From Lysinibacillus pakistanensis (GTDB lineage Bacteria; Bacillota; Bacilli; Bacillales_A; Planococcaceae), in NCBI RefSeq assembly GCF_030123245.1, contig NZ_CP126101.1, positions 184,501 through 248,500 of the forward strand: a stretch of 64,000 bases of DNA, read 5' to 3'. Both the position numbers and the translations under genes were made by a program. Shown here piece by piece: positions 1 to 64,000 of this stretch. Every line of letters begins with the position of its first letter. Positions within the stretch are counted from its first letter, which is position 1. A model generated the notes under the pieces. It was not told the origin of the DNA. It did no database searches and was given only the letters and a program-made list of their open reading frames with translations.

Positions 1-36
1 GAGTATGCTGGGTTGGTGGCAACGAGAAAAAAATAA
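1..36 (+). CDS. C-terminal tail of an upstream gene (partial)
   Basis: Frame 1 is open from the window edge and stops with TAA at 34-36, leaving an 11-residue tail (EYAGLVATRKK). Frame 2 is also open, to a TGA at 47-49, so the frame of the upstream gene cannot be decided here. The stop lies just ahead of the AAGGGGG ribosome site of the next gene, as expected for a tightly packed upstream neighbour. No function can be inferred. Confidence 0.25.
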   Translation, partial: EYAGLVATRKK

Positions 37-49
37 GGGGGATTGTTGA

Positions 50-1384
50 ATGAAATACGTAATCATCGGGGGAGATGCTGCAGGAATGTCAGCAGCAATG
101 GAGATATATCGAAATGTACCAGGCGCAGAGATAACATCTTTAGAGCGTGGATTTATTTATTCATATGGGCAATGTGGATTGCCCTATGTAGTGGATGGAC
201 GTATTTCATCGACAAAGCGGCTTATTGCAAGAGATGTAGAAACATTTCGTGATAAGTATGGCATTGATGCACGAGTAGGTTATGAAGTAAATGGAATAGA
301 TGTAGACAAGCAGCTTGTTTTTGGTACACAGGCATCTGGAGAAGCCTTTGAACTCCCTTATGATAAACTTCTTATCGCAACGGGTGCAGATCCGACGATG
401 CCAGTGAAAAAAGGTGCGCATTTAGCAGGTATACACACGGTGAAAACAATTCCTCAGCTAGAGGATTTACTAGCCGATTTAACACCAGATATAGAAACTG
501 TCACTATTATAGGTGGCGGCTATATTGGTCTAGAAATGGCTGAAACGATTCATGCATGTGGTAAAAAGGTAAGATTAATTCAGCGAAGTAGCTATGTTGC
601 TAGAATTTTAGATGAAGAATTTGCCCAGCATGTTCATGATGAGGCAAAAAAGAATGATATTGAACTATTGTTAAATACAGATGTAGAGGCGTTTGAAGGT
701 CAGCACCGTGTGGAACAAGTGTTGACAGATAAAGGTGCCCTCCAAACAGATTTAGTGATTATGGCTGTAGGGATTAAGCCGAATACACAATTTTTAGAGG
801 GAACAGGTATAACAATGTTGAAAAATGGTGCAATCATTGTTAATCGCCATTTAGAGACCTCTATCGAAAATATTTACGCTGCTGGTGATTGTGCTACGCA
901 TTTCAATATTGTCAAGGAACGCTTAGATTATATACCGCTGGGTACCACTGCTAATAAACAAGGACGGCTGGCTGGACTTAATATGTCTGGTAAATTTGCA
1001 CCGTTTCGTGGCATAGTGGGTACTTCTATTTTAAAATTTTTCAATTTAACAATTGCTACAACGGGTATTAATGAGCAGAAGGCAAAAGAGCTGGGATTTG
1101 ACTATGAGGCTTTTAAATTATCGGCTCGCCATATTGCAGGTTATTACCCTGGTGCTCAACGAATGTACATTAAAATTATTGTGAGAAAGCGAGATCAACT
1201 GTTGTTAGGTGCTCAAATTGTGGGACCTTCTGGTGTTGATAAGCGTATTGATGTTTTTGCGACAGCTTTATACAGTAAAATGACACTACCTGATTTATTA
1301 GATTTAGATTTAGCCTATGCGCCGCCATTTAACGGTGTTTGGGATCCATTGCAGCAGATTGCAAGAAAGAATGGACGTTTATAA
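50..1384 (+). CDS. FAD-dependent pyridine nucleotide-disulfide oxidoreductase, CoA-disulfide-reductase-like
   Basis: Cytosolic flavoprotein of 444 aa with the CoA disulfide reductase/NADH oxidase/NADH peroxidase fold. An N-terminal dinucleotide site (IIGGDAAG, residues 5-12) is followed by the single active-site cysteine in YGQCGLPY (Cys42), a second NAD(P)H-binding GGGYIGLEMAE near 155, the FAD-contact AAGDCAT near 277, and a C-terminal dimerisation domain. The one-cysteine motif is typical of CoADR/Nox enzymes rather than glutathione reductases. No C-terminal rhodanese domain is present, unlike the CoADR-RHD fusions of some bacilli. Likely role: NAD(P)H-dependent reduction of CoA or related low-molecular-weight disulfides, or of O2/peroxide. 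An AAGGGGG site precedes the ATG. The glutathione peroxidase gene starts 15 nt downstream, so the two are probably one redox operon. The exact substrate is not decidable from sequence. Confidence 0.85.
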   Translation: MKYVIIGGDAAGMSAAMEIYRNVPGAEITSLERGFIYSYGQCGLPYVVDGRISSTKRLIARDVETFRDKYGIDARVGYEVNGIDVDKQLVFGTQASGEAFELPYDKLLIATGADPTMPVKKGAHLAGIHTVKTIPQLEDLLADLTPDIETVTIIGGGYIGLEMAETIHACGKKVRLIQRSSYVARILDEEFAQHVHDEAKKNDIELLLNTDVEAFEGQHRVEQVLTDKGALQTDLVIMAVGIKPNTQFLEGTGITMLKNGAIIVNRHLETSIENIYAAGDCATHFNIVKERLDYIPLGTTANKQGRLAGLNMSGKFAPFRGIVGTSILKFFNLTIATTGINEQKAKELGFDYEAFKLSARHIAGYYPGAQRMYIKIIVRKRDQLLLGAQIVGPSGVDKRIDVFATALYSKMTLPDLLDLDLAYAPPFNGVWDPLQQIARKNGRL

Positions 1385-1399
1385 ATAGGAGGTAGAGAA

Positions 1400-1876
1400 A
1401 TGAGCATTTATGATATTAACGTAACCTTAGAGGATGGTACTATCTATAGCCTGGAACGATATAAGGGAAAGCCTATGCTAATTGTCAATACAGCCTCAAA
1501 ATGTGGCTTTACACCGCAGTTTGAGGAATTAGAGGGTCTCTATGAGAAATACCAGGAGGAAGGTCTTGTTGTCCTTGGATTCCCGTCAAATCAGTTTAAG
1601 CAAGAGCTCGCGACTGCAGAAGAAGCGGCATCACAGTGTCGACTGACATATGGAGTGACGTTCCCAATGCATGAGATTGTCAAGGTGAACGGTAAAGAAG
1701 CGCATCCTATTTTTGATTATCTCACTTCTCACTCAAAAGGATTTTTAGGCAACAGCATTAAGTGGAACTTTACAAAATTCCTTGTCAATCGTGATGGTGA
1801 GGTTGTTGGACGTTACGCATCAGCGGATAAGCCACATAGCTTTGAGGTTGATATTAAGAAAGTCTTAGCACAATAG
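1400..1876 (+). CDS. Glutathione peroxidase family protein (thiol peroxidase)
   Basis: Cytosolic 158-aa thioredoxin-fold peroxidase of usual length. The catalytic set is visible: Cys35 in NTASKCGFTPQ, Gln65 in FPSNQF, and Trp122-Asn123 in KWNFTKF. The active residue is Cys, not selenocysteine. Bacterial members normally take electrons from thioredoxin or another small thiol rather than glutathione; Cys80 could be the resolving cysteine. The start has an AGGAGG site 7-8 nt upstream. The upstream disulfide reductase is close enough for co-transcription, suggesting a combined peroxide and disulfide defence unit. A terminator follows directly. Confidence 0.92.
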   Translation: MSIYDINVTLEDGTIYSLERYKGKPMLIVNTASKCGFTPQFEELEGLYEKYQEEGLVVLGFPSNQFKQELATAEEAASQCRLTYGVTFPMHEIVKVNGKEAHPIFDYLTSHSKGFLGNSIKWNFTKFLVNRDGEVVGRYASADKPHSFEVDIKKVLAQ

Positions 1877-1883
1877 TTTAGGG

Positions 1884-1919
1884 GAATTCATGCACAATCT
1901 GTGTGTGAATTCTTTTTTT
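1884..1919 (+). terminator. Rho-independent terminator after glutathione peroxidase gene
   Basis: Stem GAATTCA...TGTGAATTC with additional GCACA/TGTG pairing, followed by seven T residues. It closes the redox operon. Confidence 0.8.
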
Positions 1920-2007
1920 ATGTCGATATTTATTAAAAATTGGGCGATAAAAGAGGGAAATGTTTCGATAAAACATATTAACTTTTCGACAAACGATTGA
2001 TTTAAGG

Positions 2008-2055
2008 TTGCTGTAAGCTTACGACAAATTTGCTGTAAGTTTGGAGTCGTATACT
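2008..2055 (+). promoter_or_regulatory. Probable activator-dependent promoter of the BceAB-type operon, with direct repeats
   Basis: Two copies of TTGCTGTAAG begin at 2008 and 2030, exactly 22 bp apart (two helical turns). A TATACT -10-like hexamer lies at 2050-2055, and no good -35 is seen at 17 bp. Tandem half-sites replacing a poor -35 are typical of promoters activated by OmpR-family regulators. The regulator at 6468-7190 is the obvious candidate, but that link is inferred. Confidence 0.5.
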
Positions 2056-2082
2056 AAGATCAGAAAGAAGAGGTGAGCGTAT

Positions 2083-2850
2083 ATGACGCCATTATTAAAG
2101 GTTCAAAACGTTGGAAAAACTTACGGCAAAGGCGCAAATACTTTTACAGCGCTATCAAATATATCATTTGGAGTAGAAAAAGGAGAGTTTGTTGGTGTAA
2201 TGGGTCCTTCAGGGGCAGGTAAATCTACGCTTCTCAATGTATTAGCAACGATCGATACACCAACGACTGGTGAAATTATTATTGGTGATACCAACCTAGC
2301 ACGTATGAAGGATGCGGAATTAGCAGATTTTCGTCGGGATAATTTAGGGTTTATTTTCCAGGATTATAACTTACTTGATTCTTTAACGGTTCGAGAAAAT
2401 ATTGTTTTACCACTAGCAATTGCGAAGATGCCAACAAAGGCTATTAACGCAAGAGTTGATCGCATTGCCTCATTGTTTGGCATTCGTGATTTATTGGATA
2501 AATATCCATACCAAATTTCAGGTGGACAAAAGCAGCGTACAGCCTCATCACGTGCGTTAGTGACAGAGCCAAAATTAATCTTTGCCGATGAGCCTACAGG
2601 TGCATTAGATTCAAAGTCAGCAACAGATTTACTTGAAAGTTTAAGTGATTTAAATCAATCCCAAGCAGCTACCATTATGATGGTTACCCATGATGCCTTT
2701 GCAGCTAGCTTCTGTCAGCGCATACTATTTATTCAGGATGGGCAGCTATCTAAGGAAATTCATCGTGGGACTCTCACAAGGAAGCAATTTTTCCAAGAGA
2801 TCTTACAGGTGTTGTCTAGCATCGGGGGTGGAGTAAATGACGTTATTTAG
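2083..2850 (+). CDS. ABC transporter ATPase, BceA/YxdL type
   Basis: Nucleotide-binding subunit of 255 aa that pairs with the next gene's permease. Walker [10 protein letters not shown] (41-49), Q-loop FQDYN near 92, signature SGGQKQR near 147, Walker [17 protein letters not shown] near 166, and an H-loop in VTHD near 204 are all present. The ALDSKSA context and the SSRAL after the signature are typical of the peptide-antibiotic resistance group (BceA, YxdL, VraD). The start follows an AGAAGAGGTGAG site. The last 14 nt overlap the permease gene. Role by family: drives removal of cell-wall-active antimicrobial peptides from their lipid targets and transmits flux to a sensor kinase; the ligand is unknown. 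Confidence 0.9.
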
Positions 2851-4705
2851 CTTAGCACGTAAAAATATTCAGCGTAATTTGTCGAATTACTTTTTATATA
2901 TTGCCTCGATGGTATTTAGTATTGTTATTTACTTTACGTTTGTGACGCTAAAATATAATGATGATCTATCAGCCTTAAAACAATCCTCTCAGCAAATTAA
3001 AGGATTGATGAGTGCGTCGTCGGTTGTACTATTGTTCTTTATTGTCATCTTTATGGCATATTCTAATTCATTTTTCATGAAGAAACGGAAAAAGGAAGTA
3101 GCGCTCTATTCATTATTAGGTGTACGTAAGCAAAAGATCGGTCTCATGCTTTTTTTCGAGAATTTAGTCATAGGACTAGTCTCTCTAGTACTCGGTATTG
3201 TTCTAGGGTTCTTTATGTCACAGGGTCTATTAATGATCCTAGTAAAATTAATGGGCTATGAGGTTGTTGGAAGCCTAACTTTTTCAGTGGAAGCACTGAT
3301 GAATACAACTGGTATTTTTACACTATTGTTTTTATTCACATCCTTACAAGGCTATCGTGTTATATACCAATTTAAATTAATTGATTTATTTCATGCTGAA
3401 AAACAGGGTGAGCAAATTCCACGTGCATCTTTAGTAGCTGCTTTACTTGGGACAGCACTCATTGCATTTGGTTATTATACAGCCGCCTCTGATATGTTTA
3501 CGAGTAAAATTTGGCGATTCTTCACCGTTTTAGGTACGCCACTAATGGTCATAGGAGTAACCATTGCAGGGACGTATCTTCTATTCCATAGTGTTAGTGT
3601 CTTTGTATTAACAGCATTAAAACGAGCAACGTCTTGGTCTTGGAAGGGCTTAAATTTAATAGGTGTCTCACAGCTATTATATCGCATACGAGCAAATGCG
3701 AAATCGTTGTCCATTATTGCGATCTTAAGTGCAACGACTATTACTGCTGGTGGTGGTGTCTTTGGAATGTATTACAATGCTGAGGCCACTGTACGTCAGA
3801 TGCTGCCAAATACATTTATGTGGAAGGGCGATCCAGTAGAAATTTCTCAGAAAGATGTCTTATATAATGAATCACTTGCAGTGAAAAATTTACGTGTCGA
3901 TAATGATTTGTCGTTTTTTGAATATACATTATTGAAGGAGTCGGATTATAATCGTTTAGCGAAATTCCAAGGTAAGAATCAAGAACTGCATATTGCAGAT
4001 GGATCAACCGTATTACTTGATGCAGCCTACGATGAACGATTTTCACATGATTTTACAGGAGAAGACTTTAAGTTACAAAACGGAGATTCCTTCCATGTAG
4101 ATAGAATGTACACAGAAAGCGTACTAAACTTTATAGCAGCCGGAACAGTACTTGTGGTGAATGATCAAGAATTCGCTGCTACTAATGCTGAAGAGGTAAA
4201 GATGCAGGTTGTTGGATTAGATAATGATTTGAAACAGCAGGCGGTTTCACAAGACATTATTAAGCAATTGTCCACAGAACAACAAGAATCCTTCTCTAGT
4301 GTTCCGCAAAGCTATGAGGATAGTTTAGCGACAGTTGGTGCATTATTGTTTGTGGGCAGCTTCCTAGGCCTAGTTTTCCTAGCGGCAACAGGCAGTATTA
4401 TTTACTTCAAAATTTTAACGGAAGCTGAGGAAGACCAGGCGAAATATGCCATTCTAAATAAAATCGGTGTGAATAGTAAGCAAATCTTAAAGACAGTGGC
4501 AGGGCAGGTGGCTGTTATCTTTAGTGCACCACTTATCGTAGGCATTGTGCATAGTGCGTTTGCGTTACTAGCTTTTTCACAGTTGTTTGGCATGAATATT
4601 ACGAAGCCAGTAATACTGTGGATGGTTGCATACTCAGCTATTTACTTTATTTATTATATCTTTACCGTACGAGCATTTTATAAAATTGTAAGACAGGGGA
4701 ATTAA
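2837..4705 (+). CDS. ABC transporter permease, BceB/YxdM type (FtsX fold)
   Basis: Integral membrane protein of 622 aa with about ten hydrophobic segments. An N-terminal helix near 17-40 is followed by an FtsX-type block (about 50-165) containing KKRKKEVALYSLLGVRK, more helices near 200-310, a large hydrophilic region of roughly 200 residues (about 310-500) predicted outside, and a second FtsX block with three helices. That layout and length match BceB permeases, whose big extracellular domain contacts the peptide. It overlaps the ATPase gene by 14 nt and uses a GGTGGAG ribosome site inside that gene. The neighbouring sensor kinase is not of the usual short-loop BceS kind. Confidence 0.88.
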   Translation: MTLFSLARKNIQRNLSNYFLYIASMVFSIVIYFTFVTLKYNDDLSALKQSSQQIKGLMSASSVVLLFFIVIFMAYSNSFFMKKRKKEVALYSLLGVRKQKIGLMLFFENLVIGLVSLVLGIVLGFFMSQGLLMILVKLMGYEVVGSLTFSVEALMNTTGIFTLLFLFTSLQGYRVIYQFKLIDLFHAEKQGEQIPRASLVAALLGTALIAFGYYTAASDMFTSKIWRFFTVLGTPLMVIGVTIAGTYLLFHSVSVFVLTALKRATSWSWKGLNLIGVSQLLYRIRANAKSLSIIAILSATTITAGGGVFGMYYNAEATVRQMLPNTFMWKGDPVEISQKDVLYNESLAVKNLRVDNDLSFFEYTLLKESDYNRLAKFQGKNQELHIADGSTVLLDAAYDERFSHDFTGEDFKLQNGDSFHVDRMYTESVLNFIAAGTVLVVNDQEFAATNAEEVKMQVVGLDNDLKQQAVSQDIIKQLSTEQQESFSSVPQSYEDSLATVGALLFVGSFLGLVFLAATGSIIYFKILTEAEEDQAKYAILNKIGVNSKQILKTVAGQVAVIFSAPLIVGIVHSAFALLAFSQLFGMNITKPVILWMVAYSAIYFIYYIFTVRAFYKIVRQGN

Positions 4706-4706
4706 T

Positions 4707-5066
4707 ATGAAAAAAGTAATTTTAGGAATAGGTGCATTGTTCATCTTATTCGTAGCAGGGTTGGTTGTATTGATGACTGTAGACTTTAATCGTTTAAATA
4801 AAGACACGTACTATGCCCATATTACGACGGATGGTGAGGTAGAAGAATATAAGGCAAGTAATGGTGAAATTTTTAAAACGTATTGGTACGAGATACCTAC
4901 TTACAATAAAAATGGCGAAGAAAAAACATTAAAGTTCTCTGCTCAGAAAAATTTACGCCATGATGCCTATTTAAAGCTATATGTAAAAAAAGAAACAGAA
5001 GTCACTTCATATGATGAAGTCAAATTCCATGAGTTACCTGCTAAGGTGCAGGATCAAATGAAATAA
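4707..5066 (+). CDS. YxeA-family (DUF1093) membrane-anchored small protein
   Basis: A 119-aa protein with one N-terminal hydrophobic segment (about 5-25), probably a signal anchor, then a small soluble domain with the YxeA-family pattern: Y-x-x-I near 38, YKASNGE, and TLKFSAQKNLRHDAYLKLYVK. It starts one base after the permease stop, so it is co-transcribed with and likely exported beside the BceAB-type transporter. YxeA-like proteins are common companions of these transporters, but their function is not established. A terminator shared with the convergent kinase gene follows. Confidence 0.75.
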   Translation: MKKVILGIGALFILFVAGLVVLMTVDFNRLNKDTYYAHITTDGEVEEYKASNGEIFKTYWYEIPTYNKNGEEKTLKFSAQKNLRHDAYLKLYVKKETEVTSYDEVKFHELPAKVQDQMK

Positions 5067-5069
5067 CAA

Positions 5070-5102
5070 AGAGGAGCAGCCACTAGGACTGCTCCCTTTT
5101 TA
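5070..5102. terminator. Bidirectional terminator between transporter operon and kinase gene
   Basis: GGAGCAG (5073-5079) pairs with CTGCTCC (5089-5095), followed by CTTTTTA on the plus strand. The minus-strand side carries the kinase stop codon within the hairpin, so the two convergent units share it. Confidence 0.75.
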
Positions 5103-6471
5103 GATAAATGCTAACGGTTGTTCCTTTTTGTTCTTCGGAGGTAATACTGACTGTTCCTCCATGAGCCTCAATAATATCCCTAGCAATAGCTGTGCCTAAA
5201 CCAGTGCCAGTTGTTCGTTCTGTATTTGTACCACGATAATAACGCTCAAAAATATGCTCTAAATCTGCCGCCGCTATCCCTTTGCCATTATCAGAAATCG
5301 TAATAATATTCTCATCCACAGACACATGGACAGTTACATCAGGGCCATTGTGAAGCAGAGCGTTGTGTAAAAAGTTCATGATAGCTCTGCGCATAAAATG
5401 CTCATCTATTTGATGGCAACTGTTATGTGAGGTTGCCTCAAACTCAATATTGGCAAGCTCATAGTGTGGCGTATTTAATGTATCAATCACAATCTCACGA
5501 ATAAACGATACTATGTCAATTTCTCTTAGTGTGAGCGGAAGCTGCTGATGTCTTAAGCGCATCGTTAAATTTAAATCATCTAGCAAATCTTGCATATGCA
5601 ATGACTGTTTCTCAATGATTTGTGCGTATTCAGCTTGCTCTTGAGGAGTTAGTGTTTCATCATCTAACAGCTCGGCATAACCACGAATAGAGGCAAGGGG
5701 CGTTTTCATGTCGTGTGAGACATTACTAATCCATTCTTCACGCATCAATTCTAGTCGCTTGCGTTCCTGCTCGTGTGCAGCTAATTCTCTGGATACCTCA
5801 TTTAAATTTTCAAAAACGGGTTTATACACACCACTAGGCATTTTAACAGTTTGATGCTCATGATTTTTTAAATGGCGTATACGCTCTATCAGTGCATATA
5901 GTGGCTTAGTTAATGTACGACCAAAAAGCCAGCCAACCAATGTAGCTACTAATAAATCGGCAATAACAATAAACAACCCAAATTTGCCAATAAACTGTAA
6001 AAATGAAGTGCCAGAAACATGCATAACAAGTCTTGTCACACCACTACCCTTGATACCAATAAGATAATTTACATCATCCTTACTGCCAACATAAACAGTA
6101 GTATCAGCATCAAATTCCTTATATTTATATACTTGAATTAAATCTATAGGTGCATAGTGTGAAAGAGCTTTCTCTGGTGCGAATTGGGAATCGATGACTT
6201 GACCATTCACATCAAGTAACTGAATCCAAGCATTTCGCTGATGCAAGTGTTCAAGGCCTTCTTTACTGATTGAAGGTTTTTCATTACTTATATCAATATA
6301 TTTTTGGAAATCCCGTACAAAGCTTTCTTCTGTAGATGGAACAAAGCTATCATTTTCATTTGCTAGTCGATAAATGAGGAGCCCAATAAGAATAGCAGTA
6401 TTGACAAAAATAACTATGATGACAATAGAAAGTATGGAAAGGAGAAAGCGTGCTGTTAATTTCCACCTCAT
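5083..6471 (-). CDS. Sensor histidine kinase (two-component), HAMP-type
   Basis: Membrane kinase of 462 aa: TM1 about 9-34, an extracytoplasmic sensor domain of about 130 residues (35-163), TM2 164-186, HAMP about 187-240, HisKA with phosphoacceptor His253 in NVSHDMKTPLAS, then a HATPase_c domain with N-box NFLHNALLHN, DNGKG and GTGLGTAIA. It overlaps the response regulator gene by four bases (ATGA), so they are translationally coupled. It sits convergent to the BceAB-type operon. BceS-type kinases usually lack a real extracellular domain and sense via the permease, so the large sensor domain here is odd and could mean direct ligand sensing or an unrelated regulon. Confidence 0.9.
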   Translation of the reverse strand: MRWKLTARFLLSILSIVIIVIFVNTAILIGLLIYRLANENDSFVPSTEESFVRDFQKYIDISNEKPSISKEGLEHLHQRNAWIQLLDVNGQVIDSQFAPEKALSHYAPIDLIQVYKYKEFDADTTVYVGSKDDVNYLIGIKGSGVTRLVMHVSGTSFLQFIGKFGLFIVIADLLVATLVGWLFGRTLTKPLYALIERIRHLKNHEHQTVKMPSGVYKPVFENLNEVSRELAAHEQERKRLELMREEWISNVSHDMKTPLASIRGYAELLDDETLTPQEQAEYAQIIEKQSLHMQDLLDDLNLTMRLRHQQLPLTLREIDIVSFIREIVIDTLNTPHYELANIEFEATSHNSCHQIDEHFMRRAIMNFLHNALLHNGPDVTVHVSVDENIITISDNGKGIAAADLEHIFERYYRGTNTERTTGTGLGTAIARDIIEAHGGTVSITSEEQKGTTVSIYLKREQS

Positions 6472-7190
6472 CCTTGTGCCTCTTTCGGTAGGACAAATTT
6501 ATAGCCAAGTCCTTTGACAGTGGTGATGTACATAGGTTTAGAAGCATCCTGCTCAATTTTCTCGCGTAGACGTCGAATATGCACCATGACAGTATTATCA
6601 GAGCCGAAAAAATCCTCTCCCCATACACGCTCAAAAAGAGTCTCTTTACTTAAAATTCGATTAAGATTGTGCATAAAGCACGCCATTAAACCAATTTCCT
6701 TAGCTGTTAATTCCAATAAAACGCCATCCTTCTGAACTTCAGTTTCATCAGCATTTAGCTGGAATGGTCCAACCTGTAATGTCTTTTCGGCAATGCTCGG
6801 TGTTGACTCCTGTGTTTGATAGCCAGCTCTACGTAATTGTGCCTTTACGCGATAGGCAACCTCCTTTGGACTAAAGGGTTTTGTAATATAATCATCGCCC
6901 CCAATTGCCAGCCCTAAAATTTTATCTATTTCCTCATTTTTCGCTGACATAAAAAGGACTGGAACATGCGATACTTCTCGAATTCGTCTACATAAATCAT
7001 AGCCCTCACCATCTGGAAGCATGACATCGAGTAGCACAATATTTGGTTGTGTCTGCTGAAAGCTTGTCCATGCTTCTTGAATAGTACCTGCAGTATAAAT
7101 TTGCTTATAGCCCTCTTTTTGCAGACTGACTTTTAGCAGATTAGCTAAATCAGCCTCATCATCCACTACTAAAATAGTTGGTTCTTGCAT
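6468..7190 (-). CDS. OmpR/PhoB-family response regulator
   Basis: A receiver domain (acidic VVDDE at the start, phosphoacceptor Asp55 in LLDVMLPDG, KPFSPKE near 102) is joined to a C-terminal winged helix ending in VHIRRLREKIEQD...TTVKGLGYKF. The start at 7190 (MQEPTILVVDDE) is preferred because AAAGGG lies a suitable distance upstream; an upstream in-frame ATG at 7220 would add ten residues unlike the family. Total 240 aa, the usual length. It is co-transcribed with the kinase. Its tandem-repeat target may be the site upstream of the ABC genes (inference). Confidence 0.92.
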   Translation of the reverse strand: MQEPTILVVDDEADLANLLKVSLQKEGYKQIYTAGTIQEAWTSFQQTQPNIVLLDVMLPDGEGYDLCRRIREVSHVPVLFMSAKNEEIDKILGLAIGGDDYITKPFSPKEVAYRVKAQLRRAGYQTQESTPSIAEKTLQVGPFQLNADETEVQKDGVLLELTAKEIGLMACFMHNLNRILSKETLFERVWGEDFFGSDNTVMVHIRRLREKIEQDASKPMYITTVKGLGYKFVLPKEAQG

Positions 7191-7413
7191 GGGGACACAC
7201 CCTTTCATTTTTATAATCATCTTAGAGATTTAAGAATAGCGTATAGTCTTAATTTTTGAAAGCCGAACAATGATTAATGAATTATTAAATTTACAGTATG
7301 CTCATTTATAAAAATCATTATAAAAGAAATGTTTAAAAAGTTGAGAGTTTTAACACTTTGTATTCGATATAGTTAGTGAAAAAGCTTTTTCAAAAGATTT
7401 AGAGGGAGGCGAA

Positions 7414-7980
7414 ATGATGAGGTGCACTGCTAAAAATTTCATTAGCCGTTTACAAAATAAAAAAGAAGATGCACTTGATTATGTAATAGAGCATTATTCT
7501 AGTTTCGTGAATGCAATAGCTTATAAAATTCTTTCAGACATCAATAAAGATGCTATTGAAGAATGTGTGAATGATGTGTTTTTAGCTATTTGGCAAAATG
7601 CTAAACAATTTGAAGGCCAGCCTGAATATTTTAAAAAATGGATAGGTATGCTCACAAAATATAAAGCGATAGATATTTTTCGTAGGCTTGAAAAACAACA
7701 AGCACGAGAGAAGGGTGACGAGGAGCTCTCACAAAAGCCTGATGTAAAAGAGACAGAGCGGGAGTTTCTAAAAAAGGAGCAACGAAATGATTTATTATTC
7801 GCAATTAGCTGCTTAGAAAGTGTTGATCGGGATATTTTTATGATGAAGTATTTTCTACAGTTAACGAATACTGAAATAGCAGAGACACTTCATTTATCAA
7901 AGGCGGCTGTAGAAAACCGGCTATACCGAGGGAAGAAAAAGCTAGCTACATCCATAAAGTTAAGGGAGGTATTCATATGA
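7414..7980 (+). CDS. ECF-like sigma-70 family RNA polymerase sigma factor
   Basis: A 188-aa protein with a sigma region 2 core (AIEECVNDVFLAIWQNAKQFEG...FKKWIGMLTKYKAIDIFRR in pieces, about 45-95) and a region 4 helix-turn-helix (LTNTEIAETLHLSKAAVENRLYRGKKKL, about 149-177, given here as the family hallmark). There is no region 1 or 3. The start follows GAGGGAGG; the ATG at 7414 or the one at 7417 is possible. It overlaps the next gene (ATGA), the normal arrangement of a sigma factor and its membrane anti-sigma factor. The signal it responds to is unknown. Confidence 0.88.
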   Translation: MMRCTAKNFISRLQNKKEDALDYVIEHYSSFVNAIAYKILSDINKDAIEECVNDVFLAIWQNAKQFEGQPEYFKKWIGMLTKYKAIDIFRRLEKQQAREKGDEELSQKPDVKETEREFLKKEQRNDLLFAISCLESVDRDIFMMKYFLQLTNTEIAETLHLSKAAVENRLYRGKKKLATSIKLREVFI

Positions 7981-9005
7981 CAAAAAGCTATAAAGACTGG
8001 TTAAGTTTAGATATTGAAAATATAGAACCACTGGAATTGTCATCACAGCAAAAGGCTAAGCTAAAGCAAAGGGTTTTTAAGCAAACAGTTAAAAAGCGTG
8101 TACCGAAATGGGTACGTCATTTATCAGCTGCAGCACTCATTGGCATCGGCACTGTAACAACTGTAGCAACTGCTTTTCCGACTCTAGCCTCACAAATTCC
8201 ATTTATGAAAAACATAGCTAGCTATTTTAATAATAAAGACACTATGTTTGAGAATTTCGATAGTTACGCTACAGAGATTGGTCAGGTTCAAACTAGCAAC
8301 GGTATATCAATGATGATCGAAAATGCAGTTTTTGATGGTACTTCCCTCACGATTTCTTTTGCACTGGAAAGTGATACAGAATTAGGCTCCCATCCATTTA
8401 TTCAAGGTAATTTTATTGATGTAAAAGGTTCTGTGGCTATGGGAGGAGGGAGTCGACTAGAAAAAATAAGTGATAATAAATATGTTGGGTTAGCAAATGT
8501 CACACCCTATTTTGATAAAGAAGCACCAGAGGAAGTAGAGGTAAGCTGGACGCCACAGGCTTTCTATGTAAATACAGATAAAATAGTAAAGGGTGATTGG
8601 GCTTTTCATTTTAAAGTCTCAAAACTTGCAGGTGAGTTACAGTTAATAAATGAAACCGTTACTAATTATGATGTCACTGCTAGATTTACAGCCCTTGAAA
8701 AAAATGATATGTCCACGATTATTCATTTTGAATATGAAGTTGATCCAGAGTTGCTGAAAAAATGGCCAGAGGTGACAGTGCAATTTGATGAACTGCAAGA
8801 TAATGCAGGGAATAAGTATACAGTGCATGGAAATGGCGCAAGAAGTCTTGACAATGGTATTTCCTACAAATCTAGTGCTACTATACAGGCTATTCATTCA
8901 TCCGCCAAGTCCATTACATTTGTTCCAGTGATCTATTTCTCCTTAGGCTCCGGAAAAGGTATGGAAATAAAGGAGATGGATCCTGTCACACTTCCAATAA
9001 AATAA
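7977..9005 (+). CDS. DUF4179-type membrane protein, probable anti-sigma factor
   Basis: A 342-aa protein: an N-terminal cytosolic segment of about 42 residues, one transmembrane helix about 43-62 (SAAALIGIGTVTTVATAFPT), and a long extracytoplasmic domain rich in beta-strand-like stretches. This topology and its place overlapping an ECF-like sigma gene match the DUF4179 family, regularly found as partner of such sigma factors in bacilli. By analogy it holds the sigma factor at the membrane and senses an envelope signal; this is inferred, not visible as a zinc anti-sigma motif. A strong terminator follows. Confidence 0.75.
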   Translation: MTKSYKDWLSLDIENIEPLELSSQQKAKLKQRVFKQTVKKRVPKWVRHLSAAALIGIGTVTTVATAFPTLASQIPFMKNIASYFNNKDTMFENFDSYATEIGQVQTSNGISMMIENAVFDGTSLTISFALESDTELGSHPFIQGNFIDVKGSVAMGGGSRLEKISDNKYVGLANVTPYFDKEAPEEVEVSWTPQAFYVNTDKIVKGDWAFHFKVSKLAGELQLINETVTNYDVTARFTALEKNDMSTIIHFEYEVDPELLKKWPEVTVQFDELQDNAGNKYTVHGNGARSLDNGISYKSSATIQAIHSSAKSITFVPVIYFSLGSGKGMEIKEMDPVTLPIK

Positions 9006-9012
9006 TTAAATG

Positions 9013-9050
9013 AAAGGTCCTTGTGCACTTTTAAAGCACAAGGACCTTTT
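9013..9050 (+). terminator. Rho-independent terminator after sigma/anti-sigma operon
   Basis: Perfect 14-bp stem: AAAGGTCCTTGTGC (9013-9026) with GCACAAGGACCTTT (9036-9049), 9-nt loop, ending in a short T run. Confidence 0.85.
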
Positions 9051-9109
9051 GAAACTTTTACGGAGTATAAATCGTAAAGAGAGTATTAAATAACTAGGAG
9101 GGAAAGCAA

Positions 9110-9724
9110 ATGTTCAAAAAAATAGCAGCAGATGCATTAGGATTGTCGGATATTGGCATAGTTGTGCCACGTGAGGATTATGATAAAACGGATGCAGATG
9201 ATTTTATTTTGCATGAAATAGATGAAAAAATTTATTTTTTAATTAAAACAAAGGCAGACGAGTATTGCTTCACAAATAGAGCGATTATACATGTTGATGG
9301 TGAAAGTGCCATGAGCAAGAAGCGATTGCTGCGCCGTTATGATTATTCTATGTATACTATTACAGATGTTTTTCTCGAAACAGCAGGAACAATCGATCTT
9401 GATGTCGAAATTAAGTTTACAATAGGTAATTCTCCATTATCCATCGATATTCATAAACGTTTTATTGATGATATTAAAGACTTATATAAAGCGTTACATG
9501 CAATCAGCTATGAGCAAAAGCAAAATGCCTACAAGCTAGAGGCAGCAGAAAAAAGCTTACAAATTGCTTCCTCATCCATCGGACGAATTGGTAATGATAA
9601 TGTCACTCCTTCTACATCATTCGAGGAAATTACACGCTTTGCAAATAGCTGGATGATAGATCATAAGGACAAATATAAAAAAGACGATTTCTCACACGTT
9701 TATGATTTATATATGAACAATTAA
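9110..9724 (+). CDS. Bacterial PH-domain protein with YvbH-like C-terminus
   Basis: A soluble 204-aa protein. The first two-thirds resemble a bacterial pleckstrin-homology domain (YFLIKTKADEYCFTNRAI, DYSMYTITDVFLETAGT, DLDVEIKFTIG), and the last third (KQNAYKLEAAEKSLQIASSS...FANSWMIDHKDKYKKDDF in pieces) resembles the YvbH oligomerisation region. No signal peptide is present. The start has an AGGAGG site. Flanked by terminators, it is probably monocistronic. The function of this family is unknown. Confidence 0.75.
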   Translation: MFKKIAADALGLSDIGIVVPREDYDKTDADDFILHEIDEKIYFLIKTKADEYCFTNRAIIHVDGESAMSKKRLLRRYDYSMYTITDVFLETAGTIDLDVEIKFTIGNSPLSIDIHKRFIDDIKDLYKALHAISYEQKQNAYKLEAAEKSLQIASSSIGRIGNDNVTPSTSFEEITRFANSWMIDHKDKYKKDDFSHVYDLYMNN

Positions 9725-9732
9725 GAAAGAAT

Positions 9733-9763
9733 AGCTCTCTGCAATTTGTGGAGAGCGTTTTTA
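9733..9763 (+). terminator. Terminator after PH-domain gene
   Basis: GCTCTC (9734-9739) pairs with GAGAGC (9751-9756), followed by GTTTTTA. A short but T-rich terminator. Confidence 0.65.
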
Positions 9764-9802
9764 ACATAAATACATAAAATCAAACTAGGAGTGTGGCGAA
9801 AA

Positions 9803-11164
9803 ATGACAAACGAATTGCAAGTGCTAGAAAAAGAAATAGGAATAGAAAATGGACATTTCGAGCAGCAACCGCAAGCCGTAGAAACATTATTCGTAAATGA
9901 GTTTATAGATGGTATTTTAGACCCTTCGCAGAAAATGCTTGGTCCTGTTAAAGATGGTGGAACGATTATTGCTAATACAACACCTGGTTGCTGGGGACCC
10001 ATGCTGACACCTACAATTCGTGGTGGACATGAAGTGACAAAGCCTGTATTTGTAGAAGGAGCGGAGGTAGGAGATGCCATTGTCATTAAGATTAAATCCA
10101 TTCAGGTGACATCATTGGCAACGGCATCTGGACACGATGAGGTTATTAGCGATCGATTTATTGGTGACCCATTTGTTTCCGTAAAATGTCCAGGCTGTGG
10201 CAAACTTCATCCGAGCACTATTGTTAAGGGAATCGGTCAGCACGCCATTCGTTGTTCCACATGTGATACCGAAACGGCACCTTTTAAAATGACCAATGGC
10301 TACACGATGGCATTCGATCATAAGGGGAATGTTGGTGTTACTGTTGGTCGAGAAGGAGCACGTCGTATTGCACTGGATGCGAAAAATTATATGCGCACAC
10401 CTGAAAATTCTATACAAAATCCGGTAGTAGCATTAGCACCCAGTGATTTAGTTGGCGTTATGGCTAGAATGCGTCCATTTTTAGGACAACTTGGTACGAC
10501 GCCTTCCAAGGCTATGCCAGACTCTCATAATGCAGGAGACTTTGGATCATTTTTAATTGGGGCACCACATGAATATGCCTTTACACAAGAGGAATTGGAT
10601 AAACATCGTACAGATGGGCATATGGATATAAGCCGTGTTCGTGAGGGGGCAACCATTATTTGTCCAGTTAAGGTTCCTGGAGGTGGTGTTTATATTGGTG
10701 ATATGCACGCCATGCAGGGTGACGGTGAAATTGCGGGACATACAACAGATGTTGCTGGTATCGTCCAACTACAGGTTAGTGTATTGAAAAAAGCGTCATT
10801 GGAAGGTCCAATTTTATTGCCAAATGCTGAAGATCTACCTTATACAGCTAAACCTTTTACAAAGGAAGAAAAACGCCGGGCTCGTGAGCTTGCGGAGGAA
10901 TTTGGGGTTAAACAGGTGGAGGATGCATTCCCTGTATCAATCATTGGCTCTGGAACATCATTAAATGAGGCAACAAATAATGCCCTAAGTCGTGCTGCAA
11001 AGCTTTTTGAGATGAGTGAGCCAGAGGTGATGAACAGAGCAACTATTACAGGCTCCATAGAAATTGGTCGTCATCCTGGAGTTGTAACAGCAACCTTCCA
11101 GGTACCGAAAACTGTACTGAAAAAAGCACGAATTTATAAACCAGTGAAAAAACAATATGATTGA
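9803..11164 (+). CDS. Acetamidase/formamidase family amidohydrolase
   Basis: A 453-aa cytosolic enzyme of the FmdA/AmdA family, hydrolysing short-chain amides such as formamide or acetamide to ammonia and the acid. Family hallmarks are NTTPGCWGPMLTP near 58, KPVFVEGAEVGDAIVI near 79, the strongly conserved GGGVYIGDMHAMQGDGE near 295, and SRAAKLFEMSEPEV near the end. A CxxC...CxxC pair (CPGCGKLH and CSTCDTE, about 132-155) looks like a zinc-binding insertion and makes the protein longer than the shortest family members. ATG 9803 is chosen because AGGAG lies about 8 nt upstream; the in-frame GTG at 9791 touches that site. It is monocistronic between terminators. Confidence 0.9.
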   Translation: MTNELQVLEKEIGIENGHFEQQPQAVETLFVNEFIDGILDPSQKMLGPVKDGGTIIANTTPGCWGPMLTPTIRGGHEVTKPVFVEGAEVGDAIVIKIKSIQVTSLATASGHDEVISDRFIGDPFVSVKCPGCGKLHPSTIVKGIGQHAIRCSTCDTETAPFKMTNGYTMAFDHKGNVGVTVGREGARRIALDAKNYMRTPENSIQNPVVALAPSDLVGVMARMRPFLGQLGTTPSKAMPDSHNAGDFGSFLIGAPHEYAFTQEELDKHRTDGHMDISRVREGATIICPVKVPGGGVYIGDMHAMQGDGEIAGHTTDVAGIVQLQVSVLKKASLEGPILLPNAEDLPYTAKPFTKEEKRRARELAEEFGVKQVEDAFPVSIIGSGTSLNEATNNALSRAAKLFEMSEPEVMNRATITGSIEIGRHPGVVTATFQVPKTVLKKARIYKPVKKQYD

Positions 11165-11182
11165 TTGATAAAAATAAGCACA

Positions 11183-11223
11183 AAAGCAAACTATGAAAAT
11201 TATTTCTGGTTTGCTTTCTTTTT
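11183..11223 (+). terminator. Terminator after formamidase gene
   Basis: AAAGCAAAC (11183-11191) pairs with GTTTGCTTT (11209-11217), followed by CTTTTTG. Confidence 0.7.
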
Positions 11224-11262
11224 GTTGGCAAAGACTTTTGTCTAAAGATTGACAAATAAAAA

Positions 11263-11336
11263 TTGTTTTCTATTGATTAGTTGCTATAATAGAACAAGTT
11301 CTAAATAGCTAAAAGATTGTTATAGTTCTAATAGAA
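11263..11336 (+). promoter_or_regulatory. Promoter of HPP gene with two TAGAAC/GTTCTA inverted repeats
   Basis: TTGTTT (11263-11268), a 16-bp spacer and a perfect TATAAT (11285-11290) form a sigma-A-type promoter. Directly over the start region lies TAGAAC-aa-GTTCTA (11290-11303). A related element, TTCTA-a-TAGAA, follows at 11326-11336. Two spaced copies of the same half-site just downstream of a -10 suggest a repressor operator. The regulator is not identifiable. Confidence 0.5.
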
Positions 11337-11362
11337 TTCTTACATAGAAATGATGGTGACAC

Positions 11363-11917
11363 ATGGCAGATTTCGTGCGTTTACAAGAAAAAAGAGAAAA
11401 AGCAAACAGTTTTAAAGCATATATCAATAAAATGCGAGGTGGAGGACATGCACCTTCAAGAACAAATTTTGCTGACGCTCTCACAGGTGCGGTAGGGGGG
11501 TTAGTATGTATTTTTGTGCTTCTTTGGCTGACGAATTACACAGGGACAACTTGGCTAATGGCCTCACTTGGTGGTAGCTGTGTACTCGTATTTGTGGTTT
11601 GGAATGCACCGTTGTCTCAACCACGAAATATTATTGGGGGGCATTTTATTTCTGCCTTTATTGGTCTATCTATATATTCCCTTCTAGGAACAAGTATTGT
11701 TTCCATTAGTATTGGTGTAGGATTAACAATTTTCTTAATGGCGATTACGGGAATTATTCATCCACCGGCAGGAGCTAATCCTATTATTATTATTTTAGGA
11801 GGCTATGGATGGAGCTATTTGGTGATGCCTGTATTATTAGGTGCATTAATTATTGTGTTCTTCGGTATAGTGATTAATAATTTACGAGAAACACGACAAT
11901 ATCCTTCATTCTGGTAA
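11363..11917 (+). CDS. HPP-family integral membrane protein
   Basis: A 184-aa protein with a hydrophilic N-terminus of about 35 residues and four hydrophobic segments (about 42-62, 66-84, 92-130 and 148-170). The family-defining His-Pro-Pro motif is visible in GIIHPPAGANP near 133. HPP proteins have been linked to nitrite transport in chloroplasts and cyanobacteria; bacillar members are uncharacterised, so the substrate is unknown. Its promoter carries paired inverted repeats (11290-11336), suggesting specific regulation. Confidence 0.82.
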   Translation: MADFVRLQEKREKANSFKAYINKMRGGGHAPSRTNFADALTGAVGGLVCIFVLLWLTNYTGTTWLMASLGGSCVLVFVVWNAPLSQPRNIIGGHFISAFIGLSIYSLLGTSIVSISIGVGLTIFLMAITGIIHPPAGANPIIIILGGYGWSYLVMPVLLGALIIVFFGIVINNLRETRQYPSFW

Positions 11918-11963
11918 AGATAATAATTGTGTAATCTATATTTGGCGCAGGGCAATTAAAAAT

Positions 11964-12226
11964 TTGACAGATTTTTTTGTAACTATTTGAATGGTTACTC
12001 GTCTACTGTTACGAGAAGGTTAATTTCTCGATTATATTAGTGAATTATACATAACTTCCCTAAGTTGTGTATGGCTAGCACTGTCTAGCATAGGCAATGA
12101 GTGAATTGTGACAATGCCAATGGGCTACCAACTTATAAGCAATTGTCCAAGGAACTCATTCGCCCTTTATTAGGAAAATATAAATTTTAACCCATCTATT
12201 AAGTTACTATTCAATAGATGGGTTTT
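11964..12226 (+). ncRNA. Candidate structured RNA with promoter and terminator
   Basis: A stretch of about 450 nt between genes contains a TTGACA -35 (11964-11969), 17-bp spacer and TTGAAT -10 (11987-11992), then successive helices: CGAGAA/TTCTCG (12012-12030); ATACATAACTT/AAGTTGTGTAT, 11 bp (12047-12072); GCTAG/CTAGC (12074-12089); a long arm AATGAGT/ACTCATT (12096-12160) enclosing GACAAT/ATTGTC (12110-12147); and finally a strong terminator AACCCATCTATT/AATAGATGGGTT with T run (about 12188-12226). No open reading frame with a ribosome site is present. It matches no riboswitch motif I know by eye (T-box, SAM, FMN, purine, lysine or cobalamin hallmarks are absent). It could be a free sRNA, since another 145 nt separate it from the next gene. 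Confidence 0.4.
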
Positions 12227-12241
12227 TCTTTGTCGCATTTA

Positions 12242-12266
12242 TAAGAATACTTTTGTCGTATTCTTA
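12242..12266. promoter_or_regulatory. Inverted repeat upstream of unknown gene
   Basis: TAAGAATAC (12242-12250) and GTATTCTTA (12258-12266) form perfect 9-bp arms with a 7-nt spacer. There is no T run, so a protein-binding site is more likely than a terminator. It lies about 100 bp ahead of the next start codon. Confidence 0.35.
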
Positions 12267-12370
12267 AGGCATATCATAATTTTTTTAGCATATGTTGGAT
12301 TAGATTTGTTATATTGAAGAAAGAGTATTAGCGAAGCGTGTTAGTATTTTTGATAGGGGGCTCCAATTTC

Positions 12371-13855
12371 ATGCTGTTGGATTGTGATGAGCAGTTATTC
12401 ATGGCATATAAACGTAGTGGTGAAAAGGGTACTGAAAAAGTGCTGTCAACTTGGTCGGAGGCGGAGAACAAGTTACAGGCAGACCCAAAAATATTAGGTA
12501 CTGCACTTTCACCAAATTTATTTTTAGTGAATGAGGAAATGGCGATGAATATTGCTTTTTCAACTGCGAGGAAATATTGGGGTCATGTAACTACAGATAC
12601 GCAAGCTTTTTTTGATAAGCAGGGTATGGATGCTAAATTTGTACATGATCGTCTGAATGATTTTTTTTATACGCAAAAAGGGAAAGAGATTTTTTTTGAG
12701 CAGCTTTTTGCACAGCATACAATGGACTTTGAACGGTTAATATGGTTAATCTTTGGCAAACGAATGAAAATTACAATGCCGGTTAACGAACTTCAAACTA
12801 TATTTTTATATAAATTAAATAATGAATATTTTGTGCATATGATTTATAAAGAACATACTCTATTTTGGCATTGGTTGTTTATGAAAAAGATTTATTCACT
12901 GTTTATCCACAAACCTTTAGAACAATTCACATTTATTCATGAAATGCTTGGTCATTTTGAGCATTCTGCAAGAAAAACTTATGCACATGTGAATAACTTT
13001 GTGAATAATTACAAAAAAGTTCTGGATAAGTGTATAACTTATGTGGATAACCATAATTCAACATGCTTAGAAAAAAAACAGTTACACCTTTACCAAATCG
13101 TTGTGCATTACCGATTAGCCGAAGGGGATAATCGTTGTGTTAAGTCATTAATTACTGCTTTTGAAGCGGATTGGCGTTATTCAATGTATGCTTTGACAGA
13201 GAAAGAAAAGGTGTTGATTGCCTACCTTCTGTTTCATATAGCACATCAGGAGAAGAATGATGAATTGGTTATCCAGTACGGAGAATATTTATTAGAGGAT
13301 GAAAGACTTAATAATTATGCAATAGAGATTATGCTGGAATATAAAGAACTACTGCCTAATCGAAAGCCAACACCTCCCGCTATTATCAAAAATTATGAAC
13401 TAAATTTTCTAGAAAACTTATATGCTATTTTACTCGATCATTACGTAAGAACCGAGCGTTATCATGAGGGATTAACACTTTTAAAGGAGCATAAACTAGC
13501 ATCCAATAAAAAAATACATGCAGCATTAGTGCAGAAAAACTATAGTAATGAACATTTTATAGCGATAGAGGCTTATGTCCAACAAGATATTGCTTTACTT
13601 GTTAATAATTCATTACAGCATATTGGATTATCTGTTGATGAATGGCGTAGAAATTATCGTCTACCAGAGGCTTCGTATTATTTTGTTGCACAGAGCGCAT
13701 CCCTTCATATATTAAATATCTTAAAAGTTCTATTTGTAACCGAGCAGTATGAACTCTTTGAAAAATTAATGGAAATTTATAAGAAGTACTTACTTATAGA
13801 TGATCATTTCGAGAGTTTACGAGTGTTTATAAGTGCATATGTAGAGCAGGAATGA
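12371..13855 (+). CDS. Hypothetical cytosolic protein, alpha-helical, function unknown
   Basis: A 495-aa protein I do not recognise. It has no signal peptide, membrane helix or obvious catalytic motif. The N-terminal third (to about 130) is mixed; the remainder is rich in aromatic and basic residues and reads as paired helices, for example in the stretch around ALTEKEKVLIAYLLFHIAHQ and again in FEKLMEIYKKYLLIDDHFES, resembling a TPR-like solenoid. The ATG at 12371 is preferred (AGGGGG about ten bases upstream) over the upstream GTG at 12338. The gene stands alone, followed by a terminator and a mobile-element-like repeat. TPR-like scaffolding or regulation is a guess only. Confidence 0.6.
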   Translation: MLLDCDEQLFMAYKRSGEKGTEKVLSTWSEAENKLQADPKILGTALSPNLFLVNEEMAMNIAFSTARKYWGHVTTDTQAFFDKQGMDAKFVHDRLNDFFYTQKGKEIFFEQLFAQHTMDFERLIWLIFGKRMKITMPVNELQTIFLYKLNNEYFVHMIYKEHTLFWHWLFMKKIYSLFIHKPLEQFTFIHEMLGHFEHSARKTYAHVNNFVNNYKKVLDKCITYVDNHNSTCLEKKQLHLYQIVVHYRLAEGDNRCVKSLITAFEADWRYSMYALTEKEKVLIAYLLFHIAHQEKNDELVIQYGEYLLEDERLNNYAIEIMLEYKELLPNRKPTPPAIIKNYELNFLENLYAILLDHYVRTERYHEGLTLLKEHKLASNKKIHAALVQKNYSNEHFIAIEAYVQQDIALLVNNSLQHIGLSVDEWRRNYRLPEASYYFVAQSASLHILNILKVLFVTEQYELFEKLMEIYKKYLLIDDHFESLRVFISAYVEQE

Positions 13856-13861
13856 TTAAAA

Positions 13862-13899
13862 AAGAGTGTCTAGTGTAAATATGTACTAGACACTCTTTT
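13862..13899 (+). terminator. Terminator after unknown gene
   Basis: AAGAGTGTCTAGT (13862-13874) pairs with ACTAGACACTCTTTT; the T run ends at 13899, immediately before the MITE-like element begins. Confidence 0.8.
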
Positions 13900-13902
13900 C
13901 AT

Positions 13903-14228
13903 GTTGTTGAAATACTATTATGTCAATGAAATCAAGGTGACAAATTAAAAAGTATTGCCCTTTTTCATAACGAGGGGTTGATCTCCATTCCGACTGAGTG
14001 CTTTCCTGGGGCTGTCCGCTTCGCTTGCCCACTGGAAGCTTTGCTCTGTGCGAAGGCGAAGCGTCAGCAACACGGTCTTATCTGTGCGAAAGCGAAGCGT
14101 CAGCAACACGGTCTTATCTGTGCGAAAGCGAAGCGTCAGCAACAAAGCGAGTAGCCTGGAATGGAAATCACCTTCCTTTTGACTAAATATTCACAAAGAG
14201 TCCCATGACCATTTAGTTTTTCAACACT
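13903..14228 (+). mobile_element. MITE-like repeat element, copy 1 (about 325 bp)
   Basis: The outer ends match as terminal inverted repeats: the left end reads TGTTGAAATACTA and the right end, on the reverse strand, TGTTGAAAAACTA, both followed within 21 bp by GTCA (16 of 21 aligned bases agree by eye). The left 56 bp (13900-13955) are identical to the reverse complement of 16466-16521. The right roughly 72 bp (14157-14228) match 15771-15842 inverted with few changes. The GC-rich interior holds a 36-bp tandem repeat. There is no transposase. ACACTCTTTT occurs at both flanks (about 13890 and 14224), a possible target duplication. Open frames inside are repeat artefacts. Confidence 0.6.
14045..14152. 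repeat. Three tandem 36-bp repeats inside MITE-like copy 1
   Basis: Units begin at 14045, 14081 and 14117, each starting TCTGTGCGAA and containing GCGAAGCGTCAGCAAC. They are contiguous, without spacers, and nearly identical. Related GCGAAAGCGAAGCGTCAGC text occurs near 16362 and at the end of the window, so the unit belongs to a dispersed GC-rich repeat family. Confidence 0.85.
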
Positions 14229-14239
14229 CTTTTTGATGT

Positions 14240-15460
14240 TTATTCTAAAACGCCCTTGTCTTTAAAGGCAGCAATTTCTTCTGCGCTAAAGCCAAGAGCA
14301 GATAACACTTCCTCATTATGCTCTCCGAGTTTGGCGCCAACATGCCTATATTCTGGTTGAGCGCCATCAAATTTAAAGGCAGATGCAATTTGTTTTTGCG
14401 TCGTACCATCGCTTTTGGGAATATCAACAATCATGCCACGAGCCTTTAGCTGTGGGTGCTCGCACGCTTCAGGGAAGGTTAAAACGGGTTCCACACATCC
14501 CTCAAAATCCTCGTTAAACACTTCTAGCCATTCATTATAAGTTTTTGATAAAAAGGCATCATGAACGGCTTCTTTAAAACGAATTTGTGTATAGTATGAA
14601 TCATTAAAAGTATTATCAATAAGCTCAGGAATATCAAGGGCTTCACATAGCAGCTTGCGGAATTGAGGCTCAAGACTTCCTACTGAGAAAAATCTCCCAT
14701 CTTTTGTTTTGTAAAAATCATAGTAGCTACCACCATTTAAAATTTCCTGCTCTGGCTGAGGCACACGTCCCCCTCCAATGTATGCGGCTCCATACATAGC
14801 ATTAAGTGAAAATACAGCATCGGTCATACTAATGTCGACATATTGCCCTTCGCCAGTTTTTTCACGATGTAATGCAGCAGCCAGTACGCCAATTGCAGCA
14901 TGCATGGTGCCTCCTGCAATATCAGCTAACTGAATTCCCATCGAAACGGGTTTTTTATCCTTATGGCGAGAGTAATCCAGTACACCAGCTAATGATAAAT
15001 AATTATTGTCATGTCCTGGACGATTGCTATAAGGTCCCGTTTGACCATAACCAGTAATTGCACAATAAATAACCTTTGGATTAATTTCCTTTAGAGCCTC
15101 ATAGCCAATGCCAAGTCGTTGCATAACGCCAGGTCGAAATCCTTCAATAATAACATCGTACTCATGAACGAGTGACTTCACGATTTCCACAGCCTCGGGC
15201 GATTTTAAATTTAACGTTAATGACTTTTTAGAACGATTTAAATGTTGGTGTATATATGCCTCATGATCGTCATCATAAGGAGGCATGATTCGTGTTAAGT
15301 CCACGCGCTTTGAAGATTCAACGTGGATAACCTCCGCACCTAAATCAGCAAATATCATTGTTGCCATTGGCCCCGGTAGTAATGCAGAAAAATCGAGAAT
15401 TTTTAACCCCTTTAAAATACCCAAATCTCCCAACCCCTTTTGTGTAGCTACTAATGCCAC
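14240..15460 (-). CDS. CaiB/BaiF family protein, alpha-methylacyl-CoA-racemase-like
   Basis: A 406-aa class III CoA-transferase fold protein. Beside the family core (LKILDFSALLPGPMATM, DLGAEVIHVES), it shows racemase features: GHDNNYL with His150-Asp151, Asp180 in ADIAGG, and Glu in VGSLEPQF near 283, the positions matching the catalytic His/Asp/Glu set of mycobacterial alpha-methylacyl-CoA racemase. It may therefore epimerise 2-methylacyl-CoA thioesters rather than move CoA. The GTG at 15460 gives this length; a TTG at 15424 (giving GILKGLKILDFS), preceded by AAAGGGG and GGGAG, is a credible alternative start. It is flanked by two inverted repeat-element copies and a palindrome lies upstream. 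Confidence 0.88.
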   Translation of the reverse strand: MALVATQKGLGDLGILKGLKILDFSALLPGPMATMIFADLGAEVIHVESSKRVDLTRIMPPYDDDHEAYIHQHLNRSKKSLTLNLKSPEAVEIVKSLVHEYDVIIEGFRPGVMQRLGIGYEALKEINPKVIYCAITGYGQTGPYSNRPGHDNNYLSLAGVLDYSRHKDKKPVSMGIQLADIAGGTMHAAIGVLAAALHREKTGEGQYVDISMTDAVFSLNAMYGAAYIGGGRVPQPEQEILNGGSYYDFYKTKDGRFFSVGSLEPQFRKLLCEALDIPELIDNTFNDSYYTQIRFKEAVHDAFLSKTYNEWLEVFNEDFEGCVEPVLTFPEACEHPQLKARGMIVDIPKSDGTTQKQIASAFKFDGAQPEYRHVGAKLGEHNEEVLSALGFSAEEIAAFKDKGVLE

Positions 15461-15520
15461 CTATATTAAGAGACTTAGTAGCTTTTCTCTTAACCCCATT
15501 TTGAGAAGCGTATATTGCGT

Positions 15521-15534
15521 CTGTATTAATACAG
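15521..15534. promoter_or_regulatory. 14-bp palindrome upstream of CaiB-like gene
   Basis: CTGTATTAATACAG is a perfect palindrome about 60 bp upstream of the GTG start, close to where a minus-strand promoter would sit. A repressor operator is plausible. The rest of the 15461-15728 gap is AT-rich with nothing else supported. Confidence 0.35.
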
Positions 15535-15728
15535 AATACTATAAATTTATCAGTATTATAACAGAAAAAATGATGGCTTGACTATGCTAATTTTTATTAT
15601 AAAATAATTAGTCTGAAAATTATATGTCAGAATAACAATAAAAGTAAAAAAATTTCGAATATAGATTTTCTGTCAAATTTCAGATAATAATCACCTTTTA
15701 TTTGAAGATTCTGTAAATAAAAAAAGCG

Positions 15729-15767
15729 AAAAAATCTCTATGTAATAGAAAATACATAGAGATTTTT
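15729..15767. terminator. Orphan terminator-like hairpin at the left edge of MITE-like copy 2
   Basis: AAAAAATCTCTATGTA pairs with TACATAGAGATTTTT. No gene ends here on either strand. An almost identical hairpin lies at 16522-16552 on the other side of the element, suggesting that the element and its flank were duplicated together or inserted at such hairpins. Confidence 0.55.
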
Positions 15768-15770
15768 CAT

Positions 15771-16521
15771 AGTGTTGAAAAACTAAATGGTCAAGGGACT
15801 CTTTGTGAATATTTAGTCAAAATGAAGGTGATTTACGTTCCAGGCTACTCGCTTTCCTGTGGGCGAGCGACGAGCCGCTTCGCTGCTGATGACGCTCCGT
15901 GCAGGGTCTCGTCTGTCTCGCTATCCCACGGGAGTCGGGTAGCCTTCCACTCCAATCAGCAATAGTGTAGAACTTTAAATATTTTCTTCCCTTAAAAGTA
16001 AAGTAAAGCATATTACTTACTATTTATTAAATGAGATAGAATAGTTGGTACAATCCCATATGGTTGTCAACCACATTTTTGTGCATAAAAATACTTTATA
16101 ACTAAACATAAAACCTCTTACCACCTTGTCGTACTGCTTTTCGCATAGAAAAAATGTTATCAGCTTCATTTTCACGAAAATAGTGATGGTTAAGACTTAA
16201 ATTTATTACTATACATTTATGTGAGAAATGCCAACGAAAATACTATGAGCGGTGGTTGATTGGAGTGTAGACTGAGTGATTCCTCAGGGTTCAGCGTCAC
16301 AGATGAGAACCCTGGAACGCCAGTGAAGCGGCTCATCGGACGCCCCAGGAAGCTCTGCTCTGCGCGAAAGCGAAGCGTCAGCGGCAAATGTTTTCTGTAG
16401 CGAAAGCAAAGCAGCTACAAAGCCCTCAGTCGACGGAAATCAACCCCTCATCTTGAAAAAGGGTTATACTTTTTAATTTGTCACCTTGATTTCATTGACA
16501 TAATAGTATTTCAACAACATG
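15771..16521 (-). mobile_element. MITE-like repeat element, copy 2 (about 750 bp, inverted)
   Basis: Bounded by the same ends as copy 1 but in inverted orientation (AGTGTTGAAAAACTA at the left, and the 56-bp identity at 16466-16521 on the right). The interior is longer: a GC-rich fold-back at about 15840-15955 in which GGCTAC...CCTGTGGG pairs imperfectly with CCCACGGGAG...GTAGCC; an AT-rich centre (about 15960-16250); and a second GC-rich block (16250-16450) with GCGAAAGCGAAGCGTCAGCG. No transposase or credible coding sequence is present, so it is non-autonomous. This accounts for most of the 1.1-kb gap between the CaiB-like and CAP genes. Confidence 0.6.
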
Positions 16522-16552
16522 AAAAATCTCTATGTAATACATAGAGATTTTT
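16522..16552 (-). terminator. Terminator of CAP-domain gene
   Basis: AAAAATCTCTATGTA (16522-16536) pairs perfectly with TACATAGAGATTTTT (16538-16552). It follows the minus-strand CAP gene by about 40 bp. Confidence 0.75.
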
Positions 16553-16589
16553 ATATTGTTATAGAAATATTATGTCAAAGTGTACGCTA

Positions 16590-17498
16590 TTACTTTGAAT
16601 AAAAATTCACTGTAAAATAAGGTGAACCATTGTTTTTAAAGCAAACACCGACAAAAACATGCGTAAATTCTTTTCTTAAAATATTCCTACGATGTCCTGC
16701 AGAATTCATCAGTGCCTCATGAGCAAAAATGCTATTGCATTGACCAGAGGCAATATTTTCACCATACCAGAAATAATCTACACTACCAGCAGTAAGTCTA
16801 TTATTCGAATGATGACCTTTATGATCCTCATGGCTAAAAAATTGATGAGTTATCATATTATTACTATGTTGGCGAGCAATAGAATTGCATTTTTTATCAT
16901 AAATAAGTGGTTGCAATCCTTCTACGGCTCGTTCATGATTAATGAGTTCAACCATTAAATCTTCAAATCCTGTCCGTAATTCATTGGAAGGTTTCCCATA
17001 GAAGCTATTTTTATTTAATTCTGTAGCAGAATGAATCCAAAGAATGGAGCGAACTATATTGTTTTTGTGTAAATCATAGAAAAAAGTGACATAGTGCTGA
17101 TTAATTAAATAGGTACCATGTGCTACATTGTCTGTACAATCAATATAATGTAGCAAGTAACTTGTATTTTGATAGTGCATAGCTTTGAGAGGAGACCCAT
17201 ATTTTTTAGTAACCTCAGTTAGACTAGCACCTATTTTAATACCAAATGCTTTATGCGCTAATCTCGTTTCATATCCACCAATGACTTGAGAATTATGCCT
17301 TCCTACAAGAGAAAATAGGAAATCATCTGTCCCTATTCGATGCCATTCCATTTCATATTCACTTTGAAAGCTAATACTTGAGGCGTTTTTTTGTGTCAAA
17401 GCACTCGAATAAGCTTTTTTATTTGAGCTGATAGAAGCTTTAGCCCATAATCCCATACCAAAGCCCAATAAAATTGGAGCTGTTTTATAAATCAACAT
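16590..17498 (-). CDS. CAP-domain (SCP/PR1, YkwD/YlbC-like) extracytoplasmic protein
   Basis: A 302-aa protein. A short hydrophobic N-terminus (about 5-20) looks like a signal anchor. Residues about 50-165 match the CAP-associated N-terminal domain (ETRLAHKAFGIKIGASLTEV, YGSPLKAM, HGTYLINQHYVTFFYD) and about 180-302 the CAP domain, with MVELINHERAVEGLQPL, ARQHSNNMITHQFFSHED, GENIASG, HRRNIL and a C-terminal FTVNFYSK. Family members are secreted or surface proteins of uncertain activity, frequent in spore formers. AGAGGATTG gives a ribosome site. It stands alone; repeat copy 2 lies downstream. Confidence 0.85.
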   Translation of the reverse strand: MLIYKTAPILLGFGMGLWAKASISSNKKAYSSALTQKNASSISFQSEYEMEWHRIGTDDFLFSLVGRHNSQVIGGYETRLAHKAFGIKIGASLTEVTKKYGSPLKAMHYQNTSYLLHYIDCTDNVAHGTYLINQHYVTFFYDLHKNNIVRSILWIHSATELNKNSFYGKPSNELRTGFEDLMVELINHERAVEGLQPLIYDKKCNSIARQHSNNMITHQFFSHEDHKGHHSNNRLTAGSVDYFWYGENIASGQCNSIFAHEALMNSAGHRRNILRKEFTHVFVGVCFKNNGSPYFTVNFYSK

Positions 17499-17732
17499 AC
17501 TTCAATCCTCTTCTGTTAAAGTACAATATCTAATAAAAATCTATCAGAAATAGAGCGTTTTATTACTATAAAAATACTATATTTTTGCTAAAAAAACGAG
17601 AGGATAAATTTTGGTACTTACACTATAATGTTACTTTAGATATAAAATATCTATAAAAAATCACTGTTTTCAATAAATTATTTCTAATAAAATAAGGAAA
17701 TGTACTCATTAAGAATAATAGGGGTGTGAAAG

Positions 17733-19298
17733 TTGAAATCAAATCGGTTAAAGTTAAAACATTTAATTATGGGAGTAGCAATGGCTGCCTTTTTCTTTAC
17801 AAGTATTGGTAGTCTCTGGAGCGGTTACCAAATGAATGTTGACTCGATTAAAGAAAATACATTAGAAACGAATCGAGTGTACGCACAAAAATTAGCATCT
17901 ACAGCAGATGCTTACCTAGAGGAGGCTTTTCAAATTTTAGGTTATAGTGCTTCCAATATAAGCTCAAAGATGAATGATGGAAATGCATTAGAGCAGGAAA
18001 CAGATCGTTTGAAAATGCAAAATAGTATGTTTAACTCTGTCGTTATTACGAATGCAGATGGCCGTGTACTTTCTATCTCACCTCCCTCTATAGAAATAAA
18101 GGGAGAGGTTTTAACATCAGTTGGTGCTAAAGAGGCTTTAACTAAAAAGGAGCCGCTTATATCAAAACCTTATGAGGCGATAACAGGACGTCTAATTATT
18201 TTTATATCTTATCCTATATTCTCAGCATCCAATGAATATCTAGGAATGGTGGCTGGTAGCCTTTATTTAAAGGAACAAAATGCCTTTAATAATTTATTGG
18301 GAGAACATTATAGCCACGATGGTTCTTATGTATATGTAGTAGACGAAGATGGTCGAGTGATTTACCATCAGGACCCAAGTAGAGTCAATGATATAGTTAC
18401 TGAAAATAAAGTCGTGAAAGCTGTAATTTCTGGGAAGAATGGAGCACAGCTAGTCGAGAACACAAAAGGCATTAAAATGCTTGCAGGCTATAGTGCAGTA
18501 TCTTTAGCAGGGTGGGGAGTCGTATCTCAAAGACCTTTAGATGTGGCATTAGCGCCTTCGTTTGATCGGGTGCAGGATGTGGCGATAAAATCTATACCAC
18601 TTATGCTGGTTTCAATCCTTATTGTGCTTTGGGCGGCAGCACGTATTGCTAGTCCTTTACAGCAATTAGCCACTTTAACAGAGGAGAGCCTAGATAGTAA
18701 AAATGTTGAGGGGCTAAAATCTGTCCAAGGTTGGTATTTTGAAGCGTATTCTTTAAAAAGTGTTTTAATAAGAAGCTTATCTTTTTTACATGGACAGGTA
18801 CTGTTTTTCAAGGATCAATCGACCACTGATCCACTAACAGGGGTAACAAATCGACGTACGATGGATGCAATGCTGGCAGAATGGCAAGAAAACAAGCTAC
18901 CTCACGCTATTATTATGTTGGATTTAGATCATTTTAAAAGTGTGAATGATACATATGGTCATGCTGTGGGAGATAAGGTGTTGCAATTTTTAGCGAAAAA
19001 TATGAAAGCTGTAGCTCGAGAAGGAGATGTATGCTGCAGATACGGTGGGGAAGAATTTGTTATGCTATTACCTAATACTACAGCGGAGGAAGCAGCTTCT
19101 GTTGCAGAAACGCTACGTCAGGTTTTAGCTAACACGATCAGTCCTTGTGGTCGACCTGTGACATTATCGGCAGGGGTAGCTGTCTATCCTCAAATGGCTG
19201 ATTCAACGGAAGCATTATTTGAAGCTGCCGATGGGGCATTGTATCTTGCTAAGCAGGCTGGGCGTAATCAAGTGATGGTAGCTGGGCAAGATAATTAG
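17733..19298 (+). CDS. Membrane diguanylate cyclase with extracellular Cache sensor (GGDEF)
   Basis: A 521-aa protein: TM1 about 10-30, an extracytoplasmic Cache-type sensor (about 35-275, with VVITNADGRVLSISPPS and YVYVVDEDGRVIYHQDP), TM2 about 285-305, and a GGDEF domain (about 350-518). The active site is YGGEEFV near 434, with the metal-binding IIMLDLDHFKSVNDTYGH near 386. An RxxD product-inhibition site (REGD) lies five residues before the GGEEF, so the enzyme should make c-di-GMP with feedback control. The TTG start at 17733 follows AGGGGTG. The next gene is a large surface protein separated by a candidate RNA. Confidence 0.9.
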   Translation: MKSNRLKLKHLIMGVAMAAFFFTSIGSLWSGYQMNVDSIKENTLETNRVYAQKLASTADAYLEEAFQILGYSASNISSKMNDGNALEQETDRLKMQNSMFNSVVITNADGRVLSISPPSIEIKGEVLTSVGAKEALTKKEPLISKPYEAITGRLIIFISYPIFSASNEYLGMVAGSLYLKEQNAFNNLLGEHYSHDGSYVYVVDEDGRVIYHQDPSRVNDIVTENKVVKAVISGKNGAQLVENTKGIKMLAGYSAVSLAGWGVVSQRPLDVALAPSFDRVQDVAIKSIPLMLVSILIVLWAAARIASPLQQLATLTEESLDSKNVEGLKSVQGWYFEAYSLKSVLIRSLSFLHGQVLFFKDQSTTDPLTGVTNRRTMDAMLAEWQENKLPHAIIMLDLDHFKSVNDTYGHAVGDKVLQFLAKNMKAVAREGDVCCRYGGEEFVMLLPNTTAEEAASVAETLRQVLANTISPCGRPVTLSAGVAVYPQMADSTEALFEAADGALYLAKQAGRNQVMVAGQDN

Positions 19299-19314
19299 TA
19301 AAAAATTTATGACA

Positions 19315-19567
19315 GATAGGCATACATTGCTATTTTAGGGGTACATGATTAATGTAGAAATCATTTGGGCAAGCTACTCTTAAATGAATTGACATATATC
19401 ACTTCTAAATCATGTTCAAATAATATGCAAACTCGGGACACATCTCTTGATCGACTTGACAAGACGTAAGGTTATCCCCCTTTCCCTTATGACATTTCAA
19501 GAACGACTAGATGTATGCCTATATATCGTTAAAGCCAAGCGAGCACCGATGCTCCTTGGTTTTTTTG
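19315..19567 (+). ncRNA. Candidate structured RNA closed by a long-range helix, with terminator
   Basis: ATAGGCATACAT (19316-19327) is the exact reverse complement of ATGTATGCCTAT (19511-19522), 183 nt apart. Inside lie ACATGATT/AATCATGT (about 19343-19415) enclosing an AAATCATTT/AAATGAATT arm, TCTTG/CAAGA (about 19445-19465) and CGTAAGG/CCTTATG, plus a possible GGGG/CCCC long-range contact. A terminator, CCAAGCGAGC/GCTCCTTGG with seven T (about 19533-19567), follows. Such a closed multibranch fold resembles a riboswitch or sRNA rather than chance. No known motif is recognised, including c-di-GMP-I, although a cyclase gene is adjacent. The SLH gene begins 250 nt later. Confidence 0.4.
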
Positions 19568-19817
19568 TGTAGGAATCCCATAAGAAAAATGAATGAATTA
19601 TGCTTATAGAGTTGCTTAATAAGACAGGGAAATCTAAAAAGGCGTACTCACTGCTCAAATGTACACTTTAAATTCACAAAGCACTGATTAATGCGTGACT
19701 TTCTACTAGTATTTTAGAATTAACTATGAAGGTTTTCTAATTAGCTGTCGATATAAAGGGTATGATGAAATTGATATTTGTGCGTATCAAAATCCATAAA
19801 GTGAAAGGATGAGTGGA

Positions 19818-22800
19818 ATGGATAAAACCAAAATCCAAAAAGTGAACAAAGCACTTATTGCAACTGTCTTTGCTACTAGCGGAATTGCTTTAGTAGTGCC
19901 ACCGCCACAAAAGGCAGAAGCAGCTACCTCACCGTTTAAGGATATCGATCAATATTCAAGTCACTATGATAATATTTTAAAATTATATTCTCAGGGTGCG
20001 ATTAGTGGGTTTGCAGACAATACCTTCCGACCAAATCAAAATGTAACAAGAGGTCAGGCAGCTAAAATGCTGGCTACTGTCTTAAAGTTAGACCTAAAAA
20101 ATGTACAGGACCCTTATTACAAGGATGTTCCAAAAGGTAGTGAATATTACAAATACGTAGCGGCATTACAAAATGCAGGGATTATGTCTGGATATTCGAA
20201 TGGAACATTTATGCCAAATGAAGTTATTACACGTGGCCAATTAGCAAAAATGCTAGTGCTTGGATTTAAATTTGAGGTAGCTTCAAATTATAATCATAGC
20301 TTTCAGGATGTTAATAGCCAAACGAGTAATGCCATTTATATTCAAACATTAGTGGATTTAAAAGTTACAGAAGGAACTACGCCAGTTACATTTTCTCCAT
20401 TTAATCCAGTAACTCGTGGTCAGATTGCCTCTTTCATTGTTCGCGCACAAGATAAAAAGGGGAATGCGTCCTCTTACAAGATTACGGGTATTGAAGATGA
20501 TGTAGTCTACATAAATGCTGAGCCTTACACGGTACCTGACAATTTAGCAAACGTTTTTAATGAGTATAATGCACCTGTTTTACAGGGAGCAATTATTGAA
20601 GGTAATTTAGCTGGGAAGACTATTCAATCTGTTTCAAAGCTAACATTGAATGCAAGCGGCACAAGCTCAAAATTTTTAGATTTTGACGGTGAGTATGGTT
20701 CATTTGGTGCAACCATTGTTGTCAATGGAAACTATATTGGATTTTCTAATATTACATTGACTGGCACAATGCTAGTAAACGAAACAGTGCGTCCTCCTTT
20801 ACATTTAAATGTTTCCGGCTACAAGCCATTATCAATTGGGCGCACAGCAAGTACGAATTTTTCATTTATTAACTGGTCTAATCCAGAAAATCAAAATGGA
20901 GAAAGCTCGTCCTCGTCCAATAGCAATTCATCGTCTGATCTTCAAAATTGGACAAATCAAAATTCAGAGAAGAACCCAGATAAAAACAAACCGTTTGTTA
21001 ACTGGTCTAAAGAAAAAGTGACCATGAAAAATGTGGAAAAACATCTTGAGTTTTATAACAGCACTGTATCACGTTTAGTTGTATCTCAAAGCGGTACTAA
21101 AATTGAAACGAATACTAAGCTACCGCGTGTGGATATTATCGGAAGTGTTCGTGAATTTGAAATTCAAGGTGACATTGGAACACTAAACCTTGATACAGAA
21201 ACAAAGCTTACAATATATGGCGATAGCAATATCGACTGGATTAACTACAATAGCTTTACAGATTTAGAGCTTTATATAGACGGTCGAGTTGGTACACTGT
21301 ATGTGGATAATGCATTTGGCTGGGTGGATATTGGTCCATACACGTATATTGACAAAGTCATTATACCAAAGGGTGAATCACCAAATAATATCTTCGATGA
21401 TTTCTTAGAGGATAAAGATAATGTTGGCAGTATCACAGATCCAGATGGTAAACCAATCGATAAGGATGATATTGAAAACCAAAAGCCTGCTGATAAAACT
21501 AAGCCTGTTGTTAATATCACTAAAGTATCTGTATTGAATGGTAGTGATGTACAGGTAGACTTTACTTCAGATAAAGTCGGCACATATTACTATATAGTTC
21601 GAGAAAAGGACGCTGAACCACCAACAAAACGAGAAATGGTTGATCGTGTTTCTACTGATAATGTTGCAAGTGGAACAGGTTCGGCTGTATTAAATAACAA
21701 CACCTTTAAAGTGACAAATCTAGGTGAGAAAAAAGAATATGTTATTTATATAATGGTCGTAGATGGTGCGAAAAATGTTTCTGATCTTAAATCAGAATCC
21801 TTCCAGATGAAGGATGCGTCACCGCCAGTAGTAAAATCTCTAAAAGTGAATCCTTTACATGGTGGAAAACGAGCAGAGTTTACATTTACTGCAAGCGAGC
21901 CAGGGGATTACTACTACTATGTTCGGAAAAAGACAACTGCAGCTGATCCGACAACCGCAGATATAGTAGCAAAGCCAACAGGGACAGGTAAGGCTGTTGC
22001 AGGTAAACTAGGAATTACGGAGATTTTAACAGGCTTAGAGGCAGAAGAAGTGTATCAGCTCTATGTGGTCATGAAGGATGCATCGGGTAACTATTCGGTA
22101 GACCCTATCCCAAAAGAGGCCATCAAAGAGTTTACGACAAGTGCATTAGATAATATTCATCCTTATGTTGAGCAGACGAAGCTTGAACCAGCAGGAAAAG
22201 CAAATCAATTTTACTTATATTTAAACGAAGCATTGGATCCAGAAAGTGCTCGTAATATAAATAACTATGATTTATCAGGGACAGTTATTGTTAACACAAC
22301 AGGACAAAATAAAATTAAACCTTCGGCAGTAGAATATAAAGAAGGGGACAAAAAAGTATTATTAACGATTCCTTCTGAAACAGGCTTTGTTTATGGTGAT
22401 ACATTACGCGCTACTGTTTTACCGGGCGTAAAGGACTTAGCGGGTAATGATTTTGAAAATGTCAATACTGTTGACCCTGGCAAACCTGTTAGAAACTATG
22501 CGGAATATATCCATGAAAAATTTGATATGCCTGTTATAACGATTGAAAATGTAGTTAGTAAGCCAGATCAAAATGATAATTATAGACGTTCTGAAGTAGA
22601 ATTTAAACCAAGTAAGGCTGGTACTTATTATTATATGGTGCTGCCTGATACTGTTGAAGACAATGGAGAAGTAAAAACGTTTAAGCAATATTTAACAGAC
22701 AAGGGCATTACAGAACGTGATTTTGTGAATGAGTTTGCAAATGATTCATCATTAAAATCAGGCTATTTCCAAATTGGTGGGGAGGATATATATATTGATC

Positions 22801-24212
22801 GTGGATCAGGTCCAGCTGATTTAGAGGAAGCTACAAAAAAATTCCCAATAACGATTTCGAAAGACAAATTGAATCCATTCCTAAGCTATTCCGTCTATAT
22901 GGTCTTAAAGGATCGTGGCGGGGAAATTTCGAAAATTACCTCAAAGGAAATGATTGGTGATACAAGAGCACCGTTAATTAAAAATTTAGTAGTAAAACCT
23001 AAAGAAAATGATGATACGAAAGCTATGATTTCCTTTGATACTGATGAAACAACAGAGCTTCATTATTGGTTTGTACCGAAGAAAAATGCAGATGGCACAA
23101 CAAATGATTCAGCAAATCTAAAAATTGATACACCTGCTGAACGCAAATTCTTAGAGGAAAAATTAAGAAGTAGCCCAAGCGTTAAGAAAAGTGGAAAGGG
23201 ATCATTCCCATTATCTGAAGCTACAGGTGTAACTTTAGAGCCGCATAAGGAATATGTTGTGTATTTTGGTGCTGCAGATACGTATGGAAATATAACAGTG
23301 TACAGATCCAACGCTACTTCCGATGGTTACGATGAATCAAGTATGGGTTGGATGAGAGAAAATTTCTATTCTGATGGTACACCACCACGTATTGAAATGA
23401 CAGTTGATGGTCAAAAGAAACGTAATATTGTTTATCGTAATCCAGATGATACATTTACGATTACATTTAGTGAAGCCATTATGCGCGATGAAAATGGTAA
23501 TTCTTTAATAAACAATTTAAATTTACTTACAATTACGAATGAATCTGGTCAAGATATTACGTCTCAATATCAATTTGTTAAGTATACACAAGGTACAAAA
23601 ACAACAGATGAAAGTAAGTTGATTATCAGACCAGTTGCACCAAATACGGCAGATAAAACATTTACAGTGAAGATGAAGAATGAAGCAGTCGATTACAATA
23701 TTACAGGTTACACGGGTAATAAATTCAATGTTGAGGATTTTGGAAAATATGTATACCAAAAATCTGGTGTGGCATTCAGATCAGCTACATTAATGGGGAA
23801 TATCTCAGTGGGGAATGTCCATTCTTACAGAGAGCTTGAGTTTATGTATCAACTTGCAAACGCAGGAGATGATGTGAAATTCTATTATGCAGTCCGTGTA
23901 AATGTTGTTCCTGGAGACTTAACCGCAGAAGAAATTATTTTTGCAGGTGAGCATGCTGACCAAATAGCGGCTGGACAAGCTGTTCCTGGTATTGCTAATG
24001 GTATTTCAGTTGCAGGTACTGGTAAACCTGAAAATTCATCAGATAACTCCCAAAGATCGGTATTAACAACGAAGTCTTCTAATCTGAATAAAGTATTTAT
24101 GGAGGGTGACCGTATTTACTTTGCAACTGTCGATAAATATGGTAATATTTCTCAAGGTGTACTAGATACAAACGACCAACAGAAATATATTAAAATTGAG
24201 AGAAAACCTTAA
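19818..24212 (+). CDS. Large SLH-domain surface protein with Ig/Fn3-like repeats
   Basis: A secreted cell-wall protein of 1464 aa. The signal peptide runs to about AEAA (residue 35). Three SLH domains follow (about 36-215), each with the FRPNQNVTRGQAAKM, FMPNEVITRGQLAKM or FNPVTRGQIASFI pattern; SLH domains bind pyruvylated secondary wall polymer. Next come a beta-helix-like region with repeated INW/VNWS motifs and a Ser/Asn-rich linker (about 360-385), then at least four Fn3/Ig-like modules sharing KAGTYYYMV-type strands (YYYIVREK, YYYYVRKK, YYYMVLPD, HYWFVPKK), and Ig-like domains to the end. ATG 19818 is chosen over 19809 because AAAGGA precedes it by 8 nt. Likely structural or adhesive; no enzymatic domain is seen. 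Confidence 0.88.
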   Translation: MDKTKIQKVNKALIATVFATSGIALVVPPPQKAEAATSPFKDIDQYSSHYDNILKLYSQGAISGFADNTFRPNQNVTRGQAAKMLATVLKLDLKNVQDPYYKDVPKGSEYYKYVAALQNAGIMSGYSNGTFMPNEVITRGQLAKMLVLGFKFEVASNYNHSFQDVNSQTSNAIYIQTLVDLKVTEGTTPVTFSPFNPVTRGQIASFIVRAQDKKGNASSYKITGIEDDVVYINAEPYTVPDNLANVFNEYNAPVLQGAIIEGNLAGKTIQSVSKLTLNASGTSSKFLDFDGEYGSFGATIVVNGNYIGFSNITLTGTMLVNETVRPPLHLNVSGYKPLSIGRTASTNFSFINWSNPENQNGESSSSSNSNSSSDLQNWTNQNSEKNPDKNKPFVNWSKEKVTMKNVEKHLEFYNSTVSRLVVSQSGTKIETNTKLPRVDIIGSVREFEIQGDIGTLNLDTETKLTIYGDSNIDWINYNSFTDLELYIDGRVGTLYVDNAFGWVDIGPYTYIDKVIIPKGESPNNIFDDFLEDKDNVGSITDPDGKPIDKDDIENQKPADKTKPVVNITKVSVLNGSDVQVDFTSDKVGTYYYIVREKDAEPPTKREMVDRVSTDNVASGTGSAVLNNNTFKVTNLGEKKEYVIYIMVVDGAKNVSDLKSESFQMKDASPPVVKSLKVNPLHGGKRAEFTFTASEPGDYYYYVRKKTTAADPTTADIVAKPTGTGKAVAGKLGITEILTGLEAEEVYQLYVVMKDASGNYSVDPIPKEAIKEFTTSALDNIHPYVEQTKLEPAGKANQFYLYLNEALDPESARNINNYDLSGTVIVNTTGQNKIKPSAVEYKEGDKKVLLTIPSETGFVYGDTLRATVLPGVKDLAGNDFENVNTVDPGKPVRNYAEYIHEKFDMPVITIENVVSKPDQNDNYRRSEVEFKPSKAGTYYYMVLPDTVEDNGEVKTFKQYLTDKGITERDFVNEFANDSSLKSGYFQIGGEDIYIDRGSGPADLEEATKKFPITISKDKLNPFLSYSVYMVLKDRGGEISKITSKEMIGDTRAPLIKNLVVKPKENDDTKAMISFDTDETTELHYWFVPKKNADGTTNDSANLKIDTPAERKFLEEKLRSSPSVKKSGKGSFPLSEATGVTLEPHKEYVVYFGAADTYGNITVYRSNATSDGYDESSMGWMRENFYSDGTPPRIEMTVDGQKKRNIVYRNPDDTFTITFSEAIMRDENGNSLINNLNLLTITNESGQDITSQYQFVKYTQGTKTTDESKLIIRPVAPNTADKTFTVKMKNEAVDYNITGYTGNKFNVEDFGKYVYQKSGVAFRSATLMGNISVGNVHSYRELEFMYQLANAGDDVKFYYAVRVNVVPGDLTAEEIIFAGEHADQIAAGQAVPGIANGISVAGTGKPENSSDNSQRSVLTTKSSNLNKVFMEGDRIYFATVDKYGNISQGVLDTNDQQKYIKIERKP

Positions 24213-24314
24213 TCAAAATCGTATAATAGACATCTAATTAAAGTTTTAGTTCACACTTTAAAGATTCTAAAACGTTATAATCAATTTATCAATATAGTAA
24301 TTTGGAGAGATATT

Positions 24315-24360
24315 AAAAGCCAAACAATTGTAGAGAGCTACAGTTGTTTGGCTTTTATTT
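24315..24360 (+). terminator. Strong terminator downstream of the SLH gene
   Basis: AAAAGCCAAACAATTGTAG (24315-24333) pairs with CTACAGTTGTTTGGCTTTT over 19 bp with one G-U pair, then T-rich sequence. The rest of the 398-bp gap is AT-rich without a supported gene. Confidence 0.85.
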
Positions 24361-24567
24361 ATAAACTTTAATTTGTTGGCATTGAAGAAAACTCAACAAG
24401 AACTACGTGCTATACGAGAGAGTAACAAAGTGTGTTTACAAAAAAATTACTTATCCTAACAAAAATATCAGACATTAAAATTGATTAAGGTATTGTGACA
24501 TCAAATTTCATAAGAGGATATGCTCAAGTACGACTTCGTCATACAGCATTTTGATGCTATAAATATA

Positions 24568-24602
24568 ACCCCAAGTGCGGAGAAATTGTCACCTGGGGTT
24601 TT
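24568..24602. terminator. Terminator after esterase gene (minus strand), possibly bidirectional
   Basis: AACCCCAAGTG (24568-24578) pairs with CACCTGGGGTT with one mismatch; a T run follows on the plus strand. It lies just beyond the stop of the minus-strand esterase. Confidence 0.55.
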
Positions 24603-24610
24603 CATTGTTA

Positions 24611-25411
24611 TCAGGTATTTAAAAAGCGAGGGAGTCGGCTAAGCATACAGGGAAAGACACTAACATGATCCTCCTCATCGAACTTTACATAATGAGTGTG
24701 AATGTTTTGGTCGCTTAAACGCTTCATTCGTTCTGCTGCTTGCTCAGCTCCTTCAAGCATATCAGCCAGTTCATTGGCACCAATTGTGAGCAGGAGATTG
24801 ATAGTATGATTCCCATTCCAAGTTTCACTAAGTCTCTCCATTTCTTTAAACACAGCATTGTCAGCCCACCAAACAGAGGGACTTCCAGCTACGATGTGCG
24901 TAAATAAATAAGGTCTTGCACATAAAGCATATAGAGTAAAAAGACCACCTAATGAATGCCCTACAATGGCTTGTTTACTTTTATTAATGGGCCATTCCTT
25001 TGCCACCTTAGGCATCAATTCATGTTCGATAAAATCTAGAAAATCATTCGCCTTGCCATTAGGAGGCCAAGGCGTACCATCAGGACGAGGTGGTAGATTT
25101 TCCTCACCTACAGGTAATGTAAAATCAAGGCATCGTCGTTCCATATCAAATGGCTCCTTTGAGGGATAGCCAATACCTATAACAACAATGGGGTCGAAGC
25201 CTTTTGGTTTTCTTGTTTGTAACTTTACAGCCTCTGCAAGCGTTGGAAAAAATGCATCTCCGTCTAAGGCATAAATCACAGCATAGCCTTCTGCAGGTGG
25301 CTCGTCTGCTGGGGCCGCAATCAAAATTCGATAGTCTAACTGCTGGTGGGAAGTCATCACGTATTCAAAATAGCCTTCTGATACATAGGGTTTTTTTGTC
25401 ATAGTTTTCAT
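24611..25411 (-). CDS. Siderophore esterase, BesA/IroE-like alpha/beta hydrolase
   Basis: A 266-aa cytosolic alpha/beta hydrolase of the Fes/IroE/BesA group. The nucleophile elbow GHSLGG carries Ser153, the catalytic His is in DEEDHVSVFP near 250, and IYALDGDAFFPTL near 46 and AGSPSVWW near 184 are characteristic of trilactone siderophore esterases. By family it hydrolyses imported ferric catecholate siderophore such as bacillibactin to release iron. Its ATG overlaps the stop of the binding-protein gene (ATGA), the same pairing as feuA-besA in Bacillus subtilis. It lacks an export signal, consistent with action after uptake. Confidence 0.85.
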   Translation of the reverse strand: MKTMTKKPYVSEGYFEYVMTSHQQLDYRILIAAPADEPPAEGYAVIYALDGDAFFPTLAEAVKLQTRKPKGFDPIVVIGIGYPSKEPFDMERRCLDFTLPVGEENLPPRPDGTPWPPNGKANDFLDFIEHELMPKVAKEWPINKSKQAIVGHSLGGLFTLYALCARPYLFTHIVAGSPSVWWADNAVFKEMERLSETWNGNHTINLLLTIGANELADMLEGAEQAAERMKRLSDQNIHTHYVKFDEEDHVSVFPCMLSRLPRFLNT

Positions 25412-26409
25412 GGCGTTAAAAACTCCAATACATCATCTATGACTTTTCCTTGTGCATGAATGCCTCCATTTAGCCAATAATCTCCTGCTGTTTCGAATAC
25501 TTGATTGTTTTTGAAGGCTGTTGTACTTTGCCAAATTTTACTTTCCTTAAATTCCTTTAAAAATTCATCCCCAAGATTGCCATCATTGATAAGGAAAATA
25601 TAATCTGCATCAAGCTCTGGTAAAATTTCTAATGACACTTCGAAGGCACCATTCTTCACTAAGCTGCTTTGTTCAAAGCCTAATTCATGTGTCAATACAT
25701 AACCACTGAAATACTCATCAGTCATAAAGAACATACCTTTCGCATTAAAGCGAATTAACGCCACTTTTTTCCCTTGAGTAATAGTAGCTAGCTTTGCTTT
25801 TGCAGCATCCACTTTCTCTTGATAACTTTGTAATGCTTGCTCAGCCTTATCTGGTTCATTAAGCAACTGCCCCAATACTTTAATAGAACCTTCTAAATCG
25901 GTGGGTGCATTTTTGAATACGTATGTTGGTGCGATTTTTGCATATTTTTCATATGTGCCATTTTCAACATAAAAAGAGTTGTACAAAATAATTAAATCTG
26001 GTTTGTTAGCCATAATCGCTTCGGCAGATGGGGGACCACTTGCAAAGCTAATTTCTGGTACACCTTGTAACTGATCTTGCAAATAGAGCTGTGGCTTCAC
26101 GCCATTTGACCATTGCATCATGGGTTTAATGCCTAAAGCAAGCAGCGAATCCTCCATGACAGGCGCAAATATTTTTGTCGGCTTAGCAGGTAATGTCACT
26201 TCATTTCCAAGCTCATCCTTTATTGTTAATGGATATACATCTTTTGGCTCCTGCTTGCTTTCTGAGACTGCCTGTGTTTTTGCCTTTTCTTCTTTAGTAT
26301 TTGATTGAGCATTGCAGGCAGTAAGTACGCCAATAACAAGTAATAAAGAGGCAAACACAAAGATAGATTTTAAAATTGTTTGATAGTGATAACGACAGTT
26401 TACGTTCAT
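25408..26409 (-). CDS. Iron-siderophore ABC transporter substrate-binding lipoprotein (FeuA-like)
   Basis: A 333-aa class III periplasmic-binding-protein fold lipoprotein. The signal sequence ends in the lipobox VLTAC (Cys32). Family motifs include LTIKDELGNEVTLPAKPTKI near 60, LLALGIKPMMQ, MANKPDLIILYNS near 148 and a C-terminal NGGIHAQGKVIDDVLEFL. It captures a ferric siderophore at the outer membrane face and passes it to an ABC permease that is not encoded in this window. In-frame stops directly upstream force the start at or after 26409. A Fur box and a TATAAT -10 (26454-26459, minus strand) precede it, so it has its own iron-regulated promoter and forms an operon with the esterase. Confidence 0.9.
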   Translation of the reverse strand: MNVNCRYHYQTILKSIFVFASLLLVIGVLTACNAQSNTKEEKAKTQAVSESKQEPKDVYPLTIKDELGNEVTLPAKPTKIFAPVMEDSLLALGIKPMMQWSNGVKPQLYLQDQLQGVPEISFASGPPSAEAIMANKPDLIILYNSFYVENGTYEKYAKIAPTYVFKNAPTDLEGSIKVLGQLLNEPDKAEQALQSYQEKVDAAKAKLATITQGKKVALIRFNAKGMFFMTDEYFSGYVLTHELGFEQSSLVKNGAFEVSLEILPELDADYIFLINDGNLGDEFLKEFKESKIWQSTTAFKNNQVFETAGDYWLNGGIHAQGKVIDDVLEFLTP

Positions 26410-26432
26410 TGTTCATCAAGGTCTCCTTCTAC

Positions 26433-26447
26433 TGATAATGATTCTCA
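26433..26447 (-). promoter_or_regulatory. Fur box upstream of FeuA-like lipoprotein gene
   Basis: TGATAATGATTCTCA matches the 7-1-7 Fur consensus TGATAATnATTATCA at all but one position. It lies between a TATAAT -10 (26454-26459, minus strand) and the AAGGAG site. Confidence 0.85.
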
Positions 26448-26454
26448 AATGGAA

Positions 26455-27642
26455 TTATAATTCAGCGTTAGATAAGAAGCCATGGACTGGAACAGGAAAG
26501 GGATTTGGATTTTTTCCGGTTAACATTAACAATGTTTCATCTAACATTCGATTAATGGCAATAGCAGAGTACTCAAACCAAGGATTCGATGGCAAAATAT
26601 ACACATGTCCATTTTTTATAGCTTGTAACTCTTTCCAACTATCAAGGTATTGTAAAGCGAGCCAATAATTTCGAGTGGCCGTATCGGGGCAAATGATGAA
26701 TAGCAAACGATCTGGATTTATGTCTAAAAGCTGTTCAAGAGTGATAAGCTCGTTACATGTTTCTTGTTGAGCATCAATAGGATGAAGCTGCAAATCTGTA
26801 AAAAGAACATTTTGAATTCCTTTATTACAATATAAAAATAATTGATCTCCACATAATCGGAGTACAGCAAAAGTATCCTTTCCAACCGCTCGTTTGATCT
26901 CTAGCTTTGCCTGTAATGCTTTTTGCTCGTACGTTTGAATGAAATGTTTACAAGCGCTCTGTTTGTTGATGGCGTCAGCTATTTCTGTTAATTGAGTTTT
27001 CCAATCCTTTGCTTTAATCGTCACATGTTTGACGCCAATTGATTCAAGCCAATGTAGCATTGATAGGGAGGGCTCCTCCTGAAAAATATGAATATCCGGC
27101 TTTGCAGATGCTAATTTTCTAAAGTTATCCTCCGATTCCGCATCAAATATATTTAAAGGCACATGAATTTTATCCTGGTAATGATTGTAATAATATGGAC
27201 TCCATTTAGCATTGAGTGGTGCAGCGACAGGTATTATTCCTAGTGCTAATAAATTCCCAATAGTGGACACAGAAAAAGTGGAGATACGCTGACGGGCTAT
27301 TTTGCTATAAGAGGATGGTGAAACTCCAACCTCCTTTTTAAATTTTCGACTGAAATAAAATTCGTCACTGTAGCCAACCTTACTAGCAATATCACGCAAC
27401 AATAAGTCAGTATCGCGAAGTAATTGTTTGGCATGTCCAATGCGTAACTCTGTTAAATAATCAGTAGCACTTTGCCCGAATTCCTTTTTAAATGCCTCCC
27501 CAAAATAGCTGGAACTGAGACCAGAAATGAAAGCTAAATGATCAATCGTTAGAGGCTGATGATGGTGTTTTGCAATATAATTTCGGATATCCTTTAATGA
27601 TATTTGAGTTGTCATCATATCTGTAGCACTTTCTGTTTTCAT
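26455..27642 (-). CDS. AraC-family regulator fused to a siderophore-binding-protein domain (Btr-like)
   Basis: A 395-aa cytosolic protein. The N-terminal AraC DNA-binding domain (about 15-112) has two helix-turn-helix motifs (IDHLAFISGLSSSYFGEAFKK and LLRDIASKVGYSDEFYFSRKF as pieces), followed directly by a periplasmic-binding-protein-like domain (about 125-390; LLALGIIPVAAP, LASAKPDIHIF, LLDINPDRLLFI). Here the HTH is N-terminal, without the additional upstream sensor segment of Bacillus subtilis Btr. Such fusions activate siderophore uptake genes when the ferric siderophore binds the sensor. AGAGGTGAC gives the ribosome site. It sits between another fused regulator and the FeuA-like operon it probably controls. 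Confidence 0.88.
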   Translation of the reverse strand: MKTESATDMMTTQISLKDIRNYIAKHHHQPLTIDHLAFISGLSSSYFGEAFKKEFGQSATDYLTELRIGHAKQLLRDTDLLLRDIASKVGYSDEFYFSRKFKKEVGVSPSSYSKIARQRISTFSVSTIGNLLALGIIPVAAPLNAKWSPYYYNHYQDKIHVPLNIFDAESEDNFRKLASAKPDIHIFQEEPSLSMLHWLESIGVKHVTIKAKDWKTQLTEIADAINKQSACKHFIQTYEQKALQAKLEIKRAVGKDTFAVLRLCGDQLFLYCNKGIQNVLFTDLQLHPIDAQQETCNELITLEQLLDINPDRLLFIICPDTATRNYWLALQYLDSWKELQAIKNGHVYILPSNPWFEYSAIAINRMLDETLLMLTGKNPNPFPVPVHGFLSNAEL

Positions 27643-27677
27643 GTTAACAAGTCACCTCTTATATGTTAGTGTGAAAA

Positions 27678-29309
27678 TTATTTTATATTAACCAATAGCT
27701 TCGGTAATGCACCCAGTAATTTCTCTCTTGTAAAGGCATCGTTGTAATTCCATTTTGTTGCGTCAATCAAATAAGCGTGGTTATTTTGAACAGCAGAAAG
27801 TTCTTTCCAACTATCACTTTTAAGCAGTTCCATAGTTGCTATTTGCGATTCAAGCTGGTCAGATAATAGCATAAAAATTCGATCACCAGCGTACTGAGGT
27901 AAGTGATCAATTGGGATTTCCTTATAGCCCTTCCCAGCTTGTAGTAATTTTTTTACTTGTCTATGAGGCTGGAATCCATATGGATGAAAAAGCGCGGGCG
28001 ATAGACCTGTACAGCCCATAACAAATAGCCGTTTACCGTGGTCAAAAGTTAAAACTGTAGCCGTTTCACCAGGCTTTACAACTTTTTGTAGCTGTAGCCA
28101 CATTGTATTTTCTTGTAGTCTAAAATGTGTTAGCCAATCTTCTGCTCGTTGTTGTTGCCCAAGCCACTGCCCTAGTAGAAGAATGCGTTCGTCCAAGGAA
28201 TCCCAGGAATTGAGTGTAATGGTTGGAGCAATAGATGATAAAGACTGATATTGCTGCTCGTCATTATTTGTAAAGATAATTAAATCTGGATTCAGCTTTG
28301 AAGATTTTTCAATGTTAATTGGAAATGCCACATCTTGCACATTAGGTACGTGATTTTTATAAAATGATTTGCTAATAGATTTTTTGTCACCACCTATTGG
28401 TTGTACATTAAAAATCAACATATCCCCAAACGTTTCTCCATGATAAATAATTCGATGAGGTGAGACAGGAATTTCTACCTCATGCCCTGTCCAATCTTTA
28501 ACAAAAGTCCTTTGCTTATATTGACGAGCGAACTGCTTTGGCGGAATGCCAACGATCTGTCGAAAGCGGCGATTAAAATAATATTCATCATCAAATCCAA
28601 CCTGTTGGGCAATATCTTTTAAAGGTTCATTTGTTTGTAGGAGTAATTCCTTTGCGTTTTTTAGGCGTAAATCTGTTATATAATCCAATGGCCTTTTCCC
28701 AGTTAAGGTTTGGAAGATTGCACTGTATTGCCATTGGGCGATATGGGCTAAATCAGCGAGTTTTTTTACTGGTAAAGACTGCTGATAATACTTATGTATA
28801 TAGTCAATTGTTTGTTCAACAGCCTTTGTAATATTTACTTGGTAATCCATATGAAGCTGATGTTCAAATAATAAATGTAATAATTCATACAAGACCACTT
28901 GTTGTTTAAGATAATCCGAGTGAGGCTTCATAGCATATAAATCCTCTGTTAGTCGAGTAAAGCGGGTAGCCGGGTATAACGTATATTCCACTTGCTCAGA
29001 AAAAATGGGTTCTATATATGGAGAAGGGCCTTGTACTAACTGAAAAGCTGAAAAGGAAATTTTATAGAAACGAAAATCTTTAGTTATACCCGATAAATCA
29101 ATTATTGAATGAGGCTGTACAAGGAAAATTTTACCCTTAGTCACAAGATAGGGAATATCATCAATCGTTAACGTTCCACAACCATCCGTAAAAAGAATAA
29201 TAGTATGATGAGAGGTTGAAATAAACGGATAGCTCTGTGTAATACAGTCAATAGCTTCTAAATGAAAAAGTAAGTCTTTGGTAAAAGAAGTTGAATTTTT
29301 ATCTTCCAT
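27678..29309 (-). CDS. AraC-family regulator with N-terminal cupin-like and C-terminal siderophore-binding domains (Btr-like)
   Basis: About 543 aa. The start at 29309 (MEDKNSTSF) is chosen for its AAAGGAAG site; the longer frame begins beyond the Fur box. Layout: an N-terminal AraC cupin-like sensor (about 10-150), a double HTH (about 160-255; VKKLADLAHIAQWQYSAIF, LKDIAQQVGFDDEYYFNRRF), then a binding-protein-like domain (about 265-540). The last domain is strikingly similar to the neighbouring lipoprotein at 29409-30365: both contain HEVEIP, IYHGE, FPINIEK, RLFVM and GDRIF in the same order. The sensor and lipoprotein therefore probably recognise the same ligand. A Fur box lies just upstream. 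Confidence 0.88.
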   Translation of the reverse strand: MEDKNSTSFTKDLLFHLEAIDCITQSYPFISTSHHTIILFTDGCGTLTIDDIPYLVTKGKIFLVQPHSIIDLSGITKDFRFYKISFSAFQLVQGPSPYIEPIFSEQVEYTLYPATRFTRLTEDLYAMKPHSDYLKQQVVLYELLHLLFEHQLHMDYQVNITKAVEQTIDYIHKYYQQSLPVKKLADLAHIAQWQYSAIFQTLTGKRPLDYITDLRLKNAKELLLQTNEPLKDIAQQVGFDDEYYFNRRFRQIVGIPPKQFARQYKQRTFVKDWTGHEVEIPVSPHRIIYHGETFGDMLIFNVQPIGGDKKSISKSFYKNHVPNVQDVAFPINIEKSSKLNPDLIIFTNNDEQQYQSLSSIAPTITLNSWDSLDERILLLGQWLGQQQRAEDWLTHFRLQENTMWLQLQKVVKPGETATVLTFDHGKRLFVMGCTGLSPALFHPYGFQPHRQVKKLLQAGKGYKEIPIDHLPQYAGDRIFMLLSDQLESQIATMELLKSDSWKELSAVQNNHAYLIDATKWNYNDAFTREKLLGALPKLLVNIK

Positions 29310-29328
29310 TAGTGACTTCCTTTCTAAA

Positions 29329-29343
29329 TGAAAATCATTATCA
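29329..29343 (-). promoter_or_regulatory. Fur box upstream of fused AraC regulator
   Basis: TGAAAATCATTATCA matches the 7-1-7 Fur consensus with one mismatch. It lies 20 bp ahead of the chosen ATG. Confidence 0.8.
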
Positions 29344-29368
29344 ATTAACTGTATTGTATAAAAAGTAA

Positions 29369-29399
29369 AGAGACATTTCAACAAAGATGAAATGTCTCT
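29369..29399 (-). terminator. Terminator after lipoprotein gene 29409-30365
   Basis: AGAGACATTTCA (29369-29380) and TGAAATGTCTCT (29388-29399) form a perfect 12-bp stem. T-rich sequence follows on the minus strand. It insulates the lipoprotein gene from the regulator downstream. Confidence 0.75.
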
Positions 29400-29408
29400 C
29401 TCTTTTAT

Positions 29409-30365
29409 TTATTTTTTTAGCATATTTGGTAGTTCAGTTAGCAGCCATTCTCTAGTTGAGGCATCACTATCAGCTTTTCGAATGTCAATTGTGTAGACAT
29501 GCCCATTTTTTACAGCAGGGAGCCCCTTCCAAATTGGACTTTCCATCATTTCCTTTGTAGACTGTTTCGCTTCATCAGGTACTGGCGTAAGGATGAAAAT
29601 TCGATCTCCTGTATACTCAGGAAGAAGCTCTGTGGAGATTTCAGCAAATCCTGTCCCTTCATCTAGGATTTGTTGTATGTTGTCGCCAGACTTTAAGACA
29701 TTGGAGTCGTAAAGAACCTGTGAAAGACCTGCACGTGCCATCACAAACAGTCGATCCCCAGGATAGTAGGTTAAAACAGATGCCGTTTCATTTTCTTTTA
29801 AAACTCCTTCGTCAACTAAGGATTTCCACATTGTATCTGCCTTCGCTTTATAATTACTGAGCCATTTTTCTGCCTCTTCCTTCTTGTTTAATATATCTCC
29901 AAGTTCTGTTAAACGCTGCTCTAAAGGTGCAAAGGTATCGAATACAATAGTTGGTGCCACTTTGGATAGCTGTTCATAGATCTTTTCATCTGAAGTCGCA
30001 ACAATAATAAGGTCTGGTTTTAGTTCAAGTGTTTTCTCAATATTGATTGGGAAACCGACATCTTCTACATTATGTACTTCTTTCTCCCATGCATAATCAG
30101 TAATCCAGGAGAAACCTGCACCTACTGTTTGGGCATCTAATGCGACAATATCACCATAGCCCTCGCCATGATAAATCACTCGCTTTGGTTCTAGTGGGAT
30201 TTCCACCTCATGATTTAAATAGTCTTTATAAACACGTACTTTGCTTTCAGTCGGTTGTTCTTCCTCTTTTTTTGCTGTTTCATTTTTGGAGCTACAAGCA
30301 GCTAGTACTAATCCTAAAGTTAGCAATACGCTACAAAGGAGCATATATTTATTAAACGTTTTCAT
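29409..30365 (-). CDS. Iron-siderophore substrate-binding lipoprotein
   Basis: A 318-aa lipoprotein with lipobox VLAAC (Cys24) after a typical hydrophobic signal. Class III binding-protein fold: YKDYLNHEVEIPLEPKRV near 45, ELKPDLIIVATSD near 113, APTIVFDTF, and the C-terminal PAVKNGHVYTIDI near 285. GGAGG lies before the ATG. A strong Fur box sits about 30 bp upstream. It is a single-gene unit, divergent from the MFS gene. Clear paralogy with the sensor domain of the regulator 27678-29309 suggests ligand sharing. No permease is adjacent. Confidence 0.9.
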   Translation of the reverse strand: MKTFNKYMLLCSVLLTLGLVLAACSSKNETAKKEEEQPTESKVRVYKDYLNHEVEIPLEPKRVIYHGEGYGDIVALDAQTVGAGFSWITDYAWEKEVHNVEDVGFPINIEKTLELKPDLIIVATSDEKIYEQLSKVAPTIVFDTFAPLEQRLTELGDILNKKEEAEKWLSNYKAKADTMWKSLVDEGVLKENETASVLTYYPGDRLFVMARAGLSQVLYDSNVLKSGDNIQQILDEGTGFAEISTELLPEYTGDRIFILTPVPDEAKQSTKEMMESPIWKGLPAVKNGHVYTIDIRKADSDASTREWLLTELPNMLKK

Positions 30366-30393
30366 ACCTAGTCCTCCGAAATAGTATTTAATA

Positions 30394-30412
30394 GATAATG
30401 AGAATCATTATC
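30394..30412 (-). promoter_or_regulatory. Fur box upstream of siderophore-binding lipoprotein gene
   Basis: GATAATGAGAATCATTATC: perfect 8-bp arms (GATAATGA/TCATTATC) around GAA, the classical 19-bp Fur box. The remaining gap to the divergent MFS gene (30413-30601) holds only a 63-codon frame without a ribosome site. Confidence 0.88.
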
Positions 30413-30601
30413 GACATTAGTTAGCATAATGGAGCAAGTTAACTTTCACAATGGAGAAATGAAAGAAGCTCCATTAATTTTTATCCAAAATTTAATTGAT
30501 GACCATGTAGGTTTTGGAAGTAAAATCCGTGTAACCGTTAAATTATCCGCCAATTGGTGGAGAACGATATTTAAAAAGATTAAAATAACCATGTTTCTAA
30601 A

Positions 30602-30616
30602 TGATAATAATTATCA
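30602..30616 (+). promoter_or_regulatory. Fur box upstream of MFS transporter gene
   Basis: TGATAATAATTATCA is a perfect match to the 7-1-7 consensus, about 20 bp before the ATG. Confidence 0.88.
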
Positions 30617-30637
30617 ATGAGGGGAGGATGAAGGTAA

Positions 30638-31807
30638 ATGAGGAATTTTTGGCTGTTTGTTACAACTGGTATGTTATTGATTGTCACAACGACAGGGTTT
30701 GCACGTATGGCCTATGGTATTATCTTACCCTTTATGCAGCAGGGGCTATCACTGTCAACAACACAATCCGGGCTACTTGGAACAATGCTTTTTCTAGGCT
30801 ATTTGCTAACAGTAGGGCTTTCGGGAATGCTATCAATGCGCATTGGTGCAAAAAATGTTCTGCTCGTTGGAGGATGCCTTGTTATTTTAGGCTTGGGAGG
30901 TCTAGTATTTGTCACAGGCTTTTGTTGGTCGTCTATCACTTTGTTCTTAGCAGGGGCTGGAAGTGCATTAGTTTATACACCTTTACTATCGATAGCCGTT
31001 AGCCTGTATCCAAAGAAACGAGGCACTGTGATGGGACTGTTAATGAGCGGAGCTGGTATTGGGATGCTATTTTCAGGCTTACTCGTGCCATTCATGCTAC
31101 AGCAATTTCCAGAGCTAGGTTGGAGAGGAGCTTGGTTAATATTAGCAATCATGACCATTGTAGTAGTGTTGTTAGCATATTGGGTAATAAAGCAACCACA
31201 GGCTATAGCTGAAAAGAGTACTACTCGGGATAGTAACGCTTCTTGGCGAAGTAAGGAGCTGTATATGATTACAGGTTTGTATTTCGCTGTTGGACTAGTC
31301 TATCTTATCCCTAATCTATATCAAACAAGCTATATGAAGGAGCTTGGCATCTCAACTGCTACAGCAGGCTCTATCTATGCAATTGCAGGTATCGTTTCTA
31401 TTGGCGGAGCTCCATTTTGGGGAATGTTGGCTGATAAAATTGGTGTAAAAAAAGCTTTGATAGCAGCATTGCTATTATCTGTTATAGGAGATCTCCTTCC
31501 AATTATGCGAGAAAATACAGGAGGGTTTATATTATCCTCCATTATCTGGAGCTCTTCACTTGGTGGAGTTCTTGTTTTGATTCAAATGAAGGCTAGCCAG
31601 CAGGTGTCACCTTCGTATGTAGCATCCGCTATAGGTTTTATTTCCATTTTCTATGCTGTGGGTCAAATGATGGGGCCAGGAATTGCAGGCTGGCTTATTG
31701 AGTATGCAGGAGGATTTAAAATGGCTTATGGCTTTGGTGCAATCGTATTCTTTATCACACTACTTCTGTCAACTGTTCTTAAAGGTGAAAATATACAGGA
31801 ACAATAG
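30638..31807 (+). CDS. MFS transporter (YbfB/YjiJ-like), candidate siderophore exporter
   Basis: A 389-aa polytopic protein with about 12 transmembrane segments. The MFS signature loop is seen as ADKIGVKKA (second half) and MRIGAKN (first half). The N-terminus GFARMAYGIILPFM resembles the YbfB/YjiJ group. GGGGAGG precedes the ATG. A perfect Fur box just upstream and the siderophore gene neighbourhood make export of a siderophore or uptake of a xenosiderophore plausible, but no substrate motif supports it. Confidence 0.82.
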   Translation: MRNFWLFVTTGMLLIVTTTGFARMAYGIILPFMQQGLSLSTTQSGLLGTMLFLGYLLTVGLSGMLSMRIGAKNVLLVGGCLVILGLGGLVFVTGFCWSSITLFLAGAGSALVYTPLLSIAVSLYPKKRGTVMGLLMSGAGIGMLFSGLLVPFMLQQFPELGWRGAWLILAIMTIVVVLLAYWVIKQPQAIAEKSTTRDSNASWRSKELYMITGLYFAVGLVYLIPNLYQTSYMKELGISTATAGSIYAIAGIVSIGGAPFWGMLADKIGVKKALIAALLLSVIGDLLPIMRENTGGFILSSIIWSSSLGGVLVLIQMKASQQVSPSYVASAIGFISIFYAVGQMMGPGIAGWLIEYAGGFKMAYGFGAIVFFITLLLSTVLKGENIQEQ

Positions 31808-31812
31808 TCCTA

Positions 31813-31850
31813 GCGGATGTCACGTATTCACGCTAAGGCATAATTGATAG
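31813..31850 (+). repeat. Short dispersed repeat, deleted copy (GCGGATGTCACG family)
   Basis: Starts GCGGATGTCACG and ends in CGCTAAGGCATAATTGATAG, matching both ends of the longer copy at 37501-37587 while lacking its middle. It lies directly behind the MFS gene. Confidence 0.5.
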
Positions 31851-31888
31851 CTAAAAGTAGCTCTGTTTGCTATACTTTGGTTAATTAT

Positions 31889-31903
31889 TGATAATCATTC
31901 TCA
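31889..31903 (+). promoter_or_regulatory. Fur box upstream of PchR-like regulator
   Basis: TGATAATCATTCTCA matches the Fur 7-1-7 consensus with one mismatch, 30 bp ahead of the chosen start. Confidence 0.82.
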
Positions 31904-31933
31904 ATAAAGAACTGAAGGATGGTGACAACCTCA

Positions 31934-32932
31934 ATGAAAGTTGATTTTCATCAAAATTTTAATCGTTTTTATCATGCATTCAAAATATTGAATCCACAGG
32001 AAATACCAAAAGATTATATGGCTTTTCAGTCAAGTGTAAAAGATGGAGCTATTCATCGACTTAGCCCTCGTCAGGATTTGGAAGTGGTCGTTTCTGATTA
32101 TTCATTTTATAAAGAGCATCGAATGGATATGCTTACAGCCAAACCTATGGTAGAAATTAGCTTCTGTCTTCAAGGAACAAGGGAAGTTCAAATTTCGGGT
32201 TGTACCTATGAAATAACTGCAGAGACATGTTCATTACAATTTATTGAACAAGTAGAGGCTAGTTTTTTATTCAATAAAAATGAAGCTTATCAAATGGTTG
32301 GTATTGGTATTCCAGTTTCAACCTTTAATCATTATATGGATAAGATAGATGGTATCGGTGAGAGTTCTTTAAATTTTCATAAAGTTCTTAAAGGGACCTC
32401 CTATCGCCTGTTTCAGGAAAAAATTGATGCTATTGATACCCTTATTTTAAAACAAATGTTGCATGGTATAGCTGCTAAAAAAATGACAAATTTAGAGCTT
32501 GAATATACTGTTTTACAACTGTTAATAAGAACATTTCAAACTTTTCTCAGCCACCCTATTAATCAAACGGAATTCTCAAATAGTGACAGGGAAAAGATAC
32601 GTCAAGCACAGGCCATTATAATTGAAAATATGATGAATCCACCCTCCTTAATGGAATTGTCGCGTTTAATCGGGTTAAATGATTTTAAATTAAAAAAGGG
32701 CTTTAAAGAAATGTTCGGCACAACAGTGTTTGGCTATTTACGTGAGAAACGTTTAGAGAAGGCTAATTATTTACTACAAAATGGCTCAATGAATGTAACA
32801 GAGGTTGCCTATACAGTGGGCTATTCCAATCTAAGCTATTTTGCTGAAGCGTTTAAGAGGAAGTATGGAAAAAATCCTAAAGAGGTATTAAAGAAATTTT
32901 CTCAGCCTTTTACCGAGAGGAACAATCTATGA
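31934..32932 (+). CDS. AraC-family regulator, PchR-like
   Basis: A 332-aa regulator with a variable N-terminal sensor (about 1-215) and C-terminal AraC HTH pair (about 225-325). The helix text LIGLNDFKLKKGFKEMFG and TEVAYTVGYSNLSYFAEAF is typical of PchR-type siderophore regulators. ATG 31934 is favoured (GGTGAC 8 nt upstream) over 31919. It is paralogous to 40134-41087. Fur box upstream. A 35-codon frame overlaps its stop (ATGA). Confidence 0.88.
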   Translation: MKVDFHQNFNRFYHAFKILNPQEIPKDYMAFQSSVKDGAIHRLSPRQDLEVVVSDYSFYKEHRMDMLTAKPMVEISFCLQGTREVQISGCTYEITAETCSLQFIEQVEASFLFNKNEAYQMVGIGIPVSTFNHYMDKIDGIGESSLNFHKVLKGTSYRLFQEKIDAIDTLILKQMLHGIAAKKMTNLELEYTVLQLLIRTFQTFLSHPINQTEFSNSDREKIRQAQAIIIENMMNPPSLMELSRLIGLNDFKLKKGFKEMFGTTVFGYLREKRLEKANYLLQNGSMNVTEVAYTVGYSNLSYFAEAFKRKYGKNPKEVLKKFSQPFTERNNL

Positions 32933-33036
32933 AAAACGTAGAAGATCAGCTAAAGATATGGGAGAAGAGTGATTTTCGGGTGAAAGATATTCGCTTGTTT
33001 CGATTGTTGAAGGATGAGATTTCCCAGCCTTATTAA
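32929..33036 (+). CDS. Possible 35-aa protein translationally coupled to the AraC gene
   Basis: The ATG overlaps the regulator stop (ATGA) and has GAGAGGAA at good spacing. The product (begins MKNVEDQLKIWEK, ends KDEISQPY) is charged and soluble. I do not recognise it. It may be a genuine microprotein or the head of a gene whose remainder is lost; the following 250 bp contain no further coding sequence, only weak hairpins and the next Fur box. Confidence 0.35.
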   Translation: MKNVEDQLKIWEKSDFRVKDIRLFRLLKDEISQPY

Positions 33037-33246
33037 ATGCCTACTAATGCCTTTCTCTGTTTTTAAAAAGGCGGAGCTGAGATGATAAGCTCTATCAAAT
33101 AAAATAATCGAGTGTCTTTCACTTTGGGAAAGGTACTTATACAGGCACTCAATACTATTGAATATTATTATTCTTTAAAAAGGAATTATCCATAATTCAT
33201 AAAGATGCCTAACTAGTTTGCTTTTTTAAATTCTACTTCATTATAA

Positions 33247-33261
33247 TGATAATCAATATCA
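33247..33261 (+). promoter_or_regulatory. Fur box upstream of fused AraC regulator 33290-34858
   Basis: TGATAATCAATATCA matches the Fur 7-1-7 consensus with one mismatch, shortly ahead of the AGGAGG site. Confidence 0.8.
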
Positions 33262-33289
33262 ATTTGACGTTTTAGGAGGATAGAAAAAG

Positions 33290-34858
33290 ATGTATATAGC
33301 AAACAGCCTACTTTCCCATATTTTTTATCAGCCTATACAAATAATTCATTTAGAAGATATGCTAGATACCTATAAACACTCATCTCCATTACCATGTATC
33401 ATCATCGTTTATGATGGTAGTGTTAGCTATACTCTTCAAAATCGGCAAATAGAGCTTCACGCTAGAACCATAATGTTTTGGGATCATATCAGTAATTTTC
33501 ATATTCCCAATAATAGCAATGTGAATGGAATAGTCATCGAGTATCGCCCGTTTGGAGTAAGAGAATCCAACTTATTTCAAGAAATCACCATGATTCAAGA
33601 TTGTTCGTATAAGATTATGAGTCTGGCATTGGAAATAGAGAAGGAAGAAAGGGCTATTAAAAAAACGCACCCATTCCGCCTACAGAAATTATTCGCTGAC
33701 TTGTTAGAGACGCTTTACACAGAATTACAAGAATCTATACAGCAAAAAGAAGAATCATGGATTGAAATGGCACTAGCATATATTCATTTGCATTTTCAGG
33801 AAGAATTGACGCGTGAACAAATGGCGAAAAAGGCTCAGGTGAGTCCAGAACATTTTTCGCGTACATTTCTTAAGCATACCGGTTATCCATTTACTAAATA
33901 CTTAACTTTACTAAGAGTCCGTGAATCCCAAAAAAAGCTATTGAGTGAAATGCCGAAATTGGATGACCTTGCGCGAGATGTTGGCTATCGAGAAGGTTCC
34001 TATTTAAGTAGGAAATTTAAACAGCTCGTTGGTGTATCGCCTTCAGTCTATAATCAAAAATCGAAACGTGTTGTTGCCCTGAACACAAATCATACAGCAT
34101 GTTTATTAGCTCTTGGGATTATGCCTGAATTAGGTGTATTTTCACCATATATTGAGAGCTTAAAGCCAGTTCCTCCTGTACATAAGCTAAAAGGTTATGA
34201 GTATGATGTTGTCACAAATTATGAGGAAATTATAGCGGCATGTCCAGACGTCATTATTAACTATACTGGTGAAAGAGAGAGAAAAGCATTCCTTTCGTTG
34301 GCACCTGTATTCGAGCTTCCGTGTATGCAGTTTAGCTGGCGAGAACAATTTCGCCTTATCGCAAGCATTGTTGATAAACAGGATTTAGTTGAAGAATGGC
34401 TTTATCAATATAATGAAAAGATAGCGGACTGTAATCATATCCTTGATCGACGGATTGGTCAAAGAGGTACTGCAATTGTCTGGGAGATAGGGAGCCATGC
34501 AGCCTATTGTCTAGATAGTAGCTATGGTAGGGGGAGTCAAATATTATATGACGATTTAGGATTCAGTCGACCGCATTCGATTGTTGGACATAGTATTAGG
34601 GAATCTGGTTTTTTTTCAGCCGAAATAGAAGAGCTTGTTCATTTTCCAGCAGATCATATTTTTATCACGGCTACTCCTAAGCAAGATTTTGAGAAAAAAC
34701 GTCTTATGCAGTTGCTACACTCAGAACAATGGCGGTCTATGGAGGCTGTTCGCAGGAAACAAGTGTATTTTATCAATCAGTATGAGTTATTTTATGGATA
34801 TGATCCATTGTCAACAGCCGCTCAGCTGAAAGAATTGATGAGAGAATTGACATCATAA
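33290..34858 (+). CDS. AraC-family regulator fused to siderophore-binding-protein domain (Btr-like)
   Basis: A 522-aa protein of three parts: an N-terminal cupin-like sensor (about 1-140), double HTH (about 160-255; MAKKAQVSPEHFSRTFLKH, LDDLARDVGYREGSYLSRKF), and a binding-protein-like domain (about 260-520) with LLALGIMPELGVF, ACPDVIINYTG and YGRGSQILYDDLGF. The last motif recurs as FGRGGQPVYQALGR in the lipoprotein encoded immediately downstream (34960-35892), so the two probably bind the same siderophore. GGAGGA gives the ribosome site. Fur box upstream. It should activate the downstream lipoprotein gene when iron is short and ligand is present (inference). Confidence 0.88.
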   Translation: MYIANSLLSHIFYQPIQIIHLEDMLDTYKHSSPLPCIIIVYDGSVSYTLQNRQIELHARTIMFWDHISNFHIPNNSNVNGIVIEYRPFGVRESNLFQEITMIQDCSYKIMSLALEIEKEERAIKKTHPFRLQKLFADLLETLYTELQESIQQKEESWIEMALAYIHLHFQEELTREQMAKKAQVSPEHFSRTFLKHTGYPFTKYLTLLRVRESQKKLLSEMPKLDDLARDVGYREGSYLSRKFKQLVGVSPSVYNQKSKRVVALNTNHTACLLALGIMPELGVFSPYIESLKPVPPVHKLKGYEYDVVTNYEEIIAACPDVIINYTGERERKAFLSLAPVFELPCMQFSWREQFRLIASIVDKQDLVEEWLYQYNEKIADCNHILDRRIGQRGTAIVWEIGSHAAYCLDSSYGRGSQILYDDLGFSRPHSIVGHSIRESGFFSAEIEELVHFPADHIFITATPKQDFEKKRLMQLLHSEQWRSMEAVRRKQVYFINQYELFYGYDPLSTAAQLKELMRELTS

Positions 34859-34920
34859 AAGTACATGGCGATAGATCACTTTCATGCATGGACATTTATA
34901 GTATACTCTTCTACAATAAA

Positions 34921-34935
34921 TGAGAATTGTTATCA
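34921..34935 (+). promoter_or_regulatory. Fur box upstream of lipoprotein gene 34960-35892
   Basis: TGAGAATTGTTATCA matches the 7-1-7 Fur consensus with two mismatches, 25 bp ahead of the TTG start. Confidence 0.75.
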
Positions 34936-34959
34936 TTTACGTTGTATGGAGGGATAATA

Positions 34960-35892
34960 TTGCTTTTACAAAGAAGAAAAATCATTGCTTCACTTTTTCT
35001 TGGATTACTACTTCTATTAACGGCTTGTGGGAATACGACAACCTCAGCCACTAAAGAGAGTGAATCAGCAGATACAAAAAAGGTACAAACTATGAATGGA
35101 GAAATTGAAATTCCCATAAACCCGAAGCGTATCGTTGCTGAAGAATATATTGCTACTTTAATCGTGTTAAATATAAAGCCTGTTGGTGCACCTGGATTAA
35201 CACTTGAAAATTATTATTTAAAGGATGCCTTAAAAGGGGTTACGAGCATTGGTACCTATGGGAAGCCATCCACAGAAAAAATTATAGGCTTAAAACCAGA
35301 TTTAATCATTACAGGCAATGGAGATAATTATGAGGCGTTAAGTAAAATTGCTCCAACTGTTGTGATTCCTTATGGTGAATTAAAAGATGCACATGAAGAA
35401 CTTACATACTTTGGTCAATTACTAGGCAAGGAGCAGGAAGCAAAGGAATGGCTAGCACAGTATGATCAAAAAATTGCTGATGCTAAAGCACAGGTGGATG
35501 CGATAATACCAGCGGATGCAAGCTTTTCAATTATTGAAGATGCGGGCAAAAAACTGTATGTTTATGGTGATAACTTTGGTCGTGGTGGACAGCCAGTTTA
35601 TCAGGCACTCGGACGAAAGCCACCTGCAAAATTTGCCGATGAAATTATGGAAAAGCAGTGGGCAGAGATTTCAGAGGAGATGCTAACAGAATACGCAGGT
35701 GATTATATTATTTTGACAGCCGATACTCGAACGCTTGAGGATTTCAAGAAAGATCCAATTTGGAGTAGCTTACCAGCAGTAAAAAATGATCACCTTTATA
35801 TCTGGCCAGAGGAACGTTCATGGTATTACGATCCAACTGCTGTCCTTGCTCAGGTTGAAGAATTAACCAAATGGCTTACAAGTAAAAAGTAA
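34960..35892 (+). CDS. Iron-siderophore substrate-binding lipoprotein
   Basis: About 310 aa from a TTG at 34960, chosen because GGAGGG precedes it by about 6 nt; the longer frame would begin inside the Fur box. Signal and lipobox LLTAC near residue 22. Class III binding-protein fold: IEIPINPKRIVAEEY near 60, LKPDLIITGNGDNYEALSKIAPTVV near 112 (shown in part), FGRGGQPVYQALGR near 205, and PAVKNDHLYIW near 278. It is probably activated by the upstream fused AraC regulator. A terminator follows. No permease is nearby. Confidence 0.9.
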   Translation: MLLQRRKIIASLFLGLLLLLTACGNTTTSATKESESADTKKVQTMNGEIEIPINPKRIVAEEYIATLIVLNIKPVGAPGLTLENYYLKDALKGVTSIGTYGKPSTEKIIGLKPDLIITGNGDNYEALSKIAPTVVIPYGELKDAHEELTYFGQLLGKEQEAKEWLAQYDQKIADAKAQVDAIIPADASFSIIEDAGKKLYVYGDNFGRGGQPVYQALGRKPPAKFADEIMEKQWAEISEEMLTEYAGDYIILTADTRTLEDFKKDPIWSSLPAVKNDHLYIWPEERSWYYDPTAVLAQVEELTKWLTSKK

Positions 35893-35901
35893 GAAAGTGC
35901 T

Positions 35902-35932
35902 ACTTCCTTGTTTATAAAACAGGGAAGTATTT
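35902..35932 (+). terminator. Terminator after lipoprotein gene
   Basis: ACTTCCTTGTTT (35902-35913) pairs with AAACAGGGAAGT (35917-35928) with one G-U pair, then ATTTT. Confidence 0.65.
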
Positions 35933-35940
35933 TGCATATC

Positions 35941-36246
35941 ATGAATAGGTGGTATCTTCGTATTTTAAAAAAACAATGGTTTAACCCATCCTCTCATCAC
36001 GAATGGGAATTAGGCTTTAACGGAGAGCCTTATTTTGTCATTTGATCAGTTGCCTGTACATAGGCTTCGTACAAGTCGTTATTTCATGCTCTCTCAGGCA
36101 TTGTGGGTAATTGAAGAAACTAGCAAAAAGTAAAAAGTTAATGCATAAACAAATAAATGACTAAGATGAGATTCCTAGTCTTCAGATTTTAATGGAATGA
36201 GCAGGATAATAATGAATGGAAGCAATATTTACTTGATGACGAATAA
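35941..36246 (+). pseudogene. Decayed YqcI/YcgG-family gene
   Basis: Pieces of one protein appear in different frames. 35941-36045 reads MNRWYLRIL...WELGFNGEPYFVI then TGA. A shifted frame from about 36040 to 36133 gives DQLPVHRLRTSRYF...LWVIEE, and a third piece (about 36199-36246) gives DNNEWKQYLLDDE then stop. In order these resemble the YqcI/YcgG family (GGEPFFVV, PAHxxRxSR and a C-terminal EWxQYFL-type end). The gene is thus broken by frameshifts and shortened, with its N-terminal part missing. Recognition is by eye. It fills most of the 480-bp gap before the serine hydrolase; the remainder shows nothing clear. Confidence 0.55.
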
Positions 36247-36372
36247 AATTCATCAACATGTCCTTTAAACACAAAAATGAAAAGCAGATCCAAAAACGAG
36301 TCTGTTTTTTTCAATTTGGATGATCCAAAAGCCTGTTTCTTTAAATGCATGCTAGAAGCCTTAGTAGGCTAA

Positions 36373-37401
36373 TTAAAAATGTTTAATGACCTTTGTGATT
36401 AACTGGGCGGCTACATTATGACCTACAATTTGATTAACCGTTCCTGTAAAATAAAGATCCTTTTTCGGTAAATAAAACGCAAATGCCCCAGATTGTCCCC
36501 AATGACCGATTAATCCATCTTTAAAGGAAAAAAGAGAGATTGGCTGTTTTGCTATGCCTATTCCATAATAAAATTGTCCAGGAACAAAGAGGAAATTAAA
36601 GCTATTTAATAATTCATTAAAATCACTTTTCGGAAAAAGTTTACCGTTAAAGAATGCTCTTACAAAAATCATTGATTCCTTAGCTGTAGAGATAATACCT
36701 CCCTCTGCGGGTATAGAAGACATGTATTGAGGAATATGGAGTTGTTTAGATTTGTAATTTAATGGAAGTGGTTTTGAATCATTGCTATCCTCATAAACAT
36801 AGGTATGCTTAAGATTTAATTCATCAAAAATAAATTCCTTAAATACTTCCTGAATTGATTTTCTTGTAATCGTTTTAATAATTTCACCCAAAATCTGATA
36901 ATTCGTATCAGAATAATGTGCCTTTCCTTTTTGTCCAGGCTTAAATTTTGGTTTCATTTGTTTCACAGAATGAATTGTTTTATCAAAAGGCCAAGATTGA
37001 TCCTTGCCATTTACTAATTCTAAAAAAATCTCAGAAGTAAAATAGTCTGGAATTCCTGAAGTATTAGACATCAAATGTTTGATTGTAATATCATTTGAAT
37101 AGTCAATCTCTTTTAACACATGAATTCGGCTTACTACATCTTTAGAAAGATATTTTGAGATTTTATCATCTAAATTTAACTTATTTTCTGCCCTTAGCTT
37201 CAAGATGCTTGCTGTAATATATAATTTCGTGACACTTGCAAGAAAATATGGGTGATCATCCTCCATATTGCCTGCACTAGACACTTGAGAAAATGAGTTA
37301 TCCCCTTTTTCTACACATAACACGACACTCACAATATTCTTTTTTTTAACTGCCTGAGCGACTAGCTCATCCAAGGTCGATTGATTGATAGCATTGTTCA
37401 T
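36373..37401 (-). CDS. Serine hydrolase of the beta-lactamase/penicillin-binding-protein-like family
   Basis: A 342-aa protein without an obvious signal peptide. The Ser-x-x-Lys motif is SVTK (Ser56, Lys59), the second motif is YSD (Tyr163) in HYSDTNYQILGEI, and a GHWGQSGAF near 312 is in the place of the third motif. Family members (class C beta-lactamase fold) include esterases, D-aminopeptidases and PBP-like hydrolases; cytosolic location argues against antibiotic resistance. AAAGGAG gives the ribosome site. It has no Fur box and is probably a passenger in the iron island. Confidence 0.85.
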   Translation of the reverse strand: MNNAINQSTLDELVAQAVKKKNIVSVVLCVEKGDNSFSQVSSAGNMEDDHPYFLASVTKLYITASILKLRAENKLNLDDKISKYLSKDVVSRIHVLKEIDYSNDITIKHLMSNTSGIPDYFTSEIFLELVNGKDQSWPFDKTIHSVKQMKPKFKPGQKGKAHYSDTNYQILGEIIKTITRKSIQEVFKEFIFDELNLKHTYVYEDSNDSKPLPLNYKSKQLHIPQYMSSIPAEGGIISTAKESMIFVRAFFNGKLFPKSDFNELLNSFNFLFVPGQFYYGIGIAKQPISLFSFKDGLIGHWGQSGAFAFYLPKKDLYFTGTVNQIVGHNVAAQLITKVIKHF

Positions 37402-37500
37402 TGTAAAAGGCTCCTTTCTGAAAATTTCTTTTACACACTTTCTACATATACGCTTTACTCCATGAAATGTTTCATTGAATAATTACAATGACATTTATTC

Positions 37501-37587
37501 GCGGATGTCACGGATTTTAAAAGAAATGAATTGTGCGGGCATAATTCAAAATCCGGACGCCATTACGCCAAGGCGAAATTGATTGAC
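37501..37587. repeat. Short dispersed repeat with internal fold-back (GCGGATGTCACG family)
   Basis: CGGATTTT pairs with AAAATCCG and inner GAATTGTGC with GCATAATTC, giving a long imperfect hairpin, followed by CGCCAAGGCGAAATTGATTG. A shortened relative lies at 31813-31850. It sits in the gap between the convergent ends of regulation around the hydrolase start and the MFS stop. Confidence 0.55.
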
Positions 37588-37612
37588 AACAACAAAATAA
37601 AGATGATAAAAG

Positions 37613-37660
37613 AAAAAAGCTGCTTACTAGTTTTTTAATTACTAGAAAGGCAGCTTTTTT
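37613..37660. terminator. Bidirectional-type terminator after MFS gene
   Basis: AAAAAAGCTGC...ACTAG pairs with CTAG...GCAGCTTTTTT with a small bulge; runs of A and T on both sides. It serves the minus-strand MFS gene ending at 37681. Confidence 0.75.
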
Positions 37661-37680
37661 GAATGAAAACGATGAAATAA

Positions 37681-38910
37681 TTATACAAGAGATGCTTTGT
37701 TATCACTTGCCTCTTTCTTTGCAGTATGGTCAATGACTAAGCCCCTATGTGAGGAATATACAAATATAATTAGTAGAAGACTAATTGTAATGCAAATCCA
37801 ATAAGGTGTATTTGGATGTATACGATATAATTCTGTCCCAACAATTGGTGCAACTAATGAACCAACTCCAGTAGCAACGGCTGTTAAACCGCCAGCAGCA
37901 CCCTGATTTTCCTTTCCAGCTGCCAAGGAGATGCCAGCTGTATAACCTGACATAAGAAAACCACCACCAATGCCAAACAGCATAAAGGCAATAACAAATC
38001 CACCTAAATGATTCCACTCGATTAATAGGACAAACCCAAGTAGAAGTATAGGCAAACCGATACGTACCAGCCTACGTGGTGAATATTGTCGTTTTTGAAT
38101 AATAGTCATTTGCACAAGCGCCATCATTAAACCAACGGCAAACATACCAATACCTACCCAGATTGCTGTTTCCTTAGAAGCTAATGAAAATCGATCCTGT
38201 ATAAAAAATCCAGAAGTTACTTGAAGCATAACAATCATTGACATAACACTCGTAGCAATAAGTAGATAGGAACGAAGACCACTAGTTGTTAATGTAATCT
38301 TATTGCGTTTATTGGCTACTACGGTCGGCTCTGCTTTAGGAATGTGTATAGCTATCAAAATAACAGCGATTAATGCAAGAATAGCTGTGATAATGACTGG
38401 GAAAATTAGATTAATTGTTGATAGAAGTGCTCCTAGGGCAGGACCAATAATAAAGCCAATGCCTGTAGCTGCACCTATCATCGCCATACCTGCTGATCTT
38501 TCTTGCACAGAAGTGATATCTGCCATCAATGCTTGTGAGGATGATGAAATTGCTGGGAAAAAGAAGCCAAACATAATCCTCGAGCTAAGTAATAGGATGA
38601 ACACGACATTGATTGGTAATAAATCCTTCATCCCCATCCATCCTAAAAAGGCGAAAAAGGCTAAACTAAATGAGAAACCAACAAATCCAATCACCATGAC
38701 CTTTTTCCGACCTATTCGATCACTTTGTACTCCCCAGAAAGGAGCCGCTAGTAATAATACTAAGGCAGCGATAGAAATAACAATTCCAGCGTGTCTTTCC
38801 TGAAGTCCTATCTCTCGAATTAAAGGTGCAAGAATTGGGATAATAACCCCGAATCCGATATAACAAATAATCATTGATAAAAAAATTACTTTTTTTGGTT
38901 GCAAGTCCAT
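37681..38910 (-). CDS. MFS drug/metabolite efflux transporter, candidate siderophore exporter
   Basis: A 409-aa protein with about 12 transmembrane helices. The motif A loop GVQSDRIGRKKVMVIG (near 65) and motif C-like GIGFIIGPALGALL (near 150) mark the TetA/Bmr-type drug:H+ antiporter group. The start at 38910 (MDLQPKKVIF) is chosen because AAAGGAGG precedes it; the longer frame runs into the Fur box. Iron-dependent control and location suggest siderophore export, but the substrate cannot be read from sequence. Confidence 0.85.
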   Translation of the reverse strand: MDLQPKKVIFLSMIICYIGFGVIIPILAPLIREIGLQERHAGIVISIAALVLLLAAPFWGVQSDRIGRKKVMVIGFVGFSFSLAFFAFLGWMGMKDLLPINVVFILLLSSRIMFGFFFPAISSSSQALMADITSVQERSAGMAMIGAATGIGFIIGPALGALLSTINLIFPVIITAILALIAVILIAIHIPKAEPTVVANKRNKITLTTSGLRSYLLIATSVMSMIVMLQVTSGFFIQDRFSLASKETAIWVGIGMFAVGLMMALVQMTIIQKRQYSPRRLVRIGLPILLLGFVLLIEWNHLGGFVIAFMLFGIGGGFLMSGYTAGISLAAGKENQGAAGGLTAVATGVGSLVAPIVGTELYRIHPNTPYWICITISLLLIIFVYSSHRGLVIDHTAKKEASDNKASLV

Positions 38911-38921
38911 TCCTCCTTTAT

Positions 38922-38936
38922 TGATGATAATTATCA
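38922..38936 (-). promoter_or_regulatory. Fur box upstream of MFS exporter gene
   Basis: TGATGATAATTATCA matches the Fur 7-1-7 consensus with one mismatch and contains the palindrome TGATAATTATCA. It overlaps the region directly before the ribosome site. Confidence 0.8.
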
Positions 38937-39086
38937 ATTAAGGTAGTGGAGGTTGCCACTCTGTAAAGGATTTTCTTTAACGGTAAATGGATTTTTTAAC
39001 AACAGTTTTAACGAAAAAATCCGTCTACTAGTATAAATAATCCCGGAAATGGTAGAAAGAAAAAATTTTTTATATAAACTTAATAA

Positions 39087-39101
39087 TGATATTGATTATC
39101 A
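39087..39101 (+). promoter_or_regulatory. Fur box upstream of lipoprotein gene 39130-40077
   Basis: TGATATTGATTATCA matches the Fur 7-1-7 consensus with one mismatch, about 30 bp before the ATG. Confidence 0.82.
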
Positions 39102-39129
39102 TTTTCGATAATTGAGGAGGAATAAATAG

Positions 39130-40077
39130 ATGTGTAGATTGAAAAATTATAAATATATTTTTGCTTTTCTCTGTTTACTACTGATGGTGACAGGATGTGC
39201 TAAGAAAACAACAGAAGTAGATAGGAAAGGGGCTTCTAATTCTACAGTAGAACAGACTCAGTATCTAAAAGTAATTCACCATTTAGAAGGCAGCACAACT
39301 ATCGATAAAAAGCCCGAAAGAATTGCGACACCCTACATATCCTTTGTAGATTATTTAGCTGTTTTAAATGTATTTCCAATTGCTGGTCAAGGGATTGGTA
39401 CTATTCAGAGAAATTTCCCTTACTTAAATGAGTTAATAAAAGATCATACGATTATAGATCTCGGTCAGGAAGTAGATATTGAAAAGGTACTTGCTGTTAA
39501 ACCAGATTTGATTATTGCGGCAGATGATATGAGCGACAAATACGAACAATTATCTAAAATAGCTCCAACAGTGATTTTGCCACAAGCCGGCGATTGGAGA
39601 GAAACATTAATGCAAATGGGTGAAATTGTTGGAGCTGAAGAAAAAGTAAGAAAAGTACTAGTAGATTTTGATGAAAAATCGGCTAGGTACAAACAAGAAC
39701 TTAGTAAGCATAGTAATGAAACTGTATTGTTTACAATGTACCAGGGGAAAGAAAATTTTGTCACATGGGATATAGAAAGATTTGAACCCTTTTATAATGG
39801 ACTAGGATTAAAGCCAGTTCCAGAGGCTGAAAAAGGGGGAACCATAAGTCTAGAAGGTCTAGGTAAATTAAATCCCGATCATATTTTCGTTGTGAATAAT
39901 TGGCAAACACCAATTGCAGGTGGTGTTGAAAAAGATTTGGAACATAACGCCGTTTGGTCAAGTTTAAACGCAGTTAAAAATAAGCAAGTTTATTACTTAG
40001 ATGATCCATCTTTACCTGGTCCATTAGCTCTTGCCAAAATAAAAGGAATTGAAGATATTTATAATGCATTAAAATAG
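39130..40077 (+). CDS. Iron-siderophore substrate-binding lipoprotein
   Basis: A 315-aa lipoprotein with lipobox MVTGC (Cys22). Class III binding-protein features: TIDKKPERIATPYISF near 60, VKPDLIIAADDMSDKYEQL near 120, APTVILPQAGDW, and NAVKNKQVYYLDDP near 282. GGAGGA site before the ATG and a Fur box upstream. It is convergent with a PchR-like regulator, with a shared perfect terminator between them. As with the other three lipoproteins, no permease gene follows. Confidence 0.9.
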   Translation: MCRLKNYKYIFAFLCLLLMVTGCAKKTTEVDRKGASNSTVEQTQYLKVIHHLEGSTTIDKKPERIATPYISFVDYLAVLNVFPIAGQGIGTIQRNFPYLNELIKDHTIIDLGQEVDIEKVLAVKPDLIIAADDMSDKYEQLSKIAPTVILPQAGDWRETLMQMGEIVGAEEKVRKVLVDFDEKSARYKQELSKHSNETVLFTMYQGKENFVTWDIERFEPFYNGLGLKPVPEAEKGGTISLEGLGKLNPDHIFVVNNWQTPIAGGVEKDLEHNAVWSSLNAVKNKQVYYLDDPSLPGPLALAKIKGIEDIYNALK

Positions 40078-40085
40078 TACAATGT

Positions 40086-40125
40086 AAAAATCCTCTCAAT
40101 TATAGGAAATATTGAGAGGATTTTT
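40086..40125. terminator. Bidirectional terminator
   Basis: AAAAATCCTCTCAAT (40086-40100) and ATTGAGAGGATTTTT (40111-40125) form a perfect 15-bp stem between convergent genes. Confidence 0.88.
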
Positions 40126-40133
40126 AAGGATGA

Positions 40134-41087
40134 CTATTTTTCATTTTTTAATATTTCACTAGGGTTATAACCAAATGTTTTACGAAATAATGTAGCGAAA
40201 TGACTTAAATTTTGATAGCCAACCATTAGCGCTGTTTCACTGACATTAGCTTTTCCTTGCTCTAAAATATTTCGTGCTTCAAGCATCCGCAAACTTCTAA
40301 CATAGCCGAAGACTGTTGTACCAAATAGTTCTTTAAACCCGTATTTTAATTTGTAGTCATTTAAGCCAATCTTTTTCGAAAGTGCTAAAATGCTAGGTGG
40401 ATTTCTCCAGCAATTATTTAAAATCTCTTTTGCATGATAGAGAGCATGAATATCAATTTCATTAAGCTTCGTGGCGGCTTTCTTCTTTTTCTCTTCAAGC
40501 TCTATGCCATTTAAATGAAGGGTTAACAATTCAAGTGCTTTCCCCTCTATATAAAGCTGTTTCAGCATGCCTGTATAAGGACAATTCTTTATTTGCTCGA
40601 TTAGTCGATGAATGTAAGAGGGATTGGATATTTGCTGACAAAAAAACGATTGCTCAAAAAGGTGTTTATTTTCTGCGATTAATTGTTTGAAGTGTCTTAA
40701 ATCTATACGTAATTCCATCATGACTACTTTTTCCTTTGGCGTCAGCTCTGAATATATTTTGGTGTTTTGAACAAATAGAAAATTGGAGGTGTTGGCTGCT
40801 AAGCTAAATTCTTTTCCATTTGTTGCCCAAAATCCATCCCCAGATAGTGGATAGAACAATTCAAGATGAGGATAACGAACGTTACAGCTTAAAGATAGGG
40901 GCTCATTCGTTTGAGCTTGAAACCAATTCATTTCCATACCTACTCTTAAAAGCTGTCTTTCAATATTACCTGAGCCATTATGGATAGGTAAACTATAGGT
41001 TTTTTGATTGGATGGCATGATCAACTGTCTGCATTCAATTTCGCTATAGAGTGAGTCTAGATCATTTGTATCGATGTTTAAATTCAA
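40134..41087 (-). CDS. AraC-family regulator, PchR-like
   Basis: A 317-aa regulator with an N-terminal sensor (about 1-210) and a C-terminal double HTH (about 218-315; LSKKIGLNDYKLKYGFKEL, VSETALMVGYQNLSHFATLF). It is paralogous to 31934-32932, sharing IGLND, FGTTVFGY and VGYxNLSxFA. The TTG start at 41087 follows AAGGAG by 10 nt. A weaker Fur-like site lies upstream. It likely controls one of the adjacent siderophore genes, perhaps the convergent lipoprotein. Confidence 0.87.
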   Translation of the reverse strand: MNLNIDTNDLDSLYSEIECRQLIMPSNQKTYSLPIHNGSGNIERQLLRVGMEMNWFQAQTNEPLSLSCNVRYPHLELFYPLSGDGFWATNGKEFSLAANTSNFLFVQNTKIYSELTPKEKVVMMELRIDLRHFKQLIAENKHLFEQSFFCQQISNPSYIHRLIEQIKNCPYTGMLKQLYIEGKALELLTLHLNGIELEEKKKKAATKLNEIDIHALYHAKEILNNCWRNPPSILALSKKIGLNDYKLKYGFKELFGTTVFGYVRSLRMLEARNILEQGKANVSETALMVGYQNLSHFATLFRKTFGYNPSEILKNEK

Positions 41088-41148
41088 TTCTTAAACGCTC
41101 CTTAAGTAATAAGATATGTAAAAAATTTCTTATTATATCCACTATAAA

Positions 41149-41163
41149 TGAGAATTGTTTTCA
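41149..41163 (-). promoter_or_regulatory. Fur-box-like site upstream of PchR-like regulator
   Basis: TGAGAATTGTTTTCA matches the 7-1-7 consensus with three mismatches. It is the weakest of the ten sites in this island. Confidence 0.6.
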
Positions 41164-41227
41164 GTGCAAATAAGGATGGTATAACTTATAGAAACAAAAA
41201 GAAAAAGGGGAATGAGTACCCCTTTTA

Positions 41228-42625
41228 TCATACCCAGCCAAATGCTCGAGCAATCGTTGCTGTTAGCCATGTTACCCCGATAGCGATAGCCGTTGGAATT
41301 AAAAATGACATAAATGTCCATTTTGGACTCTTAGTTTCTTTATAAATATTCACCAAAGTGGTTCCACATGGGAAGTGTAGGAGAGAGAAAAGCATCATAT
41401 TTAAAGCTGTCAGCCACGTCCAGCCTTGGTCGATAAACACTTGCTTAAGCTTCGATAAATCCTCAATTTCAAGCATAGCCCCCTGAGATAAATAAGCCAT
41501 GATGAGGATAGGAATAACAATTTCATTAGCAGGAAGCCCCAGAATAAAGGCAGCCATAATAAAGCCATCCATGCCTAAAGCCTGACCAAATGGATCTAAA
41601 AAATTCACAAAGTGCATTAAAATACTTGTATCGCCAATGTATATATTAGCGCAGATCCAAGTCAAAATAGATGCAGGTGCTGCAACGATTACCGCTCTTT
41701 TTAAAACATTCCATGCTTTATCGATACTTGCTCGCAAAATTGTATTCCAAAACTTTGGTCTTCGGAATGGTGGTAGCTCTAGCGTGTAATGAGTAGGAAC
41801 ACCCTTTAAAGCTGTTTTAGATAGTCCCCAGGATACCGTTAATGTTACGACTACACCAAGCAAAACAAATCCTATTAAAATGGTTGCTGTCATAAATGTA
41901 CCAGCTGCTCCTGTAAACCCAGTTACCATAAAGAGCGAGGCTAATAAAATAAGGGTTGGCCATCTCCCGTTACAAGGAACAAAATTATTGGTTAAAATCG
42001 CTAACATTCGTTCACGAGGGGATTCTATAATTCTAGTAGATAGAATAGCTGCCGCATTACAGCCAAAGCCCATAGCCATTGTTAAAGATTGCTTTCCATG
42101 ACCACCTGCTCGTTTAAATAAACGGTCCATGTTAAATGCAACGCGAGGTAAATAGCCGTAGTTTTCTAGTAATGCAAAGATTGGGAAGAAGATAGCCATT
42201 GGTGGCAGCATCACACTAATCACCCAGCCAGTCCCTCTAAATAGCCCAAGCACTAAAATACCATGGAGCCACCCAGGCGCATGTATTGCTTCAAAAAGGT
42301 ATGTGAGCTTACTCTCCAGAAAGCCAAATAAGCTTGCTAGCATATCGGATGGAATATTTGCTCCAGCAATCGTAATATAAAAAATAGTGCCAAGCATGAG
42401 CAGCATAATTGGGAATCCCCAAATGCGAGATGTGAAAATTTCATCTAATTTATCAGATCTGTACAGAGCCGTATGCTGTTGGGACACTACCTTTTTACAT
42501 AACGATTTACTTTTTGCATAAATATCGCTAACGATTTCATCTCGAATGTCCTCGTTCGAAACTTCTCTTACTTCAGCTAAAATTGCCTTTAAGGAGCTAT
42601 GATTTAACACTGATCGGGACTCCAT
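41228..42625 (-). CDS. feoB: FeoB membrane-channel half (ferrous iron transport, Gate domains)
   Basis: A 465-aa protein equal to the C-terminal membrane part of FeoB. An N-terminal cytosolic stretch (1-70) precedes about eight to ten membrane helices. FeoB Gate markers are NFVPCNGRWPTLI near 215 and FPCGTTLVNIYKETKSP near 422, both with the conserved Pro-Cys. It lacks the GTPase domain, which is encoded by the preceding gene; the two frames overlap by 29 bp. The ATG has its own AGGTGAG ribosome site, which suggests a real split gene rather than a recent frameshift. Together the halves import Fe2+. Confidence 0.88.
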   Translation of the reverse strand: MESRSVLNHSSLKAILAEVREVSNEDIRDEIVSDIYAKSKSLCKKVVSQQHTALYRSDKLDEIFTSRIWGFPIMLLMLGTIFYITIAGANIPSDMLASLFGFLESKLTYLFEAIHAPGWLHGILVLGLFRGTGWVISVMLPPMAIFFPIFALLENYGYLPRVAFNMDRLFKRAGGHGKQSLTMAMGFGCNAAAILSTRIIESPRERMLAILTNNFVPCNGRWPTLILLASLFMVTGFTGAAGTFMTATILIGFVLLGVVVTLTVSWGLSKTALKGVPTHYTLELPPFRRPKFWNTILRASIDKAWNVLKRAVIVAAPASILTWICANIYIGDTSILMHFVNFLDPFGQALGMDGFIMAAFILGLPANEIVIPILIMAYLSQGAMLEIEDLSKLKQVFIDQGWTWLTALNMMLFSLLHFPCGTTLVNIYKETKSPKWTFMSFLIPTAIAIGVTWLTATIARAFGWV

Positions 42626-43322
42626 TTGTGCTCACCTCTCGCTGTCTATTATTGTTATGATTGTGTAGCTTTACAATTAAATCCTCATCTCCGTCAAGTA
42701 AGCGAAGGGCAACCCATCTTGAGGGATATTTATCATCAAAATAGCCATTAAGTTTAGATTCTATTTTGAATATTGCTTCCTCAATCTCTCTTGAATAGGT
42801 CATACGATAAGGAGTTGTAATGATCTGCCCATTGACGAGCTGATTCAATGTATCCAACAATTGATCAATTCCTTTTTTATTTCTTGCTGATATTTTGACA
42901 ACAGGGACTCCTAGCTCGCGTGCCAATTTCTTTTCATCAATCTGAATACTCTTCTTCTCTGCTTCATCTATTAAATTGATACATATAATGACATTGTTGG
43001 TCATTTCTAATACCTGTAGTGCAAGGTTTAAATTTCTTTCTAAAGAAGTTGCATCAAGCACGACAATCGTTGCATCAGGCTGATCAAAAATAATATAATC
43101 TCTTGCCACTTCTTCATCTGTCGAATTGGAGAATAGAGAGTAGGTTCCTGGTAAATCCACAAGTACATATTGTTCACCCTTGTGTTCAAAGAAGCCTTCA
43201 GCATGAACAACCGTTTTTCCTGGCCAGTTTCCCGTATGCTGTTTCAATCCTGTTAATGTATTAAACAATGTACTTTTGCCTGTATTCGGATTACCTGCTA
43301 AAGCTATTTTATTTACTCTCAT
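42597..43322 (-). CDS. feoB: FeoB GTPase half (small G domain)
   Basis: A 241-aa protein equal to the FeoB cytosolic domain: G1 GNPNTGKS (11-18), G2 around a conserved Thr in GKTVVHAEG, G3 DLPGTYSL near 56, G4 NLID near 116 (where NMxD is more usual) and G5 SARNKKG near 145, then a helical guanine-dissociation-inhibitor-like region ending at a stop instead of continuing into the membrane. It overlaps feoA by 14 bp and the channel half by 29 bp. It must act in trans with the channel half. Confidence 0.88.
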   Translation of the reverse strand: MRVNKIALAGNPNTGKSTLFNTLTGLKQHTGNWPGKTVVHAEGFFEHKGEQYVLVDLPGTYSLFSNSTDEEVARDYIIFDQPDATIVVLDATSLERNLNLALQVLEMTNNVIICINLIDEAEKKSIQIDEKKLARELGVPVVKISARNKKGIDQLLDTLNQLVNGQIITTPYRMTYSREIEEAIFKIESKLNGYFDDKYPSRWVALRLLDGDEDLIVKLHNHNNNRQREVSTNGVPISVKS

Positions 43323-43572
43323 TTTGTTCCTCCCTTACAATTTCGCCCAAAATCTTAGAGCTTTCATCATTACGTAAAGCAATAGTCGTATTACTAACAC
43401 GGTATGCGACTGGATCTCCTAAAGGACTTTTGCGAAGAACCGAGATTTCGGCTCCTTTCACAAAGCCTAAATCTAATAATCTTCTTCTTAAAGGACCCTC
43501 AATATTTATTTCTTTTATTAAAAAGCAATCGCCAAATGAGCATTTTGAAAGTGATGTTAAGTTTTTAGTCAT
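43309..43572 (-). CDS. feoA: FeoA, ferrous iron transport accessory protein
   Basis: An 87-aa SH3-like cytosolic protein. FeoA hallmarks are LRRRLLDLGFVKGAEI (near 29-44), SPLGDPVAYRV (49-59) and TTIALRND (62-69). It is the first gene of the feo operon, overlapping the FeoB GTPase gene, and probably modulates the transporter. The promoter region carries an MntR-like palindrome. Confidence 0.9.
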   Translation of the reverse strand: MTKNLTSLSKCSFGDCFLIKEINIEGPLRRRLLDLGFVKGAEISVLRKSPLGDPVAYRVSNTTIALRNDESSKILGEIVREEQNESK

Positions 43573-43620
43573 GGGCAGTTTTTGTTCCCTTCTATAATAA
43601 TATTTCCTAAATTATATATT

Positions 43621-43636
43621 GTTTCTTTAAGGAAAC
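43621..43636 (-). promoter_or_regulatory. MntR-like operator upstream of feoAB
   Basis: GTTTCTTTAAGGAAAC is a 16-bp near-palindrome (one mismatched pair). It agrees at 13 of 16 positions with the MntR box as I recall it from Bacillus (TTTGCCTTAAGGAAAC). On the minus strand it lies just upstream of TATAAT (about 43609-43614), overlapping the -35/spacer region, a repressor position. No Fur box is visible for this operon. Confidence 0.5.
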
Positions 43637-43703
43637 TTTATTTAAGCATATGCCCGTAATATGACTAATGTCAATGATTTTCTAATTTTTTTTGGAGGAA
43701 ACA

Positions 43704-43760
43704 ATGGTAAGAGACCTTATCCTGCAATTTAAAACCTTTGATTCTTATAGGTTGTATTAG
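43704..43760 (+). CDS. Possible 18-aa leader-like peptide
   Basis: A strong GGAGGAAAC site precedes ATG; the frame encodes MVRDLILQFKTFDSYRLY and stops at 43758-43760, directly followed by a hairpin (43764-43788) with a T-rich tail. The arrangement is that of a short peptide unit or a remnant of a lost gene start. The rest of the 500-bp gap before the collar genes (43790-44075) is AT-rich and shows nothing further. Confidence 0.25.
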   Translation: MVRDLILQFKTFDSYRLY

Positions 43761-43763
43761 TAA

Positions 43764-43788
43764 AGGGAAATACGGTACAGATTTCCCT
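43764..43788 (+). terminator. Terminator-like hairpin behind the 18-codon frame
   Basis: AGGGAAAT (43764-43771) pairs with ATTTCCCT (43781-43788); a run of eight or more T follows from about 43799. Confidence 0.45.
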
Positions 43789-44075
43789 ATTTATAATGGT
43801 TTTTTTTTACATGAAGAACACGTCAAATTAAATGAATTCTTGCTTATGGTATAGCCCAGTTTTAAATTTTAATATTTTACTTAAGAGACGTAATGTCTTC
43901 ATCTAAATTTAGAAGTAATAAATGATTCTTATAAGCAACAAAATTGTATTGATATTTTGAATTAAATGGTAGGTAAATTCATCTATTTTGAAAAAAAATA
44001 TTTTTTTTAACCTATTTTTAACCTTGAAACCGTAATGTGTTAGGAAAAGCAATGTTTTTTGAAGGAGGTTTAAGA

Positions 44076-44582
44076 ATGGATCAATTTGTCGGAGAAATTC
44101 GATTGTTTGCTGGGGATTATGCGCCAGATGGCTGGGCCCTTTGTAATGGTCAACTCCTATCTATTTCCGAAAATGAAATACTTTTTTCTTTGATTGGCAC
44201 AACGTATGGGGGAGATGGTCAAACAACCTTTGCATTACCCAATTTTCAAGGCAGGGTTGTGGTACATCAAGGACAGAATCCAACGACTGGCACTACCTTT
44301 GTCAATGGTCAAATGGGAGGGGTGGAATCTGTCACATTAATCTCATCACAGCTTCCTGCACATACACACCAGGTAAAAGCTTCTTCTCTTGATGGCACAA
44401 CACCTAGTCCAGAAAATGCTGTTTGGGCAAAAGATATACAATATTCGACACAGCCACCAAATGGCACAATGAATGCCGCCATCGTTTCAAGTGTTGGAGG
44501 AAACGCTCCTCATAACAATTTAATGCCATTTTTAACAATTAGTTACATTATTGCCCTTTACGGTATGTATCCAACGGAATAG
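44076..44582 (+). CDS. Phage tail collar-domain protein (MdpB-like), paralogue 1
   Basis: A 168-aa protein. The MdpB/tail-collar pattern covers the full length: VGEIRLFAGDYAPDGWALCNGQ at the N-terminus (in part), LISTYGG-type GTTYGGDGQTTFALPNFQGR near 42, a MGG...ESVTLISSQLPAHTHQV block near 86 with conserved His residues, and PHNNLMPFLTISYIIALYG at the end. The start at 44076 follows GAAGGAGG; the longer GTG frame is rejected. No signal peptide or phage genes are adjacent. It heads an apparent operon of three paralogues and a giant SLH protein; the family function is unknown. Confidence 0.85.
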   Translation: MDQFVGEIRLFAGDYAPDGWALCNGQLLSISENEILFSLIGTTYGGDGQTTFALPNFQGRVVVHQGQNPTTGTTFVNGQMGGVESVTLISSQLPAHTHQVKASSLDGTTPSPENAVWAKDIQYSTQPPNGTMNAAIVSSVGGNAPHNNLMPFLTISYIIALYGMYPTE

Positions 44583-44594
44583 GAGGTATGAAGG

Positions 44595-45095
44595 ATGAGT
44601 GAACAATATCTAGGTGAAATTCGATTGTTTGGCTTTGGGACAGTTCCAAGTGGCTGGGCACGATGCGACGGCCAAGTATTGCAAATTAATACAAACCAAG
44701 CGCTTTATTCAATATTAGGAGCAACTTATGGTGGTAATGGCTCCTCGACATTTGCATTACCTGATTTAAGGGGAAGAGTCCCAGTTCATGTAAGTAGTAG
44801 TATCACACGTGGACAAAAAGCAGGAGAAGAGGCACATGTATTAACAACTAATGAGATGCCGACTCATACACATATTGTTAATGGTAGTTCAGAAAGTGCT
44901 ACGTTGAAAGTGGCTACTGGAAATGTATGGGGTACATCCACTAATAATATTTATTCTGTCAATCAACCAAATACTAATATGAACACGCAAGCATTGTCAA
45001 CATCAGGAAATTCGCAGCCACATCAAAATATGCAGCCATACAGTGTCGCTAATTACTGCATAGCTTTAGTCGGAATTTATCCATCAAGAAATTAG
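44595..45095 (+). CDS. Phage tail collar-domain protein (MdpB-like), paralogue 2
   Basis: A 166-aa paralogue of its neighbours, with LGEIRLFGFGTVPSGWARCDGQ, GATYGGNGSSTFALPDLRGR, TNEMPTHTHIV and PHQNMQPYSVANYCIALVGIYP (quoted in part). AGGAGGT site before the ATG. 12 nt after paralogue 1 and 19 nt before paralogue 3, so clearly one transcript. The His-rich TH-TH segment is conserved, suggesting that the metal/fold core is retained. Confidence 0.85.
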   Translation: MSEQYLGEIRLFGFGTVPSGWARCDGQVLQINTNQALYSILGATYGGNGSSTFALPDLRGRVPVHVSSSITRGQKAGEEAHVLTTNEMPTHTHIVNGSSESATLKVATGNVWGTSTNNIYSVNQPNTNMNTQALSTSGNSQPHQNMQPYSVANYCIALVGIYPSRN

Positions 45096-45114
45096 AAAAA
45101 AGGAGGTGGGCAAA

Positions 45115-45639
45115 GTGTCAGAAGCATATATTGGAGAAATTAGAATATTTGGTGGTAATTTTGCACCAAAAGACTGGGCTTTGTGCGATGGCCAGATAAT
45201 AAACATTGCCACGAATAGTGCATTATATGCTATTTTGGGTAACAGATATGGAGGAGATGGAAAAACAACGTTTGCTTTACCAAATTTAAATGGGAGGGCA
45301 GCGCTTCATCAAGGAACTGGTGTAGGGTTAACACCAAGAAATGTTGGAGAATCTGGGGGTTCAGCTACTGTTACATTATTAACCACTCAAATGCCTAGTC
45401 ATAATCATATTGCTACTTGTAACAATACTCAACCATCAAATAATGAGCCAACTGGAGCAATATGGACCGATCAACAAGGGAAAGGCTCTGTTCCTCTCTA
45501 TACGCCACAAGTAAATAAACAAATGAATCTAATGACGATGGATGTAGCTGGGGGAAGTCAACCACATAATAATATGCAACCATATTTAGGGCTAAACTTT
45601 ATTATTTGTTTATATGGGGATTGGCCTCCTAAAGGTTAA
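45115..45639 (+). CDS. Phage tail collar-domain protein (MdpB-like), paralogue 3
   Basis: About 174 aa from a GTG at 45115 (MSEAYIGEIRIFGGNF), supported by AGGAGG 8 nt upstream. It contains the same collar elements: WALCDGQ, NRYGGDGKTTFALPNLNGRA, QMPSHNHIA and PHNNMQPYLGLNFIICLYG (in part). It lies 45 bp ahead of the giant SLH gene. The three paralogues differ mainly in the middle loop. Confidence 0.85.
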   Translation: MSEAYIGEIRIFGGNFAPKDWALCDGQIINIATNSALYAILGNRYGGDGKTTFALPNLNGRAALHQGTGVGLTPRNVGESGGSATVTLLTTQMPSHNHIATCNNTQPSNNEPTGAIWTDQQGKGSVPLYTPQVNKQMNLMTMDVAGGSQPHNNMQPYLGLNFIICLYGDWPPKG

Positions 45640-45684
45640 CGATTCATTAAATGAAGGGTGTGGAACCAAGAAGGAGAATATAGA

Positions 45685-48600
45685 ATGGGAAAAAAGATAT
45701 TAACAATAACCCTGTGTTTGGTGTTAGTCGTTTTTAGTCAATTGGCAGGAATAGGGTTTGTGTCACCTTTAAAAGTAGAGGCAGCCGCTTGCGATTCTCC
45801 CGATTTCCCGAAGTGTATACAGGATTTAACACAAGCTTCGTGGAAAGATGATACAAATAATGGCTTTGTAGTGAGTGGTATTCCTGGTAATGATGGTATT
45901 AATATATTCAAGTATAGCAATGGATCACAATTTCCAGCTGGTTATTATTTTGATGCAGATGAATATTCACCACCAAAATCAATTAGAATTTCTGCTGGAG
46001 AAAGCTTTGCAGGTGGGATCTTCGATTTAAAATCAATAAAAATTAATACTATTAATAAACATCTTGAAAACGATGCATTATCCTTAACAATTCAAGGGTA
46101 TGATGGAGCAGGAAACCCAAAAGGAAATCCTGTAACTTTTAAGACAGTTGCAAATCATGAACCTATTTATGAAATTCCTATTAATATAGAGGGTATCAAC
46201 TCATTTGTCATTACTGCGAGTGTACAATTTATACCTACTGTACAGGCGGGACTATGGGATTTAACATTTACTCAATTTACGATTGATATCCCAAATAATA
46301 ATCCGCCGACAATTTCAAATGGTACTATTACTACCTCAAATATTACTACATCAGGAGTACAATTGGACTGGGCTAAAGCATCTGATGATATAACAACTCA
46401 AGAGGATTTAGAATATCGAATCTATCAATCTAGTAGTAACAATATTGGTACGGTTAGTACAATTGAATCGAATGGTACACCGTTAGGCAGTTATGTCAAG
46501 GATAGTAATTCCTTTAATGTCACAGGTCTTGCTGCCAATACTACCTATTATTTTAATGTCATTGTCAAAGATACCGATGGCAATAAGAGTGCATATACGA
46601 TGCAGCAGGTAACAACCCTTGCCTTAAATAAACCACCGACATCCAGTAATGGAACCATAGATGTAAACGAGGGTCAAGTGTATACATTTAATAGTACTTC
46701 CTTTGCTTTTTCAGATGAAGATGCTGGAGATACTTTGAAACAGATTCAAATCTCTACTATCCCAAATAGCGGACAGCTCTTTCTTGATAGCAATAATAAT
46801 CAGCAATTTGATGGTGGGGAAGCTATTACAAATGGTATGACAATCAGTAAGGCTAATTTAGATGCAGGTAATCTAAAATATATTACAGAAAATGGCTCTT
46901 CTTCATCTTTTACATTTAAGGTAAGCGATGGTATTGATTTTAGTACTGTCTATACGATGAGTCTAGTCGTCAATGCACGTCCAGCAGTGACAATTTCAAC
47001 AAATAAACCTAGTCCAACAAATAGCCTTCCAATTTTTATAGCTATTGTTTTCAGTGGGTCAGTGACAGGCTTTACGGTTGGGGATATAGAAGTTACAAAT
47101 GGAAATGTGACAGCACTGTCAGGAATTGGTACCACATATACAGCCCTAGTATCACCTATTGCAGATGGAGCTGTGAAAATCAAAATTCCTGAAAAGGTAG
47201 TTGCAAATGGTGGAGGTGCATTAAATAAAGCATCAAATGAATTACAAATAATTTATGATGGTACACCACCTACCGAAATAGGTCTTAGTAATACTACTGT
47301 ACAAGAAATGAAGCCTATTGGTACAACTGTTGGGACATTGACAGCAACAGATTCAGGAAGCTCGCAAACATTCAAGTATTCATTACAGTCTGGGGATACA
47401 AGCTTCTTTACGATTGATGGAAATGTATTAAAGACAAATATGTTGTTTGAATATGATACGAAAAATAGTTATAAGATTACGATAAGAGTAACAGATGAGG
47501 CTGGCAATACGTTTGATAAGGAGTTTACAATCCAGATTACTAAAAATAATGCACCAACAGGCTCTATTATGATTAATAATGGGGCAGCATATACAAATTC
47601 TACTAATGTTATCTTAACAATGACGGCAACTGATTTAGAAGGAGAAGCGATAGAAATGCGCTTTTCGAATGATGGTACTACTTGGTCCAATTGGGAGTCA
47701 AAAGTATCTACGAAAAGTTGGACATTGTTAATTGGCGATGGTAGTAAAACAGTTTATATGCAACTAAGGGATACTACTGGCAATATATCAAATACATTCT
47801 CAGATACAATCGTGCTAGATACAACACCTCCAGTCATAACAGGAGTTACAAATAACGGTCTTTACAACACTGACGTAACAATTAGCTTCAATGAAGGAAC
47901 GGCTACCTTGAATGGAGCTGTCTTCACAAGTGGAGCCACTGTAAGTACATCCGGAAATTATACTTTGGTAGTAACAGATAGCGCAGGTAATACGACAACC
48001 ATTACATTTGTGATTGATAAAGCTCTACCAAAAGCTGTAGAGGTGAAGATCAAATCGAATAATCTGGATCCTACAAAGGCTAAGGTAGGAGATACGATCA
48101 CATTAACGATGAAAACAGATAAAAATATCCAAATACCGACAATTACCATTGCGGGGAAAACTGCAACTGTAACGGGAGCCGCCACAAACTGGCAGGCAAC
48201 ATATGTTATAGCAAATGGTGATTTAGAGGGAAAAGCACCTTTTACCATTAACTTTAAAGATTTACAAGGCAATTCAGCAGCAGAGGTAACTGACGTAACT
48301 GACGGAAGCTATGTCATAGTTGATGGTATAAAGCCAACTGTAAAGAAGGTGACAATGGCTTCAAATAATGCTAATCCAGCAGTTGCTAAGGTAGACGATG
48401 TTATCACAATTGACTTTGAGACAAGTGAGGATATTCAATCACCAAATGTAAAGATTCTAGGACAAACAGTAAATGTAAGCGATAAAGGTAATGGAGATGC
48501 TAAAACATGGCAAGCAAGCTATACGCTGAAGCCTGGAGACACAGAGGGACCAATTAGCTTTACAATTGATTATCAAGATTTAGCAGGGAATGACGGCTTA

Positions 48601-50631
48601 CAGGTAACGAAGGTTACATCAGGAACAATTGTGATGTTTGATAAAAAGGCTCCTGAAATAACAACCTATTTCCCAGCGCATCAGGCAATTGATGTTCAGC
48701 CTACAGACAATCTCGTGTTAACATTTAATGAAAAAATCTTACCTGTAACTAGTAAAAACATTATCATTCGAAATGCTACGGATAACCAAATTGTCGAAAC
48801 AATTGGTGCTACACAAGCAAATGTTTCTATTACTAATGAAACTGTGACAATAAATCCTACAGTGGATTTGGCCCTTAACACCGCTTACAGCATTCAAATT
48901 GATGCAGGAGCATTTGCTGATTTAGCGGGCAATGCTTATAAAGGTATTACTGATAATACTTCCTGGAATTTTACGACTAGCGTACTGCCAATATACACAG
49001 TTACGTATGACGGTAACGGAGCAGGTGGGGGCAAAGTGCCAACAGATTCGAAGCAGTATAAAAGTCAGGAGACAATCACAGTACTGGGCAATACAGGTAA
49101 TTTAATGAAAGCAGGCTATACATTTGTAGGCTGGAATACGAAGGCTGATGGAAAAGGTGTTACCTATAAAGATGGGCAAACGATTCAAATGGGAAAAGAG
49201 AATTTGATATTATATGCTTTATGGTCTAAAAATCCTGTACCAGGAGATGGAGGATCGTCAACTCCGAATCCTACTTCAACACCTGACCCTGTTGCACCAA
49301 GCAATCAATTAAAGGTGAATGTAGTAGATTCGAGCATGCCAGACGAGGTGCTCCTACAAACAATGTTAACACGTGTATTTAGTAACGGTAGTTTCCAGGA
49401 TACAGTAAACTTTACGGTTGCAAATGCAAACGAGTTTCTCCGAAAATTAGCGAATAAGGAAGAAAAAAGATCTCGACTTGTGTTACCCGATATGGAACAA
49501 CCAGCAAGTGAAACAAAGGTGATACTAGCTAGAGAGGCTGCCAAACGATTAATAGAGGGCAAATCACATTTTGGTATAGGTATGGGAATAGTCAAAATTG
49601 ATGTTCCTTTTGCTTCAATGAATGATTTCGATGAAGATATTTATTTCCGAATTGTACCGATTAAGGATGCACTACGGCAGAAAGCTATCGAGGAGCGGGC
49701 TAAACAAGCAGAAAAAGTCTTACAACAGAGTAATGGAGCTAATGTAAAGCTTGTTGGTCAACCAATATCTATTGACACAAATCTACAAAATCGTCAGGTG
49801 ACATTGCTGCTACCATTACCAGCGAACATAACATCAGCTCAACGGGAAAATATAATGGTTTACGTAGAGCACAGTAATGGAACACATGAATTAATACGTG
49901 GGCGTTTTGTAGAATTTATGAAAGGGCAAACAGGTATTGCCTTTGATGTACAACACTTTTCTACTTTTTCTTTACTATATGTAGAACAAGGACAGGAAGA
50001 AGAGCAACCAGAAAAGGAACCTATAGAGGTAGACAGAACATTTGCCTCCTATATTCAAGGCTACACAGATGGCACTTTCCGTCCGAATGCAAATGTCACA
50101 CGTGCGCAAATAGCAGCGATGCTGGCAAGAAACCTAAGTGACAATGATGTACCAGAGACATCTAATTTATTTTATGCGGATACAGCTACTTCTTGGGCAA
50201 AAAATGACATTGAGTATATTCGAACGCAAGGAATCATGCAAGGACGTCTTGATCATTCATTTGGTCCGAATGATATGATTACTAGAGCTCAAATGGCGGT
50301 TATTGCTGTGAGGTGGATTGATAAGCAATGTGTAGAAGAATCTACAGATACCCCATATTGTGAAGTGACGGCAAGTGGCGAAACATATAGTGATGTGGCT
50401 GCTACGCATTGGGCGGCAAAAGAAATCGATCGCATAAGCGCAATGGGAATAATGGTTGGCTCAGGCAATGGACAATTTAGACCTGAAGAGAAACTAACAC
50501 GCGCTCAGGCAGTAAAGGTACTGAATCGTATCTTTAATCGTCCAATACCGACTGAGGAAACAGAACAAATCTTCAAGGATATACCAAAAGAGCATTGGGC
50601 TTTCTTTGAGATTCAAGCCGCAGCAAAATAA
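45685..50631 (+). CDS. Giant multidomain SLH surface protein with cadherin, Ig-like and InlB-type repeats
   Basis: A secreted protein of 1648 aa. The signal peptide ends near AEAAA (residue 36). After an N-terminal jelly-roll-like domain come an Fn3 module (about 215-310), cadherin-like domains (about 320-440 and 545-625, with VGTLTATDSG, FEYDTKNSYKITIRVTD), several bacterial Ig-like modules (to about 990), an SbsA-type Ig domain (about 1000-1105, PAHQAIDVQPTDNLVLTFNE), a Listeria-Bacteroides InlB-type repeat (about 1112-1185, YTVTYDGNGAG...GYTFVGWNTKADG), a linker and about 250 residues of unknown fold, then three C-terminal SLH domains (GYTDGTFRPNANVTRAQIAAM, SFGPNDMITRAQM, QFRPEEKLTRAQA). 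It ends in a partial fourth SLH. Probable wall-bound adhesin or structural protein. GAAGGAG precedes ATG 45685. Confidence 0.88.
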   Translation: MGKKILTITLCLVLVVFSQLAGIGFVSPLKVEAAACDSPDFPKCIQDLTQASWKDDTNNGFVVSGIPGNDGINIFKYSNGSQFPAGYYFDADEYSPPKSIRISAGESFAGGIFDLKSIKINTINKHLENDALSLTIQGYDGAGNPKGNPVTFKTVANHEPIYEIPINIEGINSFVITASVQFIPTVQAGLWDLTFTQFTIDIPNNNPPTISNGTITTSNITTSGVQLDWAKASDDITTQEDLEYRIYQSSSNNIGTVSTIESNGTPLGSYVKDSNSFNVTGLAANTTYYFNVIVKDTDGNKSAYTMQQVTTLALNKPPTSSNGTIDVNEGQVYTFNSTSFAFSDEDAGDTLKQIQISTIPNSGQLFLDSNNNQQFDGGEAITNGMTISKANLDAGNLKYITENGSSSSFTFKVSDGIDFSTVYTMSLVVNARPAVTISTNKPSPTNSLPIFIAIVFSGSVTGFTVGDIEVTNGNVTALSGIGTTYTALVSPIADGAVKIKIPEKVVANGGGALNKASNELQIIYDGTPPTEIGLSNTTVQEMKPIGTTVGTLTATDSGSSQTFKYSLQSGDTSFFTIDGNVLKTNMLFEYDTKNSYKITIRVTDEAGNTFDKEFTIQITKNNAPTGSIMINNGAAYTNSTNVILTMTATDLEGEAIEMRFSNDGTTWSNWESKVSTKSWTLLIGDGSKTVYMQLRDTTGNISNTFSDTIVLDTTPPVITGVTNNGLYNTDVTISFNEGTATLNGAVFTSGATVSTSGNYTLVVTDSAGNTTTITFVIDKALPKAVEVKIKSNNLDPTKAKVGDTITLTMKTDKNIQIPTITIAGKTATVTGAATNWQATYVIANGDLEGKAPFTINFKDLQGNSAAEVTDVTDGSYVIVDGIKPTVKKVTMASNNANPAVAKVDDVITIDFETSEDIQSPNVKILGQTVNVSDKGNGDAKTWQASYTLKPGDTEGPISFTIDYQDLAGNDGLQVTKVTSGTIVMFDKKAPEITTYFPAHQAIDVQPTDNLVLTFNEKILPVTSKNIIIRNATDNQIVETIGATQANVSITNETVTINPTVDLALNTAYSIQIDAGAFADLAGNAYKGITDNTSWNFTTSVLPIYTVTYDGNGAGGGKVPTDSKQYKSQETITVLGNTGNLMKAGYTFVGWNTKADGKGVTYKDGQTIQMGKENLILYALWSKNPVPGDGGSSTPNPTSTPDPVAPSNQLKVNVVDSSMPDEVLLQTMLTRVFSNGSFQDTVNFTVANANEFLRKLANKEEKRSRLVLPDMEQPASETKVILAREAAKRLIEGKSHFGIGMGIVKIDVPFASMNDFDEDIYFRIVPIKDALRQKAIEERAKQAEKVLQQSNGANVKLVGQPISIDTNLQNRQVTLLLPLPANITSAQRENIMVYVEHSNGTHELIRGRFVEFMKGQTGIAFDVQHFSTFSLLYVEQGQEEEQPEKEPIEVDRTFASYIQGYTDGTFRPNANVTRAQIAAMLARNLSDNDVPETSNLFYADTATSWAKNDIEYIRTQGIMQGRLDHSFGPNDMITRAQMAVIAVRWIDKQCVEESTDTPYCEVTASGETYSDVAATHWAAKEIDRISAMGIMVGSGNGQFRPEEKLTRAQAVKVLNRIFNRPIPTEETEQIFKDIPKEHWAFFEIQAAAK

Positions 50632-50643
50632 GATCAATAAAAC

Positions 50644-50683
50644 AAGCATACTAGGTGGAAAATGCCTAGTGTGCTTTTATTTT
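50644..50683 (+). terminator. Terminator after giant SLH gene
   Basis: AAGCATACTAGG (50644-50655) pairs with CCTAGTGTGCTT (50665-50676) with a G-U pair, then TTTATTTTG. The 340-bp gap to the next gene holds only this and the related hairpin at 50918; a minus-strand frame between them has no ribosome site. Confidence 0.8.
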
Positions 50684-50917
50684 GTCGAAAACATAAGAAA
50701 GTTTTAATTTTGAAGGGGGATTGCTGAATTGATGAGAATATATGCACGATTGTCTAGTATTCATGCTAGATAGAAAACTATTTATGCTAATAAAATCTAT
50801 GGTTATTTGCCTTTTACAAGACATCTGTGGTAGTAACAATAAAAACGCCTGAGCCATCTTCATTAAACATTTATTCCATTGAAAAACTTTATTGGCATAA
50901 TAGTTTTTTAATAACAA

Positions 50918-50952
50918 GAAACACGCTAGGAGAATACTGCCTAGCGTGCTTT
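50918..50952 (-). terminator. Terminator after exported repeat-protein gene
   Basis: CACGCTAGG (50922-50930) pairs with CCTAGCGTG (50940-50948). Its CTAGG/CCTAG core resembles that of the hairpin at 50644, as if the two arose by duplication. Confidence 0.65.
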
Positions 50953-50972
50953 AAATTTGAGCATAACATCAA

Positions 50973-52274
50973 TTAATTTCTTACAATTTGGAATGTACCA
51001 GATGTAGTTGTTTGAATATAAATTCGATTACCATCAATTGTATAGTCTGCTGGCATTCTCTCCCCGAATTCATCGATACGGACAATGTAGGAGTTGGAAG
51101 GTATATTTTCAATAATAATTTCCATATCAGCCTCATATTTAACAGGTTTTTTATTTAATGTTGCCTGGAAATTGATACGATTCAAATTTCGTGTAACTTG
51201 AATATCCATCACGCCACTATCCTCATTTAGAAGCGTTTCAAGTGGTGGAATGATGACCGTCATATTGGCTTTGGTTGTTAGTACGTATCGTTCTGTATCG
51301 ATTTCAGAGTCTGCCACATTTATTTTAGCTTTATAGGTGTTTTTGCTTTTAGTCATCTCTGTAGTTTTACCCGGTTCAGCGGCTGTATCTGATAAAGTTG
51401 GCGTTTTTGTCCCGTTCCCATTCTTCGATAATGAATACTTGCCGTTTACATAGTCTACTAATGTCCAAACATTTGGAACAAGCTGCTGTTGTACAGGTGT
51501 CAAGGCTTCAAATGCTGTTTTTACTGCTTGAACATCCTGAGCAGTGGAAGTTTTAGGTGATAAAGCTTTAATGGCATTTTCTACTTCCTTTGCTACAGTT
51601 TTATCTTTGACAACAAGTTGCTCAGCATCTAGTAAAAGCTGTTCAATCCCAGAAGGTAATGAGATGTTCGAATATTTTCGTAAAGCATTCAGCTCAGCTC
51701 GGGCATCAGCGACATCCTTATGAAAGTTCGTGCGAGACGAGTTTAACAATTTAATTTTATTGACCACTTTATCTGTAGAGGTATTCGGCAAGATAGAGGA
51801 TGTCAATATTTTTTGAGTTTGTGCGCTTACATAGGTTTTTTGTGCAGCATTCAAAGTATTATACCAATCTCTTGTTTCTAAGACATTTTGATAATAGTTT
51901 ACAGAAGTCGATTCAACAGAAGCTAATTTCTCCTCAATTTGAGCAGCAAGCCTGCGATACGCAATTCTTGTTTGTTGATGAGCTGAGAGCGTAGAATAAT
52001 TAGTAACATATTGCTTTTCGTTTTCATTTAAGGCGTTATAGGCTTTAAGAGCAGATTCTAACGATGTTTGGAAGGAAGCAGTTGTGTTATTAATATTTGA
52101 AATAAGCTGAATAACATTTGCGACATTCGAGTTATAATTTGCAACATTGTATATGTAGGCTACATTTGGCTTGTTAGAGAAATCGGTTGCAGCAGCTGTT
52201 GTAGCAGGTGTCGTATAAATAAGTGAAGGGACTGCAACTAGGGCTAGTAATGCTAGTCTTTTTTTGTTTGTCAT
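50973..52274 (-). CDS. Exported alpha-helical repeat protein, function unknown
   Basis: A 433-aa secreted protein. The signal peptide ends near TTAAA (residue 29). Residues 55-310 contain three degenerate helical repeats of the type ALKAYNALNENEKQYVTNYS, TRDWYNTLNAAQKTYVSAQ and VKTAFEALTPVQQQLVPNVW, a pattern seen in wall-associated bacillar proteins. A Thr/Lys linker (about 310-345) and a C-terminal beta-rich domain follow, with ADMEIIIENIPSNSYIVRID and FQIVRN. No SLH, LPXTG or GW anchor is seen. It stands alone, facing the giant SLH gene tail to tail. I recognise no enzyme domain. Confidence 0.72.
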   Translation of the reverse strand: MTNKKRLALLALVAVPSLIYTTPATTAAATDFSNKPNVAYIYNVANYNSNVANVIQLISNINNTTASFQTSLESALKAYNALNENEKQYVTNYSTLSAHQQTRIAYRRLAAQIEEKLASVESTSVNYYQNVLETRDWYNTLNAAQKTYVSAQTQKILTSSILPNTSTDKVVNKIKLLNSSRTNFHKDVADARAELNALRKYSNISLPSGIEQLLLDAEQLVVKDKTVAKEVENAIKALSPKTSTAQDVQAVKTAFEALTPVQQQLVPNVWTLVDYVNGKYSLSKNGNGTKTPTLSDTAAEPGKTTEMTKSKNTYKAKINVADSEIDTERYVLTTKANMTVIIPPLETLLNEDSGVMDIQVTRNLNRINFQATLNKKPVKYEADMEIIIENIPSNSYIVRIDEFGERMPADYTIDGNRIYIQTTTSGTFQIVRN

Positions 52275-52552
52275 AATATAAGAAAACCTCCTATTGGATA
52301 AGTTTGTTGGCTGATTAGTCCTAAGTGAAAAACTGGGCCTTGGATAGTTAGAATATAATTCGATGATTAAATTAGTCTATATATATAAATTTTCCATCCT
52401 AAGTTATGATGTTAAACCAATTTTATCATAGTTTAGGATTTTTTTATGTATATTTTGAGTGAATAGGTCAATAGGCTATACGTTTTTAATTGACTTCGTG
52501 TCTTATGTACTTAAAACGAAGAAGAACTAATAGAAATATTTTAAATAGGGAC

Positions 52553-52621
52553 GGATAGAATTTGCAAAATGGCGGATAGAATGATTCAACTGAAGGATAG
52601 ATTTTTAAAACTGAATGATAG
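52553..52621. repeat. 21-bp-period GGATAG tandem repeat array 1
   Basis: Units start at 52553, 52574 and 52595 with GGATAGA and end at 52616 with a degenerate TGATAG; two of the three units close with AACTGAA. The spacing is exactly 21 bp although the middle bases vary. It lies in the 474-bp gap between the divergent exported-protein and EAL-HDOD genes, which otherwise contains only AT-rich promoter-like sequence. A second array with the same period and ends lies at 54750-54858. Confidence 0.75.
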
Positions 52622-52748
52622 TCCAACGTCTTTGTTGAATTCGTCGGAATTTGTTTAGAAACTGTATAGAATGAAATGTTAATATATAGGTGTATAAGAT
52701 GAAAAATGTAACAATTATACATTAATTACACAAAAATGGAGGATTAAA

Positions 52749-53978
52749 ATGGAAGTATTTATTGGTAGACAGCCAATTTTTAATCTTCAAGAACGGGTTG
52801 TTGCATATGAATTATTATATCGTAGTAAAAATGGAAATTCTTTTCCGATGGTTGATTCAGATGCGGCAACAATTGACGTACTAGTAAATTCATTTCTTTC
52901 AATTGGTATTGAAGAGGTAACAAAAGGTAAGCCTTGTTTTGTGAACTTTACTGAAAACTTGCTTATGGGCTCGATAAATGAATATTTAAATCCATCAGAG
53001 GTTGTTATTGAGATATTAGAGGATGTTCCGCTTACACCACAATTAGTAGAGAGAGTAATTGAGCTGAAATCGTATGGATTTAAAATAGCATTAGATGATT
53101 TTATATTGGATGAGCATGTTCAAGTTTATGATGAACTTTTCGCCCATATTGATTATATAAAAGTTGATTTTTTATCGTCACCACTACTCAAGAGAATGGA
53201 AATTGAAAATAAAGTGAAGGAAAATTTCCCCCACATTCAACTGCTTGCAGAAAAAGTGGAGACACGTAATCAATTTGAAGTTGCAAAACACTCAGGCTAT
53301 AAATTATTCCAAGGCTATTTTTTTGAACAACCCCAAATAATTAAAGCTACAGATATACCAGCGAATACCCTTCAATATTTCTACATTATTACTCTATTAA
53401 AGGAAGAGGAACCTAATATACAGTTACTTGCCGATAATATTGAACGTGATCTTTCATTAACGTATAAATTATTGCAAATGATTGATAATGCTTCTAGACG
53501 TTCTAAATCCAAAGTACGCTCTATAAAACAAGCGATAGTACTGCTTGGGATATCTAATTTACGTAAGTGGATTTACTTATTAGCCATGCGGGAAATTGAT
53601 ATAAATACTGATTCAGATCTTTTTAAAGAGGTAATGCGGACATCATTATTCCGTGCAAAGGTTTGTGAAAAATTGGCTAAACACTCGAATAAGCATAACT
53701 TCTCTGAATACTTCTTGGTGGGCATGTTTTCATTAATAGATACTTTACTACAAAGACCAATCAACGTAATTTTACAACAGCTACCATTTTCAGAAGACAT
53801 AACGGACACAATTTTTGGTCATCAAACTGAGATGACACCATATCTTGAATTCAGTATTGCCTTGGGGAAATTAGATTGGCCAAGCTTAGAGGAATTAGCT
53901 CCACAAGTAAATATTGATCTGACAACCATTGATCTTTTATACCATGAAGCAATGGAATGGGCGGAAAAGTCATTTTAA
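52749..53978 (+). CDS. EAL-HDOD signalling protein (YuxH-like)
   Basis: A 409-aa cytosolic protein: an N-terminal EAL-type domain (about 1-195; VAYELLYRSK in the place of the EAL motif, FVNFTENLL, LALDDF-type IALDDFILDE) joined to a C-terminal HDOD domain (about 200-400; LSLTYKLLQMIDNA, VRSIKQAIVLLGISNLRKWIYLL in part). The glutamate of the EAL motif is kept in YELLYR but the sequence is the degenerate YuxH type, so binding of c-di-GMP or protein partners is more likely than hydrolysis. GGAGGATT precedes the ATG. It is another c-di-GMP-related gene beside the cyclase at 17733 in the same window. Confidence 0.88.
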   Translation: MEVFIGRQPIFNLQERVVAYELLYRSKNGNSFPMVDSDAATIDVLVNSFLSIGIEEVTKGKPCFVNFTENLLMGSINEYLNPSEVVIEILEDVPLTPQLVERVIELKSYGFKIALDDFILDEHVQVYDELFAHIDYIKVDFLSSPLLKRMEIENKVKENFPHIQLLAEKVETRNQFEVAKHSGYKLFQGYFFEQPQIIKATDIPANTLQYFYIITLLKEEEPNIQLLADNIERDLSLTYKLLQMIDNASRRSKSKVRSIKQAIVLLGISNLRKWIYLLAMREIDINTDSDLFKEVMRTSLFRAKVCEKLAKHSNKHNFSEYFLVGMFSLIDTLLQRPINVILQQLPFSEDITDTIFGHQTEMTPYLEFSIALGKLDWPSLEELAPQVNIDLTTIDLLYHEAMEWAEKSF

Positions 53979-54093
53979 TAGTCGTCTTCGATGATGAACC
54001 TCATGTGTTTGTGCGCGGCCCATTAATGGCGTAACAATACTCAAACAAAGGGGAGAGTTTGTTATACTAATTCTAACGAATGGAGGTGTTTAT

Positions 54094-54498
54094 TTGCAAC
54101 AAAACTGGCAGAAAGTAGTTGTGGAAAAGCTAGCATCCGCTGTTAATCCGGCTTTTGTTATTGTTTTTGGTTCGTATGCGCAAGGTTCGGCACGGGAAGA
54201 TAGTGATTTAGATATTGCGTATTTTGCAGAAAGACAGCTTTCGGCTTATGAACGTTTTCTATTAGCAGGAGAGATTGCGCAGTCTTGTAATGTAGATGTT
54301 GATTTAGTTGATATTCTAACAGTTGATACAGTGTTTGCAGCACAAATTTTTTCAAGTGGTATGGTCATTGATTGCAAAGACGAAAACACCTTTGTTAAAG
54401 AACGTATGAAGGCATTATCAATGTATGTGACGTTAAATGAACAACGTGCGGAAATTCTAAAGGCAATTGAAGAAAGAGGTAGTGTCTATGGTGAATAA
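54094..54498 (+). CDS. mntA: MntA-type minimal nucleotidyltransferase antitoxin
   Basis: A 134-aa protein with the nucleotidyltransferase signature FGSYAQGSAREDSDLDIAYF (residues about 27-46), holding the GS and the two catalytic Asp residues. In type VII MntA/HepT systems this enzyme AMPylates a tyrosine of the HEPN toxin and so disarms it. The TTG start at 54094 follows GGAGGTG. It overlaps the hepT frame by 11 bp. Confidence 0.87.
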   Translation: MQQNWQKVVVEKLASAVNPAFVIVFGSYAQGSAREDSDLDIAYFAERQLSAYERFLLAGEIAQSCNVDVDLVDILTVDTVFAAQIFSSGMVIDCKDENTFVKERMKALSMYVTLNEQRAEILKAIEERGSVYGE

Positions 54499-54784
54499 TG
54501 ATGTTGTTTTAAATAAGGTTGCAACAATCGAACGATGTATGAATCGAGTCCGGGAAGTGTATAACGATAATCCTGAAAATTTAATGGATTTTATCAAGCA
54601 GGATAGTATTATTTTAAATATTCAACGAGCATGTGAGGCTAGTATTGATTTGGCCATGCATATAGTTAGTGATTTAAAGCTTGGTTTGCCTAAAACAAGT
54701 CGAGAAGCATTCAAGTTGCTCGAGGACAATAACTTATATAACGTAAAACGGATAGAATGGTCGAACTGGTGGATAGCACCTTAA
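54488..54784 (+). CDS. hepT: HepT-like HEPN (DUF86) toxin, C-terminally truncated
   Basis: About 98 aa from ATG 54488 (AAGAGGTAG upstream). The first 85 residues are a normal HepT start: VLNKVATIERCMNRVREVY, DFIKQDSIILNIQRACEASIDLAMHIVS and TSREAFKLLEDNN, in pieces. The frame then runs into the GGATAG repeat array and ends as VKRIEWSNWWIAP. HepT proteins are normally about 140 aa, and their RNase motif R-x4-6-H-x-Y lies in the part that is missing. The toxin is therefore probably inactive, while mntA is intact. Confidence 0.8.
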   Translation: MVNNDVVLNKVATIERCMNRVREVYNDNPENLMDFIKQDSIILNIQRACEASIDLAMHIVSDLKLGLPKTSREAFKLLEDNNLYNVKRIEWSNWWIAP

Positions 54785-54858
54785 AAGTGACGGATAGAAC
54801 CACTAAACTGAAGGATAGCCCTTCAAAACCGAAGGATAGAGCAGACTTCGCTCTATCC
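54750..54858. repeat. 21-bp-period GGATAG tandem repeat array 2
   Basis: Five units start at exactly 54750, 54771, 54792, 54813 and 54834, each with GGATAG. Units end in AACTGGT, AAGTGAC, AACTGAA and AACCGAA; the middle bases differ. The last unit folds into a terminator hairpin. The array replaces the 3' end of hepT. It is the same family as 52553-52621. Confidence 0.8.
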
Positions 54859-54868
54859 TTATTTTTTA
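54834..54868. terminator. Terminator formed by the last GGATAG unit
   Basis: GGATAGAGC (54834-54842) pairs with GCTCTATCC (54850-54858), followed by TTATTTTTT on the plus strand. It ends the mntA-hepT transcript and abuts the stop of the convergent kinase gene. Confidence 0.8.
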
Positions 54869-57564
54869 GGAATTGGGAATGAGATGGTGGTGCCTTGTCC
54901 AACTACACTTTTTATAGCTAGTTCTGCATTGAATAATTGTTTTAGGCGTTGCTGTGTATTGACTAGACCAACGCTTGTTTTCTTTTGCGGTGTGGTATTA
55001 TCAAAGCCAACGCCATCATCAGAAATGGCTATAGAAAAATAGTGCTCTGCCTCAGTAATGCGAATGGTCAAGTTTCCACCTTCGCGTTTTGGTAAAATGC
55101 CATGCTGGATGGCGTTTTCCACAAGCGTTTGAATGGATAGTGGAGGAACGGACAGCTCCATATTCACTGGGATATCCCAGTGAACTTGAATTCTATCACC
55201 AAAGCGAATTTGCTCAATGGCTAGATAGGAGCGCACAAGCTTTAATTCATAGTCGATCGGTACGGCCAAATCGACATTTTGGAAATCGAAGCTCATTTGT
55301 AAATAGTCACTAAATGCTAATAATAGCTTCTCCATTTGCTCATTATCCACGCCATGCAAGGATATAATCGAGCTCAGTGTATTAAAGAAAAAGTGGGGCT
55401 GAATTTGTGCCTGTAGCCAAGCTGCTTCGATTCTTAGGCGTTCCTCACTTGACTGCTTTACGCGAACAAGTGCATGGACCCTTGACTTAAGCTCCACATA
55501 TTCCATTGGTTTTTTAACATAGTCATTTGCGCCACTTAAAAAGGCAAGCTGTATATCCACTCTTTGCTGACGTGCTGTTAGGAACAAGATTGGTAATTCA
55601 GAAATGGAGAATTGTTCACGAATTTTCTTCGCCAATTCATAGCCGGACATATGTGGCATCATAATATCGGAAATGACCAAATCAAAGCTATTATTTTGTA
55701 GCATTACCAGCGCTTCGGACCCGCTTAATGCAGTTTCAATATCATAAGCCTCCGTAGAAAGCGCATTGGCAAGAACTTGCAGGTTTACTGCATCATCATC
55801 AACAATTAAAATTCTCGAATGACTAGTCACTAGCGTTTCTTTTTCAGTAACGGCAGCTATTTCGTCTTCAAATTTTGAGAGACTATTTAGTAATGAGACA
55901 TATTTAGAAAGTGAAGCATCGTTGTCAATGTTTATTTTCGTATCATTGTCCGCTTGTTCATTCGTTATTGGTAATGAAAAAGTAAAGGTAGAGCCTTTGC
56001 CAACAGTGGACGCCAATGATATTTTTCCTCCATGAAGGGCAACTAGCTCATGGCAAATACTTAAGCCTAGTCCAAGTCCACCACCAATAGATGTCATACT
56101 TGAATCTGCTTGCTCATATGGTTCAAATATTCTTTCCTGTATGTCTTTCTCAATACCGATTCCCGTATCTGTAACGGAAATATACACTTTTTTACCGATC
56201 AATTCAGCATCTATAGTAATAGTTCCTTTTTCTGTAAATTTAATAGCATTGTGAATTAAATTAGTGAAAATCTGAATAAGACGAGTTTCGTCCGCTAAGA
56301 CAGGCGGTAAATCTTTTGGTATTTTAATAATAAGCTCTATAGGCCTTCCTTTTAGCATGAAAAGGAATATATTACTTACGCCACTTGCTAGATTATGCAC
56401 ATTGATGGCCTTTGGATGAAGACGGAGTGTTTTCTCTTTTAATTGCACTAAGTCGAGTAAATCATCCAACATGTAGGTCATATGATTGCCGATTGTTAGC
56501 AGTAGCTTTATATCATCATTATTTTTTTCGGGAAGATCAAAATTTTGCTTCGCCAATAGTGTTTGGGCAATACTCATCATGCCATGAAGCGGATTGCGAA
56601 GCTCATGTGAAGTATTTGCCAGAAAATCATCCTTTGTATCGATTTCTTTTTGGAGCTTAACAGAAAGCTTTTCGGTTTGCAATGTTGATTGGAAGTAACG
56701 TGTAAACCAATATGCTGATAATGCTGTGATAGCAATCAAGAGATCGAAGGGATAATGGCTGTAAGGTAATGTAGAATTCTGCCTTAATGAAAAAAATAGT
56801 GAATTACCAGCAACAGCGGTACCTGTTAGTAATAAAAATACAATTCCTTTTTGCCCTTTTATTACTATATAAAGTATGAAAACAGTTATAATAATGGGAG
56901 AAACAATAAAGATTGTTGTGAAAATAATTTTTGTTTTAAAGATATACTCGATTGGAGATAGTATGATAAATACTAAATAAGCTATACATAGCATTATAAC
57001 AACATTTAATATTTTTGGCGGTTTTGAATATTCCTTCACTAATTCTCGTAGAAATAACACGAAAAATAACATATTAATAATATAAGAAAAATAAAATAGT
57101 TTATTTGCCCAAACCCAATTAATGGGTAAATACATATAAATAATTTTATTGCTTGAAACGAGTACAGTTATACAAGTGAAAATAATCATCATGGCAAAAT
57201 ATATAAGTGATTTACTTCGAACACCAATTCCAACAAGTAAAACAACAAAGAGAAGATAAAATAAAAAAACTAGACATACAGCTATTTGAGTAGCGATAGA
57301 AAAGAACTTTGATTTTTCCATCGAGTGCAAATCACCAAAAATAACTTCTTTTGTAAATCCACCCTGTGAATAACGATTCGTTTGAACGCCCTGTATAATA
57401 ATCTCACTTTCATTCGAGTCTAGGGTAAAATAATAGGTAATCGGTCTACTAATCGGGGCAGTTCGTTCATTGTCTGATTTCAGATTTCCCAGTCCACCAA
57501 TTAGTTGCCCATTTACATACAGTTCGTAAGGTGCTAATCCTTCAGGTATTGTCATACCATACAT
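54859..57564 (-). CDS. 7TM hybrid histidine kinase, main part (gene frameshifted upstream)
   Basis: A 901-aa stretch containing the rest of a 7TMR-DISM sensor (seven membrane helices, about 75-290), a HisKA domain (NTSHELRNPLHGMMS, His near 322), HATPase_c (NLIHNAIKFTEKG, DTGIGI, GGGLGLGLSI), a receiver (ILIVDDDAVNLQ, phosphoacceptor Asp in VISDIMMPHMSGYE) and a C-terminal LytS-type His_kinase/HATPase pair (QAQIQPHFFFNTLSSI, VENAIQHGI). Two kinase modules flank a receiver in a single chain. The N-terminal 112 residues lie in another frame upstream (57594-57932). It is divergent from a BTAD response regulator, presumably its partner. Confidence 0.85.
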   Translation of the reverse strand: MYGMTIPEGLAPYELYVNGQLIGGLGNLKSDNERTAPISRPITYYFTLDSNESEIIIQGVQTNRYSQGGFTKEVIFGDLHSMEKSKFFSIATQIAVCLVFLFYLLFVVLLVGIGVRSKSLIYFAMMIIFTCITVLVSSNKIIYMYLPINWVWANKLFYFSYIINMLFFVLFLRELVKEYSKPPKILNVVIMLCIAYLVFIILSPIEYIFKTKIIFTTIFIVSPIIITVFILYIVIKGQKGIVFLLLTGTAVAGNSLFFSLRQNSTLPYSHYPFDLLIAITALSAYWFTRYFQSTLQTEKLSVKLQKEIDTKDDFLANTSHELRNPLHGMMSIAQTLLAKQNFDLPEKNNDDIKLLLTIGNHMTYMLDDLLDLVQLKEKTLRLHPKAINVHNLASGVSNIFLFMLKGRPIELIIKIPKDLPPVLADETRLIQIFTNLIHNAIKFTEKGTITIDAELIGKKVYISVTDTGIGIEKDIQERIFEPYEQADSSMTSIGGGLGLGLSICHELVALHGGKISLASTVGKGSTFTFSLPITNEQADNDTKINIDNDASLSKYVSLLNSLSKFEDEIAAVTEKETLVTSHSRILIVDDDAVNLQVLANALSTEAYDIETALSGSEALVMLQNNSFDLVISDIMMPHMSGYELAKKIREQFSISELPILFLTARQQRVDIQLAFLSGANDYVKKPMEYVELKSRVHALVRVKQSSEERLRIEAAWLQAQIQPHFFFNTLSSIISLHGVDNEQMEKLLLAFSDYLQMSFDFQNVDLAVPIDYELKLVRSYLAIEQIRFGDRIQVHWDIPVNMELSVPPLSIQTLVENAIQHGILPKREGGNLTIRITEAEHYFSIAISDDGVGFDNTTPQKKTSVGLVNTQQRLKQLFNAELAIKSVVGQGTTISFPIPKK

Positions 57565-57593
57565 TTGAGGTGCAGTGTGTTGTTTTAGAATTG

Positions 57594-57932
57594 TTAAGCG
57601 ATAAGAACCATATTGTCCATTGCTAAGCTCTTTAAAGTATTTATTCCAGGACTCAGGTTGGTTGGAATATACTTTTTTTCATCTTGTACAGATGACTTTT
57701 CTGATGCGAGTAAAGTATCTGGATATAACGCCCATTCTCCTTGTAGTTTAGTTTTAAAATCATAGCTTGTATCTACAGCTCTTAAATCAACTGTTCCTTG
57801 TTTTGCAGAGATTCCTTCTGGAACATTTGTTAAATCCAACCAAGCAAAACGGAGTAATGTAAGCAAGCAAAAAAATATACCAGCAATTAGAAAAATCGTG
57901 ATATTTTTTGAGAGTATTTTCTTCTTCATCAT
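57594..57932 (-). CDS. N-terminal fragment of the 7TM hybrid kinase (frameshifted)
   Basis: A 112-aa frame with a signal-anchor helix (about 11-30) and the start of the 7TMR-DISM extracellular domain (LQGEWALYPDTLL). After DEKK (near residue 86) the frame is wrong. In the next frame the sequence continues as VYSNQPESWNKYF...GQYGSYRLTILK straight into the main part. The shift maps to a run of seven T (57673-57679; A on the coding strand). Eight would restore one reading frame of roughly 1020 residues. Either a true mutation, slippage, or a sequencing error. Confidence 0.8.
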   Translation of the reverse strand: MMKKKILSKNITIFLIAGIFFCLLTLLRFAWLDLTNVPEGISAKQGTVDLRAVDTSYDFKTKLQGEWALYPDTLLASEKSSVQDEKKYIPTNLSPGINTLKSLAMDNMVLIA

Positions 57933-58049
57933 AAAGAATTAATTTCGACAATATGTTTAAAACTCCTTCAAAAGTAACGGCTTTTCTATCAATTCTTTCA
58001 TAAATATAACGATATTAATACTATGACTAGTTTTTAAGGAGGAGATGTT

Positions 58050-59210
58050 ATGAAAATGGTGTTAGTAGATGATGAACATTTACCATTAATGAGACTGAAA
58101 ACCTTACTTGAAAAGAGTAAAGTCCCGGAAGTTGACATAGTTGGAGAATATACTGAATCCCTAACTGTCATTGCCCAAATACAAGCGCTGCAACCTGATG
58201 TTGTATTTTTAGATATTGTCATGCCGGATATGGATGGACTTGCATTAGGAGAAAAGATTCAAGAGCTTTTGCCGAATGTTGAGATTGTTTTTACTACTGG
58301 TTATGACAAATATGCTATAGATGCTTTTAATTTGCATGCAATAGATTATCTATTAAAGCCTGTGCAAGAGGTGCGCTTACAAAAAACATTGGAACGGCTC
58401 CAGTCAGTAATCGAAAATAATCAGCAAATGGCAGCGAAGCAAACAATGGTTCAACTGCTGGGGGGTATTAAAGTCATAACACCTGAGGGTAAGGTGCAAT
58501 TAATGAAATGGCGGACCTCGAAAGCGAAAGAGCTATTCGCCTATATGCTAACTAATCGCAATGAAATCATTTATCGTGATACCATATTAGAGTTATTTTG
58601 GCCAGAATCAGATATAGAAAAAGCATCCAAGCAGCTTTATACAGCTATCTATACTATCCGTCAAACATTAAAAAATTATGGGTTAGAGGGCATTCAAATC
58701 TCTAGTCCATTGTTAAATTCGGGTTATAAATTAATAGTGGAAAATGTATTAATTGATGTAGAACAATGGTTGGATCAATTAAAATCTTTACCCCCTTTAC
58801 AAGAAGATACAGCAGATAAACATGAGCGGGTGTCCCAAGCCTATACAGGAGATTATTTAGGGGATAGCGATTATCTATGGTCTGAAGGAGAAAGAGAACG
58901 GCTCAGACGATTATGGTTGCGCCACGCACAGCAATTAAGTGAATTTTATATAAGAAGCCAACAATACGCTGCTGCTGTGAGAGTACAGGAGAGGATTCAA
59001 ATAATCTCCCCAGATGAAGAGGATAGCTATTTTTCCTTAATGAAGCTATATGATCTGCTCAATAATGCCGCTGCCGTAGAAGAGCAATATGGGCAACTTA
59101 AAAAAATGCTGCAAGAGCAATTAGCAGTAGAGCCAAGTGTAGAAATTGAAGGATGGTATAGAAGTTGGAGAAAAAATAGTACGGTTTCACAGGTTGATGT
59201 GTTGAATTGA
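58050..59210 (+). CDS. Response regulator with winged-helix and BTAD (SARP-like) domains
   Basis: A 386-aa protein: receiver (MVLVDDEH, phosphoacceptor Asp55 in FLDIVMPDMDG, LKPVQE near 109), a winged-helix DNA-binding region (about 140-225; LFAYMLTNRNEIIYRDTILELFWP in part) and a bacterial transcriptional activation (BTAD) helical domain (about 230-378). This layout is that of bacillar SARP-type regulators paired with 7TM-DISM kinases. GGAGGAG lies before the ATG. Divergently placed to the kinase with a 117-bp shared promoter region. A strong terminator follows. Confidence 0.88.
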   Translation: MKMVLVDDEHLPLMRLKTLLEKSKVPEVDIVGEYTESLTVIAQIQALQPDVVFLDIVMPDMDGLALGEKIQELLPNVEIVFTTGYDKYAIDAFNLHAIDYLLKPVQEVRLQKTLERLQSVIENNQQMAAKQTMVQLLGGIKVITPEGKVQLMKWRTSKAKELFAYMLTNRNEIIYRDTILELFWPESDIEKASKQLYTAIYTIRQTLKNYGLEGIQISSPLLNSGYKLIVENVLIDVEQWLDQLKSLPPLQEDTADKHERVSQAYTGDYLGDSDYLWSEGERERLRRLWLRHAQQLSEFYIRSQQYAAAVRVQERIQIISPDEEDSYFSLMKLYDLLNNAAAVEEQYGQLKKMLQEQLAVEPSVEIEGWYRSWRKNSTVSQVDVLN

Positions 59211-59271
59211 AGTTGAAAGAGGATGGGGTATAAGTAAAATTTAGATTAAAATTAAAAAGTTTCACATCAGA

Positions 59272-59312
59272 AAAGTGCGAGAAATCAATGTTATTGATTT
59301 CTCGCGCTTTTT
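59272..59312 (+). terminator. Terminator after BTAD regulator gene
   Basis: AAAGTGCGAGAAATCAAT pairs with ATTGATTTCTCGCGCTTTTT over at least 13 perfect base pairs, T run at the end. Confidence 0.85.
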
Positions 59313-59447
59313 AAGATTTTGCTAGTCTTTCAGCTTTTCAATAATATATTTTCCTTTAATGAGTAAAATATGTTATTACACTCATTTAATAATAAATAAT
59401 ATTGGTAACTCCACATAGCAGAATTGATTAGTGCTCATATTGATATT

Positions 59448-61373
59448 TTACTGCCAATAATTTCCATTATTAATACCGTTTCTTTGAGCATTTTTGTAAG
59501 TCGTAATAGCAGTATTTAAATTATAGACGGCATTAGAAATATCGTTTTGAGTAGCGTAATAATTATTTACCACTGCTTGTGCAGATGAAACGGCTGACTC
59601 CATTGCAGATCTCTCAGTAGGAGTTGTCCAAAGCGTGTTATATGATAAGTTGTAACCGTCCCAAGAAGTTGTCACATATTGAACAGAATTAATTAGATTT
59701 TGTAATGATGTTTTATCTCCATAATATCCATTCGTACTATTTCTTTGAGCATTTTTGTAATTCGTTATAGCGTTATTTAAATTATTAATTGCATTGGAAA
59801 TATCGTTTTGAGTAGCGTAATAATTATTTACCACTGCTTGTGCAGATGAAACTGCTGACTCCATTGCAGATTTCTCAGTAGGAGTTGTCCAAGGCGTGTT
59901 ATATGACAAGTTATAACCGTCCCAAGAAGTTGTAACATACTGAACAGAATTGATTAGTGCTTGTAATGATGTTTTATCTGTACCGTATCCAGCAGTCCTA
60001 TTTCTTTGAGCATTTTTGTAAGTCGTAATAGCATTATTTAAATTATAGATGGCATTAGAAATATCGTTTTGAGTAGCGTAGTAATTATTCACCACTGCTT
60101 GTGCAGATGAAACTGCTGACTCCATTGCAGATCTCTCAGTAGGAGTTGTCCAAGGCGTGGTATTTGATAAGTTATAGCCATCCCAAGAAGTTGTCACATA
60201 TTGAACAGAATTGATTAGATTTTGTAATGATGTTTTATCACCATTTCCATACCCATACTTCGTTCCATTTTTCTGCACAGCTTGATAGTTTGCTAATGCA
60301 GTTTTGTATTGTGTAATAGCATTGTTCACTTGCTCCTGTGAAGCACTCGCATTATTAGCTACTGCTTTCGCATTTGTAACGGCTGCTTCAAATGCGTTAC
60401 GATCCGTTTGTGTTGTCCATTTTTCAGTTGATAAAACGTCATTTCCATAAACAGAGACCGGAACATATGGAGGGGAAGTTAGTAATTTATTTAATTCAGT
60501 TTTATTTGCCACAGGTAGTGTTACAGAAGCTTTGCTATCATCTACCTGTACTTTAGTAACAATATGTCCTGAATCTAAAGCTACCTTTGCACCACCACTA
60601 ACAGTAATTTGCTCAATTTTACCTTCCCCATAAAGGCTAAAATCTTTGTCAACATCGATGATTAGTTTATCAACATTTGATGAAACCTCAAATGCAGCCA
60701 CTTTATCAACGACTTTGATAGTTGAAATTGTTTGGTTAGAGGATACATCCACTTTTGTACGTTCTACGTTAAGCGTAGCCGATTTTACATCATTTAGAGA
60801 AACATTAAGCCAATTAATTTTTCTTGCCGTAAGAGGTTTAAAGGTAATTCCATCCCCAATTGTTACTTTATCAAGTGAGAATGATTTTTTTACACGACTT
60901 GTAACAATGAGCTCATCCTCGATAGCTACATTTTCAACTTTTACATAATCTGCATCGACAGTTAGGCTTCCTTCAATCTTCGCGTCTCCGCCATCGAAAT
61001 ACACTGTCTTTTTGTTAGTGCCAGCTTTTTTCAATGTTAGTGATGTGACGCTAGTAATTTCACCCTTTTTAACGACAATTGTAGCTTGCGCATTCGTTAA
61101 GGCCGTGCTATTTGCAGTTTTAAAGAGTGATTTAAGAGAATCACTAATATTATATTGTCCGTTAGAAGTACGCACCTTATCCTTTGTAATATTAGTAATA
61201 GTAACTGCATCTCCTGCTGGAACCTTCGTTTTTGTAGCAGCCAATCGTTCACCAATTTGAATTGACTGGTTTACAGATGAATCACTAGAAGCAGCGTTTA
61301 CAGGTGCCACTGGCAATACTAAGGTTGCTGTAAGAGCAGTTGCCATAAAAGTTGATAACGCTTTATTTTTCAT
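59448..61373 (-). CDS. Exported FIVAR-like repeat protein
   Basis: About 641 aa from ATG 61373 (GGAGTG upstream; the longer frame adds six residues). Signal peptide to about VNAAS (residue 28). An N-terminal region (about 30-290) has beta-helix-like short repeats (KKTVYFDGGDAKIEGSLTVD, ADYVKVENVAI, EQITVSGGAKVALDSGH). One degenerate and three nearly identical C-terminal FIVAR-like helical units of 87 residues follow, each with SVQYVTTSWDGYNLS, ESAVSSAQAVVNNYYATQ and AITTYKNAQRN. No SLH or sortase motif is seen. Probable cell-surface or matrix protein; the repeat number may vary. Confidence 0.78.
   Translation of the reverse strand: MKNKALSTFMATALTATLVLPVAPVNAASSDSSVNQSIQIGERLAATKTKVPAGDAVTITNITKDKVRTSNGQYNISDSLKSLFKTANSTALTNAQATIVVKKGEITSVTSLTLKKAGTNKKTVYFDGGDAKIEGSLTVDADYVKVENVAIEDELIVTSRVKKSFSLDKVTIGDGITFKPLTARKINWLNVSLNDVKSATLNVERTKVDVSSNQTISTIKVVDKVAAFEVSSNVDKLIIDVDKDFSLYGEGKIEQITVSGGAKVALDSGHIVTKVQVDDSKASVTLPVANKTELNKLLTSPPYVPVSVYGNDVLSTEKWTTQTDRNAFEAAVTNAKAVANNASASQEQVNNAITQYKTALANYQAVQKNGTKYGYGNGDKTSLQNLINSVQYVTTSWDGYNLSNTTPWTTPTERSAMESAVSSAQAVVNNYYATQNDISNAIYNLNNAITTYKNAQRNRTAGYGTDKTSLQALINSVQYVTTSWDGYNLSYNTPWTTPTEKSAMESAVSSAQAVVNNYYATQNDISNAINNLNNAITNYKNAQRNSTNGYYGDKTSLQNLINSVQYVTTSWDGYNLSYNTLWTTPTERSAMESAVSSAQAVVNNYYATQNDISNAVYNLNTAITTYKNAQRNGINNGNYWQ
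59481..60263. repeat. Three 261-bp tandem repeats within the FIVAR-like gene
   Basis: The marker TCTTTGAGCA recurs at 59481, 59742 and 60003, exactly 261 bp (87 codons) apart. The units are nearly identical at the DNA level, with only scattered changes, pointing to recent duplication or gene conversion. A fourth, degenerate unit lies further into the coding strand at about 60264-60520. Confidence 0.9.
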
Positions 61374-61625
61374 TTTGGTCACTCCAATCATCGTATTTAG
61401 TAGCTAATATATCATATATTTCAATAATTTAGTATCCAAAGGGCATGTTTTACTAGGTTTGATTAAATAAATAAACCAATAGTCCCTTTTTTATCTTTCT
61501 TGTTTTTTGTGATAAAATCCTAATATTTCTCTATAAATATGTAAAATTCTACTTAATTCGCTAAATCTATTGTTGTGATACAATGTTCCATCCATTATTA
61601 TTATGTATAAAAGAGGGGTGTTGTC

Positions 61626-63776
61626 ATGAAAAAATCTAGAAGTATTGCTTTGAAGCTATCTTCTCTAATAATAGGAATATTTTTACTATTATTTTTTGCT
61701 TATACGATAATAACAGGCATTATTTTGAAAAATCAAAGTGTTGATGATGCAGAAAGTGCAACGCTTGAAACTGCTGAATTTTCTGCGGCAAAAATGAGTG
61801 AGCGCTTTAAGAAAGCAAATACTACTTTACTAACAACAAAACGTATTGTTGAAACTATGGAGAAGAAAGGTGAGGTTTCCGCGCAAGCTATTTTGGATAT
61901 CATGGAAACCAATTTAGTGAATAATGATGATTTGCTTGGCGTAGGGGTTATTTTAGAGCAAAATATTGCAAACGTAAAACCGATAGCTCTTACGACTTTA
62001 TTAGAACAGAATACTATGAAAATAGATTCAGCTACATATGCGGCATTAACTGATTCAAAAAATCGCTTTATACCTTATTTAAGTAAGGATGGTGGTGGTA
62101 TTACTGCTGCTGCTATTGAAGGCATAGATGATAAAAGTGTGTCCGAATGGTATTGGGTACCTAAGGACGAGGGACGATCAGTTCTAACAGAGCCCTATGA
62201 TTATAATGTCAATGGAAAGACAGTCCTAATGACAACTATTTCTGTTCCATTAGTAAATGCTTCAGGGTCATTTTTCGGCATATTAACGGCAGATTTATCC
62301 ATCGATTATCTTAATGGATTGACAGAGTCAGTCAAGCCAGATGGCGGTTATGCTGCGATTATTACAAATAAAGGAATTTTAACAGCGAATAGCCTTGGTG
62401 CTACATTAGATGGATTGAATATGCAGGATCATATGGATTGGACAAGCATTAAACAAACGATGGATAGTGGCGAAGTAAAAAGCATGTACATGGACTCTGA
62501 CGAATTGAAAGAAAATTCATTCAATGTCTTTTCACCAATGGTATTAGAGGGAATTGGTGAAACATGGACTGTCCAAATGGTACTACCTAAATCAAAAATT
62601 CTAGAGACTTATAATCAGGTGTTTATTTTTACAATTGTTGCTTCTATTATTATAGTGGTTTTAATGTCTGCTGCTAGTGCCCTATTCATTTATAGACAAT
62701 TGAAACCATTAAAGTTTTTACGTGCATCTATTGAAATGGCGGCTGATGGTGATTTAACACAAAAAGTGGATGAGAAATATATTAAAGCTGATGAGATTGG
62801 GGCTGTTGCATTGGCTTATAATAATATGCTAGATCAAACGAATAGTGCCATAAAAACAGTGCTGAATTCTACGACACTACTGAATCAATCATCCAATCAT
62901 GTTCATGAGACATTTAATGAAATAGTGGCTTCAAGTCAGGAGGTTTCTGTAGCAATTAATGAAATTGCTCAAGGTGCATCTAAGCAATCTGAGGATACTG
63001 AGGAGACAAACTATCGAATGATTGATTTATCCGATCAAATTGATGCTATTACAGCTTTATCGAATGAAATGGATGAGCTGTCAAATAAAACAAAAGCTAC
63101 TACTGATAAAGGCATGCAAGAGGTTGAAAGCTTACGTGACCGTAATGCGGAGACAAATGCCATGAATCGCCGTATTCAACAGCAAATGGAGTCTCTGGCA
63201 TCTAATATTGCTAATATTAACCAAATAATCACATCTATTCAAGGCATTACGGAGCAAACGAATTTATTAGCCTTAAATGCAAGTATAGAAGCAGCACGTG
63301 CTGGCGAGCATGGCAAAGGCTTTGCAGTTGTTGCAGAGGAAGTGCGAAAGCTAGCAGAGCAATCAAAAAACGAAACAGATATAATTAAGCAAACAGTGGA
63401 TAGTATACTTGCAAATTCCAAGCAAACCGTTGCTGTTATTACTTCAAATGCGGAGCTTATGCAGTCACAAAATGAGTCTGTACAAAGCACAGAGGTAGCA
63501 TTTAAAGACAACAGTGAGCTATCAAACTCTATCGCTTCCTCGATAAATGAGCTAATGGCTAAGCTATCGGATATGTTGGAGCATAAAAATCAAGCAATTA
63601 TGGCAATCCAAAGTATTTCTGCTATTTCAGAGGAGACAGCTGCATCTGCAGAACAGGTAAGTGCCTCTGCTATCGACCAACAAGCAGAGCTACAAAAGGT
63701 GGGGGAATCCATCAATACTATGAATGAGATTTCAAAGGAATTACAAGAGGTTGTTAATCGGTTTAAGCTAGCTTAA
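61626..63776 (+). CDS. Methyl-accepting chemotaxis protein with dCache sensor
   Basis: A 716-aa chemoreceptor: TM1 about 10-32, a double Cache extracellular domain (about 40-325; [20 protein letters not shown] in part, [20 protein letters not shown]), TM2 about 336-358, HAMP about 360-412 and a signalling domain (about 450-716) whose hairpin tip reads [41 protein letters not shown], quoted as the family tip. dCache receptors commonly bind amino acids or small acids, but no ligand motif is claimed. AGAGGGG precedes the ATG. Monocistronic with a terminator. Confidence 0.93.
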
Positions 63777-63781
63777 TAATG

Positions 63782-63830
63782 AAGAACTGTCTAAGAGGTA
63801 TTGAAGGTTACCTAAGGCAGTTCTTTTTTA
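63782..63830 (+). terminator. Terminator after chemoreceptor gene
   Basis: AAGAACTG (63782-63789) pairs with CAGTTCTT (63818-63825), with AGGTA/TACCT inside, followed by TTTTTA. Confidence 0.8.
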
Positions 63831-63837
63831 TCTTCAT

Positions 63838-64000
63838 TCAGCAAATGTTTTTTGTATCGAAAGTAAAGCGGTAGATGTTTTATGCGCGTAAGCAAAGCGG
63901 CAGCGGCAGATACAGAAGATTCACACCTCAACAGTTGGAGAGATGAATGGGATTTTGGCTCCTTTTCAGTGGGTGTCCAAACACTTACTGAAATTGGGGA
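63838..64000. repeat. Fragment of the GC-rich dispersed repeat family, running off the window
   Basis: TCAGC..AAATGTTTTTTGTA.CGAAAG.AAAGC matches the interior of MITE-like copy 2 (about 16379-16415) closely, followed by AAGCAAAGCGGCAGCGGCAG. No terminal repeat is visible before the window ends, so its extent is unknown. Confidence 0.5.

Follow-up and report, generated by a model that had tools for sequence, protein, structure and literature searches.

Two related sequences lie in opposite orientation on either side of a CaiB-like gene in the 64,000-nucleotide stretch of DNA analysed here (the window), and the arrangement raises three questions: what these sequences are, how each came to its place, and whether recombination between them could turn the gene around. 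That element copies in inverted orientation surround this racemase- or CaiB-like gene had been put forward in a preliminary description, and the copies are real, as positions 13896-13986 match 16435-16525 over 91 nt (93%) and 14144-14228 match 15771-15855 over 85 nt (95%). The reading that we favor, with a probability of roughly 0.8 and on the strength of sequence comparisons, is that both belong to a family of MITEs moved by a transposase of the IS1182 family, insertion of which would duplicate the target hairpin whole. The features of the locus are collected in Table 1.

Table 1. Coordinates of the two element copies, their hairpins, and the intervening gene (window positions)
Feature	Position	Strand	Remark
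Putative terminator hairpin, intact, outer side of copy 1	13860..13899	.	palindrome AAAAGAGTGTCTAGT...ACTAGACACTCTTTT
MITE copy 1, short form	13900..14226	+	outer CTATG of right end missing
Three tandem 36-bp units within copy 1	14045..14152	.	tandem repeat
Remnant ACACTCTTTTT of copy 1's second hairpin	14224..14234	.	remainder lost
CaiB-like gene, CoA-transferase family III (PF02515), between the copies	14240..15460	-	neighbor, outside the element
Hairpin copy of 38 nt, between copy 2 and the CaiB-like gene	15730..15767	.	palindrome
MITE copy 2, 754 bp	15768..16521	-	opposite in orientation to copy 1
Copy 2's second hairpin, 31 nt, loop 7 nt shorter	16522..16552	.	palindrome

The two copies and their family

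The terminal inverted repeat of the element is CATGTTGTTGAAATACTA / CATAGTGTTGAAAAACTA. Because CATGT/CATAG stays invariant among copies with different flanks, this repeat, the presence of which had been recognized, extends further than was first given. The left end reads CATGTTGTTGAAATACTATTATGTCAATGAAATCAAGGTGACAAATTA and the right end, in the inward direction, CATAGTGTTGAAAAACTAAATGGTCAAGGGACTC. Between the ends the sequence is variable; the description of the interiors as GC-rich holds for blocks at 55-63% GC but not for 15960-16249, at 28% GC (window, 36.6%). The longest open frame in the window copies is at most 66 aa with ATG, GTG, or TTG starts, so that neither has a transposase of its own. 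Parts of the interiors have matches among intergenic repeats at related loci (5 of 23 for copy 2, 4 of 23 for copy 1), and the conserved ends have none there; the element thus seems to harbor a distinct Lysinibacillus repeat. A search of Rfam at E values up to 1 returned a single match, to mir-6095, at 23.1 bits against a family cut-off of 100 (E 0.91). Several repeats were seen outside the two copies. The GC-rich repeat of the interiors has a short match at 63841-63904, and the 36-bp unit of copy 1 recurs in a longer array next to the CaiB-like gene of a relative without MITE ends (L087, 4324-4720). Elsewhere in the window, a 261-bp unit occurs in three tandem copies, 89-90% alike, at 59469-60251, and spaced 21-bp repeats with the motif GGATAGA occupy two places, 52532-52621 and 54729-54839.

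With up to three mismatches allowed, the left end matches at 43 places and the right end at 24 in this 5.25-Mb Lysinibacillus-type genome (G000), whereas reversed control patterns in the same search match nowhere; the repeats are thus not unique to this locus. The left end matches 42 times in a relative, G021, and has no match in the other 30 of the 32 genus genomes searched; copy 2 found no match in the plasmid and phage collections. Throughout, the two ends are paired in a single fixed order, 332-791 bp in size in 36 of the 43 measured copies and 1956-2566 bp in the other seven. The seven long copies were considered as the source of the transposase and rejected, their transposase or intron frames (one of each kind domain-scanned, three of the seven in all) belonging to other mobile elements: a DDE_Tnp_1 IS, IS4-like by our reading, in L035, L050, and L051; a rve-domain IS (IS3-like), at differing positions, in L038, L048, and L057; and a group II intron reverse transcriptase in L061. 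One further locus, L049 (G000 C1:1894492-1894957), has a right end without a left end, along with repeated interior units.

Multicopy occurrence of the same two ends, terminal inverted repeats, want of a transposase, duplication of the target, and ends in common with an IS together make the window copies MITEs, and the proposal of a non-autonomous mobile family is thereby borne out. A target duplication is typical of MITEs, but its variable length here is unusual.

Duplication of entire palindromes at the insertion sites

By a strict, ungapped score, matching palindromes of 18-49 bp stand on both sides of 36 of 43 copies in G000, 24 of them letter-perfect. Among these 43 rows are the two window copies and a degenerate one, L033 +; L068, for which no right end was found, and L049, which has a right end only, are excluded. 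When flanks were deliberately mispaired, 1 of 1806 combinations matched, that of L032 with L067, the latter a composite with an IS that is taken up below. Three of the remaining copies have matching hairpins by eye, namely L044 and L047 (both diverged) and window copy 2, which leaves four failures: L033, degenerate; L064, with one arm degraded; the L067 composite; and window copy 1. Both window copies miss the strict score, copy 2 with loops that differ in length by 7 nt and copy 1 with one hairpin mostly deleted, probably by a deletion at a 5-bp match (AGTGT); the surviving remnant fits copy 1's own hairpin. In G021, where the 34 of 42 copies with both ends inside the stretch were scored, 31 have a duplicated palindrome; of the other three, L272 carries the same hairpin with an indel, and L171 and L274 have unlike flanks.

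The junctions are dyad-symmetric. Their outermost six positions pair at 93% in G000 and 89% in G021; displacing one end by 1-5 bases brings this down to 41% at most. Of the 67 duplicated segments, 59 have A as their first base and 59 have T as their last, and for 40 there is no additional base pair beyond the segment. The target, then, is a palindrome, mostly at a gene end, and the entire palindrome is duplicated. That these hairpins are terminators is suggested by their sequence and position: a T-rich stretch 3' or an A-rich stretch 5' of the hairpin accompanies 27 of 36, and the stop codon of a frame of at least 90 aa pointing at the hairpin lies within 150 bp in 30 of 36 (G000) and 23 of 31 (G021). 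On the other side, 6 of 67 hairpins (three in each genome) fall within open stretches of at least 90 aa. Because the whole hairpin is duplicated, the adjacent genes would usually retain their stop signals after insertion, which would give a mobile element a route into gene ends that does not remove the terminator.

As most copies have a hairpin directly against each end, the hairpins might instead be part of the mobile unit and travel with it, and in the C1:4.70 Mb composite a hairpin did move along between the IS and the MITE. Such an explanation is scarcely tenable in general, however, given that the hairpins vary from copy to copy, with the one match among 1806 mispairs, and that each of the window sites is occupied in relatives by a lone hairpin of the same type. 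Twenty relatives' loci were compared per site (for copy 1, out of 79 returned, the remainder more distant). At the copy-1 site, 16 of the 20 have a single hairpin of the GTGTCT/GTGTCC type, three have another single hairpin, and one has none; at the copy-2 site, a single ATCTCTATG-type hairpin is present in six and not visible in the stretch shown for the other 14. The duplicated hairpins are hence best regarded as target, a feature that the preliminary description, right about the mobile family, had overlooked.

The same flanks bear on the suggestion that recombination between the copies could invert the CaiB-like gene, so that they would act as a switch. An exchange of this kind would give the copies hybrid flanks, yet the hairpins match in cis (the 36 strict cases and the three by eye), and inversion is not supported by the assembled sequence. 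The inverted identity on either side of the gene (91 plus 85 nt), and the inverted orientation of 8 of the 12 close pairs in the genome, do lend the idea some appeal; 8 of 12 is unremarkable, however, and we hold a switch to be very improbable. Close pairs as such are commoner than random placement predicts when a cut chosen post hoc is applied (12 gaps shorter than 13 kb versus 4.6 expected, p 0.0002), and gaps shorter than 5 kb number 3 versus 1.9 expected (p 0.28); local hopping or clustered targets are perhaps responsible for the excess.

The IS1182-family element and a proposed route to hairpin duplication

A transposase-bearing relative with matching ends, the search for which had been recommended, does exist: G000 carries a 1552-bp IS of the IS1182 family, the 464-aa transposase of which scores 288 bits for NF033551 (NCBIfam; cut-off 270). 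An early idea that the ends were Tn7-like was dropped once this IS had been found. The left end of the MITE agrees with the left end of the IS at 28 of 32 positions and the right with the right at 20 of 26, where the best shuffles score 21 and 16; for the right end the pairing is weak, with 24/32 to the right end of the IS versus 22/32 to its left. Among 32 genus genomes, the transposase occurs at an identity of at least 99% only in G000 (three full copies and one partial) and G021 (five), the same two in which the MITE is present. Given G000, the chance that the second genome would coincide is 1 in 31 by our arithmetic, and common descent may explain the co-occurrence.

Whole-hairpin duplications also surround full copies of the IS itself, in one of three cases in G000, four of five in G021, and the single case of a 63% relative in G010. 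The shortest target seen is at L209 (G021 C1:3.417 Mb), where the IS sits in a 14-bp palindrome, ACAATTGTAATTGT, that is fully duplicated. Two of the three full copies in G000 have unlike hairpins, and the composite accounts for only one of these; the unlike hairpins left unexplained are those beside L076 (G000) and L217 (G021). The right hairpin of L217 is also the hairpin of the MITE L171. By eye, four of the eight full IS copies adjoin an element end across a common hairpin, the neighbor of one of them, L203, being outside the MITE set.

At C1:4.70 Mb, one hairpin encloses the IS, a second hairpin, and a MITE. This composite is best read as a single transposition that used an IS end and a MITE end, and would thus lend indirect support to movement of MITE ends by the IS transposase. 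The simplest donor for it would be L032, whose hairpin (hairpin 2) it carries; its MITE is, however, closer to L031 (99.7%) than to L032 (98.3%), and L031, this nearest relative, lacks hairpin 2, which argues against that donor. Another, unseen IS with similar ends could have moved the MITE instead, for MITE and IS are alike at their ends only, and 30 of 38 positions in the left end of the MITE agree with an end of the G010 IS. With the IS at 99% identity or more in exactly the two MITE-bearing genomes, and adjoining element ends across common hairpins in half of its full copies, we consider an unseen mover unlikely.

DDE transposases generally produce short target duplications of fixed length. 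A fixed stagger on plain duplex does not readily explain a duplication whose length varies with that of the target. If the IS1182-family transposase moved the MITE, we infer that it would join both 3' ends of the element at the base of an extruded hairpin or cruciform, one to each 5' foot. Such feet would be adjacent whatever the length of the arms, and gap filling would then copy the entire hairpin, the length of the duplication being set by the target rather than by the enzyme. Each insertion would leave a hairpin on both sides, turning one landing site into two, and elements could stack. On this mechanism, each window copy would have inserted on its own, one at either end of the CaiB-like gene.

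Repeated use of the same sites can be followed between genomes. G000 and G021 have eight insertion sites in common, seven recognized from both flanks and the eighth from a single flank (two extra one-flank matches, L255 and L274, were left out), with the elements opposite in orientation at six and the same at two; the copy-1 terminator is occupied in G021 in the opposite orientation. The site partners rank 9, 41, 32, 25, 31, 19, 9, and 2 of 41 in similarity, the low ranks of copy 1 and L061 being due in part to short or interrupted length. As the partners are not nearest relatives, the same terminators, that of copy 1 included, were probably hit independently in the two genomes. The preponderance of opposite orientations might alternatively reflect inherited copies flipped in place, with the flanking palindromes serving as inverted repeats; this is distinctly unlikely in view of the ranks, among which only the partner of rank 2 could be inherited.

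Known hairpin-targeting elements and the wider IS1182 family

Two staphylococcal members of the IS1182 family, IS1272 and TnSha1, are reported to target hairpins, often terminators, without sequence preference (PMC5678879, PMC4923244). They resemble the present element in transposase family and in choice of target but, in the accounts given there, the target hairpin is lost in whole or in part and target duplications do not arise, as in the hairpin targets with deletion of Furi et al. (PMC4923244), whereas here the hairpin is duplicated rather than replaced. In the model for IS1272, whole-hairpin duplication is drawn only as a hypothetical branch (Wan et al., PMC5678879, Fig. 13, pathway b), and in the literature covered, with most subscription journals outside that scope, this is the only place where we found it. 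From the sequences compared, the 5'-feet branch of that model likely applies to the MITE family. Dozens of natural insertions that duplicate their target hairpin, at any length, now stand beside a staphylococcal family member that deletes it, and the hypothetical branch becomes directly testable.

Further parallels are partial. MITEs of 160 and 169 bp in the archaeal genus Methanosarcina have been assigned in print to an IS1182 element (ISMac2), with repeat sizes of 26/4 and 25/0, and we found no mention of hairpin targets for them there (PMC3852290). IS1634 and IS1549 likewise generate long, variable target duplications, of 8-514 bp, but belong to another family; the account of them states that no model had been put forward, and we found no link to palindromes there (PMC2266710).

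Closer at hand, IS1182 elements with ends CAGANTGTNGACAAA (Planococcaceae, Enterococcus casseliflavus) likewise duplicate whole hairpins, while differing in their terminal repeats and in a transposase identity of only 31-32%. ISfinder gives IS1182 repeats of 0-60 bp, and its curators may therefore have recorded long repeats already. Within this distant IS1182 group, with ends CAGACTGTAGACAAA, inspection by eye finds hairpin duplications at 13 of 15 loci (L206, a sixteenth, is outside the count). An order-wide scan of 120 genomes found 42 with a match at E <= 1e-80; at 8 of 31 loci (33 named, L236 and L241 left out) a duplication was detected by script, in every case with CAGACTGTAGACAAA-type ends and against 3 of 930 in the control, and two of the eight, L225 and L227, are the same places as in the by-eye set. 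One of four named plasmid IS1182 copies, in E. casseliflavus, has a palindromic duplication (19 bp); those of ISEfa7 and ISCfr1 have no direct repeat of at least 12 bp in their 700-bp flanks, and the L. capsici copy sits in a tandem pair.

In a tree of transposases, the 14 duplicating rows fall within one group of 17 (support 83/70, with long branches meeting), a clustering that is partly by choice, as six of them (L076, L195, L197, L198, L199, L215) were selected because they duplicate; outside the group, 0 of 14 rows have a duplication by script. We lean somewhat toward the view that DNA structure is what one group of IS1182-type transposases recognizes, with 5'-feet strand transfer, a duplication length set by the target, and a duplicated terminator that would provide a second landing site, so that the family would spread at gene ends and multiply its own targets. 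In G007, a genome without a left-end match, ends resembling the right end of the MITE (CATAGTGTTGAAAAAC) lie at L211 and L215 beside a copy of the distant IS1182 element.
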